A stretch of 64,000 bases of DNA. Origin: Hellea sp. (GTDB taxonomy: Bacteria > Pseudomonadota > Alphaproteobacteria > Caulobacterales > Maricaulaceae). Position 1 is the stretch's first letter. Every line of letters starts with the position of its first letter. The notes under the pieces are model-generated. The model was not told where the DNA came from, made no database searches, and worked only from the letters and a program-made list of their open reading frames with translations. Position numbers and translations under genes: made by a program. The stretch spans positions 1 through 64,000 of the forward strand of contig JAOIVW010000003.1 of assembly GCA_028224375.1 (NCBI GenBank). The letters are read 5' to 3'. Of the stretch, positions 1 through 64,000 are shown one piece after another.

Positions 1-444
1 ACTTGCGCGAAATATAACGCCGTTCCTAATCGAGATGTGTATTTGACGGCTTATGAAAGTGGGCTCGTGAAATATTGCACCTATGAGCAAGGTTTTGAGC
101 TTGGCGAAAACGGCAGTAGCTATAATCAAGTGTGCTCAGGTAATTTATCGACGGGATTTTCTGCTGGTTATGATGAGGGACGGGTGGTTTATGAAATTCA
201 ACGCGAGCATAAAAATCTTATAGATGACTATGAAGACACGCTTGAAGACCTAGCGGATATTCGCGCACGATTGGCTGGCGATATTACGGATAAAGATGAT
301 GATGGTAATGTTATTCCTTTGAGTTCGAGTGAACGCAGGCGTTTGGTCAAGGAACAATACCGGCTTGAAGGTGAGCTTGATGACCTTCGCCAAGACGTCC
401 GTGATTTCGAATATGAAAATGGCCTGCCGCGGCATAGTTTTTAG
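1..444 (+). CDS. DUF2799 family protein, 5' end outside the window
   Basis: The reading frame is open to the left edge, so the gene starts before the window; the GTG at 37 is only the first internal start codon. The visible N-terminal half has the DUF2799 pattern of regularly spaced Gly, Tyr and Cys (GLVKYCTYEQG, then a second Cys in YNQVCSG, then AGYDEGR). Residues from about 60 onward are charged and likely form a coiled coil (repeated Glu/Asp/Arg with Leu). Members are usually small secreted or lipoprotein-like proteins of unknown role; the signal peptide, if any, would lie upstream of the window. Function unknown. The family call is from motif recognition only. Confidence 0.72.
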   Translation, partial: TCAKYNAVPNRDVYLTAYESGLVKYCTYEQGFELGENGSSYNQVCSGNLSTGFSAGYDEGRVVYEIQREHKNLIDDYEDTLEDLADIRARLAGDITDKDDDGNVIPLSSSERRRLVKEQYRLEGELDDLRQDVRDFEYENGLPRHSF

Positions 445-549
445 TAGGACTTACATGTTTCTCTAAAGCTTTTTCTCGAAACAACGCTAGCGTTAGGCGA
501 TCTTCAATTATCATGGTAAAATCAAAGCTTGTGGAAGCGGGGAATATTT

Positions 550-1008
550 ATGCGGGTTTTACTTTTGGGTCTGACAGGGCTGTATTTGGCCTCATGTGGT
601 CAAGCCTCCACACCGAGAGCTATGTCTGCTCAAGAGGCATTTGAAACCTATGTGGCTGCCCTTAACGCAGGGGATATAGCAACCGCGGCGGCTTATTACG
701 ATAGAGCAGATGGCTTTCATTGGATAGAACGCGGCCATGTCCAGTATGAAACTGGAGAAGACGCCGCAAATTCATTATTAGCTCTTCAAGCAAATGGTGG
801 GACGTCAGAAATGACACTAGACACTCTGCGAGTCTCAAAACTTACAAACGACTCTGCTCTAATTTCTACGCATTTTGATTTCGAGATGAGGTCTGATAAT
901 GGAACACCACAATTCTCATTTGATGGCTGGATGACTGTAGGTATGGTGCGGCGTAGCGAGGGTTGGAAAATTGCGGGTGGTCAAACAGGTCCCGGTAAAA
1001 CGGAATAA
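550..1008 (+). CDS. Small lipoprotein with SnoaL/NTF2-like fold
   Basis: The start is placed at ATG 550 rather than TTG 529 because a GGGGAA ribosome-binding site lies 6-7 bases upstream and the protein then opens directly with a lipoprotein signal: MRVLLLGLTGLYLASC, with the lipobox Cys at residue 16. The mature part (about 135 residues) begins with SAQEAFETYVAALNAGD, typical of the helix that opens SnoaL/DUF4440 NTF2-like domains, and ends with a WKIAGGQ strand that is also typical of them. Likely anchored to a membrane facing the periplasm. Ligand or catalytic role cannot be read from the sequence. It stands alone, 35 bases from the convergent regulator gene. Confidence 0.7.
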   Translation: MRVLLLGLTGLYLASCGQASTPRAMSAQEAFETYVAALNAGDIATAAAYYDRADGFHWIERGHVQYETGEDAANSLLALQANGGTSEMTLDTLRVSKLTNDSALISTHFDFEMRSDNGTPQFSFDGWMTVGMVRRSEGWKIAGGQTGPGKTE

Positions 1009-1043
1009 CCCAATCAGTGCTTTTGACCCTAAGAAGATTAGAT

Positions 1044-1475
1044 TTAACGCTTTAACCGCGTTGATAAAATAACAGAACTCACTGTGCGCTCGACGCCCTC
1101 TATGGCAATGATTTTATCTATCACTTTATCAAGGTCGGTTACGCTCATTGCGGCGACTTCCGCGATCAAGTCATGTGGTCCTGAGACGGAATAGATTGCG
1201 CGAACGCCATCAAGCTGTTCCATATGCGTAATAATATCGGAGGTCATGCGCGGACTGACCGTAATCATGACATGGGCTTTGATTTCTTGGTCCAGATATT
1301 CTGACGAGAGCTGCACAGTGTAGCCATCAATCACGCCCTGAGTTTCCAGCCTTTCAAGACGCTTTTGGACGGTGGACCGAGAAACGCCTAATGTTTGCGC
1401 GAGCTGGGTTGTACTGGCGCGCGCATTGCCTCTTAGAACGGCTAAAAGCTGCTGATCTTTAAAAGTTATGCGCAT
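1044..1475 (-). CDS. Lrp/AsnC family transcriptional regulator
   Basis: A 143-residue protein of standard Lrp/AsnC length. Residues about 5-60 form the AsnC-type winged helix (ARASTTQLAQTLGVSRSTVQ, then RLERLETQGVIDGY), and about 65-143 form the RAM ligand-binding domain (VRAIYSVSGPHDLIAEV). Such proteins bind amino acids and form dimers to octamers on DNA. It is transcribed divergently from the arginine succinyltransferase-like and glutaryl-CoA dehydrogenase genes, and two inverted repeats lie between them. The inference is that it controls that amino-acid catabolic pair and itself, probably in response to lysine, arginine or a product. Confidence 0.93.
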   Translation of the reverse strand: MRITFKDQQLLAVLRGNARASTTQLAQTLGVSRSTVQKRLERLETQGVIDGYTVQLSSEYLDQEIKAHVMITVSPRMTSDIITHMEQLDGVRAIYSVSGPHDLIAEVAAMSVTDLDKVIDKIIAIEGVERTVSSVILSTRLKR

Positions 1476-1500
1476 TGTCGTAATTATTCCTCAATTTGAA

Positions 1501-1540
1501 CAAAAATATGCATCATTTTGCACAAAGTGTCACTGCAAAA
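1501..1540. promoter_or_regulatory. Candidate Lrp/AsnC operator, two overlapping dyads
   Basis: The 138-base gap between divergent genes contains a near-palindrome at 1501-1520 (CAAAA, TGCA centre, TTTTG; 16 of 20 positions symmetric). Overlapping it, TTTTGCA (1516-1522) is repeated inverted as TGCAAAA (1534-1540). AT-rich dyads of this spacing are usual for Lrp-family sites. Assignment to the neighbouring regulator is inference from position. Confidence 0.5.
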
Positions 1541-1613
1541 AGTGATCATAATCTGCTTCACTATTTGTAAAGCGACTCAATTGATTGAAAGATAAAGTGA
1601 CACGGAGCAAAAG

Positions 1614-2660
1614 TTGAGACCGATAAAAGATACATATCTCTTTCGTCCAATTATCAGTTCAGAGGCAGCTGACTTACTAAACCTCGTGCGCCAATCCAGC
1701 GGCGGCCTCTCCAGCCTACAGCCACGCTTAGCTTTTTTACGCAATTACATTGAAACCTCGGAAAAGAGTTTTGCAGGCAGTTTATCCTTAGAAGAACCGC
1801 ATAAATATTTAATAGGGCTGTTTGATCAGCGTGCAGGGCGCATGATTGGCTGCGCCGCCGTGAAAACCCAAATCGGTAAGGATAGTCCCTTTATAAATTT
1901 TGACATTATGGGCGATGGCCCTGACCAGAGTTTGCAAGCCTCAACAAGGTTTACTGGCGCAACGGAAGTCGGCTCACTCTTTTTGCATCCTGATTACCGC
2001 GCTGATGGTTTGGGTCGTTATCTAGCGAAAGTGCGTTACTTGCTGATGGCATCAGAGCCTTGGCGTTTTGGCGAGAGCGTGATTGCAGAGCTGCGCGGGA
2101 TATGCGGGGCCAAAGGCAGCCCGCTTTATGACCACCTCTTTGAGTATAAGCTAGAAAAAACTTTCCTCGAAGCTGACGCAGAATATTATGATCGTAACCC
2201 TGACGCGCTTGGTGATATTGTTCCCATTGGACCTGTTGAGACCTGCAATATGCCGCTTGAGGTGAAAGCCTCGCTAGGGCAGCCCCATCCTTCAGGCTTA
2301 GCGGCCATGCGGCTCTTGCAGCGCGAAGGCTTCATATTTTCTGGCACGATAGATTTGTTTGATGCGGGTCCTATCATGACAGCCCACAGGGACACAATTC
2401 GCACGATAATGAACGCTGAAGTCAGCACGGTTTCGGCGTCGCCCAGCGGCGCTCAAGGCGCGCCAACGCTTATAGCTTCTGGAAAGGTCACAGATTTTCG
2501 TGCCGTTTTAACGCCGGCAAAAATAACCGATAACGGGGTATTAGTCCTACCTAATGCGCTTCACATGCTCGGCGCAAAGATGGGCGGCGATATCAGATAT
2601 TGGCAAGCCGAGCCGCGCAAAACCGCGACAGAAGAGACTCTGGTCAAAGCTCACATCTAG
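1614..2660 (+). CDS. astA: Arginine N-succinyltransferase (AstA) family protein
   Basis: 348 residues, the usual AstA length. AstA transfers succinyl from succinyl-CoA to the alpha-amino group of arginine, the first step of the AST arginine-degradation pathway. Family-like features are the opening IRP-type strand, SGGLSSLQP near residue 30, the acyltransferase core ATEVGSLFLHPDYR, and GLGRYLAKVRYL in the GNAT-like CoA site. Translation starts at TTG 1614, preceded by CGGAG with 6 bases spacing. None of astB, astC, astD or astE is in the window; instead it is followed after 34 bases by glutaryl-CoA dehydrogenase, a lysine-catabolism enzyme. The true acceptor may therefore be another amine. Family confident, substrate uncertain. 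Confidence 0.8.
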   Translation: MRPIKDTYLFRPIISSEAADLLNLVRQSSGGLSSLQPRLAFLRNYIETSEKSFAGSLSLEEPHKYLIGLFDQRAGRMIGCAAVKTQIGKDSPFINFDIMGDGPDQSLQASTRFTGATEVGSLFLHPDYRADGLGRYLAKVRYLLMASEPWRFGESVIAELRGICGAKGSPLYDHLFEYKLEKTFLEADAEYYDRNPDALGDIVPIGPVETCNMPLEVKASLGQPHPSGLAAMRLLQREGFIFSGTIDLFDAGPIMTAHRDTIRTIMNAEVSTVSASPSGAQGAPTLIASGKVTDFRAVLTPAKITDNGVLVLPNALHMLGAKMGGDIRYWQAEPRKTATEETLVKAHI

Positions 2661-2694
2661 ACCTACAAAGACATAAACATTTATGGAGCCTCGC

Positions 2695-3879
2695 ATGGCA
2701 TCTGAACCTACACAGACCCACCAATGGGATGACCCGCTATTTCTGGAGAGCGCTTTGTCAGAAGATGAGCGCATGATCCGCGACACAGCCCGCAATTATT
2801 GCAATGACAAGCTTATGCCGCGCGTTATCTCAGCGAACCGCGAAGAACGCTTTGACCGCGAAATTTTTACAGAGATGGGCGAGCTTGGTCTTTTGGGCGC
2901 TATGGTTGATGAAGCTTATGGCGGGATTGGCGCGAGCCATGTTGTTTACGGTCTTGTCGCCCGTGAGGTTGAGCGCGTGGATAGTGGCTATCGCTCTATG
3001 ATGTCCGTGCAAAGCTCGCTCGTTATGTATCCGATTGAGGCCTTTGGATCTGAAGAACAGAAACAGAAATACCTGCCTAAGCTTGCCACAGGTGAATGGA
3101 TTGGCTGCTTCGGCCTGACAGAAACAGATGGCGGCTCTGACCCGGGGGCAATGCGCACAAATGCCGTTGCCGCGCCAGGCGGATATATCCTCAACGGGTC
3201 AAAGATGTGGATTACAAATTCCCCCGTTGCCGATGTGGCTGTCGTGTGGGCCAAGCTTGATGGAGCCATTCGCGGCTTTATCCTCGAGCGCGGCATGAAA
3301 GGTTTCTCCGCGCCAGAGATTAAAGGTAAATTATCTCTGCGCGCCTCAATTACAGGTGAACTCGCCTTTGATGATTGCTTTGTGCCTGCTGAAAATTTGA
3401 TGCCAGATGTCAAGGGCTTGCGCGGACCGTTTAGTTGTTTGAACAAAGCGCGGTACGGAATTTCCTGGGGCGCTATGGGCGCGGCTGAGTTTTGCTGGCA
3501 CGCCGCCCGCGATTACGCGATGGAGCGGATTGTCTTTGGCAAACCCATCGCGGCCACGCAGCTGGTGCAAAAGAAACTTGCCGATATGCAGACAGAAATC
3601 GCATTAGGTCTGCAAGGGTCTTTAGCTTTGGGCCGTGCCTTGGACGGCGGGGCTTGGAGTCCTGAGGCGATATCGCTGATGAAGCGCAATAATTGCGGCA
3701 AGGCGCTCGACATTGCGCGGGTGGCGCGTGACATTCACGGCGGAAACGGCATTAGTGAGGAATACCATATCCTGCGCCACGCGATGAATCTTGAAACTGT
3801 GAACACCTATGAAGGCACACATGACATTCATGCCCTAATTCTAGGACGTGCCCAAACAGGACATCAGGCCTTTTTCTAG
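2695..3879 (+). CDS. gcdH: Glutaryl-CoA dehydrogenase
   Basis: An FAD-dependent acyl-CoA dehydrogenase that oxidises and decarboxylates glutaryl-CoA to crotonyl-CoA in lysine/tryptophan breakdown. The GCDH subfamily is recognisable from [14 protein letters not shown] (substrate carboxylate-binding Arg), [20 protein letters not shown], and the C-terminal [17 protein letters not shown] carrying the catalytic Glu. ATG 2695 is chosen over ATG 2683 because GGAG at 2685-2688 is spaced 6 bases from it, giving 394 residues. Probably co-transcribed with the astA-like gene and under the divergent Lrp/AsnC regulator. It converges on the secreted-protein cluster with an 11-base gap. Confidence 0.96.
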
Positions 3880-3890
3880 TGTTATACGCG

Positions 3891-4340
3891 CTAACTCACT
3901 AAATTATCGCAGGTTGAAACATCGCCGCGGATAAGGGTTTTGGCTGACCATGCATTGCTGTTTATGGGTCTGCCATTTCGTATGTTGCGAGGGTTGTAAG
4001 AATAAATACATGAGCCCGAGGCATAAACCACAAAGCAGCTTTCTCCGCCGGACATATCACCTGAATAGCTAAAACAGATAATATCACTTTCTATCCGCCA
4101 GCGACCGTCATCTGTCAGTTCACCCTCACGGTAAAAGGTTGTTCCGTCCGCGTAAAAGCTCTCCGTAAATTCATTTGTACCTGAGCGCTGCCGCGGGAGT
4201 TTGTATATGCCGTCCATAGTCTGTCCGATAAAGGCATCGTAGAGATAGTCACCCGTCAGCCGATCAAGGTCTGGAACATCTTGCGCCGCAGCGGGCAGGG
4301 CGGTGAGAGTCAGCATCACTATTAGGAGTAATTTCTTCAT
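3891..4340 (-). CDS. Secreted protein, third of three tandem paralogues (DUF995-like)
   Basis: 149 residues with a clear Sec signal peptide (MKKLLLIVMLTLTALPAAAQ, cleavage after AAA or AQ). The mature domain shares a pattern with the two genes upstream: (F/A)xGxTxxGxY near its start, a DGR/DGT turn, a Gly-Trp or Gly-Tyr strand, ICFSYSG with a Cys, CFVVY, then SAKTLIRGDVSTC near the end. This Gly/Cys arrangement resembles DUF995-type periplasmic proteins, an uncertain match. Four conserved Cys suggest disulfides. Its ATG overlaps the previous stop (ATGA), so the two are translationally coupled. Last gene of the tandem set. Function unknown. Confidence 0.72.
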   Translation of the reverse strand: MKKLLLIVMLTLTALPAAAQDVPDLDRLTGDYLYDAFIGQTMDGIYKLPRQRSGTNEFTESFYADGTTFYREGELTDDGRWRIESDIICFSYSGDMSGGESCFVVYASGSCIYSYNPRNIRNGRPINSNAWSAKTLIRGDVSTCDNLVS

Positions 4341-4810
4341 GATATAGATGCCTCACATTGCGGTTGTTCGCCTTTGATGACGCTGCGTGCAATCCAATAG
4401 TCGCGGTCTAGCTCGTCTTCACGTTCGGCATCTCTGTCTGAATAAAAATAATAACAATTTGCGACGCGATAAACACGGAAACAGCCGCCTGGCATATCTC
4501 CCGCATCATAAAGATAGCACATCTTATCTTTCAAGATCAGCCATGTACCGGGGTCTATCCGTCCGTTTTCCGTGTAGTTAATCCGTCCATCGCTGCTATG
4601 TATTTCCTCATAAAAACGCGTTGGTTCACCTTTTTCGGTAAAGTTATAGGCGCCGCTATGGGTTTTCCCCTTAAAGTTCGCGCGAAGCTCATCACCGATG
4701 AGCCGATTGGCATTAGGCCGAATGTCCGTCTTTTGACTTTGAGCTTGTGCGGCGACCGGACAAGCTAGCAGTAATGCGGCGAGTGTAATTTTAAGAAATT
4801 TGAGGGGCAC
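4337..4810 (-). CDS. Secreted protein, second of three tandem paralogues (DUF995-like)
   Basis: The open frame runs back to 4969, but the region upstream is the preceding gene read in another frame. The likely start is GTG 4810, which gives the signal peptide MPLKFLKITLAALLLACPVA ending AQAQ and a 157-residue protein; a GGAG lies 12 bases upstream, a rather long spacing, so this start is tentative. The mature domain repeats the family pattern: ANFKGKTHSGAYNF, SDGRINY, GTWLI, KMCYLYDAGDMPGGCFRVYR, NCYYFY, then IARSVIKGEQPQC. It overlaps the upstream gene by 20 bases and the downstream gene by 4. Function unknown. Confidence 0.66.
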   Translation of the reverse strand: MPLKFLKITLAALLLACPVAAQAQSQKTDIRPNANRLIGDELRANFKGKTHSGAYNFTEKGEPTRFYEEIHSSDGRINYTENGRIDPGTWLILKDKMCYLYDAGDMPGGCFRVYRVANCYYFYSDRDAEREDELDRDYWIARSVIKGEQPQCEASIS

Positions 4811-5258
4811 AATCAGGGTTGTCTCCTTTGATAACGCTTCTGGCCGTAAACCCTCTGACGGGTCTATTATTGACGAACCGCTGATAATGGTAATAGCAAT
4901 TGCCGCGCTGATAAATGTTAAAGCAAATCGGATTGGACTGCGCAAATTCACTCCGCTCATTTGGATCATAGGAATAGCAAATCAAATCGTCTTCGATCTC
5001 ATAAGTACCCGTATCCGTGTGGTCGCCTTGGACATGTTTGATTCTACCATCTTTGGTCGTTGTTTCTTCGAAGCCAAATGTCGTAAAACTTCGCCGCTTA
5101 AAATTATAAGTCCCGCGATGTGTTTGACCTTGGAAGACGGCCGTCAATTCGCTTTCAGAGAGCGGAACATCGCTTTCGAGATCAGGCATATTAACTTGCG
5201 CCTGCACAGAGACCGCAGAGAGAAAGCCAAAACCAAAAACGAGTCGTATCAACCACAT
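4791..5258 (-). CDS. Secreted protein, first of three tandem paralogues (DUF995-like)
   Basis: 155 residues, ATG 5258, N-terminal signal peptide (MWLIRLVFGFGFLSAVSVQA). The mature part has the same pattern as the next two genes: AVFQGQTHRGTYNF, KDGRIKH, GTYEI, LICYSYDP, PICFNIYQRGNCYYHY and ARSVIKGDNPDC. The closest pair by eye is this gene and the middle one (shared THxGxYNF, NCYYxY and ARSVIKG). Overlapping ends make a three-gene transcription unit on the minus strand. It is transcribed divergently from the small membrane protein at 5307. Function unknown; probably periplasmic. Confidence 0.72.
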   Translation of the reverse strand: MWLIRLVFGFGFLSAVSVQAQVNMPDLESDVPLSESELTAVFQGQTHRGTYNFKRRSFTTFGFEETTTKDGRIKHVQGDHTDTGTYEIEDDLICYSYDPNERSEFAQSNPICFNIYQRGNCYYHYQRFVNNRPVRGFTARSVIKGDNPDCAPQIS

Positions 5259-5306
5259 AGAGATGTTTTAACATGAAAAATCCTTTTGGCTATGTTAGGT
5301 AACAGT

Positions 5307-5633
5307 ATGACTGATAAATCCCCCAATGAATTGCCCACAACGTCCCCAAGACTTCGCCGCGCCAGCCGTTATCAAAAACAGCAAGAGCGCATGGCTGCGC
5401 AGCGCGCCGCCGATAATAAGCTCTACGGGGCCATGTTCGCAATGATGAGCATCTTAGCGCTACTAGCCGTTCTTATCGGCGCACTCATGCTTTATGGCGG
5501 TAATGTTGACGTCAGCGGCATGGGCGATTTAGCGCAGCCATGGCTTGGACCTCTAACCAAACTTGAAGTCGGCGGCTTTGTATTTGTCGGCCTGATTGCT
5601 GTTGTTCTTTACATGCGTATGCGCAAAAAATAA
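5307..5633 (+). CDS. Small inner-membrane protein with two membrane segments
   Basis: ATG 5307 is preferred over TTG 5286 and ATG 5292 because a TAGG ribosome-binding site lies about 7 bases upstream, giving 108 residues. The first 40 residues are hydrophilic and basic (RLRRASRYQKQQERMAAQRA), probably cytoplasmic. Two hydrophobic helices follow (about 41-65, rich in Ala/Met/Leu, and about 85-103, VGGFVFVGLIAVVLYM), then a short basic tail MRMRKK, giving an N-in/C-in hairpin. No domain recognised. Stands alone upstream of asd. Confidence 0.62.
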   Translation: MTDKSPNELPTTSPRLRRASRYQKQQERMAAQRAADNKLYGAMFAMMSILALLAVLIGALMLYGGNVDVSGMGDLAQPWLGPLTKLEVGGFVFVGLIAVVLYMRMRKK

Positions 5634-5690
5634 GCACACCAGCCGTTGAAGTAACTGTGTACCTTACAGCCGTGAATAGGGCTTGCGGCT

Positions 5691-5707
5691 TAGGGGACTT
5701 TCCCCTA
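5691..5707. promoter_or_regulatory. Perfect hairpin upstream of asd
   Basis: TAGGGG and CCCCTA form a perfect 6-bp stem around a 5-base ACTTT loop, 49 bases before the asd ATG. No T-run follows on either strand, so it is not a classical terminator. It could be a leader hairpin of asd, a weak terminator for the upstream gene, or a binding site. Confidence 0.35.
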
Positions 5708-5756
5708 GACGTGCCGCGCTCATTTAAGCGCAATATTTATCCTTTAGGAGGCCATT

Positions 5757-6788
5757 ATGGGGTATCGTTTTGCAATCGTCGGCGCGACAGGAAATGTCGG
5801 GACGGAAATGCTCGAAATTTTGGCTGAGTCTGACATCGAAGTGGATGAAGTCTTCGCCGTTGCCAGTCGTAAATCCGTAGGCCGCGTGGTCAGCTTTGGC
5901 GATAAAGACATCAAATGCGTCGATATTGACACATTCGACTTCGCTAAATGCGATATTGCGCTCATGTCCGCAGGCGGAGATGTGTCTAAAATCTGGTCGC
6001 CTAAGATTGCTGCTAAGGGCGCTGTCGTGATTGATAACTCCAGCGCATGGCGTATGGACCCAGATGTGCCTCTGGTCGTGCCCGAGGTGAATGCTGATGC
6101 TGTAGACGACATGAAAAAGGGCATCATTGCCAATCCCAATTGCTCGACCATCCAAATGGTTGTGGCGCTTAAGCCGCTCCATGACCGCGCGAAAATCAAA
6201 CGCGTGGTTGTATCGACTTATCAATCCGTGTCTGGCGGCGGTAAAAAATGTATGGATGAGCTTTGGGAACAGACGAAATCTGTGTTCCACCCTCAAGATA
6301 CGTTTAAGCCTTATAACTTTCCCAAGCAGATTGCTTTTAATGTTATACCACAAATTGATGTTTTCATGGATGGCGGCGATACTAAAGAAGAGTGGAAGAT
6401 GAAAGCCGAGACAATGAAAATTCTCGACAAGTCCGTCAAAGTGTCTGCCACATGTGTTCGCGTCCCAACATTTGTGGGTCATGCAGAGAGCTTAAATATC
6501 GAATTTCACGAAGAACTCTCAGCCGACGAAGCCCGCTCTATCCTGCGCGAATCGCCTGGCATCATGGTTTTTGACAAGCCAGAGGAAGAGGGCGGTTACA
6601 TTACGCCGATTGAATGTGTTGGGGAATATGCCACTTATATTTCCCGTATCCGCGAGGACAGCACGCAGGACAATACGCTAAATATGTGGTGTGTGTCTGA
6701 CAACCTTCGCAAAGGCGCGGCGCTCAATACGATACAAATCGCAGAGGTGCTGATCAATCGCGGCTTTAAAGGACGCAAGGCGGCTTAG
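5757..6788 (+). CDS. asd: Aspartate-semialdehyde dehydrogenase
   Basis: 343 residues. Reduces aspartyl-4-phosphate to aspartate-4-semialdehyde with NADPH, the branch point to lysine/diaminopimelate, threonine and methionine. Visible features are the dinucleotide motif GATGNVG at about residue 8, the catalytic Cys in NPNCSTIQ (about 128), SGGGKKCMDEL in the dimer region, and the catalytic His in GHAESLNIEF. The ribosome-binding site is strong (TTTAGGAGG, short spacing), so the start is secure. Monocistronic in this window; argC (a related fold) and thrC occur further along but separately. Confidence 0.97.
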   Translation: MGYRFAIVGATGNVGTEMLEILAESDIEVDEVFAVASRKSVGRVVSFGDKDIKCVDIDTFDFAKCDIALMSAGGDVSKIWSPKIAAKGAVVIDNSSAWRMDPDVPLVVPEVNADAVDDMKKGIIANPNCSTIQMVVALKPLHDRAKIKRVVVSTYQSVSGGGKKCMDELWEQTKSVFHPQDTFKPYNFPKQIAFNVIPQIDVFMDGGDTKEEWKMKAETMKILDKSVKVSATCVRVPTFVGHAESLNIEFHEELSADEARSILRESPGIMVFDKPEEEGGYITPIECVGEYATYISRIREDSTQDNTLNMWCVSDNLRKGAALNTIQIAEVLINRGFKGRKAA

Positions 6789-6832
6789 GTTTCTTCAGAC
6801 GTTAGTTTTTCATACTGCTTTGATTGGTTAAT

Positions 6833-6866
6833 TTGACATAAGGCTCGATTGGTTTACAATGTAAAC
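6833..6866 (+). promoter_or_regulatory. Promoter and autoregulatory operator of the toxin-antitoxin pair
   Basis: A good sigma70-type promoter is visible: TTGACA at 6833-6838 and TACAAT at 6855-6860, 16 bases apart. The palindrome GTTTACAATGTAAAC (6852-6866, mismatched only at its centre) covers the -10 box. Ribbon-helix-helix antitoxins repress their own operon at such dyads, so binding here would block RNA polymerase directly. Link to the antitoxin is inference from position. Confidence 0.68.
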
Positions 6867-6880
6867 AAACGGAGTCCTCT

Positions 6881-7156
6881 ATGTCGTCAGTCCCTTTTAC
6901 TGTTCGTTTAAAGCCGGAAACTAAACAGGCGCTTGATAATGCGGCAAAGTCGCTTGACCGGACGCCAGGTTATATTGTCAATCAAGCCATACAAAACTAT
7001 CTGCAAGCGGAGCAGGAAAAAGAGACCGCGATTTTGTCGGCTATTGAAAAGGCGGATGCTGGACTTTTAGTGTCTGAAAAAGCTGTTGATGACTGGCTTG
7101 ACTCTCTGGACACGCCCAATCCACTGGATATGCCTAAAGCTGCTGACCGCGTATAA
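6881..7156 (+). CDS. CopG/ParD-like ribbon-helix-helix antitoxin
   Basis: 91 residues. The first 45 form a ribbon-helix-helix DNA-binding domain (PFTVRLKPETKQALDNAAKS, then GYIVNQAIQNYL); the tail (about 50-91) is acidic, probably disordered until it wraps the toxin, and ends with LDMPKAADRV. CGGAG lies 7 bases before the ATG. It is followed 3 bases later by a ParE/RelE-type toxin gene, the usual antitoxin-first order. It likely neutralises the toxin and represses the operon at the palindrome over its promoter. Confidence 0.88.
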   Translation: MSSVPFTVRLKPETKQALDNAAKSLDRTPGYIVNQAIQNYLQAEQEKETAILSAIEKADAGLLVSEKAVDDWLDSLDTPNPLDMPKAADRV

Positions 7157-7159
7157 TCC

Positions 7160-7450
7160 ATGCATTTAAAGCTAACTGATGATGCCATTGAGGATTTGAA
7201 ATGGGCAACGCAGTATTACAGTTTGACCTTCCCTAGCGGGCGAAGCGGTTTCATAAAAAATTATAAAACAACGAAGATGCTCTTATCTGAGAATCCTTAC
7301 CTTGGTCGCAAATATGAACGCATAGAAACCGTTCGAATTTTAAATGTCGTTAACACGCCCTTTGCAATATTTTACAAAATTACAGATACAGAAATTCAAA
7401 TTCTGCGTGTGTGGGATCAACGCCAGGATGGCTCTCGGTTGCGTCTTTAA
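7160..7450 (+). CDS. ParE/RelE superfamily toxin
   Basis: 96 residues, typical for the family. It opens MHLKLTDDAIEDLKWATQYY, the beta-strand plus helix of the ParE/RelE fold, and closes with TPFAIFYKITDTEIQILRVWDQRQD, the strand pair that ends most ParE-type toxins (VWDQRQD resembles the family VxHxRRD ending). ParE poisons gyrase, whereas RelE-like relatives cut mRNA on ribosomes; pairing with a ribbon-helix-helix antitoxin favours the ParE type but does not prove it. Intact, with no frameshift. Transcription ends at the hairpin just downstream. Confidence 0.86.
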   Translation: MHLKLTDDAIEDLKWATQYYSLTFPSGRSGFIKNYKTTKMLLSENPYLGRKYERIETVRILNVVNTPFAIFYKITDTEIQILRVWDQRQDGSRLRL

Positions 7451-7456
7451 CCAATA

Positions 7457-7484
7457 AAAAAGCCGCCCATTGAGGCGGCTTTTT
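7457..7484. terminator. Bidirectional intrinsic terminator
   Basis: An 11-bp stem, AAAAAGCCGCC paired with GGCGGCTTTTT around a 6-base loop, giving a T-run on both strands. It lies between the convergent toxin gene and rpsU and can end both transcripts. Confidence 0.9.
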
Positions 7485-7508
7485 CTATTTTTAACCTAAG
7501 CGGCAATC

Positions 7509-7745
7509 TTAACGACGGCGCGGCTTTTTCTTGGAGGGGATGAGGCCTTCGATTTGGGCGCGCTTACGCGCGAGCTTGCGAACGCGGCGAACAGCTTCTG
7601 CTTTTTCGCGGACACGTTTCTCGGATGGCTTCTCAAAATGCTTACGCGCTTTCATTTCGCGCAGGATACCTTCGTTTTGAAGTTTTTTCTTCAGAGCGCG
7701 GAGGGCCTGATCGACATTATTTTGGCGGACGTAGATTTCAACCAT
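7509..7745 (-). CDS. rpsU: 30S ribosomal protein S21
   Basis: 78 residues, very basic. Recognised from [20 protein letters not shown] and the Arg/Lys-rich tail (KKKPRRR). S21 joins late in 30S assembly near the platform and helps base-pairing of the anti-Shine-Dalgarno sequence with mRNA. Monocistronic here; the transcript ends at the shared terminator at 7457-7484. Its leader runs into the 328-base gap before ihfA. Confidence 0.97.
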
Positions 7746-8073
7746 GTGGTTTTCAACTCATTTCTAATTCAAAATTAAAGGCCCTGGAAAATTCGCAAGG
7801 CCCTACGGAATAGGGCTTAGTAGCGGGTCAGGACTCTTTCGTAAAGTCATGATTGTCGTAAAATACCGCAAAATCAGCGTCTTTCAGGCCAAATTTGTAA
7901 CTTTTGGTGATTTTGTAGTCCGTATTCAAAACTTTGTCTTAAAATACACTGCAAAGCTGAAGTTTGACCCTCAGATATGCAAGACTGCTGTTTTTTAACA
8001 CTTTTTTACGATTTGACTTGCCTTGCTGCGGTCAAATTTGCTTTAACGGGCGCGAGGACGAGGGACCACACTT
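7746..8073. promoter_or_regulatory. 328-base divergent gap between rpsU and ihfA
   Basis: No convincing gene is seen. The gap holds promoters for both flanking genes by necessity. Visible structure: a direct repeat of AAGGCCCT about 20 bases apart, the second copy forming a small hairpin with AGGGCTT (about 7797-7820), and an inverted repeat ATTTGAC (8011-8017) / GTCAAAT (8031-8037) some 40 bases before the ihfA start, which could be an operator, for example for autoregulation. A T-rich tract with TTTTTT runs occupies 7990-8007. Confidence 0.4.
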
Positions 8074-8379
8074 ATGAGCACCGGAACTGTCACACGCGCT
8101 GACCTGGCCGAAGCGGTTTACCGCGAAATCGGCTTGTCCCGTTCTGAGAGCTCTGAACTCGTCGAATCAGTCATTGATCATGTTAGTGAGGCGCTGTTGC
8201 GCGGAGAGCAGGTTAAGCTGGCCGGCTTTGGCACATTTTCCTTGCGTGATAAAAAAGAGCGCATGGGCCGCAACCCGAAAACCGGCAAAGCTGTTCCGAT
8301 TACCCCGCGCCGTGTACTTGTGTTTAAGCCGTCTCAAATTCTGCGTGAACGTGTCGATTCGGCATTAACGCGTAAATAG
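8074..8379 (+). CDS. ihfA: Integration host factor subunit alpha
   Basis: 101 residues of the HU/IHF fold. It bends DNA in a heterodimer with IhfB (not in this window). Features are [17 protein letters not shown] at the N-terminus, the DNA-contacting arm [17 protein letters not shown] with the Pro that intercalates DNA, and [11 protein letters not shown]. The alpha assignment rests on these residues plus its position 34 bases upstream of a MerR-family gene, an arrangement common in alphaproteobacteria. Confidence 0.93.
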
Positions 8380-8413
8380 TGCTATACTTTGATTCGTAAG
8401 TGAGGGAATCAGA

Positions 8414-8983
8414 ATGCAGGCCAAAACTACACGCGCCTTTAGAACCATAAGCGAAGCCGGGGAAGAGCTGGAATTACAGCCACATGTCTTAAGATTTTGG
8501 GAATCGAAATTCCCGCAAATCAAACCTATCAAGCGTGGAGGCGGCCGCCGCTTTTACCGACCCGAAGATATTGAGTTTCTGCGCGGCATCAAAATTTTAC
8601 TCCATGATGAGAAGCACCCGATTAAAGACGTTCAAAAGCTTATCCGTGTCAAAGGCGCGGCCCGCATTATTGAACTCGGGCAATCCGTTGCAAAAGCAGC
8701 GAAAGAAAAGGAAGTGTCAGAAACGGTCCTCATCCCTGAGCGCATTCAAAAAGCTGAAATTGTTCGCCCTGTCACCCAAGACCGCGTTGTACCGTTCACG
8801 CCGCGTCCTGCGCCCGAGCCTGAACCCGCGGCCGCCGCGCATGTGGTTGAATATGTCGAGGAAGAAGAGGACGAGGTTATTGAATACGGGATGTCGTCCG
8901 AAGAACGGTCAGAACTTGAAGATGCTCTGGAACGCTTGATTTCATTGCGGCGTCGTTGGGGCGAGTTTAAAAATCCCGCGTGA
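8414..8983 (+). CDS. MerR-family transcriptional regulator
   Basis: 189 residues. The N-terminal winged helix is clear ([20 protein letters not shown], then [11 protein letters not shown] and [15 protein letters not shown]), followed by the MerR-type helix (about 65-90). The C-terminal half is long and low in complexity, with a Pro/Glu/Ala-rich stretch and a strongly acidic run around residues 150-157, so it has no recognisable small-ligand domain and no metal-binding Cys. This architecture is the one found downstream of ihfA in alphaproteobacteria. Probably in an operon with ihfA. Target unknown. Confidence 0.88.
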
Positions 8984-9046
8984 AGACGCATAGAGCTATT
9001 GCTCTCTCATACACAGCCGACTATAGAGCCGCTTCGATGATAGTGT

Positions 9047-9123
9047 CGGAGTATAGCGCAGTCCGGTAGCGCACTAAGCTGGGGGCTTAGGGGTCACAGG
9101 TTCGAATCCTGTTACTCCGACCA
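9047..9123 (+). tRNA. tRNA-Pro (anticodon GGG)
   Basis: Full cloverleaf with 7-bp acceptor stem CGGAGTA/TACTCCG, D-arm, anticodon stem CTAAG/CTTAG around loop CTGGGGG (anticodon GGG at 9081-9083), T-arm with GGTTCGAATCC, discriminator A at 9120 and encoded CCA at 9121-9123. Reads the proline codons CCC and CCU. Confidence 0.96.
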
Positions 9124-9186
9124 TCATCGAATTTCTCTGAAAAAATGTCACAGCGCAAAGCGTCATAAAATAAGTATATAGCGCCT

Positions 9187-10212
9187 ATGACGTATCCCGC
9201 GCTTAATAAGACAGATCGCAGCATTCGAAACTGGCTGCTGTTCATGGTTGTCCTTGTGGCGCTCATGATTGTGCTGGGCGGAAAGACGCGGCTGACAAAT
9301 TCCGGCCTATCTATAACTGAGTGGGCGCCTATTTCAGGGGCTCTGCCGCCGCTAAGCCTTGAGGCTTGGCAAAGCGAATTTGAAAAATATAAGCAAATTC
9401 CTGAGTTTTTGGTTGAGAATCCTGATATGGATCTTGCGGGTTTTAAGGTCATCTATTTTTGGGAATGGAGCCACAGGCAACTTGGCCGCCTTATCGGACT
9501 GGCTTATGCGCTTCCGTTTTTCTTTTTTCTATTCCGCAAAAAATTACCCCAAGGTCAAACGCTTAAATTTTTTAGCATTATGTGTCTTATAGGTGTTCAA
9601 GGCGCGATTGGCTGGTGGATGGTGGCCAGCGGGCTGGTAAATGACCGCGTCGATGTCAGCCAATATAGGTTGGCGACGCATCTGGGCGTGGCCTTTATCA
9701 TTCTGGGCGGGTTGTTTTGGCTCTGGCGAAACCAAGCCGAAAGCTGGCCGTCTCGAGCGAGTCGCGCATTGCCGAAGAAACGCATGAAACTTTTGGCAGG
9801 ATTGGTCTTTTTGCAAATTGTTGCCGGGGCTTTTGTGGCGGGGCTAAAAGCTGGGCGCACCTATAATACATGGCCGCTCATGGATGGTGACTTCGTGCCA
9901 GCGGGCTATGCAGATATGAGCCCGTTCTGGCGTAATATGTTTGAAAATATAGGGGCCGTTCAATTTAACCACCGCATGTTGGCTTACATTATTTTAGCCG
10001 TTACGATTTGGGTGTTCATCGCGGCCCGTAAGCATAAGCGATTAAAAAAATATATGGGTGTCTTTGCTGTGCTCTTGGCGTGGCAAGTTCTATTAGGTAT
10101 ATATGTCCTGCTTACAGGAGATGCACTTTGGCTCGCGCTACTCCACCAATTTTCAGCGGTATTCCTCTGGATGTCTATGGTCGCTGCCATAAGGGTGGCA
10201 CATAAAGCCTAG
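9187..10212 (+). CDS. ctaA: Heme A synthase
   Basis: 341 residues, polytopic, COX15/CtaA family. Converts heme O to heme A for aa3-type cytochrome c oxidase in the inner membrane. About eight hydrophobic helices are visible, with heme-liganding His in the family motifs WEWSHRQLGRLIG (about 97), RLATHLGVAF, FNHRMLAYI (about 263) and LLHQFSAVF near the C-terminus, plus GKTRLTNSGLSITEWAPISG after the first helix. This is the type found in alphaproteobacteria and mitochondria. Its stop overlaps by 4 bases the stop of the convergent lipoprotein gene. Confidence 0.96.
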   Translation: MTYPALNKTDRSIRNWLLFMVVLVALMIVLGGKTRLTNSGLSITEWAPISGALPPLSLEAWQSEFEKYKQIPEFLVENPDMDLAGFKVIYFWEWSHRQLGRLIGLAYALPFFFFLFRKKLPQGQTLKFFSIMCLIGVQGAIGWWMVASGLVNDRVDVSQYRLATHLGVAFIILGGLFWLWRNQAESWPSRASRALPKKRMKLLAGLVFLQIVAGAFVAGLKAGRTYNTWPLMDGDFVPAGYADMSPFWRNMFENIGAVQFNHRMLAYIILAVTIWVFIAARKHKRLKKYMGVFAVLLAWQVLLGIYVLLTGDALWLALLHQFSAVFLWMSMVAAIRVAHKA

Positions 10213-11066
10213 CGCGCGTCGAGTTCCTTGAGGGCGTAACCTCTTGAAATCAGTACCAAGCGGCCGTCAGTTTCATCTGCCACCAACATTAAGCCCTCAT
10301 TATAAACACTGCCCATATTGGCGGAGGTCACGGTCACAAAGCCCGCGTCGTTAATGCCTCCAATGCTCAGTCCATTTGTAATTTCAACTGAAACATCTTC
10401 ATCGCCTGTGGTCAGGGTCAAATTCGCAGAGTCGCTGTCAGGCTTCAAAGTATAATTTGGGCCCAATTCTAATACCTTATTCGCTTCACAAGGATTAGGG
10501 CTATTCGGGTCTGTATCTGCCTGGGTGAGCGTCAAAGACGTGTCTTCAAAAATCTCTGTTTCTAAATTTACAGCCCCGCCTGCGGTAGTTTCGGCCCAAA
10601 TGCTACCCGCGCTTGGTTCCGTGGAATGACAAAAACGGGTAATGCTGACATCGCCTTGAGAGACGGCGAGGGGAGAGAAGTTGCCTTCATTATCAGACTG
10701 CACAAAAGCTTTGATTTGGCCTTGCGGGGTCAGGGCTAGAAAGACGCCTGACTTTTTCTCTCGCGCAAGTCCTATCACATCTGTGTATTTGCCAAGAGCC
10801 ACCACATCCGTCTCGGCGCTGTCCGTCGTTGCGCGGTGTAATGTGCCTTTATCATCTAATAAGATGATGTGGCCGAGCCAAGACGCAACGCTATTAGGCA
10901 CAAAGGTCGCCGCTATGATGGGGGCAGGCGTTTGAATATCGCTTGTGGCCCGCAAGGAGAAGTCTGCCTTGGGTTTAGCCTTGTCCGCTGTGGATTTATC
11001 TTCGCCGCTTTGGCAAGCGCCTAAAAGTAAAATTGCGGCTAGGGTCGTGTATTTAAGTAATCTCAT
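10209..11066 (-). CDS. Uncharacterised lipoprotein
   Basis: 285 residues with a lipoprotein signal: MRLLKYTTLAAILLLGAC, lipobox Cys at about 18, then a Lys/Asp/Ser-rich linker. The remainder is beta-rich with repeated short strands (GHIILLDDKGTLHRA, GVFLALTPQGQIKAF, LMLVADETDGRLVLISRGY), suggestive of a propeller-like surface protein, but no named family is recognised. Cys pairs in RFCHST and NPCEANK may form a disulfide. The gene is divergent from the methyltransferase gene, with a dyad in the shared intergenic region. Function unknown. Confidence 0.6.
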   Translation of the reverse strand: MRLLKYTTLAAILLLGACQSGEDKSTADKAKPKADFSLRATSDIQTPAPIIAATFVPNSVASWLGHIILLDDKGTLHRATTDSAETDVVALGKYTDVIGLAREKKSGVFLALTPQGQIKAFVQSDNEGNFSPLAVSQGDVSITRFCHSTEPSAGSIWAETTAGGAVNLETEIFEDTSLTLTQADTDPNSPNPCEANKVLELGPNYTLKPDSDSANLTLTTGDEDVSVEITNGLSIGGINDAGFVTVTSANMGSVYNEGLMLVADETDGRLVLISRGYALKELDAR

Positions 11067-11098
11067 ACCCCTACATACGCGATTTTATTTTCAGAGAA

Positions 11099-11119
11099 AT
11101 AGGAAAGTTACTTTCCGAT
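11099..11119. promoter_or_regulatory. 21-bp dyad between divergent genes
   Basis: GGAAAG-TTA-CTTTCC is a perfect inverted repeat with 6-bp arms, extended by symmetric AT pairs outside it. It lies 32 bases upstream of the lipoprotein ATG (minus strand) and about 90 upstream of the methyltransferase start. Likely a repressor site or part of the promoter region; the cognate regulator is unknown. Confidence 0.38.
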
Positions 11120-11210
11120 GGGAAGAATATATGAGTTGGAACTTTATCTTTTGAACGGTAGAGGAGGGCGATTGCAAGCCCAAACACGCATCAATAGCTA
11201 AGGTTACTCA

Positions 11211-12383
11211 GTGTCCAAACTCTCAGATGATAATCTCTCAATTTTCTTAAATGACCTGCGCGAGGCTGTTGAAAACGGTGACTTCATTCGCATGGTGCTT
11301 GGTAAGCCCAAAGAGACGGACGCAAAAAAAGTTATTGTGACGCTTTTCGAGAGCAAGGGGACGATCAAGTTTTCGAGTGATTTTAGATATGCGCAAAAGT
11401 CTGTGTCAAAATCCTCTGACTTAGAGGGATTGCTAGAGTTCCTGAAAGAAAACTTAGGCATCACCTATCTCGCCGCCACTTTGTTCACGAACAGGGCTGA
11501 CATTTCGTTTGTAGTGAACAAGAAAGGCAAGCCCCGCATGACACGCGCCAAGGCGACACAAAATGCTACCTCTTCGGGTGAGCACAATCGGCGGAAAGAT
11601 TACCTCATTTCGCCAGACACGGCTTATCTGCGTGAGCTTGGCGTTTCGGATAAGGCCGGAAAAGTTATTCCTAAAATGTATGGAAAATTTCGGCAAATTG
11701 CTAAATTTATCGAAATCGTAGATCATAGCATCACCCGTGATGTGCTCGATTTAAAAAGGCCTTTATCCGTTTTGGACGTGGGGTCTGGCAAAGGCTATCT
11801 GACATTTGCGCTCTATGATTATCTGTCCAAAAAATGGGGAGAGACTGTGGATGTTACAGGTGTTGATACAAAAGAGGATGTCGTCGCCTTGTGCAATAAA
11901 GTCGCCCAGAGCGTTGGTTTTAATCATCTGAACTTTAAATACCAAAATGTTGAAAGCTATGCCTCTAAGAACGTTGATTTGCTGGTCGCGCTCCATGCTT
12001 GCGATACGGCAACGGATGAAGCCCTCTTTCAAGGGATAAAGCATGACGCAAAACTGATCTTTTGCGCGCCTTGTTGCCAGCACGAAGTCTCATCTCAACT
12101 CCGCGCCACCGAAACGGATAACCCACTCCTTCAGCACGGCCTATTTATAGAAAAGCAAGCGGACCTAATTACCGATGTGGCACGGACACTCCTTTTAGAG
12201 AGCCGAGGATACACGGTAAAAATAGTCGAATTTGTCAGCAGTGAGCATTCAATGAAAAACACGCTCATAGTGGCTGAAAAGAGCGGGGTGGAAGTGCCTG
12301 CAAAACTTGATGAGTATTTGACGCTTAAATCACAATTTGGATTCACCGAGCAACGGTTAGAGGTGTTGCTGGGGGAAATTTAA
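11211..12383 (+). CDS. Class I SAM-dependent methyltransferase (Methyltransf_32-like)
   Basis: 390 residues starting at GTG 11211 with AAGG 7 bases upstream. The SAM-binding motif LSVLDVGSGKGYLTFALYDY lies at about residues 185-204, followed by an acidic ribose-binding strand (VDVTGVDTKED). VALHACDTATDEA and CAPCCQHEV are characteristic of the Methyltransf_32 group, which includes eukaryotic METTL25/GSTCD relatives and uncharacterised bacterial proteins. The N-terminal 130 residues are a separate domain, perhaps RNA-binding given its basic stretch (KKGKPRMTRAKA). Substrate unknown. It overlaps by 4 bases a small gene on the opposite strand. Confidence 0.8.
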   Translation: MSKLSDDNLSIFLNDLREAVENGDFIRMVLGKPKETDAKKVIVTLFESKGTIKFSSDFRYAQKSVSKSSDLEGLLEFLKENLGITYLAATLFTNRADISFVVNKKGKPRMTRAKATQNATSSGEHNRRKDYLISPDTAYLRELGVSDKAGKVIPKMYGKFRQIAKFIEIVDHSITRDVLDLKRPLSVLDVGSGKGYLTFALYDYLSKKWGETVDVTGVDTKEDVVALCNKVAQSVGFNHLNFKYQNVESYASKNVDLLVALHACDTATDEALFQGIKHDAKLIFCAPCCQHEVSSQLRATETDNPLLQHGLFIEKQADLITDVARTLLLESRGYTVKIVEFVSSEHSMKNTLIVAEKSGVEVPAKLDEYLTLKSQFGFTEQRLEVLLGEI

Positions 12384-12460
12384 TTACGCTTACCCGAAAG
12401 CCATATGATTAGCGCGACAACTAGCCCGCTTAAAACACTAAGAATAAATTCAATAAACAT
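12380..12460 (-). CDS. 26-residue hydrophobic membrane peptide
   Basis: A short ORF with a strong ribosome-binding site: AAAAGGA 7 bases before the ATG. The peptide is one membrane helix with a charged N-terminal Glu and a basic tail (MFIEFILSVLSG then LIIWLSGKRN). Its design resembles small single-helix proteins and type I toxin peptides, but no specific family can be claimed. It sits convergent to the methyltransferase gene, whose stop it overlaps. No longer gene explains this stretch. Confidence 0.5.
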   Translation of the reverse strand: MFIEFILSVLSGLVVALIIWLSGKRN

Positions 12461-12701
12461 CGTATGATCCTTTTGATATGATTAGGTAATATAAGCTAGG
12501 TTTCAGAACTGCGCGAAACTACACTCTGATTTTATGCGGTAAAATAATACCGCTTTTTTAAGCTGTTGTTTTTGCTGCTTAATTTGCTGTAGCTTCTGAA
12601 ATTAAGGTGTTGACGCCTACGCGCTATCTCTGTAGTTACCCGCCATCACGAAAGATGCTTGTTTTGAATGACTCACTCAGGCTGAATTCATAGAGGAAAT
12701 T
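12461..12701 (+). promoter_or_regulatory. rplM-rpsI leader with candidate promoter
   Basis: 241 bases. No protein gene is seen. A promoter-like pair, TTGACG at 12610-12615 and TAGTTA at 12633-12638 (17-base spacing), lies about 65 bases before rplM. The upstream part is AT-rich and must also hold the promoter for the small minus-strand peptide gene. The rplM ribosome-binding site is GAGGAA. Confidence 0.42.
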
Positions 12702-13172
12702 ATGAAAACCACCAAATTCATCAAAACCGCTGAGGTTGAGAAGAAATGGATTTTGATTGATGCCGAGGATGTCGTTGTTGGCCGTCTCGCAACTTTCATT
12801 GCCATGCGTCTCCGCGGCAAGCATATGCCAACCTACACGCCGCATATTGATCACGGCGATAATGTTATTGTTATTAATGCTGAGAAAGTTGCTTTCACAG
12901 GCAAGAAGCGCAGCGACAAAGTTTATTACTGGCACACAGGTTATCCAGGGGGCTTGAAAGAGCGCACAGCGGATAAAATTTTGGACGGACGTTTCCCTGA
13001 GCGCGTTATGCGCAAAGCGGTACAGCGTATGCTTCCAAAAGAAAGCCCGTTAGCGCGTCAGCAACTCTCAAATCTTCGCGTTTATGCCGGGTCTGAGCAT
13101 CCACATGCGGCGCAAGAGCCACAGGTCATTGATTTCAAATCAATGAGCCCTAAAAATACGAAGGGGAAATAA
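12702..13172 (+). CDS. rplM: 50S ribosomal protein L13
   Basis: 156 residues. Recognised from [56 protein letters not shown] and [21 protein letters not shown]13 is an early-assembling large-subunit protein. It is followed 3 bases later by rpsI, the conserved rplM-rpsI operon. Slightly longer than the E. coli protein because of a C-terminal tail. Confidence 0.98.
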
Positions 13173-13175
13173 ATC

Positions 13176-13685
13176 ATGGCTGATGGTAAATCACTCGAAG
13201 ATCTCAAAGACGTCATGCAGGGCACTGTGCCTGCCGCTGACGGAACTGTTGCTGCAGCGCCATCCGCTGCTGTACTTCCTGAGCCAAAAATTGACGAGCT
13301 TGGCCGTTCATATGCAACGGGCAAACGTAAAAACTCAATCGCCCGCGTTTGGATTAAGCCTGGTAACGGCAAAATCACAATCAATGGCCGCGACCAAGAA
13401 GTTTATTTCGCGCGTCCAGTTCTGCGCCTGATTATTGCGCAAACTTTCCAAGTTTCTGATCGTGTCGATTCATATGATGTTGTTGCAACTGTCAAAGGCG
13501 GCGGCCTTTCTGGTCAAGCTGGTGCTATACGTCACGGCATCACAAAAGCGCTTACATATTATGAGCCGATTTTACGCGGCCCACTGAAAGCTGCTGGCTT
13601 TATTACGCGCGACTCACGTGTTGTGGAACGTAAGAAATATGGCCGAGCGAAAGCCCGTAAGAGCTTCCAGTTCTCTAAGCGTTAA
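13176..13685 (+). CDS. rpsI: 30S ribosomal protein S9
   Basis: 169 residues. The core (from about 45) is canonical: [52 protein letters not shown], and the universal C-terminus ending FQFSKR that reaches the P-site tRNA. The first 40 residues are an Ala/Pro-rich extension found in alphaproteobacterial S9. Second gene of the rplM-rpsI operon, followed by a terminator-like hairpin. Confidence 0.98.
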
Positions 13686-13715
13686 GTATTACGAAGCATA
13701 TTTTGCTTACTTATC

Positions 13716-13749
13716 AGGCGCTTTCGAGAGAATCGGAGGCGCCTTTTTT
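13716..13749 (+). terminator. Intrinsic terminator after rpsI
   Basis: AGGCGC (13716-13721) pairs with GCGCCT (13739-13744), followed by a T-run to 13749. The 17-base loop could pair partly inside. It lies just before the argC start at 13765, so it separates the ribosomal operon from argC. Confidence 0.68.
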
Positions 13750-13764
13750 GTTGGATAAGAGACT

Positions 13765-14802
13765 ATGAAAAATGCCGTCATATTAGGAGCTTCGGGTTAT
13801 ACGGGCGCAGAAGCTGTGCGCCTTATCATGAGCCACCCAAAATTAGAGCTCGTCGGTTTGACGGGGCATAGTAAGGCTGGCCAAGCTTATGGCGAGATAT
13901 ATCCAAATTACCGTCACTTGGATTTACCAGGTGTTGTGACTGCCGATGAGATTGACTGGACAGGCGTTGATGTGGCCTTTGCCTGCTTGCCGCATGGAGC
14001 CAGCCAAGAAACGATTGCCGGCGTGATTGATAATGTTGAGACAATCATCGATTTGTCCGCAGATTTTCGCCTGAAAGACCCTGCGCTTTATGAGGCCACA
14101 TATGGACGCCCGCATGGGTTTCACGACCTGCTGGGGACTGCAGTTTATGGCCTGACGGAATATGCGCGTGAGGAGCTGAAAGACGCAAAGCTTGTTGCCT
14201 GTCCTGGTTGCTATCCAACATGCTCCCTGCTGGCTTTGCTGCCTGCCGTGGATGCGGACATGATTGATGTGACAGATATTGTAATCGACGCTAAGTCTGG
14301 CGTGACAGGAGCTGGCCGTAAGGCATTGGCATCACTCAGTTTTTCTGAAGTTTCCGATGGCGCACATGCCTATGCCGTGGGTACACATCGACATGCCCCC
14401 GAGATTGATCAGATGCTGACTTATGTGTCAGGCATTGAAACCGAAGTCAGCTTCACGCCACATCTCATCCCGATGAACCGCGGTATGATTGCGACCTGCT
14501 ATGTGAAGCTCGCTGATGGAGTCTCAATTGATGATCTTCGGGATGCTTACGTCACGCGTTATGCAGGCGAAGCCTTTGTCCACGTTGAAGCCCCAGGTGT
14601 TGTCCCGCAAACCCGGCATATTCGGGCGAGCAATCATTGCCGTATCGGTATCTTTGCGGATCGCAGGAAAGGCCGCGCCATTATCATCAGCGTAATAGAT
14701 AATTTGACCAAAGGGTCTTCTGGGCAAGCGCTTCAAAATTACAATGTCATCCAAGGGTGGGATGAAATGCTGGGTCTTACAGCGCAGCCGGTCTTTCCTT
14801 AA
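13765..14802 (+). CDS. argC: N-acetyl-gamma-glutamyl-phosphate reductase
   Basis: 345 residues, type 1 ArgC. Reduces N-acetylglutamyl-phosphate to the semialdehyde with NADPH in arginine biosynthesis. Features are the nucleotide motif GASGYTGAEAVRL at residue 8, the active-site Cys in CPGCYPTCSLLAL (about 148), KSGVTGAGRKA, and the catalytic His region GTHRHAPEI. In some alphaproteobacteria argC follows rpsI, as here. The preceding terminator implies either read-through or its own promoter in the short gap. Confidence 0.97.
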   Translation: MKNAVILGASGYTGAEAVRLIMSHPKLELVGLTGHSKAGQAYGEIYPNYRHLDLPGVVTADEIDWTGVDVAFACLPHGASQETIAGVIDNVETIIDLSADFRLKDPALYEATYGRPHGFHDLLGTAVYGLTEYAREELKDAKLVACPGCYPTCSLLALLPAVDADMIDVTDIVIDAKSGVTGAGRKALASLSFSEVSDGAHAYAVGTHRHAPEIDQMLTYVSGIETEVSFTPHLIPMNRGMIATCYVKLADGVSIDDLRDAYVTRYAGEAFVHVEAPGVVPQTRHIRASNHCRIGIFADRRKGRAIIISVIDNLTKGSSGQALQNYNVIQGWDEMLGLTAQPVFP

Positions 14803-14889
14803 CTGCATCCCTAATGATTTTTTAGGTGACCTTTGCCGCAAATTCGCCCATATCCTTCTAGACATATGAGAGATTAACCGGAGGCTGTT

Positions 14890-15243
14890 ATGAAACATTC
14901 AAAACTTGCGACTTTTTCGCTGATTTTAGCGGCAGCCTCACTCTCTGCCTGCAGCACAGTCAAAATGCCAAACCTTGATTTTCTGAAAAAATCTGAATTT
15001 GAAGAAGACGCCCGAAATCTTGGGGGTTATCCTGATGTTGCTGATGCGCCCGCCGAACCCACCAATATACGGTCTTCAGCGCAGTGGGATAGCCAGGCCA
15101 AAAAGCTTATTACAGAACGTGATGAATTTAACGCATCGCAGACGAGCCTATCTGAACCCGCTAAATCAGAGGCAGAGCTTGAGCGTGAGCTTGCGGCACT
15201 TAGAGCCAAGGCACGCGCCTATCAAGCTGACGACCCGCAATAG
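14890..15243 (+). CDS. Small lipoprotein
   Basis: 117 residues. Signal peptide and lipobox MKHSKLATFSLILAAASLSAC, with Cys at about 21. The mature part is hydrophilic, with YPDVADAPAEPTNIRS followed by a coiled-coil-prone helix rich in Glu/Ala/Arg (about 90-112). YPxxxxAPxxP is a motif of a conserved alphaproteobacterial lipoprotein of unknown function. CGGAGG lies upstream of the ATG. It precedes the aminotransferase by 8 bases and is probably co-transcribed. Confidence 0.7.
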   Translation: MKHSKLATFSLILAAASLSACSTVKMPNLDFLKKSEFEEDARNLGGYPDVADAPAEPTNIRSSAQWDSQAKKLITERDEFNASQTSLSEPAKSEAELERELAALRAKARAYQADDPQ

Positions 15244-15251
15244 GGTGAGTC

Positions 15252-16478
15252 ATGACTGATCATAGCGTCTCAGACATAGAGCCCGAACGCGAAGAGTTTT
15301 ACCGCATTAAACGTCTGCCGCCTTACGTCTTTGCAGAGGTCAACAAGCTCAAAGCAAAGCTGCGCAAAGATGGCATGGACATTATCGATTTCGGATTTGG
15401 TAATCCTGACAGCCCCACGCCGCAGCACATCATCGATAAACTCATCGAAACCGTGCAAAGGCCCCGAACGACAGGCTATTCTGTCTCGCGCGGCATTTTG
15501 GGTCTACGCCAAGCCGCAGCGCGTTATTATAAGCGCCGCTTTGATGTAGAGCTAAATCCCGAAGACGAAATTATTGCTACCATTGGTTCCAAGGAAGGCT
15601 TTGCAAATCTGGCGCAAGCGATCACAGCGCCGGGGGATATCATCTTTGCCCCAGACCCGTCTTATCCGCTCCATGCTTATGGCTTCATCATTTGCGGCGG
15701 CGTAATCCAGCCTATTGCCGCGATTACGGCCAATGAATATTTAGCAGGTGTGAAGAAGGCTCTGGCAGAGGCTGAAAAGCCGCCTTTAGCTATCGTCGTT
15801 TGTTTCCCGTCAAACCCAACAGGTCATGTCGCGACACTGGATTTCTACCGCGAGATTGTTGCGATAGCGAAAGAGCATGACATTATACTATTGTCTGACT
15901 TAGCCTATTCCGAGATTTATTTCGGCGATCCGCCGCCCTCTATTTTTCAGGTAGAAGGCGCGAAGGACGTTGCCATTGAGACAATATCGCTCTCCAAAAC
16001 CTACGCTATGGCGGGATGGCGCATGGGGTTTGTTGTCGGGGCAAAGCATCTGATTTTCGCTTTGGCGCGGGTAAAATCTTATCTGGATTATGGTGCTTTT
16101 ACGCCGATACAAGTTGCGGCTTGTGCTGCTTTGGATGGACCTCAAGACTGCGTCGAGGGTTTTCGGGAGCTTTATAAAAACCGCCGTGACATTTTGGTCG
16201 AGAGCTTTGGACGGGCAGGATGGGACATACCGCCGCCCGAAGCCGGGATGTTCATTTGGGCGCCTCTGCCCAAGGGGTTTGAACATATGGGTTCACTCGA
16301 ATTTTCTAAACGCCTCATGGAAGAGGCAGGGGTCGCGGTCTCGCCCGGAAATGGCTTTGGCGAGAATGGTGAGGGCTATGTGCGCATAGGCCTTGTTGAA
16401 AATGATCAACGCATCCGCCAAGCGGCGCGAAATATTAAGCAGTTCCTGTCGACACAAGGCGTTGTGGCTGCGGAATAA
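15252..16478 (+). CDS. PLP-dependent aminotransferase, AlaC/DapL-like class I
   Basis: 408 residues, fold-type I aminotransferase. Visible features: KLPPYVFAEV-type opening (RLPPYVFAEVNKLKAKL), IDFGFGNPDSPTP, TGYSVSRGILGLRQA, FPSNPTGHVA, and the PLP Lys in SLSKTYAMAGWRMG (about residue 250). The sequence belongs to the AlaC (alanine-synthesising) group, often annotated as LL-diaminopimelate aminotransferase; alanine/glutamate transamination is the more likely role in alphaproteobacteria, but substrate cannot be settled here. In many relatives hom and glpX lie between this gene and recJ; neither is present. Confidence 0.85.
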   Translation: MTDHSVSDIEPEREEFYRIKRLPPYVFAEVNKLKAKLRKDGMDIIDFGFGNPDSPTPQHIIDKLIETVQRPRTTGYSVSRGILGLRQAAARYYKRRFDVELNPEDEIIATIGSKEGFANLAQAITAPGDIIFAPDPSYPLHAYGFIICGGVIQPIAAITANEYLAGVKKALAEAEKPPLAIVVCFPSNPTGHVATLDFYREIVAIAKEHDIILLSDLAYSEIYFGDPPPSIFQVEGAKDVAIETISLSKTYAMAGWRMGFVVGAKHLIFALARVKSYLDYGAFTPIQVAACAALDGPQDCVEGFRELYKNRRDILVESFGRAGWDIPPPEAGMFIWAPLPKGFEHMGSLEFSKRLMEEAGVAVSPGNGFGENGEGYVRIGLVENDQRIRQAARNIKQFLSTQGVVAAE

Positions 16479-16536
16479 CTAGGCGTCCTTTAGGCGCTAT
16501 GTTAGCAAGACTACAGAATCAGCCTGTAGGAAACAT

Positions 16537-16587
16537 ATGTTAGTCTTTGGATTTATCGCAGCGCTCACCTCAGACCTTGCTGCCTAA
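16537..16587 (+). CDS. Possible 16-codon leader ORF before recJ
   Basis: ATG 16537 has a good ribosome-binding site (TAGGAA, 5-6 bases away) and encodes MLVFGFIAALTSDLAA before a TAA at 16585-16587. The recJ ATG follows 4 bases after this stop and has no ribosome-binding site of its own. It therefore looks like a short ORF that delivers ribosomes to recJ by termination and re-initiation. No regulatory codon run is visible. Confidence 0.4.
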   Translation: MLVFGFIAALTSDLAA

Positions 16588-16591
16588 AAAC

Positions 16592-18349
16592 ATGGCGGCT
16601 TTTCTAGACGTCGAAACATCCTGCCGTGGTCTGCGGTGGCAAGCGCGCTGTGATGATGAGGGGGCTGTCTCGGCTTTGGAACAAGCTAAATCCCTTGATA
16701 ATCTTACAGCGCGTCTTTTGGCGGGCCGCGATATCACGCCAGAGACGGCAGATGAATTTCTCTCGCCAAGCTTGCGCGGCTCTATGCCTGACCCTTCGAG
16801 CATGCAAGACGTGGACAAAGCTGCGGGACTTATTTTGGATGCTGTTCAGGCTAAACAGAAAATTACTGTCTTTGCCGATTACGATGTAGATGGCGGCAGC
16901 TCGGCCGCGCAGCTTATTAGATGGGGCAGGGCCTACGGCATCGAAATAGGGCTCTACGTGCCTGACCGCGTTAAAGAGGGTTACGGCCCTTCTGTCGAAG
17001 CGTTTGAGCAGCTCAAGTCCGAAGGCAATGATCTCGTCATTACGGTTGATTGCGGGGCAGCAGCGCAAAGTGCTCTTGAGGCGGCTGAGGGGTTAGAGCT
17101 GCCAATCATTGTGATTGATCACCATCTCATGCATGGCGCCTTGCCGCCTTGCGCCGCGCTCGTAAACCCTAACCGGGAAGACGACACATCAGGTCTTGGC
17201 CATTTGGCGGCTGCAGGAGTGACCTTTATGGTCTTAGTCGCATTGAACCGTGAAGCTAAACGCCGCGGTTTAGATGTATCGCCTAAGCTCATGGATTTAT
17301 TAGGGTTATCTGCCATTGGGACTGTCTGTGATGTGGTGCCCTTAAAGGGATTAAACCGCGCTATTGTCAGCCAAGGCCTTAAAGTTTTATCGCAAGATCA
17401 GAACATTGGCATCAGAGCTCTGGCGGATGTGGCCAGCGCCGCGCCGCCTTACACGACTTATCATTGCGGGTTTATCTTGGGACCGCGCATCAATGCTGGC
17501 GGACGTATCGGTAAAGCCGAGATGGGAGCAGAAATGCTCTCAACAGAGAATGCACAATTGGCCTACGCCCATGCCGCTGAATTGGACCGGGTCAATACAG
17601 ACCGCAAGGCCCTACAGAATCAAATGATAAATGAAGCGATAGAGGAGGCGAATAAGCTCCCTGAAGATGCCTCTGTTATCATCGTTGATATGAAGGGCTG
17701 GCATCCGGGAGTCATTGGTATTGTTGCAGGACGCCTTAAAGACCGTTTTGATAAACCTGCTATTGTCATCGGTGTCAATGAGCAAGGGCTTGGCAAAGGC
17801 TCTGGACGGTCTATGACGGGGGTGAATTTAGGCGAGGCAATTACTAAGGCAAAAGAGGCAGGTTTACTCTTAAGCGGAGGTGGGCATGCCATGGCAGGTG
17901 GGTTGACGGTTGAAGCCGAAAAAATTTCTGAACTTTCAGCCTTTCTAAATGAGCTTTTAGCTGAGGACGTGGCTCAAGCCCGCAAGGCATTATCGCTTAA
18001 GGTCGATGCTTTAATAGCCTTTAGCGGCGCAGACCAAACGATTATAGACCGCATTCAACAAGTCGGCCCTTATGGAGCAGGAAATCCGCAGCCTCTATTC
18101 GCATTTTCCAACGCTCGAATAGCTTATGCAGAACGAGTCAGAGGAGGGCATGTTCGCTGTTCCTTTGAAGATGCCAGCGGTGGCCGTATTAGCGGAATAT
18201 GTTTTCGCGCAGATGAAACGGGATTGGACAAAGTTCTTCTCGACCCAAACGCCCCCAAAGTTCATATTGCAGGCCGCCTGAAAGCAGATAGCTGGAAAGG
18301 CCGTTCAAGAATTGACCTTCAAGTCGTAGATTTAGCAATTGCTGAATAA
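16592..18349 (+). CDS. recJ: Single-stranded-DNA-specific exonuclease RecJ
   Basis: 585 residues from ATG 16592. A 5'-3' ssDNA exonuclease used in recombination and mismatch repair. DHH-family motifs are clear: VFADYDVDGGSSAAQ (motif I), ITVDCGAAA (II), IVIDHHLMHGALP (III, the DHH), then GPRINAGGRIG, and in the DHHA1 half HPGVIGIVAGRLKDRF and LSGGGHAMAGGL. A C-terminal OB-like region follows. ATG 16592 is chosen over TTG 16547 because MAAFLDVETSCRGLRW matches the usual RecJ N-terminus; translation is probably coupled to a 16-codon ORF just upstream. Confidence 0.94.
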   Translation: MAAFLDVETSCRGLRWQARCDDEGAVSALEQAKSLDNLTARLLAGRDITPETADEFLSPSLRGSMPDPSSMQDVDKAAGLILDAVQAKQKITVFADYDVDGGSSAAQLIRWGRAYGIEIGLYVPDRVKEGYGPSVEAFEQLKSEGNDLVITVDCGAAAQSALEAAEGLELPIIVIDHHLMHGALPPCAALVNPNREDDTSGLGHLAAAGVTFMVLVALNREAKRRGLDVSPKLMDLLGLSAIGTVCDVVPLKGLNRAIVSQGLKVLSQDQNIGIRALADVASAAPPYTTYHCGFILGPRINAGGRIGKAEMGAEMLSTENAQLAYAHAAELDRVNTDRKALQNQMINEAIEEANKLPEDASVIIVDMKGWHPGVIGIVAGRLKDRFDKPAIVIGVNEQGLGKGSGRSMTGVNLGEAITKAKEAGLLLSGGGHAMAGGLTVEAEKISELSAFLNELLAEDVAQARKALSLKVDALIAFSGADQTIIDRIQQVGPYGAGNPQPLFAFSNARIAYAERVRGGHVRCSFEDASGGRISGICFRADETGLDKVLLDPNAPKVHIAGRLKADSWKGRSRIDLQVVDLAIAE

Positions 18350-18434
18350 TAATGGTCTAAATCAGCGTAAAATTATGAAAAAGCCTCTTGCAAGGCCGTG
18401 CGGCGCTATATATATCGCGGCTCACAGTTGATGC

Positions 18435-18509
18435 GGTCCCTTCGTCTATCGGTTAGGACGTCTGGTTTTCAACCAGGAAAGAGGGGTTCGATTCCCCTAG
18501 GGACTGCCA
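18435..18509 (+). tRNA. tRNA-Glu (anticodon TTC)
   Basis: Cloverleaf with acceptor GGTCCCT/AGGGACT (a G-T pair at 1-72), D-arm GTCTATCGGTTAGGAC, anticodon loop TTTTCAA (anticodon TTC at 18468-18470), T-arm GGGGTTCGATTCCCC, discriminator G at 18506 and encoded CCA at 18507-18509. Reads GAA and GAG. Confidence 0.96.
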
Positions 18510-18568
18510 ACTGATGTCCTTTCAAAATATACCTTGGATATATGCGCTATTTTAGCTAAGGGAAGCTT

Positions 18569-19045
18569 ATGAAACGCTTTATATTATCTGCCTTGCTTAT
18601 CGCAATGACGACACCTGCTTTTGCCCAAACATCTAAAGATGATGTGGTTGATTTTGGCGAGCCTGCTCCCCTTAGCGTTGTTTCAAAAGATGCCACACAT
18701 AACTTCATGATTGATCGCGCGATTACGCTTGATCAACAAGCGCGCGGCATGATGTTTCGCGAATCGATGGACCCTGATTCAGGCATGCTCTTTGAGTTTG
18801 AAGAGCCTAAAATTGCAACGATTTGGATGAAGAACACGCCGCTGCCGCTAGATATTCTTTTTGTGCGCTCGAACGGTAAAATTCTCAAGATCGAGCATAT
18901 GGCCCAACCTTATAAGCTTCGTAGTGCTTCATCTGAAGCGATTGTGGCTGCCGTCCTTGAATTACAGGGTGGCCGCGCCAAGGAATTGGGCATTATGCCA
19001 GGCGATATCGTTCAACATGAGTTTTTTGGCACAGAAGCCAAATAA
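18569..19045 (+). CDS. DUF192 family periplasmic protein
   Basis: 158 residues with a Sec signal peptide ([20 protein letters not shown]). The mature domain is DUF192: [20 protein letters not shown], then [20 protein letters not shown], and ending [18 protein letters not shown]. These are the family's three conserved blocks (RGLM, FWMKNTxxPLDI and VLELPAG-like). The biochemical role of the family is not established. Located between two tRNA genes, monocistronic. Confidence 0.93.
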
Positions 19046-19092
19046 CGGGCTTGCCTTTTGAGTCTAGTTGGTTATGAAGCCCAAGCCTTTGT

Positions 19093-19169
19093 CGGGGCGT
19101 AGCGCAGCCTGGTAGCGCACCTGTTTTGGGAACAGGGGGTCGCAAGTTCGAATCTTGCCGCCCCGACCA
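19093..19169 (+). tRNA. tRNA-Pro (anticodon TGG)
   Basis: Acceptor CGGGGCG/CGCCCCG, D-arm AGCGCAGCCTGGTAGCGCA, anticodon stem CCTGT/ACAGG around loop TTTGGGA (anticodon TGG at 19127-19129), T-arm with AGTTCGAATCT, discriminator A at 19166 and encoded CCA at 19167-19169. A second proline isoacceptor besides the GGG tRNA at 9047. Confidence 0.96.
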
Positions 19170-19269
19170 TTGGCTTTCTTCATACATCACTGATTTAGCC
19201 TTGTTTTGGTAAGGCTTTGATAACGTTAACTTCCTAATATTCCATCATCATTGGACTTAGGGATTCGTA

Positions 19270-21240
19270 ATGACAGCTACAAGTATACCGCACCGCACAA
19301 CAGTTGAGCCTATTGCACATGCTCATAAACAGGTTGAAATTGGAAGAGTGTTGACTGTGGGGTCTTCGGTGGCCGTAATGTCGATTAACAAGTCCATTAT
19401 ACGTCATGGCAATCTCCATATGGCGCAAATTGGGACTATCCTCAAAATTTTGACCAGCAAATCTATCGTTGTTGCCATGGTATCTTCTTTGCGTATTGGC
19501 GCAGAAGATGCGGAAGGCATGGGGGATGGCTGCCTGGCTAATCTCAACATTCTTGGTGAAATCACGACCAATCCGACAACCAAACAAACCAAATTTTTCA
19601 GGGGTGTGCGTTCATTTCCTGTTTTGAATGAGCCTATCTACAATATGTCGCCGACTGATTTGCGGCTGATTTTTAATAAAGAAAGCGCACCTTGTATTGA
19701 AATCGGACGTTTGCAGCAGGATAACTCTATTGTTGCCAAGGTTCGCACGGATGACTTGTTGTCCAAGCATTTTGCTATTCTCGGATCTACAGGCTCAGGT
19801 AAGTCATGTACCGTGGCTCTGGTTTTGCAGGCTATTCTGAAAGAAAACAGTATGGCGCATGTCGTGCTCTTTGACCCTCACAATGAATATTCCAAGAGCT
19901 TTGGCGATATGGCTGAGGTCATCAGCAGCGACACGCTCGACATTCCGCTTTGGATGTTTGATTTCGTCGAAACTACAGAGCTTTTAACAAGTGACATTGA
20001 AGATCATGCCCGTGAAGAGACCGAAGTCCTTTATGATGTGCTTTTGAAGGCGAAACGTCTTTATGACCGCTCAATGAATAGTGGCGACACATCTTCTCAT
20101 ACTAAAATGGATGATGTTGAAGCTGAATTACAACGTGCCACGCATATCACACTCGATTCGCCGGTGCCTTATCGCATACGGGATGTTATCAAATTGCTGG
20201 ACCATTCAATGGGTAAGCTTGAGAATAACTCTAACCTTGGCCCATATAAGCGTCTTAAACGCCGTATTCAGATGCTTCTGCAAGATCCCCGCTATCAGTT
20301 TATTTTCCGCAATCAGGCGGCGGCTCTACCCATTGAAAATTTAGTGGGGCGGATTTTCCGTATCCCAGTTGCCGGCAAACCTATTTCGATTCTTGACTTC
20401 TCGGGTATTCCCTCTGAAGCGCTAAATGTTGTCGTATCAGTTGTCGCGCGGCTCGCCTTTGAGCTTGCGACATGGTCTGAGCGCCGCATTCCTGTGCTTC
20501 TGGTCTGCGAAGAAGCACATAGATATATTCCAGCCGATAAAAGCCTCGGCTTCCATTCTACGCGGCGTATTATCGGGCGTATTGCTAAAGAGGGCCGTAA
20601 ATATGGTGTGTCTTTGGGAATCATTTCGCAGCGCCCCTCTGAACTTGAAGCGTCAACGCTGTCACAATGTTCAACTATTTTCTCTATGCGGTTGTCGAAT
20701 GAGTTAGACCAAAACTTCGTTCGCGCGGCCGTTCCTGACGGGGCTGCTGAGCTGTTATCATTCCTGCCATCTCTCGGGACCGCGGAAACAATGGTGTTTG
20801 GTGAGTCGGTAAACCTGCCCATGCGCGTAATTTTAAACACGCTTGAAGAAGAATACCGTCCGCATAGTTCATCAGCAGAATTTACAGATCTCTGGAACCG
20901 TGATGACGTGACGCCTGAGTTTATGAAAACTGTCTATGAGCGTTGGCGGGCCCGTAGCCTTTTGAAAGCAAAAACGGCTGAAGCCTCTCCGTTATCTTCT
21001 CAAAACAAAACGGTTAAATCCGTTCGACATGGCTTACGTCAAAACGTAGCCGCGCAACCGGCAGGGCATCATGGAGCCCAAAGGGGAGCCCAAGCTGCAC
21101 CGCTCAGGCCAGCGCAAAACCCTCCTATATCGTCCGCGGCTCAAATGCGTCAGCGTATGCAAAGCGCGGTAGCCTCTAAACCTTCGAGTCTGTCTGATGT
21201 AAAATCGATGTTAAATACCGCCTTTAATCGCGATATGTAA
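19270..21240 (+). CDS. HerA-like (DUF87) ATPase
   Basis: 656 residues. The N-terminal 120 resemble the HAS-barrel domain of HerA/FtsK-superfamily ATPases. The P-loop AILGSTGSGKSCTVAL is at about 171-186, followed by HVVLFDPHNEYSKSF. Walker B is IPVLLVCEEAHRYIP (about 410), then EGRKYGVSLGIISQRPSEL with the sensor region and arginine-finger-like NELDQNFVRAAV. The C-terminal 100 residues are Gln/Ala/Pro-rich and probably disordered. HerA proteins pump DNA, usually with nuclease NurA or a SIR2/Fic-type partner; no such partner is adjacent here. Start at ATG 19270 with TTAGGGA upstream. Confidence 0.84.
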   Translation: MTATSIPHRTTVEPIAHAHKQVEIGRVLTVGSSVAVMSINKSIIRHGNLHMAQIGTILKILTSKSIVVAMVSSLRIGAEDAEGMGDGCLANLNILGEITTNPTTKQTKFFRGVRSFPVLNEPIYNMSPTDLRLIFNKESAPCIEIGRLQQDNSIVAKVRTDDLLSKHFAILGSTGSGKSCTVALVLQAILKENSMAHVVLFDPHNEYSKSFGDMAEVISSDTLDIPLWMFDFVETTELLTSDIEDHAREETEVLYDVLLKAKRLYDRSMNSGDTSSHTKMDDVEAELQRATHITLDSPVPYRIRDVIKLLDHSMGKLENNSNLGPYKRLKRRIQMLLQDPRYQFIFRNQAAALPIENLVGRIFRIPVAGKPISILDFSGIPSEALNVVVSVVARLAFELATWSERRIPVLLVCEEAHRYIPADKSLGFHSTRRIIGRIAKEGRKYGVSLGIISQRPSELEASTLSQCSTIFSMRLSNELDQNFVRAAVPDGAAELLSFLPSLGTAETMVFGESVNLPMRVILNTLEEEYRPHSSSAEFTDLWNRDDVTPEFMKTVYERWRARSLLKAKTAEASPLSSQNKTVKSVRHGLRQNVAAQPAGHHGAQRGAQAAPLRPAQNPPISSAAQMRQRMQSAVASKPSSLSDVKSMLNTAFNRDM

Positions 21241-21296
21241 TTTACAGGGGCGCGATCTCGGGCTAAGGCGAGACCCTATTCGATTTGGAGCGTCAC

Positions 21297-21599
21297 ATGT
21301 TGGCAAAAATCTATCAACCATCCCCGTCTGCCATGACGTCAGGCCGTGCAAAACGGCATTGGGTCTTGGAATTTGTGGGCCAGTCTTCAGGCGAAATCGA
21401 TCCATTGACAGGAACCAAACGCTCTACTGATATGAGATCTCAGCTTGATTTGAAATTTGATACAATGGAAGAAGCCGTCGCATATGCCAAAGCCAATAAT
21501 ATTCCGCATCAAGTGATTCAAAGCCAAAGTGTAAAACGCATTCCGCGCTCTTATGGTGATAATTTTGCTTTTGACAGAAAGCTGCCTTGGACGCATTAG
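21297..21599 (+). CDS. NDUFS4-type accessory subunit of respiratory complex I
   Basis: 100 residues, start ATG 21297 with GGAG 6 bases upstream (TTG 21285 rejected). The ETC complex I NDUFS4 family is recognised from AKIYQPSPSAMTSGRAKRHW, a central TKRSTDMRSQLDLKFDTMEE, AVAYAKANNI and the tail PRSYGDNFAFDR.KLPWTH-type ending. In alphaproteobacteria and mitochondria this subunit sits on the peripheral arm near the N module. It is encoded away from the nuo operon, as usual. The stop is 9 bases from tRNA-Arg. Confidence 0.93.
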   Translation: MLAKIYQPSPSAMTSGRAKRHWVLEFVGQSSGEIDPLTGTKRSTDMRSQLDLKFDTMEEAVAYAKANNIPHQVIQSQSVKRIPRSYGDNFAFDRKLPWTH

Positions 21600-21608
21600 G
21601 TCTTATGG

Positions 21609-21685
21609 GGGTCCGTAGCTCAACTGGATAGAGCAGCCGCCTTCTAAGCGGCAGGTTGCAGGTTCGAGTCCTGCCGGGCCTGCCA
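21609..21685 (+). tRNA. tRNA-Arg (anticodon TCT)
   Basis: Acceptor GGGTCCG/CGGGCCT (G-T at both 1-72 and 4-69), D-arm GCTCAACTGGATAGAGC, anticodon stem GCCGC/GCGGC around loop CTTCTAA (anticodon TCT at 21643-21645), T-arm GCAGGTTCGAGTCCTGC, discriminator G at 21682, encoded CCA at 21683-21685. Reads AGA and AGG. No integrase or attachment repeat is seen beside it. Confidence 0.95.
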
Positions 21686-21692
21686 CTCCCAT

Positions 21693-22904
21693 CTACTTAA
21701 AATGTGCATCCATAAATTTAAGGAAGGCTGGCCAGTCTTCTTTGACAACGCCATGAGTTCCAGGGCGTATCCAAAACGTGATGTTTTCTTGGGGGAAGAA
21801 TTGCGTGAGCTTTGACGGCGTAAATCCTTCGGACCCATAAAGCTCATAAGCGGGCGAGGCGCCTTTAGCCGCGCGAAAGGCACCTTCAGGATCAGACCAC
21901 ACGTCACGTTTCGCATTCCCGAGAAGGATAGGGCGCGGTGCAATTAAGGCCAATAATTGGTGTTGATCTATTGTCAGGCTATCTTCTGAGTATGTGGGCG
22001 TGAACCAATGAGGGTAGCCTTCGGTGATGTCCGCAACGGTTTCGCCTTTTTTATTTTTTGAGAGCGACGCTCCGCCCGTGCCGGATTGATGCGAAATGAC
22101 GCCATCAATGGTCTCATCATAGGCCGCTGCAAGCAAAGCTGATTTCCCATATCTTGAGTGACCATAAGCAATCGTCGATGTAAATCGCCCGTCAGTTTTT
22201 AAATAATTAGAGAGTGATGAGAATTGGTAAGCCCAAGCGCCAATAGCGCCCCAAACATAGTCCGGGGAAGGCGGATTATTACGGAATTTTTGAAATCTCG
22301 CAGCATTATCAGGATAACTCGCCGAAGGGTAAATAACGGCCAAGGCATAACCATGCTCCATAATCATGTCGATGGGCGGCGTTGTGATATAGCGCCCAAA
22401 GAAATAACCAAATATATTGGCCATGATACCTTCACCACTGCAATCAAAGGCAATGCCTTCCGGTTTACTGATGCCTTCAACGGGAATGACGTTGTGATTA
22501 GGGCAGAAGTTTTCCATCATGATGATAGGAAATGGTCCGGCTTTGCCTTTAGGTGTCACAAGGACAGCTTTATAACTGTCACCGTAAGCAGGGTTTAAAG
22601 TTATCTCTTCAATATTGGCTTGAAATATATGGTCCGGTATTATCTGTGCGCCTGTTTTTTGTGTATCAAAAACCTTAGGCATGACGCCATAGATTTCAGA
22701 TTCAAAAAGACTGTGTAAGTTAGCTCTCTGACCTTTCCACTCATCCAGTGAGGCTGCAGAGATGGCAGGAGTGGCAGGAGGGCCTTTGGGCTTGCTCGGG
22801 GCTGTCATCAAAAGTGTACGCGTACCCGCGCATGAACTCAAAAGACAAAAGCCAATGAGGCAAATAAGGCCAAACCAAAGTCGCTTTAATTTAAGAAATC
22901 GCAC
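21693..22904 (-). CDS. CE15-type glucuronoyl esterase lipoprotein
   Basis: 403 residues. Alpha/beta hydrolase resembling carbohydrate esterase family 15, enzymes that cleave ester links between 4-O-methyl-glucuronic acid of xylan and lignin or related esters. The nucleophile motif GHSRYGKSALLAA lies at about 247-260, followed by HQSGTGGAS, PHWFTPTY, IAPRPILLGNAKRDVWSDP with the acid region, and the catalytic His in RPGTHGV (about 383). The N-terminus has a lipoprotein signal (LIGFCLLSSCAG, Cys at about 26), so it is likely outer-membrane anchored. GTG start overlaps metC by 14 bases, making it the last gene of a sulfur amino-acid operon, an unexpected partner. Confidence 0.8.
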   Translation of the reverse strand: MRFLKLKRLWFGLICLIGFCLLSSCAGTRTLLMTAPSKPKGPPATPAISAASLDEWKGQRANLHSLFESEIYGVMPKVFDTQKTGAQIIPDHIFQANIEEITLNPAYGDSYKAVLVTPKGKAGPFPIIMMENFCPNHNVIPVEGISKPEGIAFDCSGEGIMANIFGYFFGRYITTPPIDMIMEHGYALAVIYPSASYPDNAARFQKFRNNPPSPDYVWGAIGAWAYQFSSLSNYLKTDGRFTSTIAYGHSRYGKSALLAAAYDETIDGVISHQSGTGGASLSKNKKGETVADITEGYPHWFTPTYSEDSLTIDQHQLLALIAPRPILLGNAKRDVWSDPEGAFRAAKGASPAYELYGSEGFTPSKLTQFFPQENITFWIRPGTHGVVKEDWPAFLKFMDAHFK

Positions 22905-24033
22905 TAAAGGCTTCTTTTATATCGTTTTTTAAGTCTTCCATGGCTTCTAAGCCGCAGGCAAAGCGCATTAAGGGGCCGCCCAGGGACTCGCTGGCGCTTC
23001 GCTTTAGTTGAGGGTCGCAATGGATGGCCAAGCTCTCAAAGCCACCATATGAGTAGCCAATTCCAAAAAGCTTAAGCGCGTTGATGAAGGCTAGAACTTG
23101 ATCCTTTGGGCAAGGGTTTAGCACAACACTAAAGATGCAGCCGCCGCCCGTGAAATCCCGCTCCCATATCGCGTGGTCCGGGTGAGAGGCATGTGCGGGG
23201 TGAAGCACTTGCTTTACTTTTGTGTGACCAGCTAGCCATGTCGCCAGCGCCAGGCTCGTCGCCTCTTGTTGACGAAAGCGGGGAACGACCGTTCGAAAGC
23301 CGCGCAGGATTTGATAGACATCATCTGGCGAGCAGGCATTGCCTAAGTGTTTAGCCGTGAGGGCCACTTGATTGGCAAGTCTGTCTGTTCGGCTGACGGC
23401 AGCGCCGCTCATCGTATCGCTATGACCGCCAAAATACTTTGTCGCCGCGTGACAGCTAATATCGACGCCCATCTTGAGAGGGTTGAGCGAAAGGCCCGCT
23501 GACCATGTGTTATCAATAATCGTTGTGATGTTATGGGCTTGAGCGACTTTGACAATCGCCGGAATATCCTGAACTTCGAATGTGAGAGACCCAGGGCTTT
23601 CTAAAAGAATGACGCTCGTGTTAGGTCTTATAAGAGTTTCTATATCAGCCCCAATGCGCGGATTATACATCTCGGTCTCAATACCCATCTTTTTAAGATG
23701 CCCGTCACAAAAGTAACGTGTCGGGCCATAGGATGAGTCCGTGAGAAGGACATGGTCGCCTGTTTTGACTTGTGACAAAATGGGATAAGTGCAAGCGGCA
23801 AGGCCAGAGGGAAAAAGGGATGTTCCTGCGCCGCCTTCTAGCAGATTAAAGGCGTCCTTTAAGGCATCATGGACAGCGCTGCCATGCCGTCCATAACCGC
23901 GAATGTCTGAGCGGTATAAGTCTTCTGCTTTATCAAAAAGCAATGTCGAGGCCCGTGTAATGTCAGGATTAACCGCCGTTCCTAGCCCTGCTTTGGGACG
24001 TGCTATATGCGTAAATTGAGTTTCTTTTTTCAT
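22891..24033 (-). CDS. metC: Cystathionine beta-lyase
   Basis: 380 residues, Cys/Met-metabolism PLP enzyme. Cleaves cystathionine to homocysteine, pyruvate and ammonia in methionine synthesis. Visible: IRGYGRHGSAVHDALKDAF, LFPSGLAACTY, ESPGSLTFEVQDI, IDNTWSAGLSLNPLKMG, and the PLP Lys in CHAATKYFGGHSDTM (about 198). The beta-lyase subclass is favoured by GYGRHGS and TWSAG. It starts 1 base after the sseA stop and overlaps the esterase start, within cysK-sseA-metC. A cystathionine gamma-synthase or gamma-lyase role cannot be fully excluded. Confidence 0.93.
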   Translation of the reverse strand: MKKETQFTHIARPKAGLGTAVNPDITRASTLLFDKAEDLYRSDIRGYGRHGSAVHDALKDAFNLLEGGAGTSLFPSGLAACTYPILSQVKTGDHVLLTDSSYGPTRYFCDGHLKKMGIETEMYNPRIGADIETLIRPNTSVILLESPGSLTFEVQDIPAIVKVAQAHNITTIIDNTWSAGLSLNPLKMGVDISCHAATKYFGGHSDTMSGAAVSRTDRLANQVALTAKHLGNACSPDDVYQILRGFRTVVPRFRQQEATSLALATWLAGHTKVKQVLHPAHASHPDHAIWERDFTGGGCIFSVVLNPCPKDQVLAFINALKLFGIGYSYGGFESLAIHCDPQLKRSASESLGGPLMRFACGLEAMEDLKNDIKEAFSAIS

Positions 24034-24034
24034 A

Positions 24035-24853
24035 TCAAATCTCTAGCGGGGCATCACTCGCCCCCCATTCGGCCCAAGAGCCATCATAGAGGCTTATATC
24101 CTTTGCGCCCAAGCGGTGAAGAACAAAAGCTATTCCAGCTGCCGTAATCCCTGATCCGCAACTGGTTATGCTAGGTTTGTTTAAATCAATTCCCGAAGCT
24201 CCGACGATGTCAGCAAGTTCATTGAGAGGTTTGAAGTAACCATCCGCTGTTTTCAGGCTTCCAAAGGGCAGGGAAAAACTGCCAGGTATCCGTCCTGACC
24301 GTAATCTAGCACGCGGTTCAGGGCTCGTGCCGTAAAACCGTCCTGAGGGCCGCGCATCAACTATTTGGATATCATTATCAATCGCAGAAATAACCTCTGA
24401 TTTGTTCCTTACGCCAATGCGCGCAGAAGATATTTTGAAATTAGATTTGCCGCGAGACCCGGATGGCGCCGGATTAACGGCATGGTCGCCTTTAATCCAA
24501 CTCGGCAGCCCCCCGTCAAGAACAGAAACTTTGCCGTGGCCAAAGGTCATAAATGTCCACCACACACGCGGGCTGGAGAACAGCCCATGCCGGTCATAGC
24601 AAATGACATGGTCATCATTTCGGATACCCATCTTAGACACAGCTTTAGCGAAATCTTCTGCACTTGGCAGCATATGTTTCATGGAGCTGGCCGTGTCAGC
24701 TATGGCGTCAATATCAAAAACTTGAGCGCCGGGAATGTAACCCCTTGCCAGTGTGTCCTCATCGGCAGGTAACACCCACGTGCCGTCCAGAATTTTTACA
24801 TCCTCACGATTAGCATTCTCAGATAGCCAAGCCGTACTGACTAACAAATCCAT
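24035..24853 (-). CDS. sseA: 3-Mercaptopyruvate sulfurtransferase
   Basis: 272 residues with two rhodanese domains. Transfers sulfur from 3-mercaptopyruvate to a thiol acceptor or cyanide. The N-terminal domain (1-130) is inactive-type with ILDGTWVLP, ARGYIPGAQVFDID and CYDRHGLFSSPRVWW; the C-terminal domain has VDARPSGRFYG, RSGRIPGSFSLPF and the active-site loop SCGSGITAA with the catalytic Cys at about 230 (CGSG is the MST signature, whereas rhodanese has CRKG). It overlaps the cysK end by 13 bases, in the sulfur amino-acid operon. Confidence 0.95.
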   Translation of the reverse strand: MDLLVSTAWLSENANREDVKILDGTWVLPADEDTLARGYIPGAQVFDIDAIADTASSMKHMLPSAEDFAKAVSKMGIRNDDHVICYDRHGLFSSPRVWWTFMTFGHGKVSVLDGGLPSWIKGDHAVNPAPSGSRGKSNFKISSARIGVRNKSEVISAIDNDIQIVDARPSGRFYGTSPEPRARLRSGRIPGSFSLPFGSLKTADGYFKPLNELADIVGASGIDLNKPSITSCGSGITAAGIAFVLHRLGAKDISLYDGSWAEWGASDAPLEI

Positions 24854-25824
24854 GGCGGGACCGGCAGGCCTTTCTCGCGAAGAAACTCAGGATTATAGAC
24901 TTTTGATTGGTAACGCTGACCGTAGTCGCAAAGGATTGTCACAATCGTATGGCCGGGACCCATCTCGCGTGCCATCCGTATGGCGCCAGCGACATTGATA
25001 CCTGACGACCCGCCCAAGCAAATACCCTCTAATTGGTTGAGCTCAAATATAACTTCCAGCGCTTCCTTGTCTGAAATTTGATAAGCTTTATCGACAATAA
25101 TGTCCTTAAGGTTTTCCGTGATGCGGCCTTGCCCGATACCTTCAGTGATAGAACCACCTTCGGATTCAAGCGTGCCTTTGCTGAAATAGCTGAACATTTT
25201 AGAGCCAAAAGGATCGGCCACGCCTATTTGTATTTTTGGATTGCGGGCTTTTAGGGCGAGAGATACGCCGCCTAACGTTCCGCCAGAGCCTACGGCGCAG
25301 ATAAAACCATCAACCTTGCCGTCCGTCTGGTCATAAATTTCCGGGCCTGTCGTTTGAACATGGGCATCGCGATTAGCCGTGTTGTCAAATTGATTGGCCC
25401 AGATTGCATTGGGCGTTTCTTTGGCTAAGCGCTCTGAATAATGCACATAATTATTTGGGTTGGCATAAGGCACGGCATCCACCTCAATGAGCTCCGCGCC
25501 GAGCAATTTGACGGCGTCTTTTTTCTCTTGGCTTTGCGTGCGCGGCATAACGATTTTGCAGCGATAGCCCAAAGTAGAACAGACCATAGCTAATCCGATA
25601 CCAGTATTGCCGGCTGTGCCTTCGACAACTACGCCTCCAGGCTGAAGACTGCCATTGGCTTCGGCGGCCCTTATAATGCCAATAGCCGCGCGGTCTTTGA
25701 CGGATTGGCCGGGATTTAAAAACTCAGCCTTTCCTAAAATCTCACAGCCCGTGAGTTTTGACGCCTCATTTAAGCGCAGAAGAGGTGTATTGCCGATAAG
25801 GTCAAGGACGGAAGTTGCTGCCAC
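24841..25824 (-). CDS. cysK: Cysteine synthase A
   Basis: 327 residues. O-acetylserine sulfhydrylase that makes cysteine from O-acetylserine and sulfide. The PLP Lys lies in LNPGQSVKDRAAIGII (about 43). Other motifs are VVEGTAGNTGIGLAMV (phosphate-side loop), CAVGSGGTLGGVSLAL, ITEGIGQGRI, and GGSSGINVAGAI. NPGQSVKDR, rather than the common NPxxSVKDR with another residue, matches the cytoplasmic alphaproteobacterial subtype. First gene of cysK-sseA-metC-esterase. An 18-bp perfect palindrome 20 bases upstream of the start suggests repressor control. Confidence 0.94.
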   Translation of the reverse strand: MAATSVLDLIGNTPLLRLNEASKLTGCEILGKAEFLNPGQSVKDRAAIGIIRAAEANGSLQPGGVVVEGTAGNTGIGLAMVCSTLGYRCKIVMPRTQSQEKKDAVKLLGAELIEVDAVPYANPNNYVHYSERLAKETPNAIWANQFDNTANRDAHVQTTGPEIYDQTDGKVDGFICAVGSGGTLGGVSLALKARNPKIQIGVADPFGSKMFSYFSKGTLESEGGSITEGIGQGRITENLKDIIVDKAYQISDKEALEVIFELNQLEGICLGGSSGINVAGAIRMAREMGPGHTIVTILCDYGQRYQSKVYNPEFLREKGLPVPPWIC

Positions 25825-25843
25825 GGTAGTCTCCAGTTAAATC

Positions 25844-25861
25844 ATGATTAGAGCTAATCAT
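25844..25861. promoter_or_regulatory. Perfect palindrome in the cysK promoter region
   Basis: ATGATTAG-AG-CTAATCAT: 8-bp arms, 2-base centre, no arm mismatch. It lies 20-37 bases upstream of the cysK start on the minus strand and about 100 bases before divergent kdsA. Likely an operator for the sulfur operon; an Rrf2-type (IscR/CymR-like) or MarR-type regulator would fit but none is adjacent. Confidence 0.5.
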
Positions 25862-25960
25862 TTGAAATTATATCGCAACATAATTTGAGTCATGTCGTGC
25901 TAAATAGCGTGTTTTTTCTATCACATCTATGTTAGTCCGCGTCAAAATAAGGATTTTACC

Positions 25961-26827
25961 ATGTCGAAAGCGAATGCCACGATTTCTATGCCTCTGCCAG
26001 GCGGCGGCGTTTATGAAATTGGCAATGATAAACCTTTGACAATTCTCGCGGGGCCTTGCGCTATGGAAAGCCGTGACCATGCCTTGATGACGGCTGAGCG
26101 CCTTAAGAAAATAGGTGAGAATGTCGGCCTTAATATCGTCTATAAATCTTCTTATGACAAAGCAAACCGCACCAGTATTCACTCGCCGCGTGGTATTGGT
26201 TTGGATAAAGCCCTTCCAATTTTTGAAGAGATTAGACAGGAGATTGGCCTGCCATGTTTGACGGACACCCACACAGCCGAGCAAGCCGAGGCGGTTGGCG
26301 CTGTTGTTGACATGCTCCAAATACCGGCCTTTCTCTGCCGCCAGACAGACCTATTGGTTGCGGCTGCCAAGACGGGCAAAGTCATTAATGTCAAAAAAGG
26401 TCAATTCCTTGCCCCTGAAGATATGAAAAACGTTTTGGCTAAGGTCGTTGAAGGCGGAAATCCAAATGTTATGGCCTGTGAACGCGGCGCGAGCTTTGGT
26501 TATAACACGCTTGTTACAGATTATCGCGGCATCAGCACGATGAAGACCTTTGGCTCGCCTGTTGTCTTTGACGCGACTCATTCTGTGCAACAACCTGGCG
26601 GGCAGGGCGCGACCAGTGGCGGCAGACGTGAATTTGTCCCAACACTCGCCCGCGCCGCGGCGTCTATTGGCGTCGCCGCTATCTTTATGGAAACACATCC
26701 TGACCCGTCAAACGCACCATCAGACGGCCCTAACATGATACCGATGGATCAGTTTGAAGACCTCTTGCGCGATATTAAGCGCTTTGATGATCTATCCAAA
26801 GAGCACCCGCTAAGGCCATTATCCTAA
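25961..26827 (+). CDS. kdsA: 3-Deoxy-8-phosphooctulonate synthase
   Basis: 288 residues. Condenses phosphoenolpyruvate with arabinose-5-phosphate to KDO-8-phosphate for lipopolysaccharide. Motifs: LTILAGPCAMESRDHA, VYKSSYDKANRTSIHSPRG, GLPCLTDTHTAEQAE, IPAFLCRQTDLL, NVKKGQFLAPEDM, FDATHSVQQPGG and FMETHPDPSNAPSDGPNM. Start at ATG 25961. Divergent from cysK and convergent with the DUF3089 gene. Confidence 0.97.
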   Translation: MSKANATISMPLPGGGVYEIGNDKPLTILAGPCAMESRDHALMTAERLKKIGENVGLNIVYKSSYDKANRTSIHSPRGIGLDKALPIFEEIRQEIGLPCLTDTHTAEQAEAVGAVVDMLQIPAFLCRQTDLLVAAAKTGKVINVKKGQFLAPEDMKNVLAKVVEGGNPNVMACERGASFGYNTLVTDYRGISTMKTFGSPVVFDATHSVQQPGGQGATSGGRREFVPTLARAAASIGVAAIFMETHPDPSNAPSDGPNMIPMDQFEDLLRDIKRFDDLSKEHPLRPLS

Positions 26828-26841
26828 CCTAAGATAATGGC
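26815..26841. terminator. Hairpin between convergent kdsA and DUF3089 genes
   Basis: GCCATTATC (26815-26823) and GATAATGGC (26833-26841) form a perfect 9-bp stem with a 9-base loop that spans the kdsA stop codon. It lacks a T-run, but its placement between two stops fits a bidirectional terminator. Confidence 0.5.
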
Positions 26842-28041
26842 TCACTCCTTAATTGGCGTAACAGGGCTATCTTCAATTTCGATGATGTCAAAACCATCGA
26901 GTTTGGCGGCCCGCTTTGGCAGCGTGCCTTTATTCAAAAGAGCTTGAACACGTTTCTCTGCATTCACGCGTAAATCCTCATAGAATAAGTTGGAGGGGAG
27001 TGTTCTGAATTTGCCGCCAACCTTTAAAGGTCTGCGAAGAGACTTTCGTTTAGGTTTATCGACATAGAGGATTCCATGTTCACATTGTGCGCCAACTTGT
27101 TTTGCCATAGCGGCGGGTTTCATGTCTGGATCAAGACCTTCTGCGGCGACGCCGCCAAGATGAAGCCTCTGCGGGGCATAGTCTTCTGAGCGATTCCACA
27201 GGAGAGGGTTGTTGCAGAGTAAGGGCCGTCCCTCGACAGACGTATAATCCTGTCCATCATAAACCAAAAGGCGCGACATAAACCGTTTGGCGATTACATC
27301 GTCACCCGGCAGGAAAGCGCCAAAAGCATTGACACAATTCGTATCGTCAGATGCCTCGCAGGGCGACAAGCCTTTCAAGGTCGTATCAAACAAATCGAGC
27401 GGCAGAGGATAATCAATAACATAGGCCGCCGCTAAGCGGTTTTTCAAATCGCCTGTGAAGAAATCCGCCAAGAGACGCTGCACATGGCTGGCCCCTTGAT
27501 TATGCCCGACTAATAAAATGGGCCGTTCAGGCGGTGAGTTTTCCAAGAAAACTTTAAAGGCACGTTTGACATCTTGATAAGCAAAGTCCTGAGCTTTTCG
27601 GGCGTCCTCACGCGCTGTCATGAAGCTATAGAGTGAGGCTTGCCGGTAATAGGGGGCGAAGAGACGCCCCGCGCTACCATAAGGCGCAACATAATTGGGG
27701 CGAACAATCCGCTGTAATTTATTTTTACGCCTAAGGTCATCAGATCTAAGAACCCAATGTTTTCCGCCGCGATAGACGCTTGGGACAACAACGAAAACAT
27801 CTCCCGCACTTGGGTCTTCAAAAGGGTCTTGCGAAAGGTCAGGTTGAGCTAACCAAGCCTCGGGTGAGCTATAATCTGGGGCAATAGGTTTCGCGTAAGT
27901 TTGAAAAGGTTGTCTGGGGTCTTGGATGGTTTGGAAAATATCATCGCGATAAAGATAGGCGACCATGAGCGTCATAAAAAAAAGAACAAGCCCCGCTAAA
28001 AGAAATGGCTTTTCAATCTTTATTTTGCCGTTTTTGGCCAT
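26842..28041 (-). CDS. DUF3089 family alpha/beta-hydrolase-like membrane protein
   Basis: 399 residues. One N-terminal membrane helix (about 12-30, LAGLVLFFMTLMVAYLY). The soluble part matches DUF3089: GDVFVVVPSVYRGGKHW, then VAPYGSAGRLFAPYYRQASLYSF, AYQDVKRAFKVFLENSP and the hydrolase-type nucleophile motif LVGHNQGASHVQRLL. Note GHNQG where most esterases have GxSxG: the usual Ser is Asn here, so catalysis may be lost or altered. Substrate unknown. Convergent with kdsA. Confidence 0.84.
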   Translation of the reverse strand: MAKNGKIKIEKPFLLAGLVLFFMTLMVAYLYRDDIFQTIQDPRQPFQTYAKPIAPDYSSPEAWLAQPDLSQDPFEDPSAGDVFVVVPSVYRGGKHWVLRSDDLRRKNKLQRIVRPNYVAPYGSAGRLFAPYYRQASLYSFMTAREDARKAQDFAYQDVKRAFKVFLENSPPERPILLVGHNQGASHVQRLLADFFTGDLKNRLAAAYVIDYPLPLDLFDTTLKGLSPCEASDDTNCVNAFGAFLPGDDVIAKRFMSRLLVYDGQDYTSVEGRPLLCNNPLLWNRSEDYAPQRLHLGGVAAEGLDPDMKPAAMAKQVGAQCEHGILYVDKPKRKSLRRPLKVGGKFRTLPSNLFYEDLRVNAEKRVQALLNKGTLPKRAAKLDGFDIIEIEDSPVTPIKE

Positions 28042-28096
28042 ATCATCACCGAAAATTATATCTTATGACTAATGTTATTCGTATGTCAGGTATAGG

Positions 28097-28915
28097 GTGG
28101 AAAACACCCATGACGCGATTTTAATGGAAAAACAGATGACTGATGAAGAGATAGAGATTGCGGCAAATGAGAGCACGCCGCGCTTCAGATTTGTGCGTTG
28201 GTTTCGAAACCGTTTTTTCACAGGCGTCATTATTGCTCTGCCGATTATTGCAACGTTTGTGGGCATTTCATGGATTGTCCAAAAGATTGACAATAATGTC
28301 CTGAGGTTTTTACCGCACCAGATTAATCCGAGAACTTATCTGGGATTTGATATTCCGGGTTTGGGGTTAATCATTGCCATGATTGTGCTCTGTTTACTCG
28401 GTGTGGTGGCGTCAAACTTCATTGGGAAGTCAGTCATCAAATCGGGCGAACGGCTTTTGGCGCGAGTTCCCGTGGTGTCACCTCTTTATAATGCTCTCAA
28501 GCAAATCGTTACGACAGTGGCCAAACAGAAGGACAGAGCCTTTAGAGATGTCTGCCTTTTGCAATATCCGCGCGAGGGCCTATGGGCCATTGGATTTGTG
28601 ACGGCTGACTTGTCAGGCGCACCTGCTAAGCACTTACCTGAAGGTTATGTGTGTGTGTTTGTCCCGACAACGCCAAACCCAACGTCGGGTTTTCTTCTTT
28701 TCGCTAAAAAACAAGATATCGTTATTCTGGAAATGACTCCCGAAGAGGGCGCCAAAATGATTATCTCTGGCGGTATGGTGTCGTCGAATGAAGAAGTTTT
28801 GGACGATGATTTAGATATTGAACGCTTGAACAAGAAAGTAGCTAAAAAGCTGGCGAAAGAAAAATTTGTCCAAGAGAAAATAGAGAAATCAAAAAAGCCT
28901 AACCCGCTTTCATAA
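28097..28915 (+). CDS. DUF502 family membrane protein
   Basis: 272 residues if GTG 28097 (CAGG 6 bases upstream) is the start; ATG 28124 or 28136 would shorten the acidic N-terminus without touching the domain. The DUF502 pattern is FRNRFFTGVIIALPIIATFV (first helix), LGLIIAMIVLCLLGVVAS (second), then IPVVSPLY-type ARVPVVSPLYNALKQIV, and PTTPNPTSGFLLF. The C-terminus is charged. Found beside recG in many alphaproteobacteria; the family's function is unknown. It overlaps the 3' end of convergent recG by 17 bases. Confidence 0.87.
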   Translation: MENTHDAILMEKQMTDEEIEIAANESTPRFRFVRWFRNRFFTGVIIALPIIATFVGISWIVQKIDNNVLRFLPHQINPRTYLGFDIPGLGLIIAMIVLCLLGVVASNFIGKSVIKSGERLLARVPVVSPLYNALKQIVTTVAKQKDRAFRDVCLLQYPREGLWAIGFVTADLSGAPAKHLPEGYVCVFVPTTPNPTSGFLLFAKKQDIVILEMTPEEGAKMIISGGMVSSNEEVLDDDLDIERLNKKVAKKLAKEKFVQEKIEKSKKPNPLS

Positions 28916-30989
28916 GCGCAATACCAAAGTCTTGCTCAAAAAGATAAAGCAGGTTTCTCGCCGCTTCACCTCTGGGGCTAGTTAAGCCGGGGTCGGTTTG
29001 CGCTAGAAGCCGCGCGTCCTGAACGGCTGTTTCTAGTAAAGACTTATGCTTATCAAGATCAGCGAGTTTATAATTTGGCAGACCGCTTTGCCGCGCTCCT
29101 AATAAGTCACCCGAACCTCGCAACTCCCAGTCCTTCTCAGCAATCAAAAATCCGTCTTCGCTCTGACGCATGATCTCAAGTCTGGCTTTACCGTTTACGG
29201 AGAGAGGGCCTTTATACATTAAGAGACAAGTTGATTGTTTGTCGCCGCGCCCTACACGGCCTCTTAACTGATGGAGTTGCGCTAGTCCAAAACGCTCTGC
29301 ATGTTCAATCACCATAATGGTTGCATTGGGCGCATCAACGCCGACTTCGATCACGGTCGTCGCGACCAAAATATCATATTCCCCGCGCTTAAAAGCTTGT
29401 GACATGGCTTCTTTTTCTTGAGCGGAAAGTCGTCCATGTAGCAGGCCCACACGGTTTCCAAAGATTGCCGTAAGCTGGCGGTGGCGGTCTTCAACGGAGG
29501 AGAGGTCAATCAATTCGCTATCTTCGACAAGGGGGCAAACCCAATAGACTTGATCGCCCGTTTTTATCGCGCGGCCAACACCGTCAATCACATCATCAAG
29601 ACGTTGTAGTGGCAAGATGCGTGTTTCAATCGGTTTGCGACCCGCTGGCTTTTCATCAAGCTTTGAGACATCCAAATCACCATAGGCGGTGAGGGCGAGT
29701 GTGCGAGGTATAGGGGTGGCGGTCATTACTAGTAAGTCCGGCTTATGACCTTTTTCGGTTAATTTCAGACGATCATGAACCCCAAAGCGGTGCTGTTCAT
29801 CGATGATGACAAGTCCAAGGTCTTTAAACTCGACAGCGTCTTGGAAAAGAGCATGTGTCCCGACAACAACATCGATATAGCCTTCCGCCAGCCCTGTCGC
29901 GAGCGCTTGCCGGGGCTTGCCCTTATCGCGTCCTGTAACCGCCTCAACTGTTAGGCCTACAGGGTCGAGCATGGCTTTGAGCGTTTCGGCATGTTGCCGC
30001 GCCAGTATTTCCGTCGGTGCCATGAGGGCGACCTGCGCGCCAGCTTCAGCAGCTTGGGCGCAGGCCATAGCCGCGACAAAGGTCTTACCCGCGCCGACAT
30101 CACCCTGAAGCAGACGCGCCATACGGTATGGCGAGCTCATATCCGCGCTGATTTCGGCAAAGGCAGCTCTTTGCGCACCTGTCGGTTCAAAGGGCGCGCC
30201 TTTTAGGAGGTCATCAACATATTGTCCTGTGGCGGTGAGGGGACGGCCTTTAGCGCGGCGCGTGTTTTCTCGCACTAATGCCATAGCAAGCTGCTTAGCG
30301 AAAAGCTCATCATAGGCGAGCCTTAAGCGCGGCGGAGCATCTACTTTGACGTCCACAGGGTGTTCAGGCGCGTGTAAGCGAAGCACAGCTTCATGAAAAC
30401 TCGGCCAGTCTTGCTGCTTAAGCATAGCCTCATCAAGCCATTCGGGCAGGGTTGGTAGATTTTGCAGCGCGCCCATGACAGCTTTGCGCGCGACCTTTTG
30501 CGATAATCCTGCAGAGAGCGGATATAGCGTTTCATAAAGTGGTAAGTCATCGGCACTCTCTGGCGCGAGAATATAATCCGGATGCGTCATTTGCAGCTCG
30601 GCATTAAAGACTTCTGTTTTGCCGGAGACAATGCGTTCCGCGCCTTCGGGTAGGACACGCCGTAAGTAATCGCCGCGCGCTTTGAAAAAAGTCAGAGTCA
30701 TATCGCCCGTCTCATCGAATACTCGAATACGGTAAGGGCGGCTGCGATTGCTCGGCGCCATATGCGTGCCTACGGTGACAGTAAATGTGCATATTTCATC
30801 TGCCCTAGCGTCTGATATTTTCGGGCTGTAACTGCGGTCGATTAATCCGCTGGGCGGCGTCAGGAGCAAGTCTTTAATCCGAGTTCCCATGGCACGGCCC
30901 AAAGCTTCAGACACACGCGGGCCGACACCCTTTAGCGAGGTAACATCTGCAAAAACAGGAAAGAGAGCTTGTGGCCGCATAACGGGCAA
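28899..30989 (-). CDS. recG: ATP-dependent DNA helicase RecG
   Basis: 696 residues. Remodels stalled forks and Holliday junctions. An N-terminal wedge domain opens with [15 protein letters not shown]; Walker A is [13 protein letters not shown] (about 300), the DEAH-type box is [13 protein letters not shown] (about 396), followed by [13 protein letters not shown] (motif III) and [35 protein letters not shown] (motifs V, VI). The C-terminal TRG region carries [14 protein letters not shown]. Start is TTG 30989 (TTAGG 5 bases upstream) or ATG 30980 without a clear site. Divergent from sdhE-mfd. Confidence 0.97.
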
Positions 30990-31053
30990 TAAAACCTAAG
31001 TTTTATGCAATCGCAAGTGACACTCGAGACGAATATAGCTAAAGGATGCCGCT

Positions 31054-31308
31054 ATGTTAGATGCAAGACGAAAAAGACTGGTTTATCGGGCTAATTATCG
31101 AGGCTTCAAAGAAGCGGATATGATTTTGGGCGGATTCGCCAAGGCTAATATCGAGACGCTTACGGATGAAGAAATCGTCCAATTCGAAGATTTGTTAGGC
31201 GCTAAGGACCATGATATCTATAATTGGATTTCTGGGAAAAGCCCAGTGCCCGCCAATTATGACACTCCGCTTTTTGAACGTTTAAGAAAGTTCAAACCCG
31301 TTCCTTAA
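31054..31308 (+). CDS. sdhE: Succinate dehydrogenase assembly factor 2 (FAD assembly)
   Basis: 84 residues. Helps covalent attachment of FAD to SdhA. The family signature RGxxE appears as NYRGFKEADMILGGFA, followed by LTDEEIVQFEDLL and YNWISGK, which match SdhE/SDH5/YgfY. Directly followed by mfd with no gap (stop TAA at 31306-31308, ATG at 31309). The recG-sdhE-mfd neighbourhood is conserved in alphaproteobacteria. Confidence 0.96.
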   Translation: MLDARRKRLVYRANYRGFKEADMILGGFAKANIETLTDEEIVQFEDLLGAKDHDIYNWISGKSPVPANYDTPLFERLRKFKPVP

Positions 31309-34300
31309 ATGCAAATTCAGCTCAACCGATATGCAAGCCGCGAGCTTGACCTTATTGCCGCAGGCTTGCCTGAAGGTGCAGACGCGCTTGTCTTTACCAA
31401 AGCTGTGCGTCAACGTAGCGGACGGGCTATGTTTATTGCGCGTGACGATACGCGGGCCTCTGGATTTATAGCCGCGTGCCGTTTCTTTGCACCAGATATT
31501 CCAGTGCTGTCCCTGCCGTCTTGGGATTGCCTGCCATATGACCGCGTCTCGCCAAGCCGGACATTAGCGGCAAGGCGGTCGGCGGCACTCCATAGTCTCT
31601 TAATCGCGCCTACGGACAAGCCGCTCATTATTGTGACGACAATTAGCGGAGCTACGCAAAAAGTTGCGCCGCGTTCTGTCATTGCCTCTGCTGGCTTTCA
31701 GGCGCGGGAAGGCCAGCAGTTAAAACGCGAGGTTCTGGAAAGCTATCTTTCGGATAATGGTTATTCGCGCGCCTCGACAGTTATGGAAGCTGGTGACTTT
31801 GCTATTCGCGGCGGGTTGATTGATATATTTCCGCCCGCTTTGGACAATCCTATTCGTTTGGACTTCTTTGGCGATGAGCTCGAATCCATTCGCGCTTTTG
31901 ATGTTGAGACGCAGCGCACGACTAGCCAATTAAAGAATGTGCAGCTTGCCCCGGTAAGCGAAGTCTTGATGTCGGATTTGGCTGTGGGGACATTTCGCAA
32001 GAACTATATCGCCGCCTTTGGCGGAGGTGTCAGCAAAGACCCGATTTACGCCTCAGTCGTTGAAGGTATCGGTCCTCAAGGTATAGAGCATTATTTGCCG
32101 CTATTTTATCCGCATCTTGAAACGGTGTTTGACTATGCTGGCGCCGATACGCTGGTGGCCTATGACGGTCTTTTAGAAGAGGCGAAGGCCGAGCGGCGAG
32201 ATCTCATTGAAGATTTCTATAGCTCCCGCCAGGAATATGTCGAAGCTCGCGATACAGGGTCAGGCGATCCGTCAAAGTCAGCGGGCGTCTATCGGCCATT
32301 AAAGCCTGAGCGCCTTTATGTTGATGAAGAGCAGTGGACTGAACTAACAGGACCTCTTCAAACGAGAAACCACACAGCCTTCATTCCGCCAGATGCTGAG
32401 AACAAAGTCGATTTTGGTGGGAAATTAGCCCGTAGCTTTTCAATCGAACGCCGCACTGAGGGCGCAAATGTATTCGAAGCGCTCGTAGATTATGTTCGCA
32501 CACTGAAAAACGAGAAAAAACGCATACTCATTGCCGCCTGGACGGAAGGTTCATCAGAGCGTTTGGGCAATGTACTGGAAGATCATAACTTAGTTGCGTC
32601 AAAAGAAGAGCGCGGCCCTGACGCGCTCGCAATATCGCCTGGCACAGTTCGGCGGGTGGTGCTGCCGATTGAGCAAGGCTTCACCTTTGGTGACCTCTCG
32701 ATAATTTCTGAACAAGATATTCTGGGCGACCGTCTTGTTAATCGCGGGCGCAAACGCAAAGCGAAGAATTTTATCTCTGAAGCCGCCGCGCTTACGCCCG
32801 GTGATTTGATTATTCACATTGATCATGGCTTGGGGCGGTATCTCGGCCTCCAAACGCTACAAGTCCAAGACGCCCCGCATGATTGCTTGCAGTTAGAATA
32901 TAATGGCGGGGCAAAACTCTACCTTCCAGTCGAAAACATCGAACTCTTATCGCGCTATGGCTCAGCAAGTGAAGGGGCTGTTCTTGATAAATTGGGCGGC
33001 GTGGCGTGGCAGTCCCGTAAGGCCAAAGCCAAGCAACGGCTCAAAGACATGGCGGGCGAGCTTATTGTTATCGCCGCTAAACGCGCCATGCGCACATGCG
33101 AGCCGACCGTGATAGAGGAGGGGCCATATAATGAGTTCTGCGCGCGCTTCCCTTATGCAGAAACGGATGATCAGCTCAGCGCCATCGAAGATGTCTTTGG
33201 AGACTTAAAGAGCGGCAAACCCATGGACCGCCTGATATGCGGCGATGTCGGTTTCGGCAAGACAGAAGTCGCCCTTCGCGCCGTCTTCGCCGTGGCAATG
33301 AGCGGTAAACAAGTTGCCATTGTCGCCCCGACAACTATCCTTTCTCGGCAACATTTTAAAACCTTCTCTGATCGTTTTAGAGGCTGGCCTGTCAAAGTGA
33401 GGCAACTTTCACGACTGGTCTCAGGCAAAGACGCCAAGGCGGCGAAAGAGGAATTAGCAAAAGGCCAATGCGAAATTGTTGTGGGTACCCATGCCTTACT
33501 CGCCAAATCTATACAATTTTCTGATTTAGGCATGATCATTGTCGATGAAGAGCAGCGTTTCGGCGTGCAGCATAAAGAGCGTTTGAAAGCGCTGCGGGCG
33601 GACATGCATGTTTTGACCCTGACCGCGACACCTATCCCTCGCACTCTACAAATGGCGCTATCCGGCATTCGAGATTTATCACTGATTGCCACGCCTCCGG
33701 TAGACCGTCTCGCCGTGCGAACTTATGTATCACCCTTTGATGAAGTCTCTATTCGTAAAGCCATCTTGCGTGAGCGTTATCGCGGCGGGCAATCATTCTT
33801 TGTTGCGCCGCGTATTGCGGATATTCCGCGCATAGAAGAATTTATGCGCGAATCCGTGCCTGAAGTGAAATATGTCATCGCGCATGGCCAGATGGCCCCC
33901 GGCGCGCTTGAAGATATTATGACGGCCTTTTACGACGGCCAATATGATGTCTTGATTTCCACCTCTATCATTGAAAGCGGCATTGATATTCCTTCCGCAA
34001 ATACGATGATTATCTATCGCGCTGATCGCTTCGGCCTTGCACAACTTTATCAAATGCGGGGCCGGGTCGGGCGTTCCAAAGTTCGGGCTTATGCTTATCT
34101 GACAATGCCTGAGGCGCATATGGCGACACAAGGCGCGCAACAACGGCTGAAAATATTGCAGTCCTTAGATACGCTAGGCGCAGGCTTTACGCTTGCGAGT
34201 CATGATTTGGATATGCGGGGCGGGGGTAACCCGCTCGGCGAGGAGCAATCAGGCCACATCAAAGACCTTGGCGTTGAGCTTTATCAACACATGCTTGAAG

Positions 34301-34782
34301 AAGCCGTCGCTGAGCTTCGCAATGATGACACGCTCAAGGATCAAAGCTGGTCGCCACAGGTCAATGTGGGCGTCGCAATCCTTATCCCCGAGCGTTATAT
34401 CCAAGACCTTAACCTACGGCTGGCAACCTATCGCCGGATTTCAGAAGTAGAAGATGATGAGGCAGGTGATGCACTCGCCGCTGAATTGATTGACCGTTTC
34501 GGACCTTTGCCTGAAGAAGTCGATTCGCTCTTAAAAGTTATGAAAATCAAACGCTTATGCCGTCAAGCGCATGTAGAGAAGGTTGACGCAGGACCTATGG
34601 GCGTTGTCTTGACTGTCCGCCATAAAGATGTTTCAGACCCGTCCATTATTCTAAATGCTATTACGCAAAATAGCGGATGGCGATTGCGGCCTGATCAAAC
34701 GATTTTAGTGAAGGGTAACTTCGAAAAGCCAGCAACGCGCCTGAAAGCCACTGAGCGTGCTGTTAAGGCGCTTATTCTCTAG
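31309..34782 (+). CDS. mfd: Transcription-repair coupling factor Mfd
   Basis: 1157 residues, full length. Displaces RNA polymerase stalled at lesions and recruits UvrA. Domains in order: UvrB-like N-terminus (1-330, SLPSWDCLPYDRVSP, FAIRGGLIDIFPP), linker, RNA-polymerase-interacting CarD-like domain (about 485-560, GDLIIHIDHGLGRYLGL), RecG-like translocase with Walker A ICGDVGFGKTEVALRA (about 642), box VDEEQRFGVQHKERL (about 744), [40 protein letters not shown], and the C-terminal regulatory TRCF domain. Its start abuts the sdhE stop, so translation is coupled. Its stop overlaps the convergent GGDEF gene by 4 bases. Confidence 0.98.
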   Translation: MQIQLNRYASRELDLIAAGLPEGADALVFTKAVRQRSGRAMFIARDDTRASGFIAACRFFAPDIPVLSLPSWDCLPYDRVSPSRTLAARRSAALHSLLIAPTDKPLIIVTTISGATQKVAPRSVIASAGFQAREGQQLKREVLESYLSDNGYSRASTVMEAGDFAIRGGLIDIFPPALDNPIRLDFFGDELESIRAFDVETQRTTSQLKNVQLAPVSEVLMSDLAVGTFRKNYIAAFGGGVSKDPIYASVVEGIGPQGIEHYLPLFYPHLETVFDYAGADTLVAYDGLLEEAKAERRDLIEDFYSSRQEYVEARDTGSGDPSKSAGVYRPLKPERLYVDEEQWTELTGPLQTRNHTAFIPPDAENKVDFGGKLARSFSIERRTEGANVFEALVDYVRTLKNEKKRILIAAWTEGSSERLGNVLEDHNLVASKEERGPDALAISPGTVRRVVLPIEQGFTFGDLSIISEQDILGDRLVNRGRKRKAKNFISEAAALTPGDLIIHIDHGLGRYLGLQTLQVQDAPHDCLQLEYNGGAKLYLPVENIELLSRYGSASEGAVLDKLGGVAWQSRKAKAKQRLKDMAGELIVIAAKRAMRTCEPTVIEEGPYNEFCARFPYAETDDQLSAIEDVFGDLKSGKPMDRLICGDVGFGKTEVALRAVFAVAMSGKQVAIVAPTTILSRQHFKTFSDRFRGWPVKVRQLSRLVSGKDAKAAKEELAKGQCEIVVGTHALLAKSIQFSDLGMIIVDEEQRFGVQHKERLKALRADMHVLTLTATPIPRTLQMALSGIRDLSLIATPPVDRLAVRTYVSPFDEVSIRKAILRERYRGGQSFFVAPRIADIPRIEEFMRESVPEVKYVIAHGQMAPGALEDIMTAFYDGQYDVLISTSIIESGIDIPSANTMIIYRADRFGLAQLYQMRGRVGRSKVRAYAYLTMPEAHMATQGAQQRLKILQSLDTLGAGFTLASHDLDMRGGGNPLGEEQSGHIKDLGVELYQHMLEEAVAELRNDDTLKDQSWSPQVNVGVAILIPERYIQDLNLRLATYRRISEVEDDEAGDALAAELIDRFGPLPEEVDSLLKVMKIKRLCRQAHVEKVDAGPMGVVLTVRHKDVSDPSIILNAITQNSGWRLRPDQTILVKGNFEKPATRLKATERAVKALIL

Positions 34783-36203
34783 GCGCTTATTTTCTCTTCA
34801 GTGACAGCTTCGCCTGTCAATTTAGAGAGCGCAGAGTTTATGAAAGCCTCACTATCTTCATGCGGCATCATTTCAACGAGAGCAGGTTCCAGCGAGAGTG
34901 TAAACGCACCCTTTTCAGCATCGCCCGACTCAAATGCGGCGCATTCAACAATACCTGCGATACGGTCAAGTACAGGGCTTACAGATTCGTGATCTTCGCC
35001 CGGGAAGGCTATCATGAAGGTGTTTTCATCTAGCCGTGCTGTAATGTCCTGCATGCGAACGAGGCTTTTAAGGATAGAGCCAATCTGAGAAACAGCCTCG
35101 GATACCTTTTCGCCTGGAATCATGTAGCTTGCGTTTGGCGTAACCCGAATGGCTATAAGTGAAAGAGGCTCTTGAGTTTTCTTCATCGCCTCACAAACAC
35201 GGCGCATATGCGCTCTGAAAAAGTCCTGATTGAAGAGTCCTGTTGCCGGATCCACGCAGGTCTCTCCGCCAATACTGCTAAACTCACTCTTCAGCTGGTC
35301 ATGGATTCTATGATAATTTGCAAGCTCTAGGATACGGCCGCTAATTTCTTGTGTGTCAGCATTTGAAGAAATAATGTCGCGCGCACCTTTTTTATAGGCC
35401 AATTCATGATCTTGGAACGTTTCAGGGTCCACAAGGAAGAGTGTCGGCACATGGAAAAGCTTAGCATTTCGCTTCATAGATTCGGAAATTGTCAAAGCAG
35501 GTTCAGATTGCTCAAGGGCGTTCATAACGACAGCATCAAAGGTGCGCTCGTGCAGATAATCAAAGGCGCTAAAGGATGTGAAAGCAGCAACGACTTCGAC
35601 GTTCTTCTTTTGCAAGGCGTTGATAATGATCATGAAGTCTGGTGTGGCTTTTCCGATAAAGAGAATGCGGAAGGGATTGTTTAGAACTTCGTCACAAAGA
35701 GTGTACGCAACGTCGAAGTCCTCACGCAGGGTCTCGACACGGCGTATAATCTCATGTTCCATCTGGCCCAAACGTATCATTGAGCTTACGCGGTTTGCGA
35801 TTTGCGTGATATGGGCTGGTGGAAAGATAATGCTGTCAAATGCTGTCCTGTCGAAGTCCCCCTCGCGGGTCAAGGCGCCGATAAACGGGATATCTTTGGG
35901 GCCGAAATGTTTTTTCAAGGCTGCGATAATAGCTGGTGTCTTCTCGACATAATCAGAAAAGACAAAAAGCACGGCGCTCGGCGCATGAATAGGGGTGCCT
36001 TTTAATGTTTCGCCATCAAACACACAGAATTTGACATCATATCCCTGCTCAGTCAAAGCATCGCCGATAAACCCGGACTCTGTCATATTATCCGTAGCAA
36101 TAAGAATACCGGTCTTAGCAAGGGCCATTTGTGGCTCGAGGGAATCATTTTGCATAACCATGTCTTTAGTTAAGCCCAAAGTCCTTTCCGAGCCGTTAAC
36201 CAT
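34779..36203 (-). CDS. Two-receiver protein with degenerate GGDEF domain (PopA-like)
   Basis: 474 residues from ATG 36203; the frame extends to 36245 but runs through a terminator hairpin. Residues about 30-160 and 175-310 look like two receiver-type alpha/beta domains that lack the usual phosphoacceptor context (TGILIATDNMTESGFIGDAL; FRILFIGKATPDFMIIINAL). The C-terminal third (about 325-474) is GGDEF-like: DPATGLFNQDFFRAHMRR is recognisable, but the catalytic GGDEF loop reads LDENTF (about 391), so cyclase activity is unlikely. This resembles Caulobacter PleD/PopA architecture, where a dead GGDEF domain can sense c-di-GMP. No PilZ or EAL domain. Convergent with mfd. Confidence 0.75.
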   Translation of the reverse strand: MVNGSERTLGLTKDMVMQNDSLEPQMALAKTGILIATDNMTESGFIGDALTEQGYDVKFCVFDGETLKGTPIHAPSAVLFVFSDYVEKTPAIIAALKKHFGPKDIPFIGALTREGDFDRTAFDSIIFPPAHITQIANRVSSMIRLGQMEHEIIRRVETLREDFDVAYTLCDEVLNNPFRILFIGKATPDFMIIINALQKKNVEVVAAFTSFSAFDYLHERTFDAVVMNALEQSEPALTISESMKRNAKLFHVPTLFLVDPETFQDHELAYKKGARDIISSNADTQEISGRILELANYHRIHDQLKSEFSSIGGETCVDPATGLFNQDFFRAHMRRVCEAMKKTQEPLSLIAIRVTPNASYMIPGEKVSEAVSQIGSILKSLVRMQDITARLDENTFMIAFPGEDHESVSPVLDRIAGIVECAAFESGDAEKGAFTLSLEPALVEMMPHEDSEAFINSALSKLTGEAVTEEKISA

Positions 36204-36204
36204 G

Positions 36205-36242
36205 ATAAAAAAAGCCCGCTTGTAAGGGTTACAAACGGGCTT
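36205..36242 (-). terminator. Strong intrinsic terminator after the M2 peptidase gene
   Basis: On the minus strand AAGCCCG-TTTGTAA pairs with TTACAAG-CGGGCTT around a 3-base loop (one internal mismatch, about 14 bp), followed by a run of seven T. It starts 24 bases past the peptidase stop and ends 2 bases before the ATG of the next gene, so that gene needs read-through, an internal start, or leaderless expression. Confidence 0.88.
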
Positions 36243-36265
36243 CAAATTAAAGAGATGATGGCGTG

Positions 36266-38173
36266 TTACTCAGCCGGTTTGTCCCAGCCACAGCTACGGT
36301 CTGCATTTTGCTCTTCCAGATAGGTCATGAGGGGCGCAAAATATTCCAAAATAGCAGACCCATCCATGATGCGTGTGCCTGTAAAGGCTTCCAGCGCGTC
36401 CGGCCAAGGTTTAGACGCGCCCAATTCCATCATTGCATTAAAGCGGCGGCCAACTTCTTCATTCTCATAGATTGAACATTGGTGAAGCGGTCCTTCAAAG
36501 CCCGCCATATCGCAAGCCGCTTTGTGGAACTGAAATTGCAGAATATGCGCGAGGAAATAGCGCATATAAGGCGTATTGCCTGGAATGTGGAACTTTGCGC
36601 CGGGATCGAAAGCATTAGCGGGTCGTGCTTCACCCGGATATTCAAGGCCTTGATACTTTTCGCGTAATTCCCACCATCCAGAATTATAATCATTAGGGCC
36701 ATATTCACCTGAGAAGACTTTCCAGCGCCACTGATCGACCATTAAGCCGAAAGGTAGAAATGCGACTTTATCCATGGCTTTACGCATAAGCAGCGCTAAG
36801 TCTGCATCTTCGCCGGGAACATCCTTTTCGTCTAGCAAACCAATCTTAACCAGATATTCCGGAGTGATTGACAAGGCAATCATATCGCCAATGGCTTCAT
36901 GGAAACCATCATTTGCTCCGTCCTTGTAGAAGACGGGTTGGTTTTTATAGGCTCGTTGGTAGAAATTATGGCCTAATTCGTGATGGACTGTTACAAAGTC
37001 TTCGCCGTTGATTTTTGTACACATTTTGATGCGAATATCATCCATGTCGTCCAAATCCCAAGCCGATGCATGGCAGACAACTTCGCGGTCTCTCGGCTTT
37101 GTAATAAGCGAGCGCTCCCAGAATGTGTCGGGCAGGGGATCAAAGCCGAGCGAAGTGAAAAACGTTTCAGCGGTCTCGACCATTTTCTTCTGGTCATAAT
37201 CTTTTTCTTCAAGCAGGGCTGTAACGTCTACGCCTTCGCCGCCGCCTTTCGGGGCGACTAAGTCATAAATATTGCCCCAACTTTGACCCCACATATTGCC
37301 TAACAAGTCAGCACGAATAGGGCCGTCAGCGGTTTGAACCTCATCACCGTATTTTTCATTTAAAGCTGCGCGGGTATTACAATGCAGTTGGTCATAAAGG
37401 GGTTTAACTTGTCCCCAAAGGCGGTCAGCTTCTTTGATAAAGGCTTCGCCGTCCATATCGTAGCCGCCGCGCCATAAGGCTCCGGTATCGGCATAACCAA
37501 GTTCGCGGGAGCCTTCATTCACAATCTCGACCATTGTTGAGTAGTCACGCTTCATAGGCGGCGAAATAGTGCGCCAGCCTTCCCATACAGCCTGCAGTTC
37601 TTCGGGGTCACGTGATGTGGCAATAATGTCTGAGGCTTGGCCCAGAGTGAGTGTCTCGCCATCATAATCGAACTTACCCGTGCCATATGTGGCCTCTAAG
37701 TCAGTCATAATCTTGGCAAGTTCTTCTGCTGCGCCTTCTTTCTCAGGTGCAGGGAAATTACTGCCGCGTTTAAGGCCATCCATCTTACGGCGCATATCAG
37801 CCGGAAGGGACAAATCGTTAAATCGTTTGGCTTCATTGGCGAGCCGTGTGGATAATTTCGCGCCCTCTGCGCCGGCCATAGCGGCAAGGGCATTTGTGTC
37901 GTCGGTAATAAAGTTAGCCTGAACCCAATAAACCTTGGAAGCATATCCACTATATTCAACGATGTCTTTTTCAGCTTGCTCTAGAAACTCTTTAGCTTCC
38001 TGCACTGTTGGCGCGCTGTTTTCGGTTCCTGCATTTGCCGCAGCTGTTAAGGTCTCGACCGTCTTTGTTGGCTTCTCAACAGCAACCTCGGTGCTTGGCG
38101 CAGTAGCTTCGGGTTGGCAGGCCATTAGCGCCAGTGCCGTCAGGCTCGCAGCTGAGAGTAATAATTTGCGCAT
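36266..38173 (-). CDS. Peptidase M2 (angiotensin-converting-enzyme-like) lipoprotein
   Basis: 635 residues. A zinc dipeptidyl carboxypeptidase of family M2. The zinc motif is VTVHHELGHNFYQRAY (HEXXH at about 395) with the third ligand Glu in GANDGFHEAIGDMIALS (about 423); both blocks match ACE rather than M3 oligopeptidases. Lipoprotein signal MRKLLLSAASLTALALMACQ (Cys at 19) and a Thr/Glu/Ala-rich linker, so it is likely periplasmic and membrane-anchored. Length equals one ACE catalytic domain. Ended by a strong terminator. Confidence 0.92.
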   Translation of the reverse strand: MRKLLLSAASLTALALMACQPEATAPSTEVAVEKPTKTVETLTAAANAGTENSAPTVQEAKEFLEQAEKDIVEYSGYASKVYWVQANFITDDTNALAAMAGAEGAKLSTRLANEAKRFNDLSLPADMRRKMDGLKRGSNFPAPEKEGAAEELAKIMTDLEATYGTGKFDYDGETLTLGQASDIIATSRDPEELQAVWEGWRTISPPMKRDYSTMVEIVNEGSRELGYADTGALWRGGYDMDGEAFIKEADRLWGQVKPLYDQLHCNTRAALNEKYGDEVQTADGPIRADLLGNMWGQSWGNIYDLVAPKGGGEGVDVTALLEEKDYDQKKMVETAETFFTSLGFDPLPDTFWERSLITKPRDREVVCHASAWDLDDMDDIRIKMCTKINGEDFVTVHHELGHNFYQRAYKNQPVFYKDGANDGFHEAIGDMIALSITPEYLVKIGLLDEKDVPGEDADLALLMRKAMDKVAFLPFGLMVDQWRWKVFSGEYGPNDYNSGWWELREKYQGLEYPGEARPANAFDPGAKFHIPGNTPYMRYFLAHILQFQFHKAACDMAGFEGPLHQCSIYENEEVGRRFNAMMELGASKPWPDALEAFTGTRIMDGSAILEYFAPLMTYLEEQNADRSCGWDKPAE

Positions 38174-38300
38174 AATGTCCTCTTATTTTGTATTCAATCC
38201 CGCATCTATGTTCTATTCGTAAGCACTGGTAATGTGCGGTCAAGTTGCGACCTCACGCAACATGACGAATTTGCTTACACTATGGCTAAAAGGACACAGA

Positions 38301-39326
38301 ATGGCTGATAAACCCGGGCTTTTGATTGTAAATTTAGGCTCGCCCGATGCCCCGACCCCCAAAGCCGTCAGAAAATACCTGTTTCAGTTCCTTCATGACA
38401 AGCGGGTGATTGATACGAGTCGCTGGATATGGTGTCCGATTCTACACTTTATCATCCTGCGAACGCGCCCTGCGCGGTCCGCGCGGGCCTATGCAAAGGT
38501 CTGGGGCGAAGAAGGTTCCGAAGCCCCATTGATCGCCATAACGCGGGCACAAGCAAATGGCATTGCAAAACGATTAGGCGATAGCGTCCATGTTGATATT
38601 GCGATGCGTTATGGAAACCCGTCTATTGGCTCTGCCTTGGACAGCCTCAAAGCCAAGGGCTGCACGAAAATTGCTGTCCTTCCCATGTACCCACAATTTG
38701 CCGGCGCAACAACAGCGTCCGTTTATGATGGCGTTGCGAAAGCGTTGATGAAACGCATGGATGTCCCTGAGCTTCGCATGCTGCGTGATTATCACGATGA
38801 CCCGCGTTATATCAAAGCTTTAGGAGATGGCTTGAAAGCGCATTTGGCGACATTGGATTGGACGCCTGACGTTGTCATGACATCTTATCATGGTCTGCCG
38901 CAAAGCTATGTTGATAAGGGCGACCCTTATCAATCCGAATGTATCCACACGACAGATTTGCTCCGCGCGCATTTGAATATGTCACAGGCTGACATGCGAA
39001 CGACATTCCAATCTCGGTTCGGCCCCAAAGCCTGGCTGCAACCTTATACAGATATAACATTGGAAGAGCTTCCAAATCAGGGCATGAAAAAAGTCGCTGT
39101 TATGATGCCGGGCTTCTCAGCGGATTGTCTGGAAACACTTGAGGAAATCGCGATAGAGGCTCACGAAACATTTGAAGAGCATGGCGGCGAGAAGTTTACA
39201 GCAGTGCCTTGTCTAAATGATGACGCCGCGCATTTGGATTTTTTGGCGGACATCGCAAAAGAGCGTCTTTTAGAGGGTTGGCTTCAAGGCGGTGAAGATG
39301 TCTTGAAGGCCGATATCAGCGTTTAA
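38301..39326 (+). CDS. hemH: Ferrochelatase
   Basis: 341 residues. Inserts Fe(II) into protoporphyrin IX, the last step of protoheme synthesis; heme made here also feeds ctaA. ATG 38301 is chosen because AAAAGGA lies 6 bases upstream (the frame opens earlier, at 38232). Motifs: LLIVNLGSPDAPTP, the Tyr/His region MYPQFAGATTASVYDGV, TSYHGLPQSYVDKGDPY with catalytic His, and MMPGFSADCLETLEEI with the conserved Glu. No C-terminal Fe-S Cys cluster is apparent. Its last 57 bases overlap the 3' end of the gene on the other strand. Confidence 0.97.
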   Translation: MADKPGLLIVNLGSPDAPTPKAVRKYLFQFLHDKRVIDTSRWIWCPILHFIILRTRPARSARAYAKVWGEEGSEAPLIAITRAQANGIAKRLGDSVHVDIAMRYGNPSIGSALDSLKAKGCTKIAVLPMYPQFAGATTASVYDGVAKALMKRMDVPELRMLRDYHDDPRYIKALGDGLKAHLATLDWTPDVVMTSYHGLPQSYVDKGDPYQSECIHTTDLLRAHLNMSQADMRTTFQSRFGPKAWLQPYTDITLEELPNQGMKKVAVMMPGFSADCLETLEEIAIEAHETFEEHGGEKFTAVPCLNDDAAHLDFLADIAKERLLEGWLQGGEDVLKADISV

Positions 39327-39914
39327 GATGAGGGTTGATGGCAAAGTGACATCGGCGAGTTTTTCATAGGCCTCACCGCGAGAGGCCAAAAGTTTTGGAT
39401 AGCACTCTAAAATACTCTGCGTTTCTGTTTTGCCGTCAAGTTTTTCATAATGACCCGCCCAAACAAGGGGTTTGGGCTGTTTAAAATACTGCGCTTTCAA
39501 GCGTTCAATGTGATCTTCCATCGCCTCAATATAGACGACATAGAAATTGTTTTTTAGTGTCTTAAGCACGGCTTCATCCGTGTAAATTACACTTCCCGTT
39601 GTATCAATGATGGGATTGCGACGTTTCGTTTGGAGCGCTTTTTTCGTCGCTAACGTTTCTAATGCAATCGATTGTGTTTCGCGCTCGCCATAGCCTTCGG
39701 TGTAAGGGTGACCCTGCCATTGTGCAAAGGCGTCAATGCTGTCATGACCCAAATTCTCCCAGATGATTTTATCGACCTCAATCAGGTTAAAATCATAGGC
39801 TGTCGCCAAGCGCATGGCGGTGTAGCTTTTGCCGATATTCGACATGCCAATGAAGGCCAGTTTTAAACGGCCTTGTTCATATCTGGCCTCAAACTCTTTC
39901 CGAGAGAGCTTCAT
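39270..39914 (-). CDS. P-loop (shikimate-kinase-like) nucleotide-binding protein
   Basis: 214 residues. Walker A is KLAFIGMSNIGKSYTAMRLA (about 18-37), followed by FNLIEVDKIIWENLG, like the acidic second motif of shikimate/gluconate kinases, then a lid-like helical region and a C-terminal strand (TLILNADIGLQDIF). Its ATG overlaps the thrC stop (TGATG), so it is translated with thrC. Its 3' end overlaps hemH by 57 bases on the opposite strand, unusually long for convergent genes. Whether it phosphorylates an amino-acid intermediate such as homoserine is an open idea only. Confidence 0.7.
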   Translation of the reverse strand: MKLSRKEFEARYEQGRLKLAFIGMSNIGKSYTAMRLATAYDFNLIEVDKIIWENLGHDSIDAFAQWQGHPYTEGYGERETQSIALETLATKKALQTKRRNPIIDTTGSVIYTDEAVLKTLKNNFYVVYIEAMEDHIERLKAQYFKQPKPLVWAGHYEKLDGKTETQSILECYPKLLASRGEAYEKLADVTLPSTLILNADIGLQDIFTALKPTL

Positions 39915-41266
39915 CAGCTGTGAATAGCTAAGTAATTATCGAGCGATTTAAGATTGGGTTCCATAACATGCACGCGTTTTGTCTTGCGCATAGCTTTTTG
40001 TAATGGTGCGGGAAGCGGGACATCTTCGCGGATTATACGTTCAACACTATCTGCAAATTTCGCGGGATGCGCTGTTCCTACGACGACTTTTACGAAGTCT
40101 CGGTCAACATCTTTGGCAAAGGCTTCCATCGCTAAATGCCCCACAGTCGTATGTGGACACATGACATAGCCTGTTTCCGTGAAGATGCGGCGCATATGGC
40201 GTTCTGTTTCTTCATCACTAAATGAAGCGCCCCAACAAACTTCAGAAACAGCCTCATAATCGTTACCGTGTAAATCAAGGATACGCGGAAAATTATTCGG
40301 ACGTCCTATATCCATAGCATTAGACAATGTCGGTACGGATGGACGAGGGGAGTATTCACCTGTTTTCAGATAATCCACAAACGGATCATTATTATTATTG
40401 CCAATGACGAAGCGCTCAATCGGCGCGCCCATTTTCTTGGCGATAAGGCCGCCTGTTAGATTGCCCAGATTGCCGGACGGAATGGAGTAGACAATCGGTA
40501 CGCCAGGATGAGCTGCTTTGATTTGTAGGCTTGTCCAAAAATAGTAGAAGCTCTGCGGAATAACGCGGCCCACATTGATAGAGTTGGCCGACATGAGAGA
40601 GTAAGTTTTCGTCATCTCTTTATCGGCGAAGGCGTCTTTCACTAATTGCTGGCAATCATCAAACGTTCCGTCGATAGAAATCGCGCGAACATTTAAGTTT
40701 TGGTCTCCCATAGTACAAAGCTGCTGCTCTTGTATTTTACTCACGCCGCCTTTGGGGAAAAGGATGAAGACGTTGATGCCCTCTTGGTCCAAAAATGCAT
40801 CCCCAATAGCGCCGCCTGTATCGCCGGATGTCGCAACTAAAATTGTGCGTGTGTCGCCGGAGGACGTCATCAAGTGACTGGCTGTGCGTCCCATGAACCG
40901 GGCAGCAAAGTCTTTGAAGGCCAGCGTGGGGCCGTGGAAAAGTTCTAAAATATAGTCACGCGCGATTTCGGGGGTGGCCGCATCCAAAATCGTTCCCGAT
41001 AAGGTGGTCATTGGGACGGGAAAGTCATAGGCGTCGCGGCAGATGGATTTTAAATCAGCGTTTGAAAACCTGTCATCGACAAAGTCTCTCGCAAGAACCG
41101 CCGAACAATCCGCAAAACTTAATGCGCCCATTTTTGCTGTAGTTTCAGGAGAAAAATGAGGGATTTTATCAGGCATCCACAAGCCGCCATCAGGCGCAAG
41201 GCTGGCCAGCAGTGCGTCGCCAAAACGCGCCGATATTTTCGGGTCGGAGTGCGAATGATAATTCAT
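39914..41266 (-). CDS. thrC: Threonine synthase
   Basis: 450 residues, the long ThrC form of proteobacteria. Converts O-phosphohomoserine to threonine. The PLP Lys is in GPTLAFKDFAARFMGR (about 113); other blocks are VATSGDTGGAIGDAF, FPKGGVSKIQEQQLCTMG, SANSINVGRVIPQ and IPSGNLGNLTGG. Followed by a coupled P-loop gene. Homoserine dehydrogenase and homoserine kinase genes are not in the window. Confidence 0.97.
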   Translation of the reverse strand: MNYHSHSDPKISARFGDALLASLAPDGGLWMPDKIPHFSPETTAKMGALSFADCSAVLARDFVDDRFSNADLKSICRDAYDFPVPMTTLSGTILDAATPEIARDYILELFHGPTLAFKDFAARFMGRTASHLMTSSGDTRTILVATSGDTGGAIGDAFLDQEGINVFILFPKGGVSKIQEQQLCTMGDQNLNVRAISIDGTFDDCQQLVKDAFADKEMTKTYSLMSANSINVGRVIPQSFYYFWTSLQIKAAHPGVPIVYSIPSGNLGNLTGGLIAKKMGAPIERFVIGNNNNDPFVDYLKTGEYSPRPSVPTLSNAMDIGRPNNFPRILDLHGNDYEAVSEVCWGASFSDEETERHMRRIFTETGYVMCPHTTVGHLAMEAFAKDVDRDFVKVVVGTAHPAKFADSVERIIREDVPLPAPLQKAMRKTKRVHVMEPNLKSLDNYLAIHS

Positions 41267-41315
41267 GAAGCGCTCATTAGCGAAAATAGGCTGATATGCA
41301 ACACTTTGCTTTTGC

Positions 41316-41930
41316 CTAGCTTACAGTGCGAACAGCATGAGCGAGGATATTGACCATCGTGGCATGAACCGGCGTATCGCCGATGTTTCGGATGCTGTGG
41401 GGGCGGTCAGCTCTGTAACGCAATGTCTCGCCCGCCTTTGCGCTCCAGCTTTCATCCGCGACCTGCACCTTAACTTCACCTGATAATATGGTCAGGTTTT
41501 CAACTGAGCCCTCTGGGTGAGGCGAACTTTCCAAGATGCCGCCGGGCTTGGCGCGAAAGTCATACCACTGCACCCATTGAACGGTTTCAACGGATCCGAT
41601 GATGCGCAGTTCACACAGATCATCTTCACTCCGAAGGATGGGCGTGTCGTGGATACTGGCTTTTTGGACGAGGGCAGATCCGTCGCTACCACTGGCGACC
41701 ATTGCTTGAACACTCGTGCCTAGAGCTTGGCTCAGACGCGAAAGTGTAGCGAGGGAGGGATTAGCTTCGTTTTTCTCTATTTGAGAAATCATCGACTTTG
41801 CGACACCGGAACTTACCGATAAGTCGCCTAGCGACATTTTATCTGCCATGCGCAAACGCTGTATGGTTTTACCCAGTTTTTCTGCTAAAGCATCAGTTTC
41901 AGGGCAAGGCTGTCGTTTCTGTCGGGCCAT
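41316..41930 (-). CDS. XRE-family regulator with C-terminal cupin domain
   Basis: 204 residues. Helix-turn-helix about 15-75 (MSLGDLSVSSGVAKSMISQI, EKNEANPSLATLSRLSQAL) and a cupin barrel about 115-200 (GSVENLTILSGEVKVQV, RADRPHSIRN, HATMVN). The cupin probably senses a small metabolite. It is transcribed divergently from the cysG-cysI-cysH operon across 100 bases containing a perfect 18-bp palindrome; the inference is that it controls sulfite assimilation and itself. Confidence 0.92.
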   Translation of the reverse strand: MARQKRQPCPETDALAEKLGKTIQRLRMADKMSLGDLSVSSGVAKSMISQIEKNEANPSLATLSRLSQALGTSVQAMVASGSDGSALVQKASIHDTPILRSEDDLCELRIIGSVETVQWVQWYDFRAKPGGILESSPHPEGSVENLTILSGEVKVQVADESWSAKAGETLRYRADRPHSIRNIGDTPVHATMVNILAHAVRTVS

Positions 41931-41975
41931 AGTCTCACAAATAATTTATTCTAAAGGACTGGAATATTGCTCAAT

Positions 41976-41993
41976 CGTTCTATATATAGAACG
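41976..41993. promoter_or_regulatory. Perfect 18-bp palindrome, candidate XRE-cupin operator
   Basis: CGTTCTATATATAGAACG is fully symmetric. It is 46 bases upstream of the XRE-cupin start and 37 upstream of cysG, a position that would let one repressor control both directions. Its sequence differs from the cysK palindrome, so two regulators are implied. Confidence 0.6.
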
Positions 41994-42030
41994 GCAAGAC
42001 AAATCAAGTGAGCAGGCCTTCAGGTTAAAA

Positions 42031-43434
42031 ATGCAATATTTACCCATACATGTAGATACGAAAGACACTAAAATTCTCATTATTGGGGGTGAGGGTGCGG
42101 CTGAAGCCAAGCTAAGAACGCTCATCAAAACAGAGGCTAAGCTGATCTTGATAGCGCCTGACATAAATCCTGAAATTGCGCGTTGGGCGGAGCAGGGACG
42201 TCTTACGCATATGCAGCGAGACTTTGAGATAAGTGATCTTGAAGGTGTCCGCCTAGTCTATGCGGCCACAGAAGATGATGCGCTGAATTTGCAGATTGGC
42301 GACTTAGCAAGAGCAAAGGGTTTGCTTGTCAACGCAGCTGATCAAAAAGACGCCTGCGATTTCATTACGCCGGCTCTTGTCGACCGTAGTCCCGTCATTG
42401 TGTCCATAGGAACAGAAGGCACAAGCCCTAGTTTGGCGCGCGCCATAAAAACAGATTTAGAAGCGCGGTTACCGTCAACACTTGGTGCACTTTCCAATAT
42501 TATCAATGGTTTACGGGCTAAAGTTAAGCGGGCTATTCCAGACCTATCAACACGCCAGCTCTTCTGGGCCGACATATTCGACGGTAAAGACCTCATAAAC
42601 CAACTGCGTGTTTCTGGCGACGAGCTAACGGCCCGCGTTGATGATAAGCTGGCAGGTCATGTGAAAGACAAGATTGGTCACGTCTCCCTCGTGGGTTCCG
42701 GCCCAGGCAATCCCGACCTGTTGACTCTGGCGGCGCGTCAGAGACTCCACAGCGCAGATGTCATCGTCTATGACCGTCTCGTTAGCCAAGGCGTGCTAGA
42801 TTTTGGCCGCCGTGAAGCCGAATATATCTATGTCGGTAAAGAGCCGGGCGGAGTCTCCACACCGCAACCCGAGATTAACGCCATCCTTGTTGAAAAAGCC
42901 TTAGAGGGCTTAACGGTTGTGCGCCTTAAAAGCGGTGATCCTCTTATCTTCGGCCGTGCGGATGAAGAAATTGACGCTTTGGAAGTCGCAGGCGTGAAAT
43001 ATGATATTGTGCCAGGCATTACCTCTGCCGCCTCTGCTGCTGCAGAAATCGGAACGTCCCTCACAACGCGCGGTCATAATAAGGCGGTCTCTTTTCTGAC
43101 GGGACATGATGCCAAAGGTTTTGCCGAGCATGACTGGAAAGGCCTTGCGGCTGGCGGCGCGCGCGCTGCTGTCTATATGGGTGTTGGCGCATCGGGATTC
43201 ATTCAAGGACGCTTGCTGATGCACGGCGCGGCGAAAGACCTAGCTGTAACCGTTGTCGAAAATGCCTCGCGCGACTCTCAAATTATCGTGGCGACCACAT
43301 TGGAACGGCTTGCCGATGATATAAAAGCTCACGGCATTAAGGGACCCGCTATTTTGCTTTTGGGTTATTCCCCGCGTTCTGCCGCTAAGAACGTGCTTAA
43401 AACAGAGGCGGCGCCTCAAAGGAAAATCGTATGA
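42031..43434 (+). CDS. cysG: Siroheme synthase CysG
   Basis: 467 residues from ATG 42031 (AGG 6 bases upstream); the frame opens at 41848, but that part lies inside the divergent regulator gene. N-terminal half: precorrin-2 dehydrogenase/ferrochelatase (ILIIGGEGAAEAKLRTLI, VYAATEDDALN, VNAADQKDACDFITPA). C-terminal half: uroporphyrinogen III methyltransferase (SLVGSGPGNPDLLTLAARQR at about 222, DVIVYDRLVS, VRLKSGDPLIFGRADEE, VPGITSAASAAAE). It makes the siroheme needed by CysI encoded two genes downstream. First gene of the operon; its stop overlaps the next ATG (ATGA). Confidence 0.96.
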   Translation: MQYLPIHVDTKDTKILIIGGEGAAEAKLRTLIKTEAKLILIAPDINPEIARWAEQGRLTHMQRDFEISDLEGVRLVYAATEDDALNLQIGDLARAKGLLVNAADQKDACDFITPALVDRSPVIVSIGTEGTSPSLARAIKTDLEARLPSTLGALSNIINGLRAKVKRAIPDLSTRQLFWADIFDGKDLINQLRVSGDELTARVDDKLAGHVKDKIGHVSLVGSGPGNPDLLTLAARQRLHSADVIVYDRLVSQGVLDFGRREAEYIYVGKEPGGVSTPQPEINAILVEKALEGLTVVRLKSGDPLIFGRADEEIDALEVAGVKYDIVPGITSAASAAAEIGTSLTTRGHNKAVSFLTGHDAKGFAEHDWKGLAAGGARAAVYMGVGASGFIQGRLLMHGAAKDLAVTVVENASRDSQIIVATTLERLADDIKAHGIKGPAILLLGYSPRSAAKNVLKTEAAPQRKIV

Positions 43435-43751
43435 GTACGCTCAAACATAAGGGCAAGGGCCCGCAGAGCCTGACAGCTAATGAGCTGCGCGAAGGTCTGA
43501 ATGTCTGGCTGACCGCTGAATTTGAATGGTCGCGTGATTATAAGATGGCCTTGCAAACCGAAGATGAAGCCGTGATGGAAAAGATGCAGGCCAAGGGCGA
43601 TGCAGATGAAAATGACAATCTGGTTGTTGGTGTTTATTTCATCGATGTCGAGCCTGACACAGGACTGCCCGTGCGATACCGCGAAAAATTTCGCGTCAAA
43701 GGCCCCAGCTATGACACAGCCGATGAGCTCGGCCTAAAGAGAGCAAATTAA
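43431..43751 (+). CDS. DUF2849 family protein of the sulfite reductase operon
   Basis: 106 residues, soluble and charged. DUF2849 proteins lie just upstream of cysI in alphaproteobacteria. Recognisable blocks are LTANELREGLNVWLTAEFEW, then ENDNLVVGVYFIDVE and LPVRYREKFRVKGPSY. It overlaps cysG by 4 bases and cysI by 1 (TAATG), so all three are translationally coupled. The role is probably linked to sulfite reductase assembly or activity, which is inference from constant neighbourhood. Confidence 0.88.
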   Translation: MSTLKHKGKGPQSLTANELREGLNVWLTAEFEWSRDYKMALQTEDEAVMEKMQAKGDADENDNLVVGVYFIDVEPDTGLPVRYREKFRVKGPSYDTADELGLKRAN

Positions 43752-45403
43752 TGTACCGCTATGATGAATTTGACCACGAGATTGTCCAGTCTCGCGTGAA
43801 GCAATTTACGGCTCAGGTTGAGCGCCGCCTTGATGGCCGCTTAACCGAAGCCCAATTCAGACCGCTGCGCTTGATGAACGGCCTATACTTGCAACTCCAC
43901 GCCTATATGCTGCGCGTGGCAGTGCCTTACGGTACGCTGTCCTCAAAACAAATGCGCCAACTCGCGATGATTGCGGATAAATATGATCGCGGTTACGGCC
44001 ATATTACGACACGCCAGAATGTGCAGTTTAATTGGCCTGAACTGACAGATGTGCCCCATATCCTACAAGACTTAGCCGATGTCGAAATGCACGGTTTTCA
44101 AACTTCAGGCAATTGCATCCGTAACGTCACCTCTGATCCTTATGCAGGGGCCACAGCGGAAGAAATTGAAGACCCGCGCCCAACAGCAGAGCTTCTGCGG
44201 CAATGGTCAACGCTTCATCCTGAGTTTGCCTTTCTGCCGCGCAAATTTAAAATTGCCGTCGTCGCGTCTAAGACTGACCGCGCAGTAATACGCGCTCATG
44301 ATATCGGCATTGAAATCGTCAAAAACGAGGCCGGCGAAACGGGATACCATGTCATTGTTGGCGGTGGTTTAGGCCGCACGCCCATTATCGGTCAGACCTT
44401 ACGAGCATACCTGCCGCGTGAAGAATTATTGCCATATCTCGAAGCGACACTGCGCGTTTATAACCGCTATGGCCGCCGTGATAACAAATACAAAGCCCGC
44501 ATCAAAATCTTGGTGACGGAAACAGGCATAGAGGAATTTACGAAACAGGTTGAAGAAGAATATGCAACGCTTGAGCCGCTGGATATTGCGGTCTCTCCCG
44601 AAGAAGTTGCGCGGATTACGGCTTATTTCGCTGACCCAGACTTTGAGACATTGCCGGCACATTCTGATGCTTACAAGGCTAAGCTATTAGATGACAAAGA
44701 CTTTGCGCTTTGGGCTGAAAACAATCTCGCCGAACATAAGCAAGATGGCTACGCAATCGTCAACATCTCGCTCAAGCCGCTCGACCTCGCGCCGGGTGAT
44801 ATTACGGCTGACCAGATGCGCGCCGTGGCTGACTTAGCGGATGAATATTCTTTCAGTGAAATCCGCACGACACATCAACAAAACATTGTCCTGCCGCATG
44901 TTAAAAAATCTGATCTTCATGCGCTCTTTGAAAAGCTTCAAAAGGTCAAACTTGCGGCTGATAATATTGGCTTGATTACAGATATTATTTGCTGTCCAGG
45001 TATGGACTTTTGCGCGCTTGCAACGGCTCGCTCTATTCCTTTGTCCCAAGCCATTGCGCAGCGTTTTGCGGATCCAGTGCGGCAACGCGCTATCGGTGAA
45101 ATGCAGATTAAGATATCCGGCTGTATCAATGCCTGCGGTCATCACCATGTCGGCCATATCGGTATATTAGGCCTCGAAAAGGCTGGCGTTGAATTTTACC
45201 AAGTTAAGCTGGGCGGTGATGCGTCCGAGAATGCAGCCGTCGGTCAAGTGACCGGACCAGGCTTTAGCCAAGAAGAGCTTGTCGATAGTATTGAGCGCCT
45301 AGTGGATTATTACATAGATATTCGCGAAGACGGAGAGCGTTTTATAGACAGCTTTAAACGCCTCGGCATGGCCCCGTTTAAGGAGGTGCTCTATGCCGCT
45401 TAA
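43751..45403 (+). CDS. cysI: Sulfite reductase, hemoprotein beta subunit
   Basis: 550 residues. Reduces sulfite to sulfide with six electrons using siroheme and a 4Fe-4S cluster. Features: GHITTRQNVQFNWPELTDVP, TSGNCIRNVTSDP, then the cofactor-binding Cys region CCPGMDFCALATA and KISGCINACGHHHVGHIGIL (Cys spacing typical of siroheme-Fe4S enzymes, about 415-460). The alphaproteobacterial nitrite/sulfite reductase type lacks a separate CysJ here; the electron donor is probably ferredoxin or another flavoprotein. It overlaps cysH by 11 bases. Confidence 0.95.
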   Translation: MYRYDEFDHEIVQSRVKQFTAQVERRLDGRLTEAQFRPLRLMNGLYLQLHAYMLRVAVPYGTLSSKQMRQLAMIADKYDRGYGHITTRQNVQFNWPELTDVPHILQDLADVEMHGFQTSGNCIRNVTSDPYAGATAEEIEDPRPTAELLRQWSTLHPEFAFLPRKFKIAVVASKTDRAVIRAHDIGIEIVKNEAGETGYHVIVGGGLGRTPIIGQTLRAYLPREELLPYLEATLRVYNRYGRRDNKYKARIKILVTETGIEEFTKQVEEEYATLEPLDIAVSPEEVARITAYFADPDFETLPAHSDAYKAKLLDDKDFALWAENNLAEHKQDGYAIVNISLKPLDLAPGDITADQMRAVADLADEYSFSEIRTTHQQNIVLPHVKKSDLHALFEKLQKVKLAADNIGLITDIICCPGMDFCALATARSIPLSQAIAQRFADPVRQRAIGEMQIKISGCINACGHHHVGHIGILGLEKAGVEFYQVKLGGDASENAAVGQVTGPGFSQEELVDSIERLVDYYIDIREDGERFIDSFKRLGMAPFKEVLYAA

Positions 45404-46580
45404 TTCAGTTTTGATAAAAGATGGTCATTCGCAATCAGGCGAAGACTATGCTGATGTCCCTGAGCTTGAGGCGTTTTTAGGCGCTAATAGCGGCGAGGCT
45501 GTTCGCTTGCCCAATGATGTGGATTTAGAGATCCTAAAACTACGATTGCCTAATCTAAAAACTATCCTTGTCGACTTTCCGGCTTTCACGGATGGACGCG
45601 GTTTTTCCATCGCGCGCGAACTTCGCAAGAAATATGGCTATGAGAAATTACTTGTAGCCGAAGGCCCGCTCATCCCTGACCAATATGCTTTCGCTCTGCA
45701 ATGCGGCTTTGACGCGATTAAGGTCGATGAAGACACATATGCGCGGCAGACTGAGAGTGATTGGTTTAACGCCATGAACTCTTTTGGCCTGACCTATCAG
45801 CGCGGCTATGCTCTCAAGCAAGGCCCCGCGCTCTCAGTTTTTGATGCTCGCAAAACGTCTCGTATCGCCGCTAATTCGGACGACCCTTATCACGGCATGT
45901 CTGCAGAGATGGCGCTGCGCCAAGCGATTGAAGAGTATGACGGCAAGATTGTTTTGGCCTCATCCTTAGGTGCCGACTCTGCCGTTATGCTACACATGGT
46001 CTCCAAGATTGACCCTGATCTACCAATCGTCTTTCTCGATACAGGAAAGCACTTCCGCGAGACATTAGCTTATCGCGATATGCTGATTGAGGATTTAGGG
46101 CTGACGAATTTCCAGAATATTCGCCCTGACCCTGCTGAGCTGAAAGCCGAAGATGCAGATGGCACGCTTAACCAGAGCGAACCGGATGCGTGTTGTAATC
46201 TGCGCAAAGTCCGTCCGCTGGATGGTGTGTTAAAAGGCTATGATGCGCGTATCACTGGCCGCAAACGCTATCAAACTCGCGACCGCGCTAATATGCCGAT
46301 TATGGAACTTGGCGGGCGCATGGCCAAGGTCAACCCTCTGGCTTATTGGACAGCCAAAGATGTTACCGCCTATATGCGCAAACACGATTTACCGCCACAT
46401 CCCATGCTGGCTCTGGGCTATCTCTCAATCGGTTGTCAGCCTTGCACCACGCGTGTCGCAGAAGGCGAAGACCCCCGTGCTGGCCGTTGGAGAAATAACG
46501 ATAAAACCGAATGCGGCATTCACTATATTGATGGCAAATGGGTGCAGGTGCCAGATAAGAAGACGTTTGAAGTTTTCTAG
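45393..46580 (+). CDS. cysH: DUF934-CysH fusion, adenylyl-sulfate reductase type
   Basis: 395 residues. Residues 1-140 are DUF934 (LKTILVDFPAFTDGRGFSIA, LRKKYGYEKLLVAEG, DQYAFALQCGFDAIKVDED), normally a separate small gene next to cysH. Residues about 165-395 are the reductase: IVLASSLGADSAVMLHM (PP-loop), FLDTGKHFRETLAYRD, and Cys pairs DACCNLRKVRPL (about 266) and SIGCQPCTTRV (about 347), the 4Fe-4S pattern of APS reductases, plus C-terminal ECGIH with the catalytic Cys. It reduces APS or PAPS to sulfite. A perfect AAGGAGG site lies inside cysI. The fusion is the oddity. Confidence 0.93.
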   Translation: MPLNSVLIKDGHSQSGEDYADVPELEAFLGANSGEAVRLPNDVDLEILKLRLPNLKTILVDFPAFTDGRGFSIARELRKKYGYEKLLVAEGPLIPDQYAFALQCGFDAIKVDEDTYARQTESDWFNAMNSFGLTYQRGYALKQGPALSVFDARKTSRIAANSDDPYHGMSAEMALRQAIEEYDGKIVLASSLGADSAVMLHMVSKIDPDLPIVFLDTGKHFRETLAYRDMLIEDLGLTNFQNIRPDPAELKAEDADGTLNQSEPDACCNLRKVRPLDGVLKGYDARITGRKRYQTRDRANMPIMELGGRMAKVNPLAYWTAKDVTAYMRKHDLPPHPMLALGYLSIGCQPCTTRVAEGEDPRAGRWRNNDKTECGIHYIDGKWVQVPDKKTFEVF

Positions 46581-46584
46581 TAAC

Positions 46585-47112
46585 TTAGGGTTTTCTTGCT
46601 ATCTGTCTCTTGCCCTCTAGTGGCAGCCTATCTTCGTTTTTCCATCGTTCGACAGTGTCAGTAAATTGTATCCATGCATGTGGGTTTTTTTCCTGCCGAT
46701 AATGGCGAATATATGCTTTAAAAAAGTGAGTGACCTTTATCATGGCATTTTTACGAGCCGCCTTGATGACAGACTCATCATAAATGCCATAATTTATCCC
46801 ACGTGCTAGAGACTCATAAAAATTTAGTAAGTCAAACAGTTCGGATTTCAAATTGTCTTCCTTAAGAAAGGCTTCTTTTATTTCTTTTGCTTGTATTGGA
46901 TTAGTGTCATCGTGATAATCGAATACGGCATCTAAATGTTTCCATGCACCTTTAGCTTTGTATTCATACAGAGCTTTTTGTGCTGCTATTCGTCTATTCC
47001 AATCGTGTTGTTCAATTCTGTTTTGCCGTAATAAATTCAATTGAAACGCTGTTATAACTAATGCAATGGTTAGTATTATTAGTGTAATAATCTCGATTAA
47101 TTCTGGATTCAT
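46585..47112 (-). CDS. DUF4760-like membrane protein, AT-rich
   Basis: 175 residues. A single N-terminal membrane helix (ELIEIITLIILTIALVITAF) followed by a soluble helical domain with WNRRIAAQKALYEYKAKGAW, LFDLLNFYESLARGINYGIYD and KVTHFFKAYIRHYR, the pattern of DUF4760. Base composition is visibly more AT-rich than its neighbours. It sits between the cys operon (convergent, 4-base gap) and the his operon. Likely a recent insertion. Function unknown. Confidence 0.65.
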   Translation of the reverse strand: MNPELIEIITLIILTIALVITAFQLNLLRQNRIEQHDWNRRIAAQKALYEYKAKGAWKHLDAVFDYHDDTNPIQAKEIKEAFLKEDNLKSELFDLLNFYESLARGINYGIYDESVIKAARKNAMIKVTHFFKAYIRHYRQEKNPHAWIQFTDTVERWKNEDRLPLEGKRQIARKP

Positions 47113-47145
47113 CTTTATTTAGCCCCGCGCTACAATTACAAATAT

Positions 47146-47748
47146 CTATTTTGATGAATTTTGTCGATTTTGCAACTCTTGAATAACACTTTCAAACTTA
47201 ACATCCTTCGCCGCCAACAGCACCAGTAAATGATAGACCAAATCAGCCGCCTCACTCGTGAGTTTATCCTCTGTCTCAGCGACAGCGGCAAGGGCTGTTT
47301 CTACGCCTTCTTCGCCGACCTTTTGTGCGGCGCGGCGTAAGGGGCCTTGGAGGAGGGAGGCAGTATAGCTGCTATCGGCATCTGCTGATTTCCGGCCTTC
47401 AATCAGGTCTTCGAGATAGCCTAGGAAGCCTAAGCCTTCGGGGCCTTGGTTTCCAAAGCAACTGACAGTACCTTCATGGCAAGTTGGGCCTGTTGGCGTG
47501 GCGCGCACTAGCAATGTATCATTGTCACAATCCACTGTAATCGATTGTAACTTAAGCGTATTTCCACTGGTTTCACCTTTGGTCCAAAGCTCTTGGCGCG
47601 AGCGGCTGTAAAAGGTGACAAGCCCTGTGTCCTGCGTCTTGGCAAGGGAGGCTTCATTCATATAGCCAAGCATCAAGACTTGTTCGGTCTTGGCGTCTTG
47701 GACAATGGCGGGGACTAGGCCGCCGCCTTTCTTAAAATCTATTTTCAT
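47146..47748 (-). CDS. hisIE: Bifunctional phosphoribosyl-AMP cyclohydrolase / phosphoribosyl-ATP pyrophosphatase
   Basis: 200 residues. HisI domain (1-105): [43 protein letters not shown] and the zinc Cys in [11 protein letters not shown]. HisE domain (about 110-195): [47 protein letters not shown]. These are histidine steps 2 and 3. The fusion is standard in gammaproteobacteria and Bacteroidetes, while alphaproteobacteria usually keep hisI and hisE apart. Last gene of the his operon, overlapping hisF by 4 bases. Confidence 0.96.
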
Positions 47749-48512
47749 AGTCTTATCTCTATACCGCGAGCTTTGAGGTCGCGTTTTAAATCGGGTATGG
47801 CAATGACGGATTTGTGGAAGACACTGGCCGCTAAAGCGCCGTCAACATTAGCTTGCTTGAATACATCCTCAAAATGTTCTGTCGCGCCTGCGCCGCCAGA
47901 GGCTATTAAAGGCACAGCGCAAACTTCACGAACGGCTGATAACTGTTTGATATCATAGCCTTTTCTGACGCCGTCTTGGTTCATGCAATTAAGAACGATT
48001 TCACCTGCGCCGCGCTCGGCAGCTTCGGCCGCCCAATCTAATGTCTTACGGCCCGTCTCGCGGGTTTTGTCAGGATCGCCCGTATGGGATTTGACGCGGT
48101 AAGTGCCGTTTTCTTCAAATGTATCAATCCCGACAACCACGCATTGGCGGCCATAGGCGTCGCAAAGCTCATTGATGAGTTCAGGCCGCGCAAGGGCCGG
48201 CGAATTGATACTGATTTTATCAGCCCCTGAGGCCAAACGTGCGCCCGCCGCTTCGACAGTTTTAATCCCGCCTGCCACGCTAAAGGGAATATCGATAGAG
48301 CGCGAAACCTTGCTGACCCAATCCGGGCTAACCGTGCGGTCATCGACTGAAGCCGTGATGTCATAAAACACAAGCTCATCCGCACCTTCAGCCGCATAGC
48401 GCAGAGCCAAATCGACAATACCGCCAACATCTTCATGATTACGAAATTGCACGCCTTTGACGACGCGCCCATCTCGTACATCAAGGCAGGGTATGATGCG
48501 CCGCGCTAGCAC
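47745..48512 (-). CDS. hisF: Imidazole glycerol phosphate synthase, cyclase subunit
   Basis: 255 residues, TIM barrel. With HisH it makes imidazole glycerol phosphate and AICAR. Catalytic Asp lie in [14 protein letters not shown] (D11) and [13 protein letters not shown] (D130 region); phosphate-binding loops are [12 protein letters not shown] and [12 protein letters not shown]. It overlaps hisA by 7 bases upstream and hisIE by 4 downstream. Confidence 0.98.
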
Positions 48513-49231
48513 GCGATAGCTTCTTCTAATGTAAAGCGCTCTTCATAGAGGGCTTTGCCGATGATAACGCCGTGAGGTTTTAGGGCTTTGAGCTCGGTGA
48601 CGTGGTCAAGTGTCCCTACGCCGCCTGAGGTAATAAGATTGAGCGTCGGGTAATTTATCATAATTTGCTTATAGAGATCGACGTTAGAGCCGCCTTCAAC
48701 ACCGTCTCGGCCAATATCGGTGACTAAAATTGTTTTAAGGCCCGTGCCCATGTAATCGTCCAATACATGCCATAGTGTACGTTCTCCGGCTTCCGTCCAA
48801 CCGCGTGTGGCGGGATAGGGCTCTCCGTTCTCGCCGATATTCACATCTAGAGCGACGCAGATATGTTCCTGTCCAACTTCAGATATCCAGAACTTGACCA
48901 TTTGCGGGTTTGTCACAGCGAGCGAGCCTATGACCGCGCGGTTAACTCCGCCGCTGAGTAAGCGCTGTATTTGGGAAAGTTCGCGCAATCCGCCGCCCGT
49001 TTGTACCTTCAGGCCGCTATTTTTAGCGATTTCAATAATGAGGTCAGCTTGCTCCGTCTTGCCATGCTTAGCTCCATCAAGATCGACAATATGCATCCAT
49101 TCTGCGCCTGCCGCGGCGTAGCTCTTGGCAACCTCCAAAGGAGACACCGCATAATCGGTACGCTGATTAAAATCACCTTTATAGAGTCGGACACAGCCGC
49201 CATCCATCAGGTCTATTGCAGGGTAAATCAT
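48506..49231 (-). CDS. hisA: Phosphoribosylformimino-5-aminoimidazole carboxamide ribotide isomerase
   Basis: 241 residues, TIM barrel paralogue of HisF. Opens with [20 protein letters not shown] (catalytic Asp8), [37 protein letters not shown] (second catalytic Asp) and [12 protein letters not shown]. The only intergenic gap in the operon (132 bases, holding a palindromic repeat) precedes it; its likely Shine-Dalgarno, AAGGA 9 bases before the ATG, is partly made by the repeat's end. Confidence 0.97.
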
Positions 49232-49240
49232 CTTAGCCGT

Positions 49241-49356
49241 CCTTCGAGTCCACGAGGCTATGCCTCGTCCTCAGGATGAGGTGTATATATAAATTAGAGA
49301 ACTCCTCACCCTGAGGAGTTTTTTGTTTCCAATGGAAACAAATGACGTCTCGAAGG
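49241..49356. repeat. Nested palindromic intergenic element inside the his operon
   Basis: 116 bases bounded by inverted CCTTCGAG (49241-49248) and CTCGAAGG (49349-49356). Inside are four more dyads: ACGAGGC/GCCTCGT (49252-49268), CCTCA/TGAGG (49269-49281), ACTCCTCA/TGAGGAGT followed by a T-run on the plus strand (49301-49324), and GTTTCC/GGAAAC (49325-49339). This matches the CCTCAG..TGAGG-rich mobile palindromic repeats scattered through alphaproteobacterial genomes. The last dyad with T-run is in the wrong orientation to stop his transcription. Confidence 0.78.
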
Positions 49357-49363
49357 GTCGAAG

Positions 49364-49963
49364 TCATGCGGGAACCTTTAAAAAATTCTCTAATATCTTT
49401 GCGCCAACACGACTGCTGCGTTCAGGGTGGAATTGACACCCATAGACATTCTTATGCCTCACGATAGCTGAGAACTTCTCGCCATATTCAGATGAGGCGA
49501 GTGTGATATTGGAGACAGGCGCAGCAAAGCTATGCACGAAATAGGCATAATCATTATCATTTATGCCTTCGAGCAAGATGTCATCGCTCCGCTTGGTGAG
49601 CGTGTTCCAGCCCATATGCGGTGACGGTTGGTTTTTGGTATCCAGCTCTGTTATTGTACCAGGCACGAGGCCGAGGCCTTTAACAGGCGAACCGCCTTCT
49701 TCCAATGTTTCAAAAATCAACTGCATGCCCAAACATATTCCCATGACGGGTTGGGTCAGGCTTTGAAGAACAGGGGTGAGGCCTTTGGCGTTTATGCGCT
49801 TCATGGCGTAAGGTGCTGCGCCCACACCCGGCAAGATAACCCGCTCTGCTTGGGTAATCGTCTCGGCATTATCAGAGATAGTCGCATCCACGCCCAGACG
49901 GTCAAAGGCAAATTTGACGGAGGATAAGTTAGCGACGCCTGTATCGACGATAACGAGGGACAT
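49364..49963 (-). CDS. hisH: Imidazole glycerol phosphate synthase, glutamine amidotransferase subunit
   Basis: 199 residues, class I glutaminase. Opens MSLVIVDTGVANLSSVKFAF; the nucleophile Cys is in PVMGICLGMQLIFE, and the His-Glu pair is in GCQFHPERSSRVGAKIL. It supplies ammonia to HisF. Start overlaps the hisCB stop by 1 base. Its stop is followed 8 bases later by the palindromic element before hisA. Confidence 0.97.
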   Translation of the reverse strand: MSLVIVDTGVANLSSVKFAFDRLGVDATISDNAETITQAERVILPGVGAAPYAMKRINAKGLTPVLQSLTQPVMGICLGMQLIFETLEEGGSPVKGLGLVPGTITELDTKNQPSPHMGWNTLTKRSDDILLEGINDNDYAYFVHSFAAPVSNITLASSEYGEKFSAIVRHKNVYGCQFHPERSSRVGAKILENFLKVPA

Positions 49964-51603
49964 TAGATAACGCCCTTAGTAGACGCAATATCCGTTCCGC
50001 TTCTTGCAAAGGCAGGACGCAAGGCGCGCGCGACGCCTTTGAAACTGGCTTCAATCATGTGGTGCGTATTCTCGCCTTCAACATCGATTTGGATGGCCGC
50101 GCCTAGCGTTTGCGCTAGGCTTTCGAAAACATGCGGGCACATTTCAGCCGGGAACTCACCAACATGGTCAGTTGGGAATGTGCCTTTAAAGGTCATGGCT
50201 GGACGACCCGACAGGTCTATCGCAACCCGCGCCTGGGTTTCGTCCATGGGCATCACAAAACCAAAACGGCCTATGCCCGCTTTGTCGCCAAGGGCTTCTT
50301 TCAACGCTGTCCCTAGAGCGAGGGCGCAATCTTCGACCGTGTGGTGGGCGTCAATTTCCAAATCACCCTTACAGGTCAAAACCAAGCCAAAGTCGCCATG
50401 CTTTGCGAGCGCTTCGAGCATGTGATCGTAAAAGCCAATCCCAGTGTCGCTTTTAATCATGCTGGCATCGTCTAAATTCACGCGCACGGATATATCTGTT
50501 TCTTTCGTCGTGCGGTGAACTTCGCCGATACGGTCAGGGCGTTTATCTTCCACGCCAACGCCAAAGGCTTGGAGCGCAATGGTATTCTCTTCGGGCGAGC
50601 CGATTGAGATGCGCATATGTCCTGTTGTACTGCGGTAATCACGAATTTTTACCTGACGCCGCGCAAGTTCCCGCATCAAGGCCTCATCATCTTTGACGTC
50701 AATAAGAAGGAAATTCGCGTCAGACGGCCAAACTTTTGCGATGAAAGGTGATGATTGAAGCTCTGTGAACATACGCTCGCGTTCAGACAGCCATTCATCT
50801 AATCGCGCGGCATGGGTGCTCATGGCGGCAGGCGACAGCGCCGAAAGAATAGCCTTCTCAACAGGCCGCGCAATCGGGTAGGGCGGTAGGACTTTCAGCA
50901 TCAGACTAATCACGCGCGGATCAGCAATCGCCACGCCGCCGCGCACTCCCGCGAGAGAATAGGCTTTGGACAATGTGCGCATGACAATCAGGTTTTGATA
51001 CCTTGATATTTTCGGGATGTAGCTGGGCATTGACGAAAACTCTTCATAAGCTTCGTCAACGACAATGAGCGTATTGGGGCAAGTCTCGCAAAGCTGCTCA
51101 ACTAAATCATCATTGATAACTGTGCCTGTGGGATTATTGGGTGTGCAGAGGAAAATGACTTTTAAGTTCCTGGCTGTCTTGGCTCTTCTCAAAACGGCTA
51201 CCGTATCCCATTGGTAATCTTTTGTCAGCGGAACGTCGATAATGCCCGCGCCCTGAATCTGCGCGCAAGTTTTATAATATCCAAATGTCGGCGAACAGAT
51301 GAGGATATTGTCTTGTCCGTCTTCACAGAACGTCCGCAGTAAAACTTCAATCGCTTCATCCGCGCCGCGACCGACCATAAGATTTTCAGCCGCAGTGCCA
51401 TAAAGGTCAGCCAAACGTTGCGTCAGGGCAGGTGGTTGTTGTTCGGGGTAACGGTTATAACCTTCCGCGCCTTTGACAGGCGGCGGCGCATAAGGGCTCT
51501 CATTGGCGTCTAAGTGCAGCGAACCTGTCGAGCCGCCGCGTGCAGAATAAGCCGCGAAATCGACAATGGCTTTTCTTGCAATGTTTTCGGGCCAATTTGA
51601 CAT
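49963..51603 (-). CDS. hisC-hisB: HisC-HisB fusion: histidinol-phosphate aminotransferase + imidazoleglycerol-phosphate dehydratase
   Basis: 546 residues in one uninterrupted frame. HisC (about 1-350): HLDANESPYAPPP, CTPNNPTGTVI, VDEAYEEF, the PLP Lys in RTLSKAYSLAGVRGG (about 214), GHMRISIGSPEEN. HisB dehydratase (about 358-546): HRTTKETDISVRVNLDD, TGIGFYDHMLEALAKHGDF, IDAHHTVEDCALALG (metal site), PMDETQARVAIDLSGRP, NTHHMIEASFKGVARALR (second metal site). The histidinol-phosphate phosphatase domain that precedes this dehydratase in gammaproteobacterial HisB is missing at the joint, so that activity must come from elsewhere. Overlaps hisD and hisH by 1 base each. Confidence 0.95.
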   Translation of the reverse strand: MSNWPENIARKAIVDFAAYSARGGSTGSLHLDANESPYAPPPVKGAEGYNRYPEQQPPALTQRLADLYGTAAENLMVGRGADEAIEVLLRTFCEDGQDNILICSPTFGYYKTCAQIQGAGIIDVPLTKDYQWDTVAVLRRAKTARNLKVIFLCTPNNPTGTVINDDLVEQLCETCPNTLIVVDEAYEEFSSMPSYIPKISRYQNLIVMRTLSKAYSLAGVRGGVAIADPRVISLMLKVLPPYPIARPVEKAILSALSPAAMSTHAARLDEWLSERERMFTELQSSPFIAKVWPSDANFLLIDVKDDEALMRELARRQVKIRDYRSTTGHMRISIGSPEENTIALQAFGVGVEDKRPDRIGEVHRTTKETDISVRVNLDDASMIKSDTGIGFYDHMLEALAKHGDFGLVLTCKGDLEIDAHHTVEDCALALGTALKEALGDKAGIGRFGFVMPMDETQARVAIDLSGRPAMTFKGTFPTDHVGEFPAEMCPHVFESLAQTLGAAIQIDVEGENTHHMIEASFKGVARALRPAFARSGTDIASTKGVI

Positions 51604-52901
51604 TATGCTTTGCTCTCAAGTCTGAGGGACACAGCGCGCCTATGCGCCTCAAGCCCTTCCATTTCCGCCAGCTTTTCAACTGTGGGGCCCAGACGTTCCA
51701 AACCTTTGCGTGATAGTTTTTGCACGCTGATATATTTGATGAAGCTCTCCAGCGTCACGCCGCTATAGGCTCTTGCCGCGCCATAAGTAGGCAAAGTGTG
51801 GTTTGTGCCGCTCGCGTAATCACCTACAGATTCAGGCGTCCAAGGCCCTAGAAAGATAGAGCCTGCGTTACGAATGGCGGGGACAAGCGTGTTGGGTTTG
51901 TTTATTTGTAGGATAAGGTGTTCGGGTGCGTAACGGTTGATGATATCGACGACATCCCCGCGATTATCCGCAATAATCATACGCGATTGCGCCATGGCTT
52001 TTTCGGCAATATCCTTGCGTGGCAAAGTGGCGATTTGCGTCTCAATTTCAGCTTTCACCTTCTCAGCGACTGCTTGTGATGTGGCGACACAGACGACTTG
52101 CGCCAGAGTATCATGTTCAGCTTGGCTTAGAAGGTCAGAGGCGACGAAAACAGGATTAGCTTTATCATTGGCCACAACCATCGCTTCACTAGGGCCCGCT
52201 GGCATATCAATGGCGGGGCCGCCCGGTTCTTGCGCGGCGAGAGATTTTGCTGTGGCAACATAAGCATTGCCGGGGCCAAAGATTTTAACACAGCGCGGAA
52301 TAGTCTCCGTGCCATAGGCGAGGGCCGCAATAGCTTGTGCGCCGCCGCAAGCGAAGACATCTGTAACTTTACAGCGATAAGCGGCCGCCAAGATGGCAGG
52401 ATTTATCTTCCCATCTTTGCCCGGTGGCGTGACGACTATGCGTTGTTTTACACCTGCAACTTTTGCAGGGACAGCGAGCATCAGGAGTGTCGACACGAGG
52501 GGCGCCGTTCCGCCAGGGACATAAAGCCCTGCAGTTTCTATCGCGCGGGCTTCGCGGCGACAGATGACGCCCTTCGTCGTCTCGACTTCAATATCTTTCG
52601 GGATTTGAGCTTGGTGAAATTTTTTGATGTTCTTCCGCGCGACATTAATCGCGTTCTTTTCATCTTCAGCCAGAGCTTTCCAAGCCGCCTCAAGGTCTTC
52701 CGGCCGGATACGCAGAAAGTCTAATTTCACACCATCAAATTTCTCTGTGAAGTCCAGAACAGCTTTGTCACCGCCTGATTTTACGGTGTCCATTATATCG
52801 CGGACTGATTTCGTCAGGGCAGGGTCCGACAAACCGACAGGGCGAGAGAGGGCGTCTTTGCGCGCCTCTTCATCCAAATCTGTCCAGATAAAGGTCTTCA
52901 T
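51603..52901 (-). CDS. hisD: Histidinol dehydrogenase
   Basis: 432 residues. Oxidises histidinol to histidine via the aldehyde with NAD and zinc. Motifs: VPGGTAPLVSTLLMLAVPAK, GPGNAYVATAKSLA, DMPAGPSEAMVVAND, SQAEHDTLAQVVCV and the catalytic His in INRYAPEHLILQI. Start and stop each share one base with the neighbouring genes (hisG and hisCB). Confidence 0.98.
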   Translation of the reverse strand: MKTFIWTDLDEEARKDALSRPVGLSDPALTKSVRDIMDTVKSGGDKAVLDFTEKFDGVKLDFLRIRPEDLEAAWKALAEDEKNAINVARKNIKKFHQAQIPKDIEVETTKGVICRREARAIETAGLYVPGGTAPLVSTLLMLAVPAKVAGVKQRIVVTPPGKDGKINPAILAAAYRCKVTDVFACGGAQAIAALAYGTETIPRCVKIFGPGNAYVATAKSLAAQEPGGPAIDMPAGPSEAMVVANDKANPVFVASDLLSQAEHDTLAQVVCVATSQAVAEKVKAEIETQIATLPRKDIAEKAMAQSRMIIADNRGDVVDIINRYAPEHLILQINKPNTLVPAIRNAGSIFLGPWTPESVGDYASGTNHTLPTYGAARAYSGVTLESFIKYISVQKLSRKGLERLGPTVEKLAEMEGLEAHRRAVSLRLESKA

Positions 52902-53782
52902 TAGCTCATCATTTTTTCGATAGGGAGCACGAGAATTGCGCGAGCGCCGAGCGCTTTCAAATCCTCCAGAGTTTCCCAGAAAATATTTTCAGTACAAACC
53001 GCTTGAAGCGCGACCAAATCGCTCCCCGCGAGCGGAATGATTGTCGGCGCATCAGAGCCAGGGAGTAATTCTGTAATCGCCGCGACTTTATCCTTGGGCG
53101 CGTTGAGCATGATATATTTTGTCTCAGACGATTTAATGACGCCGTCAATGCGGCGCATGAGTTTGGCGAGAAGCGCTTGCTTTTCAGGGGATAAGGTGCG
53201 GCCTGATTGGATGAGAACGGCTTCGCTTTCCAAGATGGTTTCGAAGGCGGTTAGGCCGTTAGCTTCAAGCGTTGCGCCTGAAGACACCAAATCGCAAATG
53301 CTTTCGGCAATACCGATAGAGGGAGCCAGTTCGACAGCCCCTTTCATCTCAACGGATTTTGCTTTGATACCTTGGTCTTTCAAAAACTTACCCAGCACGC
53401 CTGGATATGTTGTGGCGATACGTGTGCCTTCAAGCTGAGACGAGGCGGTAATGCCGCTAACATCAGAAGCCGCAAGGCAGAGCTTGCAGCGCGAAAACCC
53501 TAAGCGCATCGTGATTTCGGCGTCTAACTTATCTTTAGCTACGAGCTGCTCTTCGACCAATACATTCTCGCCGACGATACCAATGTCTGACGCATCATTG
53601 GCGACAAAACTAGGTATATCATCATCGCGCACCAGAAGCAGATCAATTGGCATGTTTTTTACACGGGCCAATAACCCGCCGCCGCGAATGGCAAACCGTA
53701 AGCCGCATTTTTTAAGCAATGCGAAACTGTCATCAGCTAGCCGCCCCTTTTTCTGGAGCGCAATTCTTAGTCGTTCAGTCAT
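52901..53782 (-). CDS. hisG: ATP phosphoribosyltransferase, long form
   Basis: 293 residues: catalytic domain (1-205: RLRIALQKKGRLADDSFALL, SDIGIVGENVL, ATTYPGVLGKFLKDQ, VSSGATLEANGL) plus a C-terminal ACT/PII-like regulatory domain (about 210-293: YIMLNAPKDKVAAITELLPG, SDAPTIIPL) that gives histidine feedback in the hexameric long form. Most alphaproteobacteria instead use short HisG with HisZ; the long form is the gammaproteobacterial type. First biosynthetic gene, 10 bases after the TrpR-like regulator. Confidence 0.97.
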   Translation of the reverse strand: MTERLRIALQKKGRLADDSFALLKKCGLRFAIRGGGLLARVKNMPIDLLLVRDDDIPSFVANDASDIGIVGENVLVEEQLVAKDKLDAEITMRLGFSRCKLCLAASDVSGITASSQLEGTRIATTYPGVLGKFLKDQGIKAKSVEMKGAVELAPSIGIAESICDLVSSGATLEANGLTAFETILESEAVLIQSGRTLSPEKQALLAKLMRRIDGVIKSSETKYIMLNAPKDKVAAITELLPGSDAPTIIPLAGSDLVALQAVCTENIFWETLEDLKALGARAILVLPIEKMMS

Positions 53783-53792
53783 GGTCGTTTCT

Positions 53793-54098
53793 CTAATCTT
53801 TTTTTGGCCGTTGCATGCGGTCTAAAACCGCGCGGTATCCTTGATGTGGTTCATCTCTTAAGAAGCGGGCCACGCGGCCAATAGTCGTCGTGGAAACACC
53901 CGTCAAGGCGTTGATGTCGCGGTAGCTTTGCTCTCCAGCGTCCAATATCTGCGCCACGTGCCATCGCTCGGCTAAAGCGCGCAGTTCTGCGGGCGTGCAG
54001 AGGTCCACCAAGAAGCGTTCCATCTCCTCATCAGTCTTGATGGAGGTGAGGGCCTTGGCCAGATCTTTGCGGCTTTTAGTTTGTGCGTCGTTTGACAT
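53793..54098 (-). CDS. YerC/YecD (TrpR-like) family repressor of the his operon
   Basis: 101 residues, TrpR-superfamily helix-turn-helix: LCTPAELRALAERWHVAQIL, then SYRDINALTGVSTTTIGRVA. The family lacks certain knowledge of the ligand. It is the first gene before hisG, as in Xanthomonas-type his operons. Likely it senses histidine or an intermediate and represses the operon and possibly the monooxygenase gene, given a shared motif upstream of both. Confidence 0.92.
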   Translation of the reverse strand: MSNDAQTKSRKDLAKALTSIKTDEEMERFLVDLCTPAELRALAERWHVAQILDAGEQSYRDINALTGVSTTTIGRVARFLRDEPHQGYRAVLDRMQRPKKD

Positions 54099-54112
54099 AA
54101 GAGTTGCTTTGC

Positions 54113-54133
54113 TGTGTTAGCGTGCTAATACAC
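54113..54133. promoter_or_regulatory. Candidate TrpR-like operator upstream of the his operon
   Basis: GTTAGCGTGCTA (54116-54127), part of a wider dyad GTGTTAG..GCTAATACAC just upstream of the regulator gene. The same core, differing by one base, occurs at 55398-55409. TrpR-family sites usually contain CTAG-like half-sites, which this resembles. Confidence 0.48.
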
Positions 54134-54161
54134 TACAGCAAATGATGCGCAAGCCTAAATT

Positions 54162-55361
54162 TTACATTTTTGGAAAATCTTTCACAACATTTACGCCAAA
54201 GACTTTGTCGAGTTGTGAATGGGCGGCGGCGGGAACATGTGTGCCAATTTTGAACTTCGCATTGCGGATAAATGTCTGGAGCGAAGAATTCATGTGATAT
54301 AATTTAGCATTATCCCGCGACAGTTTCTGAATCATAGTCGCGCGCCCATAACGGGCTGTCTCATAGGCCTTCAAAGCCTTTTGAAGATTGTCCTTATGGG
54401 CGGCAATAGACTGCGCCAAGACCCAACCATCTTCAACAGCCATAGAGGCACCTTGGGCCATGAAGGGCAACATAGGGTGTGCGGCATCGCCGAGTAAAGC
54501 TACACGTCCGTCTGTCCAAGTGCTAAGCGGCGGATGATCAAACAGGCCCCAGAGATAACACGCGTCGCAAGCCTCTAATAAGCCGCTCACACGGCTATCC
54601 CATCCCGTAAAAGCTGAGCGAAGTTCGCTCATATCGCCTTTTTGTGACCAGCTTTCCTTCGTCCAATCTTCGCGTTCTTCAATGGCAACAAAATTGATAT
54701 ATTCACCGCCGCGAATGTAATAGCTGACAAAGTGGCGTTTGGGCCCAAGCCAATTATTAGCACAGGGCGGGATGTGTCCTTTTGGAAGCTTGCTTGCAGG
54801 AACAATGCCCCGCCATGCGACATGGCCTGTATAATGATTATCTTGAGGTCCCAACATTTGCTGACGGATTTTGGACTTAATACCATCCGCGCCTATTAGG
54901 ATATCTCCGCGAAATGAGGCCTCTCCAGACTTAGCGATGACAGCATCGCTTTGTTGCTCATAGCTATCAATGGCTCGGCCCAGATGGACAGTAACGCCAG
55001 CTTTTTGCGCCGCCGCCAATAAAATATTATGCAAATCAGCCCGGTGAACATGTAGGTATTTTTGGCCGTAACGGCTTTCATGTGCATTTTTGAGCGGTGT
55101 TGAGAGCAAGCTTTTACCTGATTGATAGTCTCGAAATTCAATCGACTCAGGCTCAAAAGCTACCGCTTCAATATCCTTATCTATCCCAAGCGCCGCATGG
55201 ACGTGCATGGCATTAGGCCCTTGTTGCAGACCTGCACCAACCTCAACAAGTTCGGCGGCTTGTTCAAAGACATCGACCTTGGCACCGTTTTGCGCCAGAG
55301 CAAGCGCCGCAGTAAGCCCGCCAATCCCTGCGCCTGATATTAATATGTGCTGTTGAGCCAA
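54162..55361 (-). CDS. FAD-dependent group A monooxygenase
   Basis: 399 residues. Rossmann FAD motif ILISGAGIGGLTAALALAQ at residue 6, NADPH/FAD DG motif GDILIGADGIKSKIRQQ (about 150), and GD motif GRVALLGDAAHPMLPFMAQG (about 290), followed by GASMAVEDG. This is the salicylate-hydroxylase/6-hydroxynicotinate-monooxygenase-like group; the aromatic substrate is unknown. It lies upstream of the his regulator on the same strand, with its own promoter region holding a motif like that of the his operon. Confidence 0.88.
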   Translation of the reverse strand: MAQQHILISGAGIGGLTAALALAQNGAKVDVFEQAAELVEVGAGLQQGPNAMHVHAALGIDKDIEAVAFEPESIEFRDYQSGKSLLSTPLKNAHESRYGQKYLHVHRADLHNILLAAAQKAGVTVHLGRAIDSYEQQSDAVIAKSGEASFRGDILIGADGIKSKIRQQMLGPQDNHYTGHVAWRGIVPASKLPKGHIPPCANNWLGPKRHFVSYYIRGGEYINFVAIEEREDWTKESWSQKGDMSELRSAFTGWDSRVSGLLEACDACYLWGLFDHPPLSTWTDGRVALLGDAAHPMLPFMAQGASMAVEDGWVLAQSIAAHKDNLQKALKAYETARYGRATMIQKLSRDNAKLYHMNSSLQTFIRNAKFKIGTHVPAAAHSQLDKVFGVNVVKDFPKM

Positions 55362-55394
55362 GGCCTATTCCTAAGAGGTAAGCAGATTACATGT

Positions 55395-55415
55395 GTTGTT
55401 AGAGTGCTAGCAAAC
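55395..55415. promoter_or_regulatory. Second copy of the TrpR-like motif, upstream of the monooxygenase
   Basis: GTTAGAGTGCTA (55398-55409), 37 bases before the monooxygenase start, matches the motif at 54116-54127 in 11 of 12 positions (15 of 21 over the wider site). Suggests co-regulation with the his operon. Confidence 0.45.
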
Positions 55416-55427
55416 ATAGGCCTGCCC

Positions 55428-56552
55428 TTAAAGCTTACCTGTTTTGAACAGCCGCACTTTTAATCCGCCATGGGCAATGGGCGCACTTTTGGGCAGCCAA
55501 GGAAGTTTTGTGGCTTCAGCTAGCTTTATATCTGACGTTATCATGCCAACGCGCCAGCCCGAAAAGCGTTCGCGCATGACATCTCCAAAGGTGGTGTAGA
55601 GCGCAAAGAGGTCTTTCTTTTTACCGATGCGCGCACCATAGGGCGGATTGACCATAACTAATCCTGCGGGGCCATCAGGGCGCTCTATCTTGGAGAGAGG
55701 CAGGGGCGCAAAGGTGCAGATATCAGCAACACCGGCTCGCTCAGCATTGGCCTTAGAAAAGCCAATGACATTGACATTACGGTCGGAGCCGTAAAAGCGG
55801 TGTTGGCTTTCACGTATTGTCCAATTATCCCGCATTGTTTGAACAGCGTCAGCATCATAACTGGCTAGGCGTTCAAAGGCGAAGGAACGGGAAGGTCCTG
55901 CCATGATGTTTCGAGATATTTGTGCGGCCTCAATCACGATAGTGCCTGACCCGCACATGGGATCAAGAACGGGTTCATTGCCGTCATAACCACATCCCCG
56001 CAAAGCTAGCGCCGCCATAGTCTCGCGCAAAGGCGCTTTGCCCATGGCTTGTTTATAGCCGCGTTTATGAAGGCCCACGCCCGATGTATCGACGGAAAGG
56101 CGAACATTATTATCGTCAATGCGGGTCTTTATGATGATATCAGCCTCTTCCATCGACGATGCAATGGGCGCGCCGAACTCTTCTTTTATCGCGCGTTCGA
56201 TACGTTCGATGGCGGCGCCGGCATGATAGATTTTACTTTTGCGGTTTGTGACGACTTCAACTTTGACGGCATGGCCCGGCATGAGTGTGTCGCCCCAAGG
56301 AAATTTTCGAGAGCGTTTATCAAGCTGCGCTAAATGAAAAGCTCGAAACTCGCCAATGCGCGCTAAGACTTTAGACGCGCCTCTGAGCGTTAGGTTCGCG
56401 CGCCAGACCTCCGGCCAGTCGCCCCAAATAATCACGCCGCCGCCCACGGCTTTAGGGCGCTTAAACCCGCGCTCAATGACTTCTTGCAGCAACAGCTCTT
56501 CCAAGCCCGGTTGCGTGCCGAGAAAAATCTCAAATTCGGGGGAGTCGCTCAT
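55428..56552 (-). CDS. THUMP-domain class I rRNA methyltransferase (RlmL-like)
   Basis: 374 residues from ATG 56552 (AAGG site 4-5 bases upstream); GTG 56567 is the alternative. N-terminal FEIFLGTQPGLEELLLQEV opens a ferredoxin-like/THUMP region; the C-terminal half is a SAM methyltransferase with DPMCGSGTIVIEAAQI, NVIGFSKANAERAG and the N6/N2-adenine/guanine motif GLVMVNPPYGARIGKK. Matches the COG0116 half of E. coli RlmL (23S rRNA m2G2445) but lacks the second RlmK domain. Confidence 0.9.
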   Translation of the reverse strand: MSDSPEFEIFLGTQPGLEELLLQEVIERGFKRPKAVGGGVIIWGDWPEVWRANLTLRGASKVLARIGEFRAFHLAQLDKRSRKFPWGDTLMPGHAVKVEVVTNRKSKIYHAGAAIERIERAIKEEFGAPIASSMEEADIIIKTRIDDNNVRLSVDTSGVGLHKRGYKQAMGKAPLRETMAALALRGCGYDGNEPVLDPMCGSGTIVIEAAQISRNIMAGPSRSFAFERLASYDADAVQTMRDNWTIRESQHRFYGSDRNVNVIGFSKANAERAGVADICTFAPLPLSKIERPDGPAGLVMVNPPYGARIGKKKDLFALYTTFGDVMRERFSGWRVGMITSDIKLAEATKLPWLPKSAPIAHGGLKVRLFKTGKL

Positions 56553-56664
56553 AGGGCCTTCTGACACATTCGCAGAAAAAATATATGGCTAAATAAGAGA
56601 CGTTTTACTGCAGTTCTAACATCCTTCATCTTGAATATTATTTTGAATCCTGACAGGACGCCTT

Positions 56665-58428
56665 ATGGACGAGGTTGGAACGGCATCAACAAAGCCCCGC
56701 ATGTCTGCGGTGACGCGCCAATGGGGTTGGCTGCGCGGTTATAATAGCGGCCTTTTTACTGAAGATTTAGTCGCGGCCATTATCGTCACAATTTTGCTTG
56801 TTCCCCAGTCTTTGGCTTATGCATTATTAGCAGGCCTACCGCCGCAAGTCGGCATATATGTTTCAATTTTTCCGCTGCTGGCCTATGCCGCCTTTGGCTC
56901 TTCTCGATATCTGAATGTCGGACCGACAGCAGTTATTTCGCTTATGACGGCGGCGGCAATCGCGGTCCTGCCTGAGGGCACTCGCCTCATAAGTGCTGCC
57001 GCTTTAGCCGTGATGAGCGGCGTAATATTGCTCGTAGCAGGTCTGCTGAAAGCGGGCTTTGTCATGAACTTTGTCTCGCGCCCCGTTGTGTCCGCTTATA
57101 TCACAGGCGCTGCACTGCTGATTATCTTCAGTCAGCTGAAACATATCTTCGGGATTACGGCGAGTGGAAATACGGTCTTTGCGCTTTTGGGAGATCTTCG
57201 CACAAATCTTCCGAGCACAAACAAAGCCATAGGGCTTTCGGCCATAGCCATATTGTGGGGGATGAAGAAATATCTCGGATATGGGTTAGTCAAAATACAT
57301 GTCAAAAGCCGAAGGGCGAAACTTATTGCTCGGATGACACCGATTTTGATTGTTGCTATATTTATCGGGATAAGTGCGGTCTTCAATTTAGGCGATGAGT
57401 ATAATTTGCGTGTGGTGGGCAAGATACCTGCGGGCCTTCCGCCGCTTAATTTTCCGATGCTGACTATACCTGAATTTGAGGTGCTTTTAATCCCAGCTAT
57501 CGTTATCTCAATCGTGGCCTTTGTGGATAGTACCTCGACGGCGCAGGAGCTTGCCTCTCGCTCACGCGGACGCATCGATTCTAATAAAGAGCTTTTAGGG
57601 TTAGGAGCCTCTAATGTGGTTGCGGGCCTCACGGGCGGCTATCCAATCAATGGCAGTATGTCACGCTCTGCGGTTAATTTTAGTGCCGGCGGACAGACGC
57701 AAATTGTCGGATTATTGGTCGCGGCGTTTATGGCCTTGACGGCTGTATTTTTAACGCCCGTCCTCAAAGCCCTACCATTAGCCGTCTTGGCCGCTTTAAT
57801 TATCGTCGCCTGTTTCGGACTTCTAGACTTTAGGAGTCTCTGGCGCACATGGATTTACAGCCGCGCCGATGGTGTTACAGCCTTGGCGACATTCTTAGCT
57901 GTTCTTTTGTTGGGTGTGCAGTGGGGCGTGCTTGCAGGTGTTGTGCTGGCTATGGCGCTGCATATCAGCGCGACCTTAAAGCCTCACATGGCGCTCGTTG
58001 GCCGTTTCCCTGGCACAGAACATTATAGAGATGCTGACCGTTTTAATGTCGAAACCAATGAAGTCGTTAAAACACTGCGTATTGATGAAAGCCTCTATTA
58101 TGCAAACGCACGCTACCTAGAGGATAAGGTGGCGCGTGTTGTTGCTGACAGTCCAGAGATGACGGATTTGGTGCTGATGTGTACTGCGGTCAACCACATA
58201 GATGCCAGCGCATTATCAAGTCTTGAAGAAATCAATAAACGTCTCAAAAGTGCTGATATCAATCTACATTTTTCTGACATGCAAAGCCGGGTTAAAGAGC
58301 GGCTTTTCAGGTCAAATTTCCTGAATCAATTGACGGGCCAGATCTTTCTGTCTCAACACGAAGCTATGGAAGAGCTAGAGCCCGACCCGGATTGGGCGCA
58401 ATTTTCCGATCATATTGATATTCACTAG
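56665..58428 (+). CDS. SulP-family anion (sulfate) permease with STAS domain
   Basis: 587 residues. About 10-12 membrane helices from residue 30 to 425. Family blocks are DLVAAIIVTILLVPQSLAYAL, AGLPPQVGIYVSIFPLLAYA, GSSRYLNVGPTAVISLMT, and GLTGGYPINGSMSRSAVNF. A C-terminal STAS domain (about 450-575) carries YANARYLEDK and the loop NHIDASALSSLEEI. The substrate may be sulfate, fitting the nearby sulfur assimilation genes, but SulP proteins also carry bicarbonate. Monocistronic; divergent from the rRNA methyltransferase. Confidence 0.92.
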   Translation: MDEVGTASTKPRMSAVTRQWGWLRGYNSGLFTEDLVAAIIVTILLVPQSLAYALLAGLPPQVGIYVSIFPLLAYAAFGSSRYLNVGPTAVISLMTAAAIAVLPEGTRLISAAALAVMSGVILLVAGLLKAGFVMNFVSRPVVSAYITGAALLIIFSQLKHIFGITASGNTVFALLGDLRTNLPSTNKAIGLSAIAILWGMKKYLGYGLVKIHVKSRRAKLIARMTPILIVAIFIGISAVFNLGDEYNLRVVGKIPAGLPPLNFPMLTIPEFEVLLIPAIVISIVAFVDSTSTAQELASRSRGRIDSNKELLGLGASNVVAGLTGGYPINGSMSRSAVNFSAGGQTQIVGLLVAAFMALTAVFLTPVLKALPLAVLAALIIVACFGLLDFRSLWRTWIYSRADGVTALATFLAVLLLGVQWGVLAGVVLAMALHISATLKPHMALVGRFPGTEHYRDADRFNVETNEVVKTLRIDESLYYANARYLEDKVARVVADSPEMTDLVLMCTAVNHIDASALSSLEEINKRLKSADINLHFSDMQSRVKERLFRSNFLNQLTGQIFLSQHEAMEELEPDPDWAQFSDHIDIH

Positions 58429-58540
58429 ACGGTCTAAATATAGAATTTGATTTACACACGAGCTGTATTTCGGTTACTGTTTACGGGAATGAGCTTGAGA
58501 GCGCGGTTTTCGCGTTCCAGCCAAAAATGTGAGAACGACG

Positions 58541-59683
58541 ATGCCGGACGGGGAAATGTCCGGGAGCGGAGTACCGGATAGCGAGCCAATAGGCGCGCAA
58601 AATCCGACTCGGCGACGGACGAAACGGCGGCGTTCTGAGGGAAACCACTCTCAGGGCAAAAGGCCGCCAACATATGCAGCCCTTGATTTAGGGACCAATA
58701 ACTGCCGATTGCTTGTCGCTCGCCCTCATGGGGAGAGCTTCAAGGTCATCGATAGCTATTCGCGTGCTGTGCGCTTGGGCAATGGCCTGACCGCAACCGG
58801 GCGTCTTTCCCAAACCAGTATGGATGCTGCTATTGCCGCCTTGACTGTGTGCGCCAAGAAAATGAAAGCCCGGCGCGTAAAGCGCTGGCGCTGCATCGCA
58901 ACTGAGGCGTGCCGTAAGGCAGAGAACGGGCAAGAATTTTTAGACCGCGCTAAAGCTGAAGCTGGTATTAGCCTTGAAGTTATTTCACCGCGTGTTGAAT
59001 CGCGATTGGCTGTCATGGGGTGCTTAAACCTCGTGGACACAACCAAAGACGTTGTGCTTGTGATTGATATTGGCGGCGGATCTACAGAACTTAGCTGGGT
59101 TGATGTGCGCCGTCTGCGTGACCCCCAAGGTCAGGTGAGGGTGCATCGTCCCCCTATCAGCGCCTGGGCCTCTCTCCCCGTGGGCGTAGTTACTTTATCT
59201 GAACGCGTGCCTGAAATAGATGACCGCGAAACGTGGTATGCGGCAATGAAACAGACTGTGAAGGACGAGATAAGCAAGGCTGGATGCGAAACACGTTTCA
59301 CCAATAGTTTTAAGGACGGTAAAGGCCATTTGATTGGTACGTCAGGCACGATAACATCACTGGCAGGTATTCATTTAAAGCTACCTTATTATCAGCGCGA
59401 TAAGGTCGATGGCTTATGGCTTCGTAGTTCTGATGCGGTTCGTGTGGCCAGAGATATGGCTTCACGCTCACCCGCAGACCGCGCCAAGGAGCCTTGTATA
59501 GGCGAGGACAGGTCTAAATTATTGGTCGCAGGCTGCGCGATAACAGATGTCTTATGCGAAATGTGGCCGAGTAAAATGGTGCGCGTGGCCGATAGAGGCC
59601 TGCGCGAGGGCATGTTAATGGGCCTGATGCAGCAAAGCCAAAAGGTCAATTTCATCAATGAGGTTTCCTCTGATGACGGATGA
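58541..59683 (+). CDS. ppx: Ppx/GppA family exopolyphosphatase
   Basis: 380 residues from ATG 58541; GTG 58529 is the alternative. The first 45 residues are basic and probably disordered (TRRRTKRRRSEG). The ASKHA phosphatase fold follows: AALDLGTNNCRLLVARP, SRAVRLGNGL, AVMGCL, LVIDIGGGSTELSWVDV and LIGTSGTITSLAGIH. Hydrolyses polyphosphate or pppGpp. The short single-module form, with no C-terminal HD domain, is common in alphaproteobacteria, where it precedes rlmE. It overlaps rlmE by 11 bases. Confidence 0.94.
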   Translation: MPDGEMSGSGVPDSEPIGAQNPTRRRTKRRRSEGNHSQGKRPPTYAALDLGTNNCRLLVARPHGESFKVIDSYSRAVRLGNGLTATGRLSQTSMDAAIAALTVCAKKMKARRVKRWRCIATEACRKAENGQEFLDRAKAEAGISLEVISPRVESRLAVMGCLNLVDTTKDVVLVIDIGGGSTELSWVDVRRLRDPQGQVRVHRPPISAWASLPVGVVTLSERVPEIDDRETWYAAMKQTVKDEISKAGCETRFTNSFKDGKGHLIGTSGTITSLAGIHLKLPYYQRDKVDGLWLRSSDAVRVARDMASRSPADRAKEPCIGEDRSKLLVAGCAITDVLCEMWPSKMVRVADRGLREGMLMGLMQQSQKVNFINEVSSDDG

Positions 59684-60437
59684 GAAAAAGCCCATTAAAT
59701 CTGGTAAGCGCATGTCAGGCGCAAAACCGACAGCGCCTAAGCGTGGCCGCAAGACCGAGAAAATGGATAAGGCCAATGCCACACGCATGATGACTCATAA
59801 GGTCAAGACCGCACGTGGCCGTAAGATTTCTTCCAAGCTCTGGATAGAGCGTCAAATCAATGACCCTTATGTGCGTGAGGCTAAGATTAAGGGCTATCGC
59901 TCACGTGCCGCCTTTAAGCTGTTGGAGCTAGACGAGAAGTTTAAACTCATTCAAAAAAACGCGCTTATTGTTGATTTGGGCTGCGCGCCTGGGGGCTGGG
60001 TTCAAATTGCGCTTAAGCTCGGCGCGGAGCGTGTTGTGGGCATTGATATTCTACCCGTAGAGCCCATAGGCAGTGCGGATATGATTGAAATGGACTTCAT
60101 GGATGAGCATGCCCCAAAGCGCCTCAAAGACATGTTGGGCGGACAGCCTGATGTTGTCCTGTCTGACCTAGCCGCCAATACAACGGGGCACCGCCAAACG
60201 GATCACTTAAAAACGGTCTCGCTCGTCGAGGCCGCCGCTGATTTTGCTATGGATGTGCTCAAACCCGGGGGAAGTTTTGTAACAAAAGTCTTTCAGGGCG
60301 GGGCAGAAGGACGCCTCCTTAAGACACTTAAGCACAACTTTAAAACGGTTAAACACGCCAAGCCCAAAAGCTCCCGCGCAGGCAGTCCGGAGATGTATTT
60401 AGTGGCCCAAGGATTTAAGGCGCGTAAACAATCCTAA
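59673..60437 (+). CDS. rlmE: 23S rRNA (uridine-2'-O-)-methyltransferase
   Basis: 254 residues from ATG 59673 (GAGG 9 bases upstream). FtsJ/RrmJ family, methylating U2552 in the A-loop. SAM site LIVDLGCAPGGWVQIAL (about 92); catalytic K-D-K: Lys in YRSRAAFKLLELDEKF, Asp in VVLSDLAANTTGH, Lys in SFVTKVFQGGAE. The N-terminal 60 residues are a basic extension. Coupled with ppx. Confidence 0.97.
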   Translation: MTDEKKPIKSGKRMSGAKPTAPKRGRKTEKMDKANATRMMTHKVKTARGRKISSKLWIERQINDPYVREAKIKGYRSRAAFKLLELDEKFKLIQKNALIVDLGCAPGGWVQIALKLGAERVVGIDILPVEPIGSADMIEMDFMDEHAPKRLKDMLGGQPDVVLSDLAANTTGHRQTDHLKTVSLVEAAADFAMDVLKPGGSFVTKVFQGGAEGRLLKTLKHNFKTVKHAKPKSSRAGSPEMYLVAQGFKARKQS

Positions 60438-60521
60438 CTTCGGCTGTTTTAATCACCACTCTCTTAACTTTTCCCTTTGCATTGCCCCATTATCCCTGAT
60501 AATCGCCGCTTGCAAAAGTAG

Positions 60522-61988
<1,467 letters not shown>

Positions 61989-61990
61989 AG

Positions 61991-62407
61991 ATGGCAGACC
62001 TTAATACATCTCTGATGCTACCGATGCTGGTTCAGACCTTGATTATCTGCGCTTGGACATTTGTCTTAGGCGGCACCCGTTTTGTGGCAGCTAAATCCAG
62101 AGAAGTTGATCTTCGAGAGGTTGCGAAGACACGTAGATGGCCCGGCAAACATGGTATTCGTAGTGATAGCTATGACAATCAATTCCAAATGCCGCAGCTT
62201 TTTTATGTCGCCTGTATAGCTTTGACATTGTTGGGGGCCGTAACGCCTTTAGCTATTAAACTAGCCTGGGCCTTTGTTATCCTGCGTATCGTGCATATGA
62301 TTTGGCATAATACTAAAAATGTCATCATCATTCGGTTTCTTATTTTTGCCAGTGCCGGCATTGTTGTAACGTGGATGCTTATCCTTGCTCTTATGGCAGC
62401 GCTCTAA
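61991..62407 (+). CDS. MAPEG family membrane protein
   Basis: 138 residues, four hydrophobic helices (about 8-30, 70-90, 93-108, 113-135). The family block is FQMPQLFYVACIALTLLG, with an Arg/His-rich loop RIVHMIWHN. MAPEG proteins include membrane glutathione-dependent enzymes; the bacterial members of this subgroup have unknown substrates. It starts 2 bases after guaB and its TAATG overlaps rsmB by 1 base. Confidence 0.9.
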   Translation: MADLNTSLMLPMLVQTLIICAWTFVLGGTRFVAAKSREVDLREVAKTRRWPGKHGIRSDSYDNQFQMPQLFYVACIALTLLGAVTPLAIKLAWAFVILRIVHMIWHNTKNVIIIRFLIFASAGIVVTWMLILALMAAL

Positions 62408-63702
62408 TGCGCCTCGGAGGTCGCATTCAGGCGGCGGCAGAGGTTCTCGAAGACATTCTTGAGCGTAAAACGCCTGCCACGATGGCATTGCGCGATTGGG
62501 GTAAGGCTCACCGTTTTGCAGGCTCTAAAGATCGCTCGGCGATTGGGAATTATGTCCATGATGCGCTGCGCTGTAAAAGCTCGCTCGCCTTTCGGATGGA
62601 TAGCGAAATACCGCGTGCCTTAGCATTGGCCTCTGCCGTATTCATGGGGGGTAAGACGCCTCAGGAGCTTGTCGAAGCTTTTGACGGAGATAAGCATGCG
62701 CCGTCTAAACTTAGCGATGAAGAGCTGGCAAAGCTTGGCGGCGCCATCAATCTGGACGGCGCGCCTGATTGGGTGAAAGCTGATGTTCCCGAATGGATTT
62801 GGCCTGCCTTTGAAAATAACTTTGGCGAAGAGGCTGTGGCCGAGGGGCAGGCCTTGACAGCACGTCCTCCGCTGGACTTGCGTATTAATGCTATCAAGTC
62901 TCACCCCGCGCGGGAGCTTGGAAAGCTTGAAGGCCAAGGCGCAAAACCCTGCGATATTTCGCCTGTGGGTTTGCGTATCAAAGCTCTAGCGGGCGACGGG
63001 CGTCTACCCAATATCCAAATTGAAGAAGGCTACCAAACGGGCGCGGTTGAAATCCAAGATGAAGGCTCTCAAATCGTAAGTTTGCTTGTTGATGCGCGTC
63101 CTGGCGAGAGGGTTCTAGATTATTGCGCGGGCGGGGGCGGGAAGTCTCTGGCGCTTGCAGCAGACATGCAAAACCAAGGCAGTGTATACGGCTTTGATAT
63201 CGACAAGCGCCGTCTCGCGCCGCTCTATCAACGTGCGCAACGGGCAGGGGCTGATATTATAGATGTCCGTCAACCGCCGTCTGAAGGCTTAAAAGACTTA
63301 GTTGGCAAGATGGACCGTGTTCTGATTGATGCGCCTTGTACAGGTGTCGGCACATGGCGGCGTAAACCTGATGCAAAATGGCGATTGAATGAAGACGCGC
63401 TTGTGCGCCGCAATAATGAGCAACGCTCTGTGCTGAATAGCGCTAAGGGCTTTGTGAAAAAGGGCGGGCTGATGTTCTATGTGACATGCTCCATGCTCGC
63501 TGAAGAAAACGAAGCGCAGGTTTACGCCTTTTTAGAAGATAATGATAATTTCACTCTGCTCTCGGCAGGTGAAGTTTGGGAAGAGAAATTCGGCGTAGAT
63601 GCGCCTAAGCCTTGGTCGGCAGATGGCTGCACACTGACACTGACCCCCGCATCGACAAATACAGACGGCTTCTTTTTTGCCGTTATGGAGAGACACGCAT
63701 GA
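62407..63702 (+). CDS. rsmB: RsmB-like rRNA (cytosine-5-) methyltransferase
   Basis: 431 residues from ATG 62407, coupled to the MAPEG stop; the longer frame from 62371 lies inside that gene. NOL1/NOP2/Sun family: N-terminal NusB-like helical region (1-150), then SAM site [16 protein letters not shown] (about 237), the catalytic pair [15 protein letters not shown] (about 310) and [13 protein letters not shown] (about 359). Targets C967 of 16S rRNA in E. coli RsmB; the exact site here is inference. Overlaps guaA by 4 bases. Confidence 0.92.
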
Positions 63703-64000
63703 CAACAGATACGCAACACGAACAGCTGTTGATTATCGATTTTGGTTCACAGGTCACAAAGCTCATCGCAAGACGGGTAAGGGAGAGCGGGGTCTATTCC
63801 GAGGTTCACCCGTTTAACCGCGTTGATAAGTCCATGCTTGAAGCCTTTAATCCCAAAGCCATTATCTTATCGGGCGGCCCCAATAGCGTGACAGGCGTCG
63901 GAACACCGCGTGCGGATGAGCATGTATGGAAGATGGGCGTGCCAGTTCTCGGCATTTGTTACGGTCAGCAAACAATGTGCGAGCAGCTTGGCGGCTCCGT
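63699..64000 (+). CDS. guaA: GMP synthase, 3' end outside the window
   Basis: About 100 residues visible of roughly 520. The N-terminal glutamine amidotransferase domain: [31 protein letters not shown] and the nucleophile Cys in [17 protein letters not shown]. Converts XMP to GMP, completing the pathway begun by guaB in the same operon. ATGA overlap with rsmB; GGAGAG site upstream. Confidence 0.97.

Follow-up and report, generated by a model that had tools for sequence, protein, structure and literature searches.

In the window, the 64,000-nt stretch of DNA analyzed here, a mobile palindromic repeat has entered the his operon at the exact ATGA overlap by which relatives join hisH to hisA, and a repeated junction has left both genes whole. 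The account that we favor, with moderate confidence, is that a non-autonomous REPIN-like element landed on this stop/start overlap and that translational coupling was kept through a frame bridging the element and a Shine-Dalgarno (SD) sequence exposed by ribosomes; movement of the element by a GIY-YIG nuclease is a less certain part of this account. The initial annotation had described an inserted repeat that now serves hisA, a core reading that proved partly right but overlooked the 44-codon frame (ORF44) linking hisH to hisA.

Insertion at the hisH-hisA overlap

The window belongs to contig C23 (175 kb) of a draft genome, hereafter G000 (3.03 Mb in 69 contigs, 88.96% complete), and its hisA is 81-90% identical to that of four named Hellea records (Hellea balneolensis, 89%), which probably places the genome in or near Hellea. 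On the minus strand the operon reads hisG, hisD, a fused hisC-hisB frame, hisH, hisA, hisF and hisIE. The names of hisH (49364-49963; PF00117, 2.5e-22) and hisA (48506-49231, ATG at 49231-49229; PF00977, 7.5e-69) are backed by Pfam, and the remaining names come from reading the translations, as does the apparent fusion of hisC and hisB in one 546-codon frame at 49963-51603. An Rfam scan of the window returned four tRNAs and nothing else.

We compared the hisH-hisA junction across relatives (of 61 genomes, 39 had a hisA match at threshold, counting the window's own; 30 loci retrieved, the window among them). The element is absent from all 29 relatives, in which the codon matching hisA residue 1 in the alignment lies -4 to +16 nt from the hisH stop, the real hisA start of several more distant relatives lying at least one codon upstream of the aligned codon. 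The distance is exactly -4, the ATGA overlap, in 14 of the 29, including all six same-genus genomes with a hisA match; three same-genus genomes gave no match. Among 14 named loci, several of which are genomes already counted in the 29, ATGA stands at the aligned hisA start in 13 and 9 nt upstream of it in one. Because the relatives' hisA ATG lies within or beside the hisH stop, termination-reinitiation, rather than initiation from a separate upstream site, is most likely the ancestral mode of hisH-hisA translation.

The window junction reads CCCGC-ATGA-[132 bp]-ATGA-TTTACC. By this comparison, the 132 bp between the two ATGA copies (49232-49363, minus strand) are an insertion at the exact hisH/hisA overlap of the relatives. 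The first copy (49364-49367, minus strand) carries the hisH stop TGA (49366-49364) and the ATG overlapping it, now the start of ORF44, and the second (49228-49231, minus strand) is the hisA start codon; with ATGA at either side of the insert, both the hisH stop and the hisA start were kept. The insertion was seen in one assembly alone.

Anatomy of the element

Genome search, folding, dyads and a half-unit scan together define a two-arm palindromic element in what we call A-B form. The palindrome occupies 49241-49356, the 116 bases that the initial annotation reported, but the inserted DNA extends beyond it by 9 and 7 nt at its two sides. The termini are exact 8-bp inverse complements, CCTTCGAG (49241-49248) and CTCGAAGG (49349-49356), and four more dyads lie within the element (arms of 7, 9, 17 and 19 nt, 79-100% complementary), in agreement with the terminal inverted repeats and four dyads first noted. 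The minus-strand RNA of 49232-49363 is predicted to fold at -58.2 kcal/mol (z = -8.3), a stability reached by 0 of 200 dinucleotide shuffles; the plus-strand fold has z = -7.4.

Half-unit A (49241-49281, minus strand; half-unit scan and stem covariation) consists of CCTCATCCTGAGG, a hairpin and GGACTCGAAGG, and is also written CCTCAYCCTGAGG, hairpin, GGACTCGAAGG. Half-unit B (49304-49356, plus strand; half-unit scan) consists of CCTCACCCTGAGGAG, a hairpin and GTCTCGAAGG, also written CCTCAYCCTGAGGAG, hairpin, GTCTCGAAGG; it is 84% identical to a half-unit adjoining a GIY-YIG gene on contig C69 of the same genome. An A+T-rich linker (49282-49303) joins the two. The variable hairpin covaries among 12 A units (39 nt each) taken from two Hellea genomes: double-change cells number 12, where shuffles give 2.8 and 0 of 500 reach this count, and pairs with a double change number four against 1.8 (6 of 500 as high). 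Half-unit A contains GACTC (49246-49250, minus strand), an instance of GANTC, the recognition site of CcrM-type methylases; this site is present in 11 of 12 related A units from the two Hellea genomes and missing at the ends of many copies from other genera. The sense strand also holds a 9-bp terminator-like hairpin with a poor T tail (49300-49320, minus strand). Such hairpins are not enriched (four found, 3.1 expected from shuffles), and with a count near shuffle level and a poor T tail the terminator reading is weak.

Second insertion between cysD and cysN

Another A-B element (C8:3010-3114) lies between cysD and cysN (NCBIfam names) of G000. In the cysD-cysN comparison (a match in nine of ten genomes searched, eight loci read), all eight relatives have the two genes element-free and overlapping, as TAATG in seven and TGATG in one. 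The C8 insert has TCTAATGGC on either side, and its bridging frame, 51 codons long, starts at the first ATG and ends in the second TAATG. The insert ends with a good SD, GGGAGG, whose anti-SD duplex is -10.3 kcal/mol; the native SD that it displaced, at -7.7, was good as well, so cysD/cysN had no need of an SD from the element. Read against the empty sites of relatives, one genome holds two insertions at gene overlaps, giving a before-and-after view of a mobile repeat that twice entered an overlapping gene pair with neither gene broken.

Empty-site comparison gives duplications of 4 bp at hisH-hisA and 9 bp at cysD-cysN. We found no fixed target duplication abutting the terminal repeats: at least four identical bases occur there in only 2 of 65 related elements (68 loci minus three chance-like coding matches; loci L175-L178 lie outside the set). 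One of the two is the C8 copy, in which GCGT abuts both terminal repeats; the window's own copy has two identical bases.

Copies across genomes and inside proteins

The two inverted half-units of the window element belong to a repeat family that pattern and profile searches place in many Alphaproteobacteria. A search of its own genome with the element recovered, besides the window copy, 11 partial matches at E<=1, none of them spanning more than half of that copy, and a fuzzy scan of the retrieved loci found at least 21 half-units at at least 11 places, the window included (a lower bound, 11 of 41 places having no locus of their own). Homologous elements, whose count the initial annotation had proposed, thus stand at at least 10 other places, and these copies, the empty sites in relatives and the duplicated junction bear out its description of a mobile repeat. 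The half-units follow A-B order in the window and at C8 and B-A order at C12, C37, C50, C4 and C3:18 kb; pairs of B units lie at C3:23.7 kb and C3:92.7 kb, and further half-units at the start of C10 and around the C69 gene. No clean empty site was obtained for the C12 copy. Across the taxonomic family, the A-B pattern CCTTCGAG-N82..112-CTCGAAGG occurs in 32 of 137 genomes, with 0 throughout for the reversed control; some of these matches are chance coding hits (3 of 68 loci examined).

Family members also lie inside proteins. In H. balneolensis (G006), an in-frame A-B element (L240:1960-2081, on G006:C1) codes for ESVLRDAAVAAPQDEE...PHPEEGAKATVSKD in the interdomain linker of PdhB, the lipoyl-bearing pyruvate dehydrogenase E1 beta (named from its translation). 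Five relatives carry a different PdhB linker, the gene being present in six of eight genomes searched but not in the window's. The same element peptide, with the motif LRD..PQxEE..SKD, appears in proteins at C3:23.7 kb, C3:92.7 kb and the start of C10 in G000.

Several side observations concern these copies. The loci at C3:23.7 kb, the end of C3 and the start of C10 (L242, L243 and L244) encode three related proteins with at least one in-frame element peptide (PHPEE repeats). The window's genome and H. balneolensis both have B-A elements downstream of one and the same gene, which we take to be hslU (L248 and L238), suggesting an old shared insertion. Genome G012 has 22 A-B matches (L150, L179-L192), and its mobile unit is longer, since the similarity between copies runs well past the CCTTCGAG ends.

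Bridging frame and ribosome binding site

ORF44 crosses the element in 44 codons (49233-49367, minus strand; stop TAA at 49235-49233) and would encode MTSTLRDVICFHWKQKTPQGEEFSNLYIHLILRTRHSLVDSKDG. Its end reads TAAGATG, which places the stop 1 nt short of the hisA ATG. Among 5000 dinucleotide shuffles, a first stop this near hisA occurred in 4.0% and a frame open for at least 40 codons in 16%; at hisH-hisA alone, chance may explain ORF44. The frame is the one used by the element peptide in other proteins (TLRD, PQGEE, DSKD). Given bridging ORFs at both hisH-hisA and cysD-cysN and in-frame copies within proteins, we infer that ORF44 is translated and that, by way of this frame, hisH-hisA translation probably stayed coupled after the insertion.

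The SD candidate for hisA, AAGGA (49240-49244, minus strand), forms the end of the terminal repeat, 8 nt short of the ATG. Paired with a generic anti-SD, it reaches at best -7.2 kcal/mol, compared with +0.3, +0.3, -2.4 and +0.3 kcal/mol at the hisA starts of four Hellea relatives; the anti-SD word occurs once in the genome, by word match irrespective of rRNA context. AAAGG precedes the ORF44 ATG, with a duplex of -3.8 kcal/mol. The element-derived SD proposed at the outset is well spaced and has the best duplex of the hisA sites compared, but in free mRNA it is predicted to be buried: in the folding model AAGGA is wholly paired (unpaired 0.00), its partner being CCUUCGAG at 8-15 nt downstream of the hisH stop, and opening the region from SD to ATG costs 8.6 kcal/mol, against 3.6-5.8 at four native junctions.

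Ribosome position changes this prediction. When a ribosome occupies the hisH stop, the model leaves the SD unpaired at 0.64 (opening 5.6 kcal/mol) and the hisA ATG mostly paired (unpaired 0.15), more so than in free mRNA. A ribosome at ORF44 codons 20-25 keeps the SD shut (0.00-0.01), and one at codon 40 frees it entirely (1.00, 0.4 kcal/mol). In the mechanism that we propose, ribosomes ending hisH would restart at the overlapping ATG of ORF44, traverse the element while melting its hairpins, and finish next to the hisA start, which would release AAGGA from its pairing with CCUUCGAG. Through restart, read-through and a freed AAGGA, hisH-hisA coupling would be kept in altered form.

A role for the family at large as SD donor was not supported. 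Over 58 element ends, six starts lie at 4-13 nt and eight at 14-23 nt, with counts of 3, 5, 1 and 1 farther out; as starts are not concentrated at SD distance, SD supply appears to be a trait of the hisH-hisA site and not of the family.

GIY-YIG genes beside the repeats

On C69 of G000, a small GIY-YIG gene is enclosed by two half-units (PF01541, 3.4e-10; 40.5 bits against a curated cut-off of 22.6), and in G006 another GIY-YIG gene lies between half-units with other neighbors. A Pfam search across 59 genomes of the family supplied 50 GIY-YIG loci other than uvrC, a non-random sample made up of 30 retrieved loci and 20 further top-listed places, with a substitute for one near a contig end. A strict scan for a CGTC-REP or window repeat within 400 nt was positive at 21 of the 50, and on both sides at 15. 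The same scan gave 0 of 28 for hisA controls, whose flanks are coding, and 0 of 18 for uvrC, which shares the Pfam domain (Fisher p = 2.5e-5 and 6e-4, respectively). A looser inverted-repeat score exceeded z = 4 at 17 of the first 30 GIY-YIG loci versus 0 of 28 hisA controls; the strict scan missed repeats in several loci that this score rated strong, and we kept the strict counts.

The type of repeat follows the phylogeny of the genes. In a tree of 45 proteins (from 52 GIY-YIG entries, with L259, L264, L283, L284, L289, L292 and L298 left out), the eight genes flanked by the window repeat, two of which were found through the repeats themselves, form one clade (98/95), and the window-repeat label changes once against 7.6 times when shuffled (0 of 500). 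The 14 genes flanked by CGTC REPs do not form one clade, with four label changes against 12.3 shuffled (0 of 500), and 23 genes on the tree have neither repeat. A profile of the first clade matches the UPF0213 structures 1zg2 and 1ywl; among NCBIfam models, none was passed by any of its eight members.

Both profiles carried the association to the class. The first-clade profile matched in 31 of 289 genomes, and among 30 of its loci, one of them C69, the window repeat lies within 400 nt in 18 and on both sides in 10, the other 12 being without a matching repeat; 36 units stand near the gene versus one in 60,224 bases of far flank. This fuzzy scan also accepted a few variants ending TGTCGAAGG, and for seven loci the layout of the locus served to place the gene. 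A second-group profile, built from 12 proteins (11 CGTC-flanked and L271), matched in 82 of 289 genomes. Among 29 of its loci, not counting the genome of the window itself, a CGTC/TGTC-REP stands within 400 nt in 25 and on both sides in 18, with 68 units near the gene versus about 5 expected (9 in 42,496 bases of far flanks).

GIY-YIG nucleases may thus be candidate mobilizing enzymes for both the window family and the CGTC REPs, a less certain step than those at the his operon; small GIY-YIG nucleases, whose genes often lie between the half-units, would move the window family. CGTC REPs are mostly alphaproteobacterial and, according to Di Nocera 2013 (PMC3733652), apparently lack a dedicated transposase, so that a candidate enzyme is here named for them. 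If true, GIY-YIG-driven REP movement would be a second solution, unrelated to the RAYT tyrosine transposases. A broader reading, which we hold tentatively and at slightly less than even confidence, makes small stand-alone GIY-YIG nucleases dedicated mobilizers of alphaproteobacterial palindromic repeats, CGTC REPs included, with nuclease groups paired to repeat types and frame-bearing repeats leaving coupling ORFs behind; because such repeats carry a reading frame, they could land inside genes or on stop/start overlaps. The hisH-hisA and cysD-cysN insertions offer a testable coupling mechanism, and the GIY-YIG idea could be tested with one protein and a short DNA. We found no link between CGTC REPs and GIY-YIG among the matches listed for open-licence literature, in which the one paper joining GIY-YIG with extragenic palindromes is on an unrelated topic.

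A third GIY-YIG clade, of YILRCADGTLYTGITN type, has flanking repeats in 0 of 6 tree members (L250, L251, L252, L255, L256 and L261), as expected of a non-mobile gene.

Alternative explanations

The repeat might have been passively tolerated, the duplicated junction saving both genes, hisA starting from AAGGA alone and ORF44 being an accident. The frequency of open frames in shuffles and the well-spaced AAGGA, with the best duplex among the hisA sites compared, would agree with this; we nevertheless consider it unlikely, as AAGGA is predicted to be fully paired unless ribosomes act, both copies at gene overlaps are bridged by a frame, one that also occurs within proteins. The initial annotation had also suggested that the hairpins set hisG-hisH apart from hisA-hisIE in expression, which could come about if a REP beside the stop stalled ribosomes or stabilized the upstream mRNA. 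REPs located no more than 15 nt from a stop codon reportedly cause ribosome stalling and trans-translation (work cited in PMC5082802), CCUUCGAG starts 8 nt past the hisH stop, and a terminator-like hairpin lies in the sense strand. Such an action seems very unlikely to us, however, since terminator-like matches occur at shuffle frequency with a poor T tail and the downstream pathway genes still have to be made.

That a repeat copy was misjoined into the his operon during assembly is scarcely credible. The genome is a draft, and its assembly may break at C3 and C10, as C10 opens inside repeats and a further one lies about 650 nt short of the end of C3; yet no other match is long enough to supply over half of the window copy, this copy lies inside a 175-kb contig, and the insert edges repeat the target, likewise at the second site. 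For the mobilization step only, a Y1/RAYT or DDE transposase acting in trans would be a rival to the GIY-YIG nucleases, whose genes would then be passengers or targets. In favor of this rival, target duplications are typical of DDE enzymes. REPINs, which are REP doublets, have RAYTs as their partners in other bacteria (PMC3116915). We find this rival improbable: a search of G000 (88.96% complete), covering Y1 only, gave 0 matches to Y1_Tnp (PF01797), repeat type tracks the GIY-YIG group, and uvrC, with the same domain, lacks the repeats in all 18 loci.

Comparison with known systems

The window element shares with the REPIN/REPtron arrangement (PMC3116915, PMC3733652) two inverted palindromic half-units with a spacer that form a larger hairpin, a location between or within genes, and a small nuclease-type gene between repeats. 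It differs in that the enzyme there is a RAYT (Y1), whereas G000 has no PF01797 match and the neighbor is a GIY-YIG nuclease, in that its half-units have two hairpins and a CTCGAAGG end, and in copy number, which is high for REPINs, whereas few copies were found here. CGTC REPs (PMC3733652) likewise form doublets and insert within genes, are mostly found in the same class, and have GIY-YIG neighbors in common with the window family; the window half-unit, however, is without their CGTC-AT-stem-CCA layout, its B units having CGTC before TCGAAGG and no CCA-tailed stem.

CIR elements of Caulobacter and Brucella, compared by description only (via PMC2229807 and PMC10969869; Chen and Shapiro 2003 being the source), are also alphaproteobacterial, about 110 bp long, built of two arms and a linker, and equipped with GANTC. 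Their ends do not pair with each other, the arms being independent, whereas the window element has an 8-bp terminal stem; their GANTC lies at the terminal loop and that of the window element at the arm base, beside the terminal stem; and CIR elements are strictly intergenic, whereas the window family has copies within coding frames. Terminal inverted repeats are a trait shared with MITEs, but the 5'-TA-3' ends of MITEs are absent, the window family ending in CCTTCGAG/CTCGAAGG with variable flanks; the Chunjie MITE of Geobacter ranks among the closest systems on the basis of its title. Br-REP1/2 of Bradyrhizobium were rejected as the same repeat, their sequences being different. By title and opening of the abstract, none of the literature containing the repeat's own letters concerned repeats, apart from Brucella tandem-repeat typing, and in the open-licence literature we found none joining miniature inverted elements, target duplication, translational coupling and overlapping operon genes.

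Rickettsia palindromic elements (RPE), likened here by their description, insert in frame and add a peptide to proteins. The same trait, an open frame inserted in frame, is found in PdhB of G006 and in the C3 and C10 proteins of G000; the window family differs in that it also bridges overlapping operon genes.
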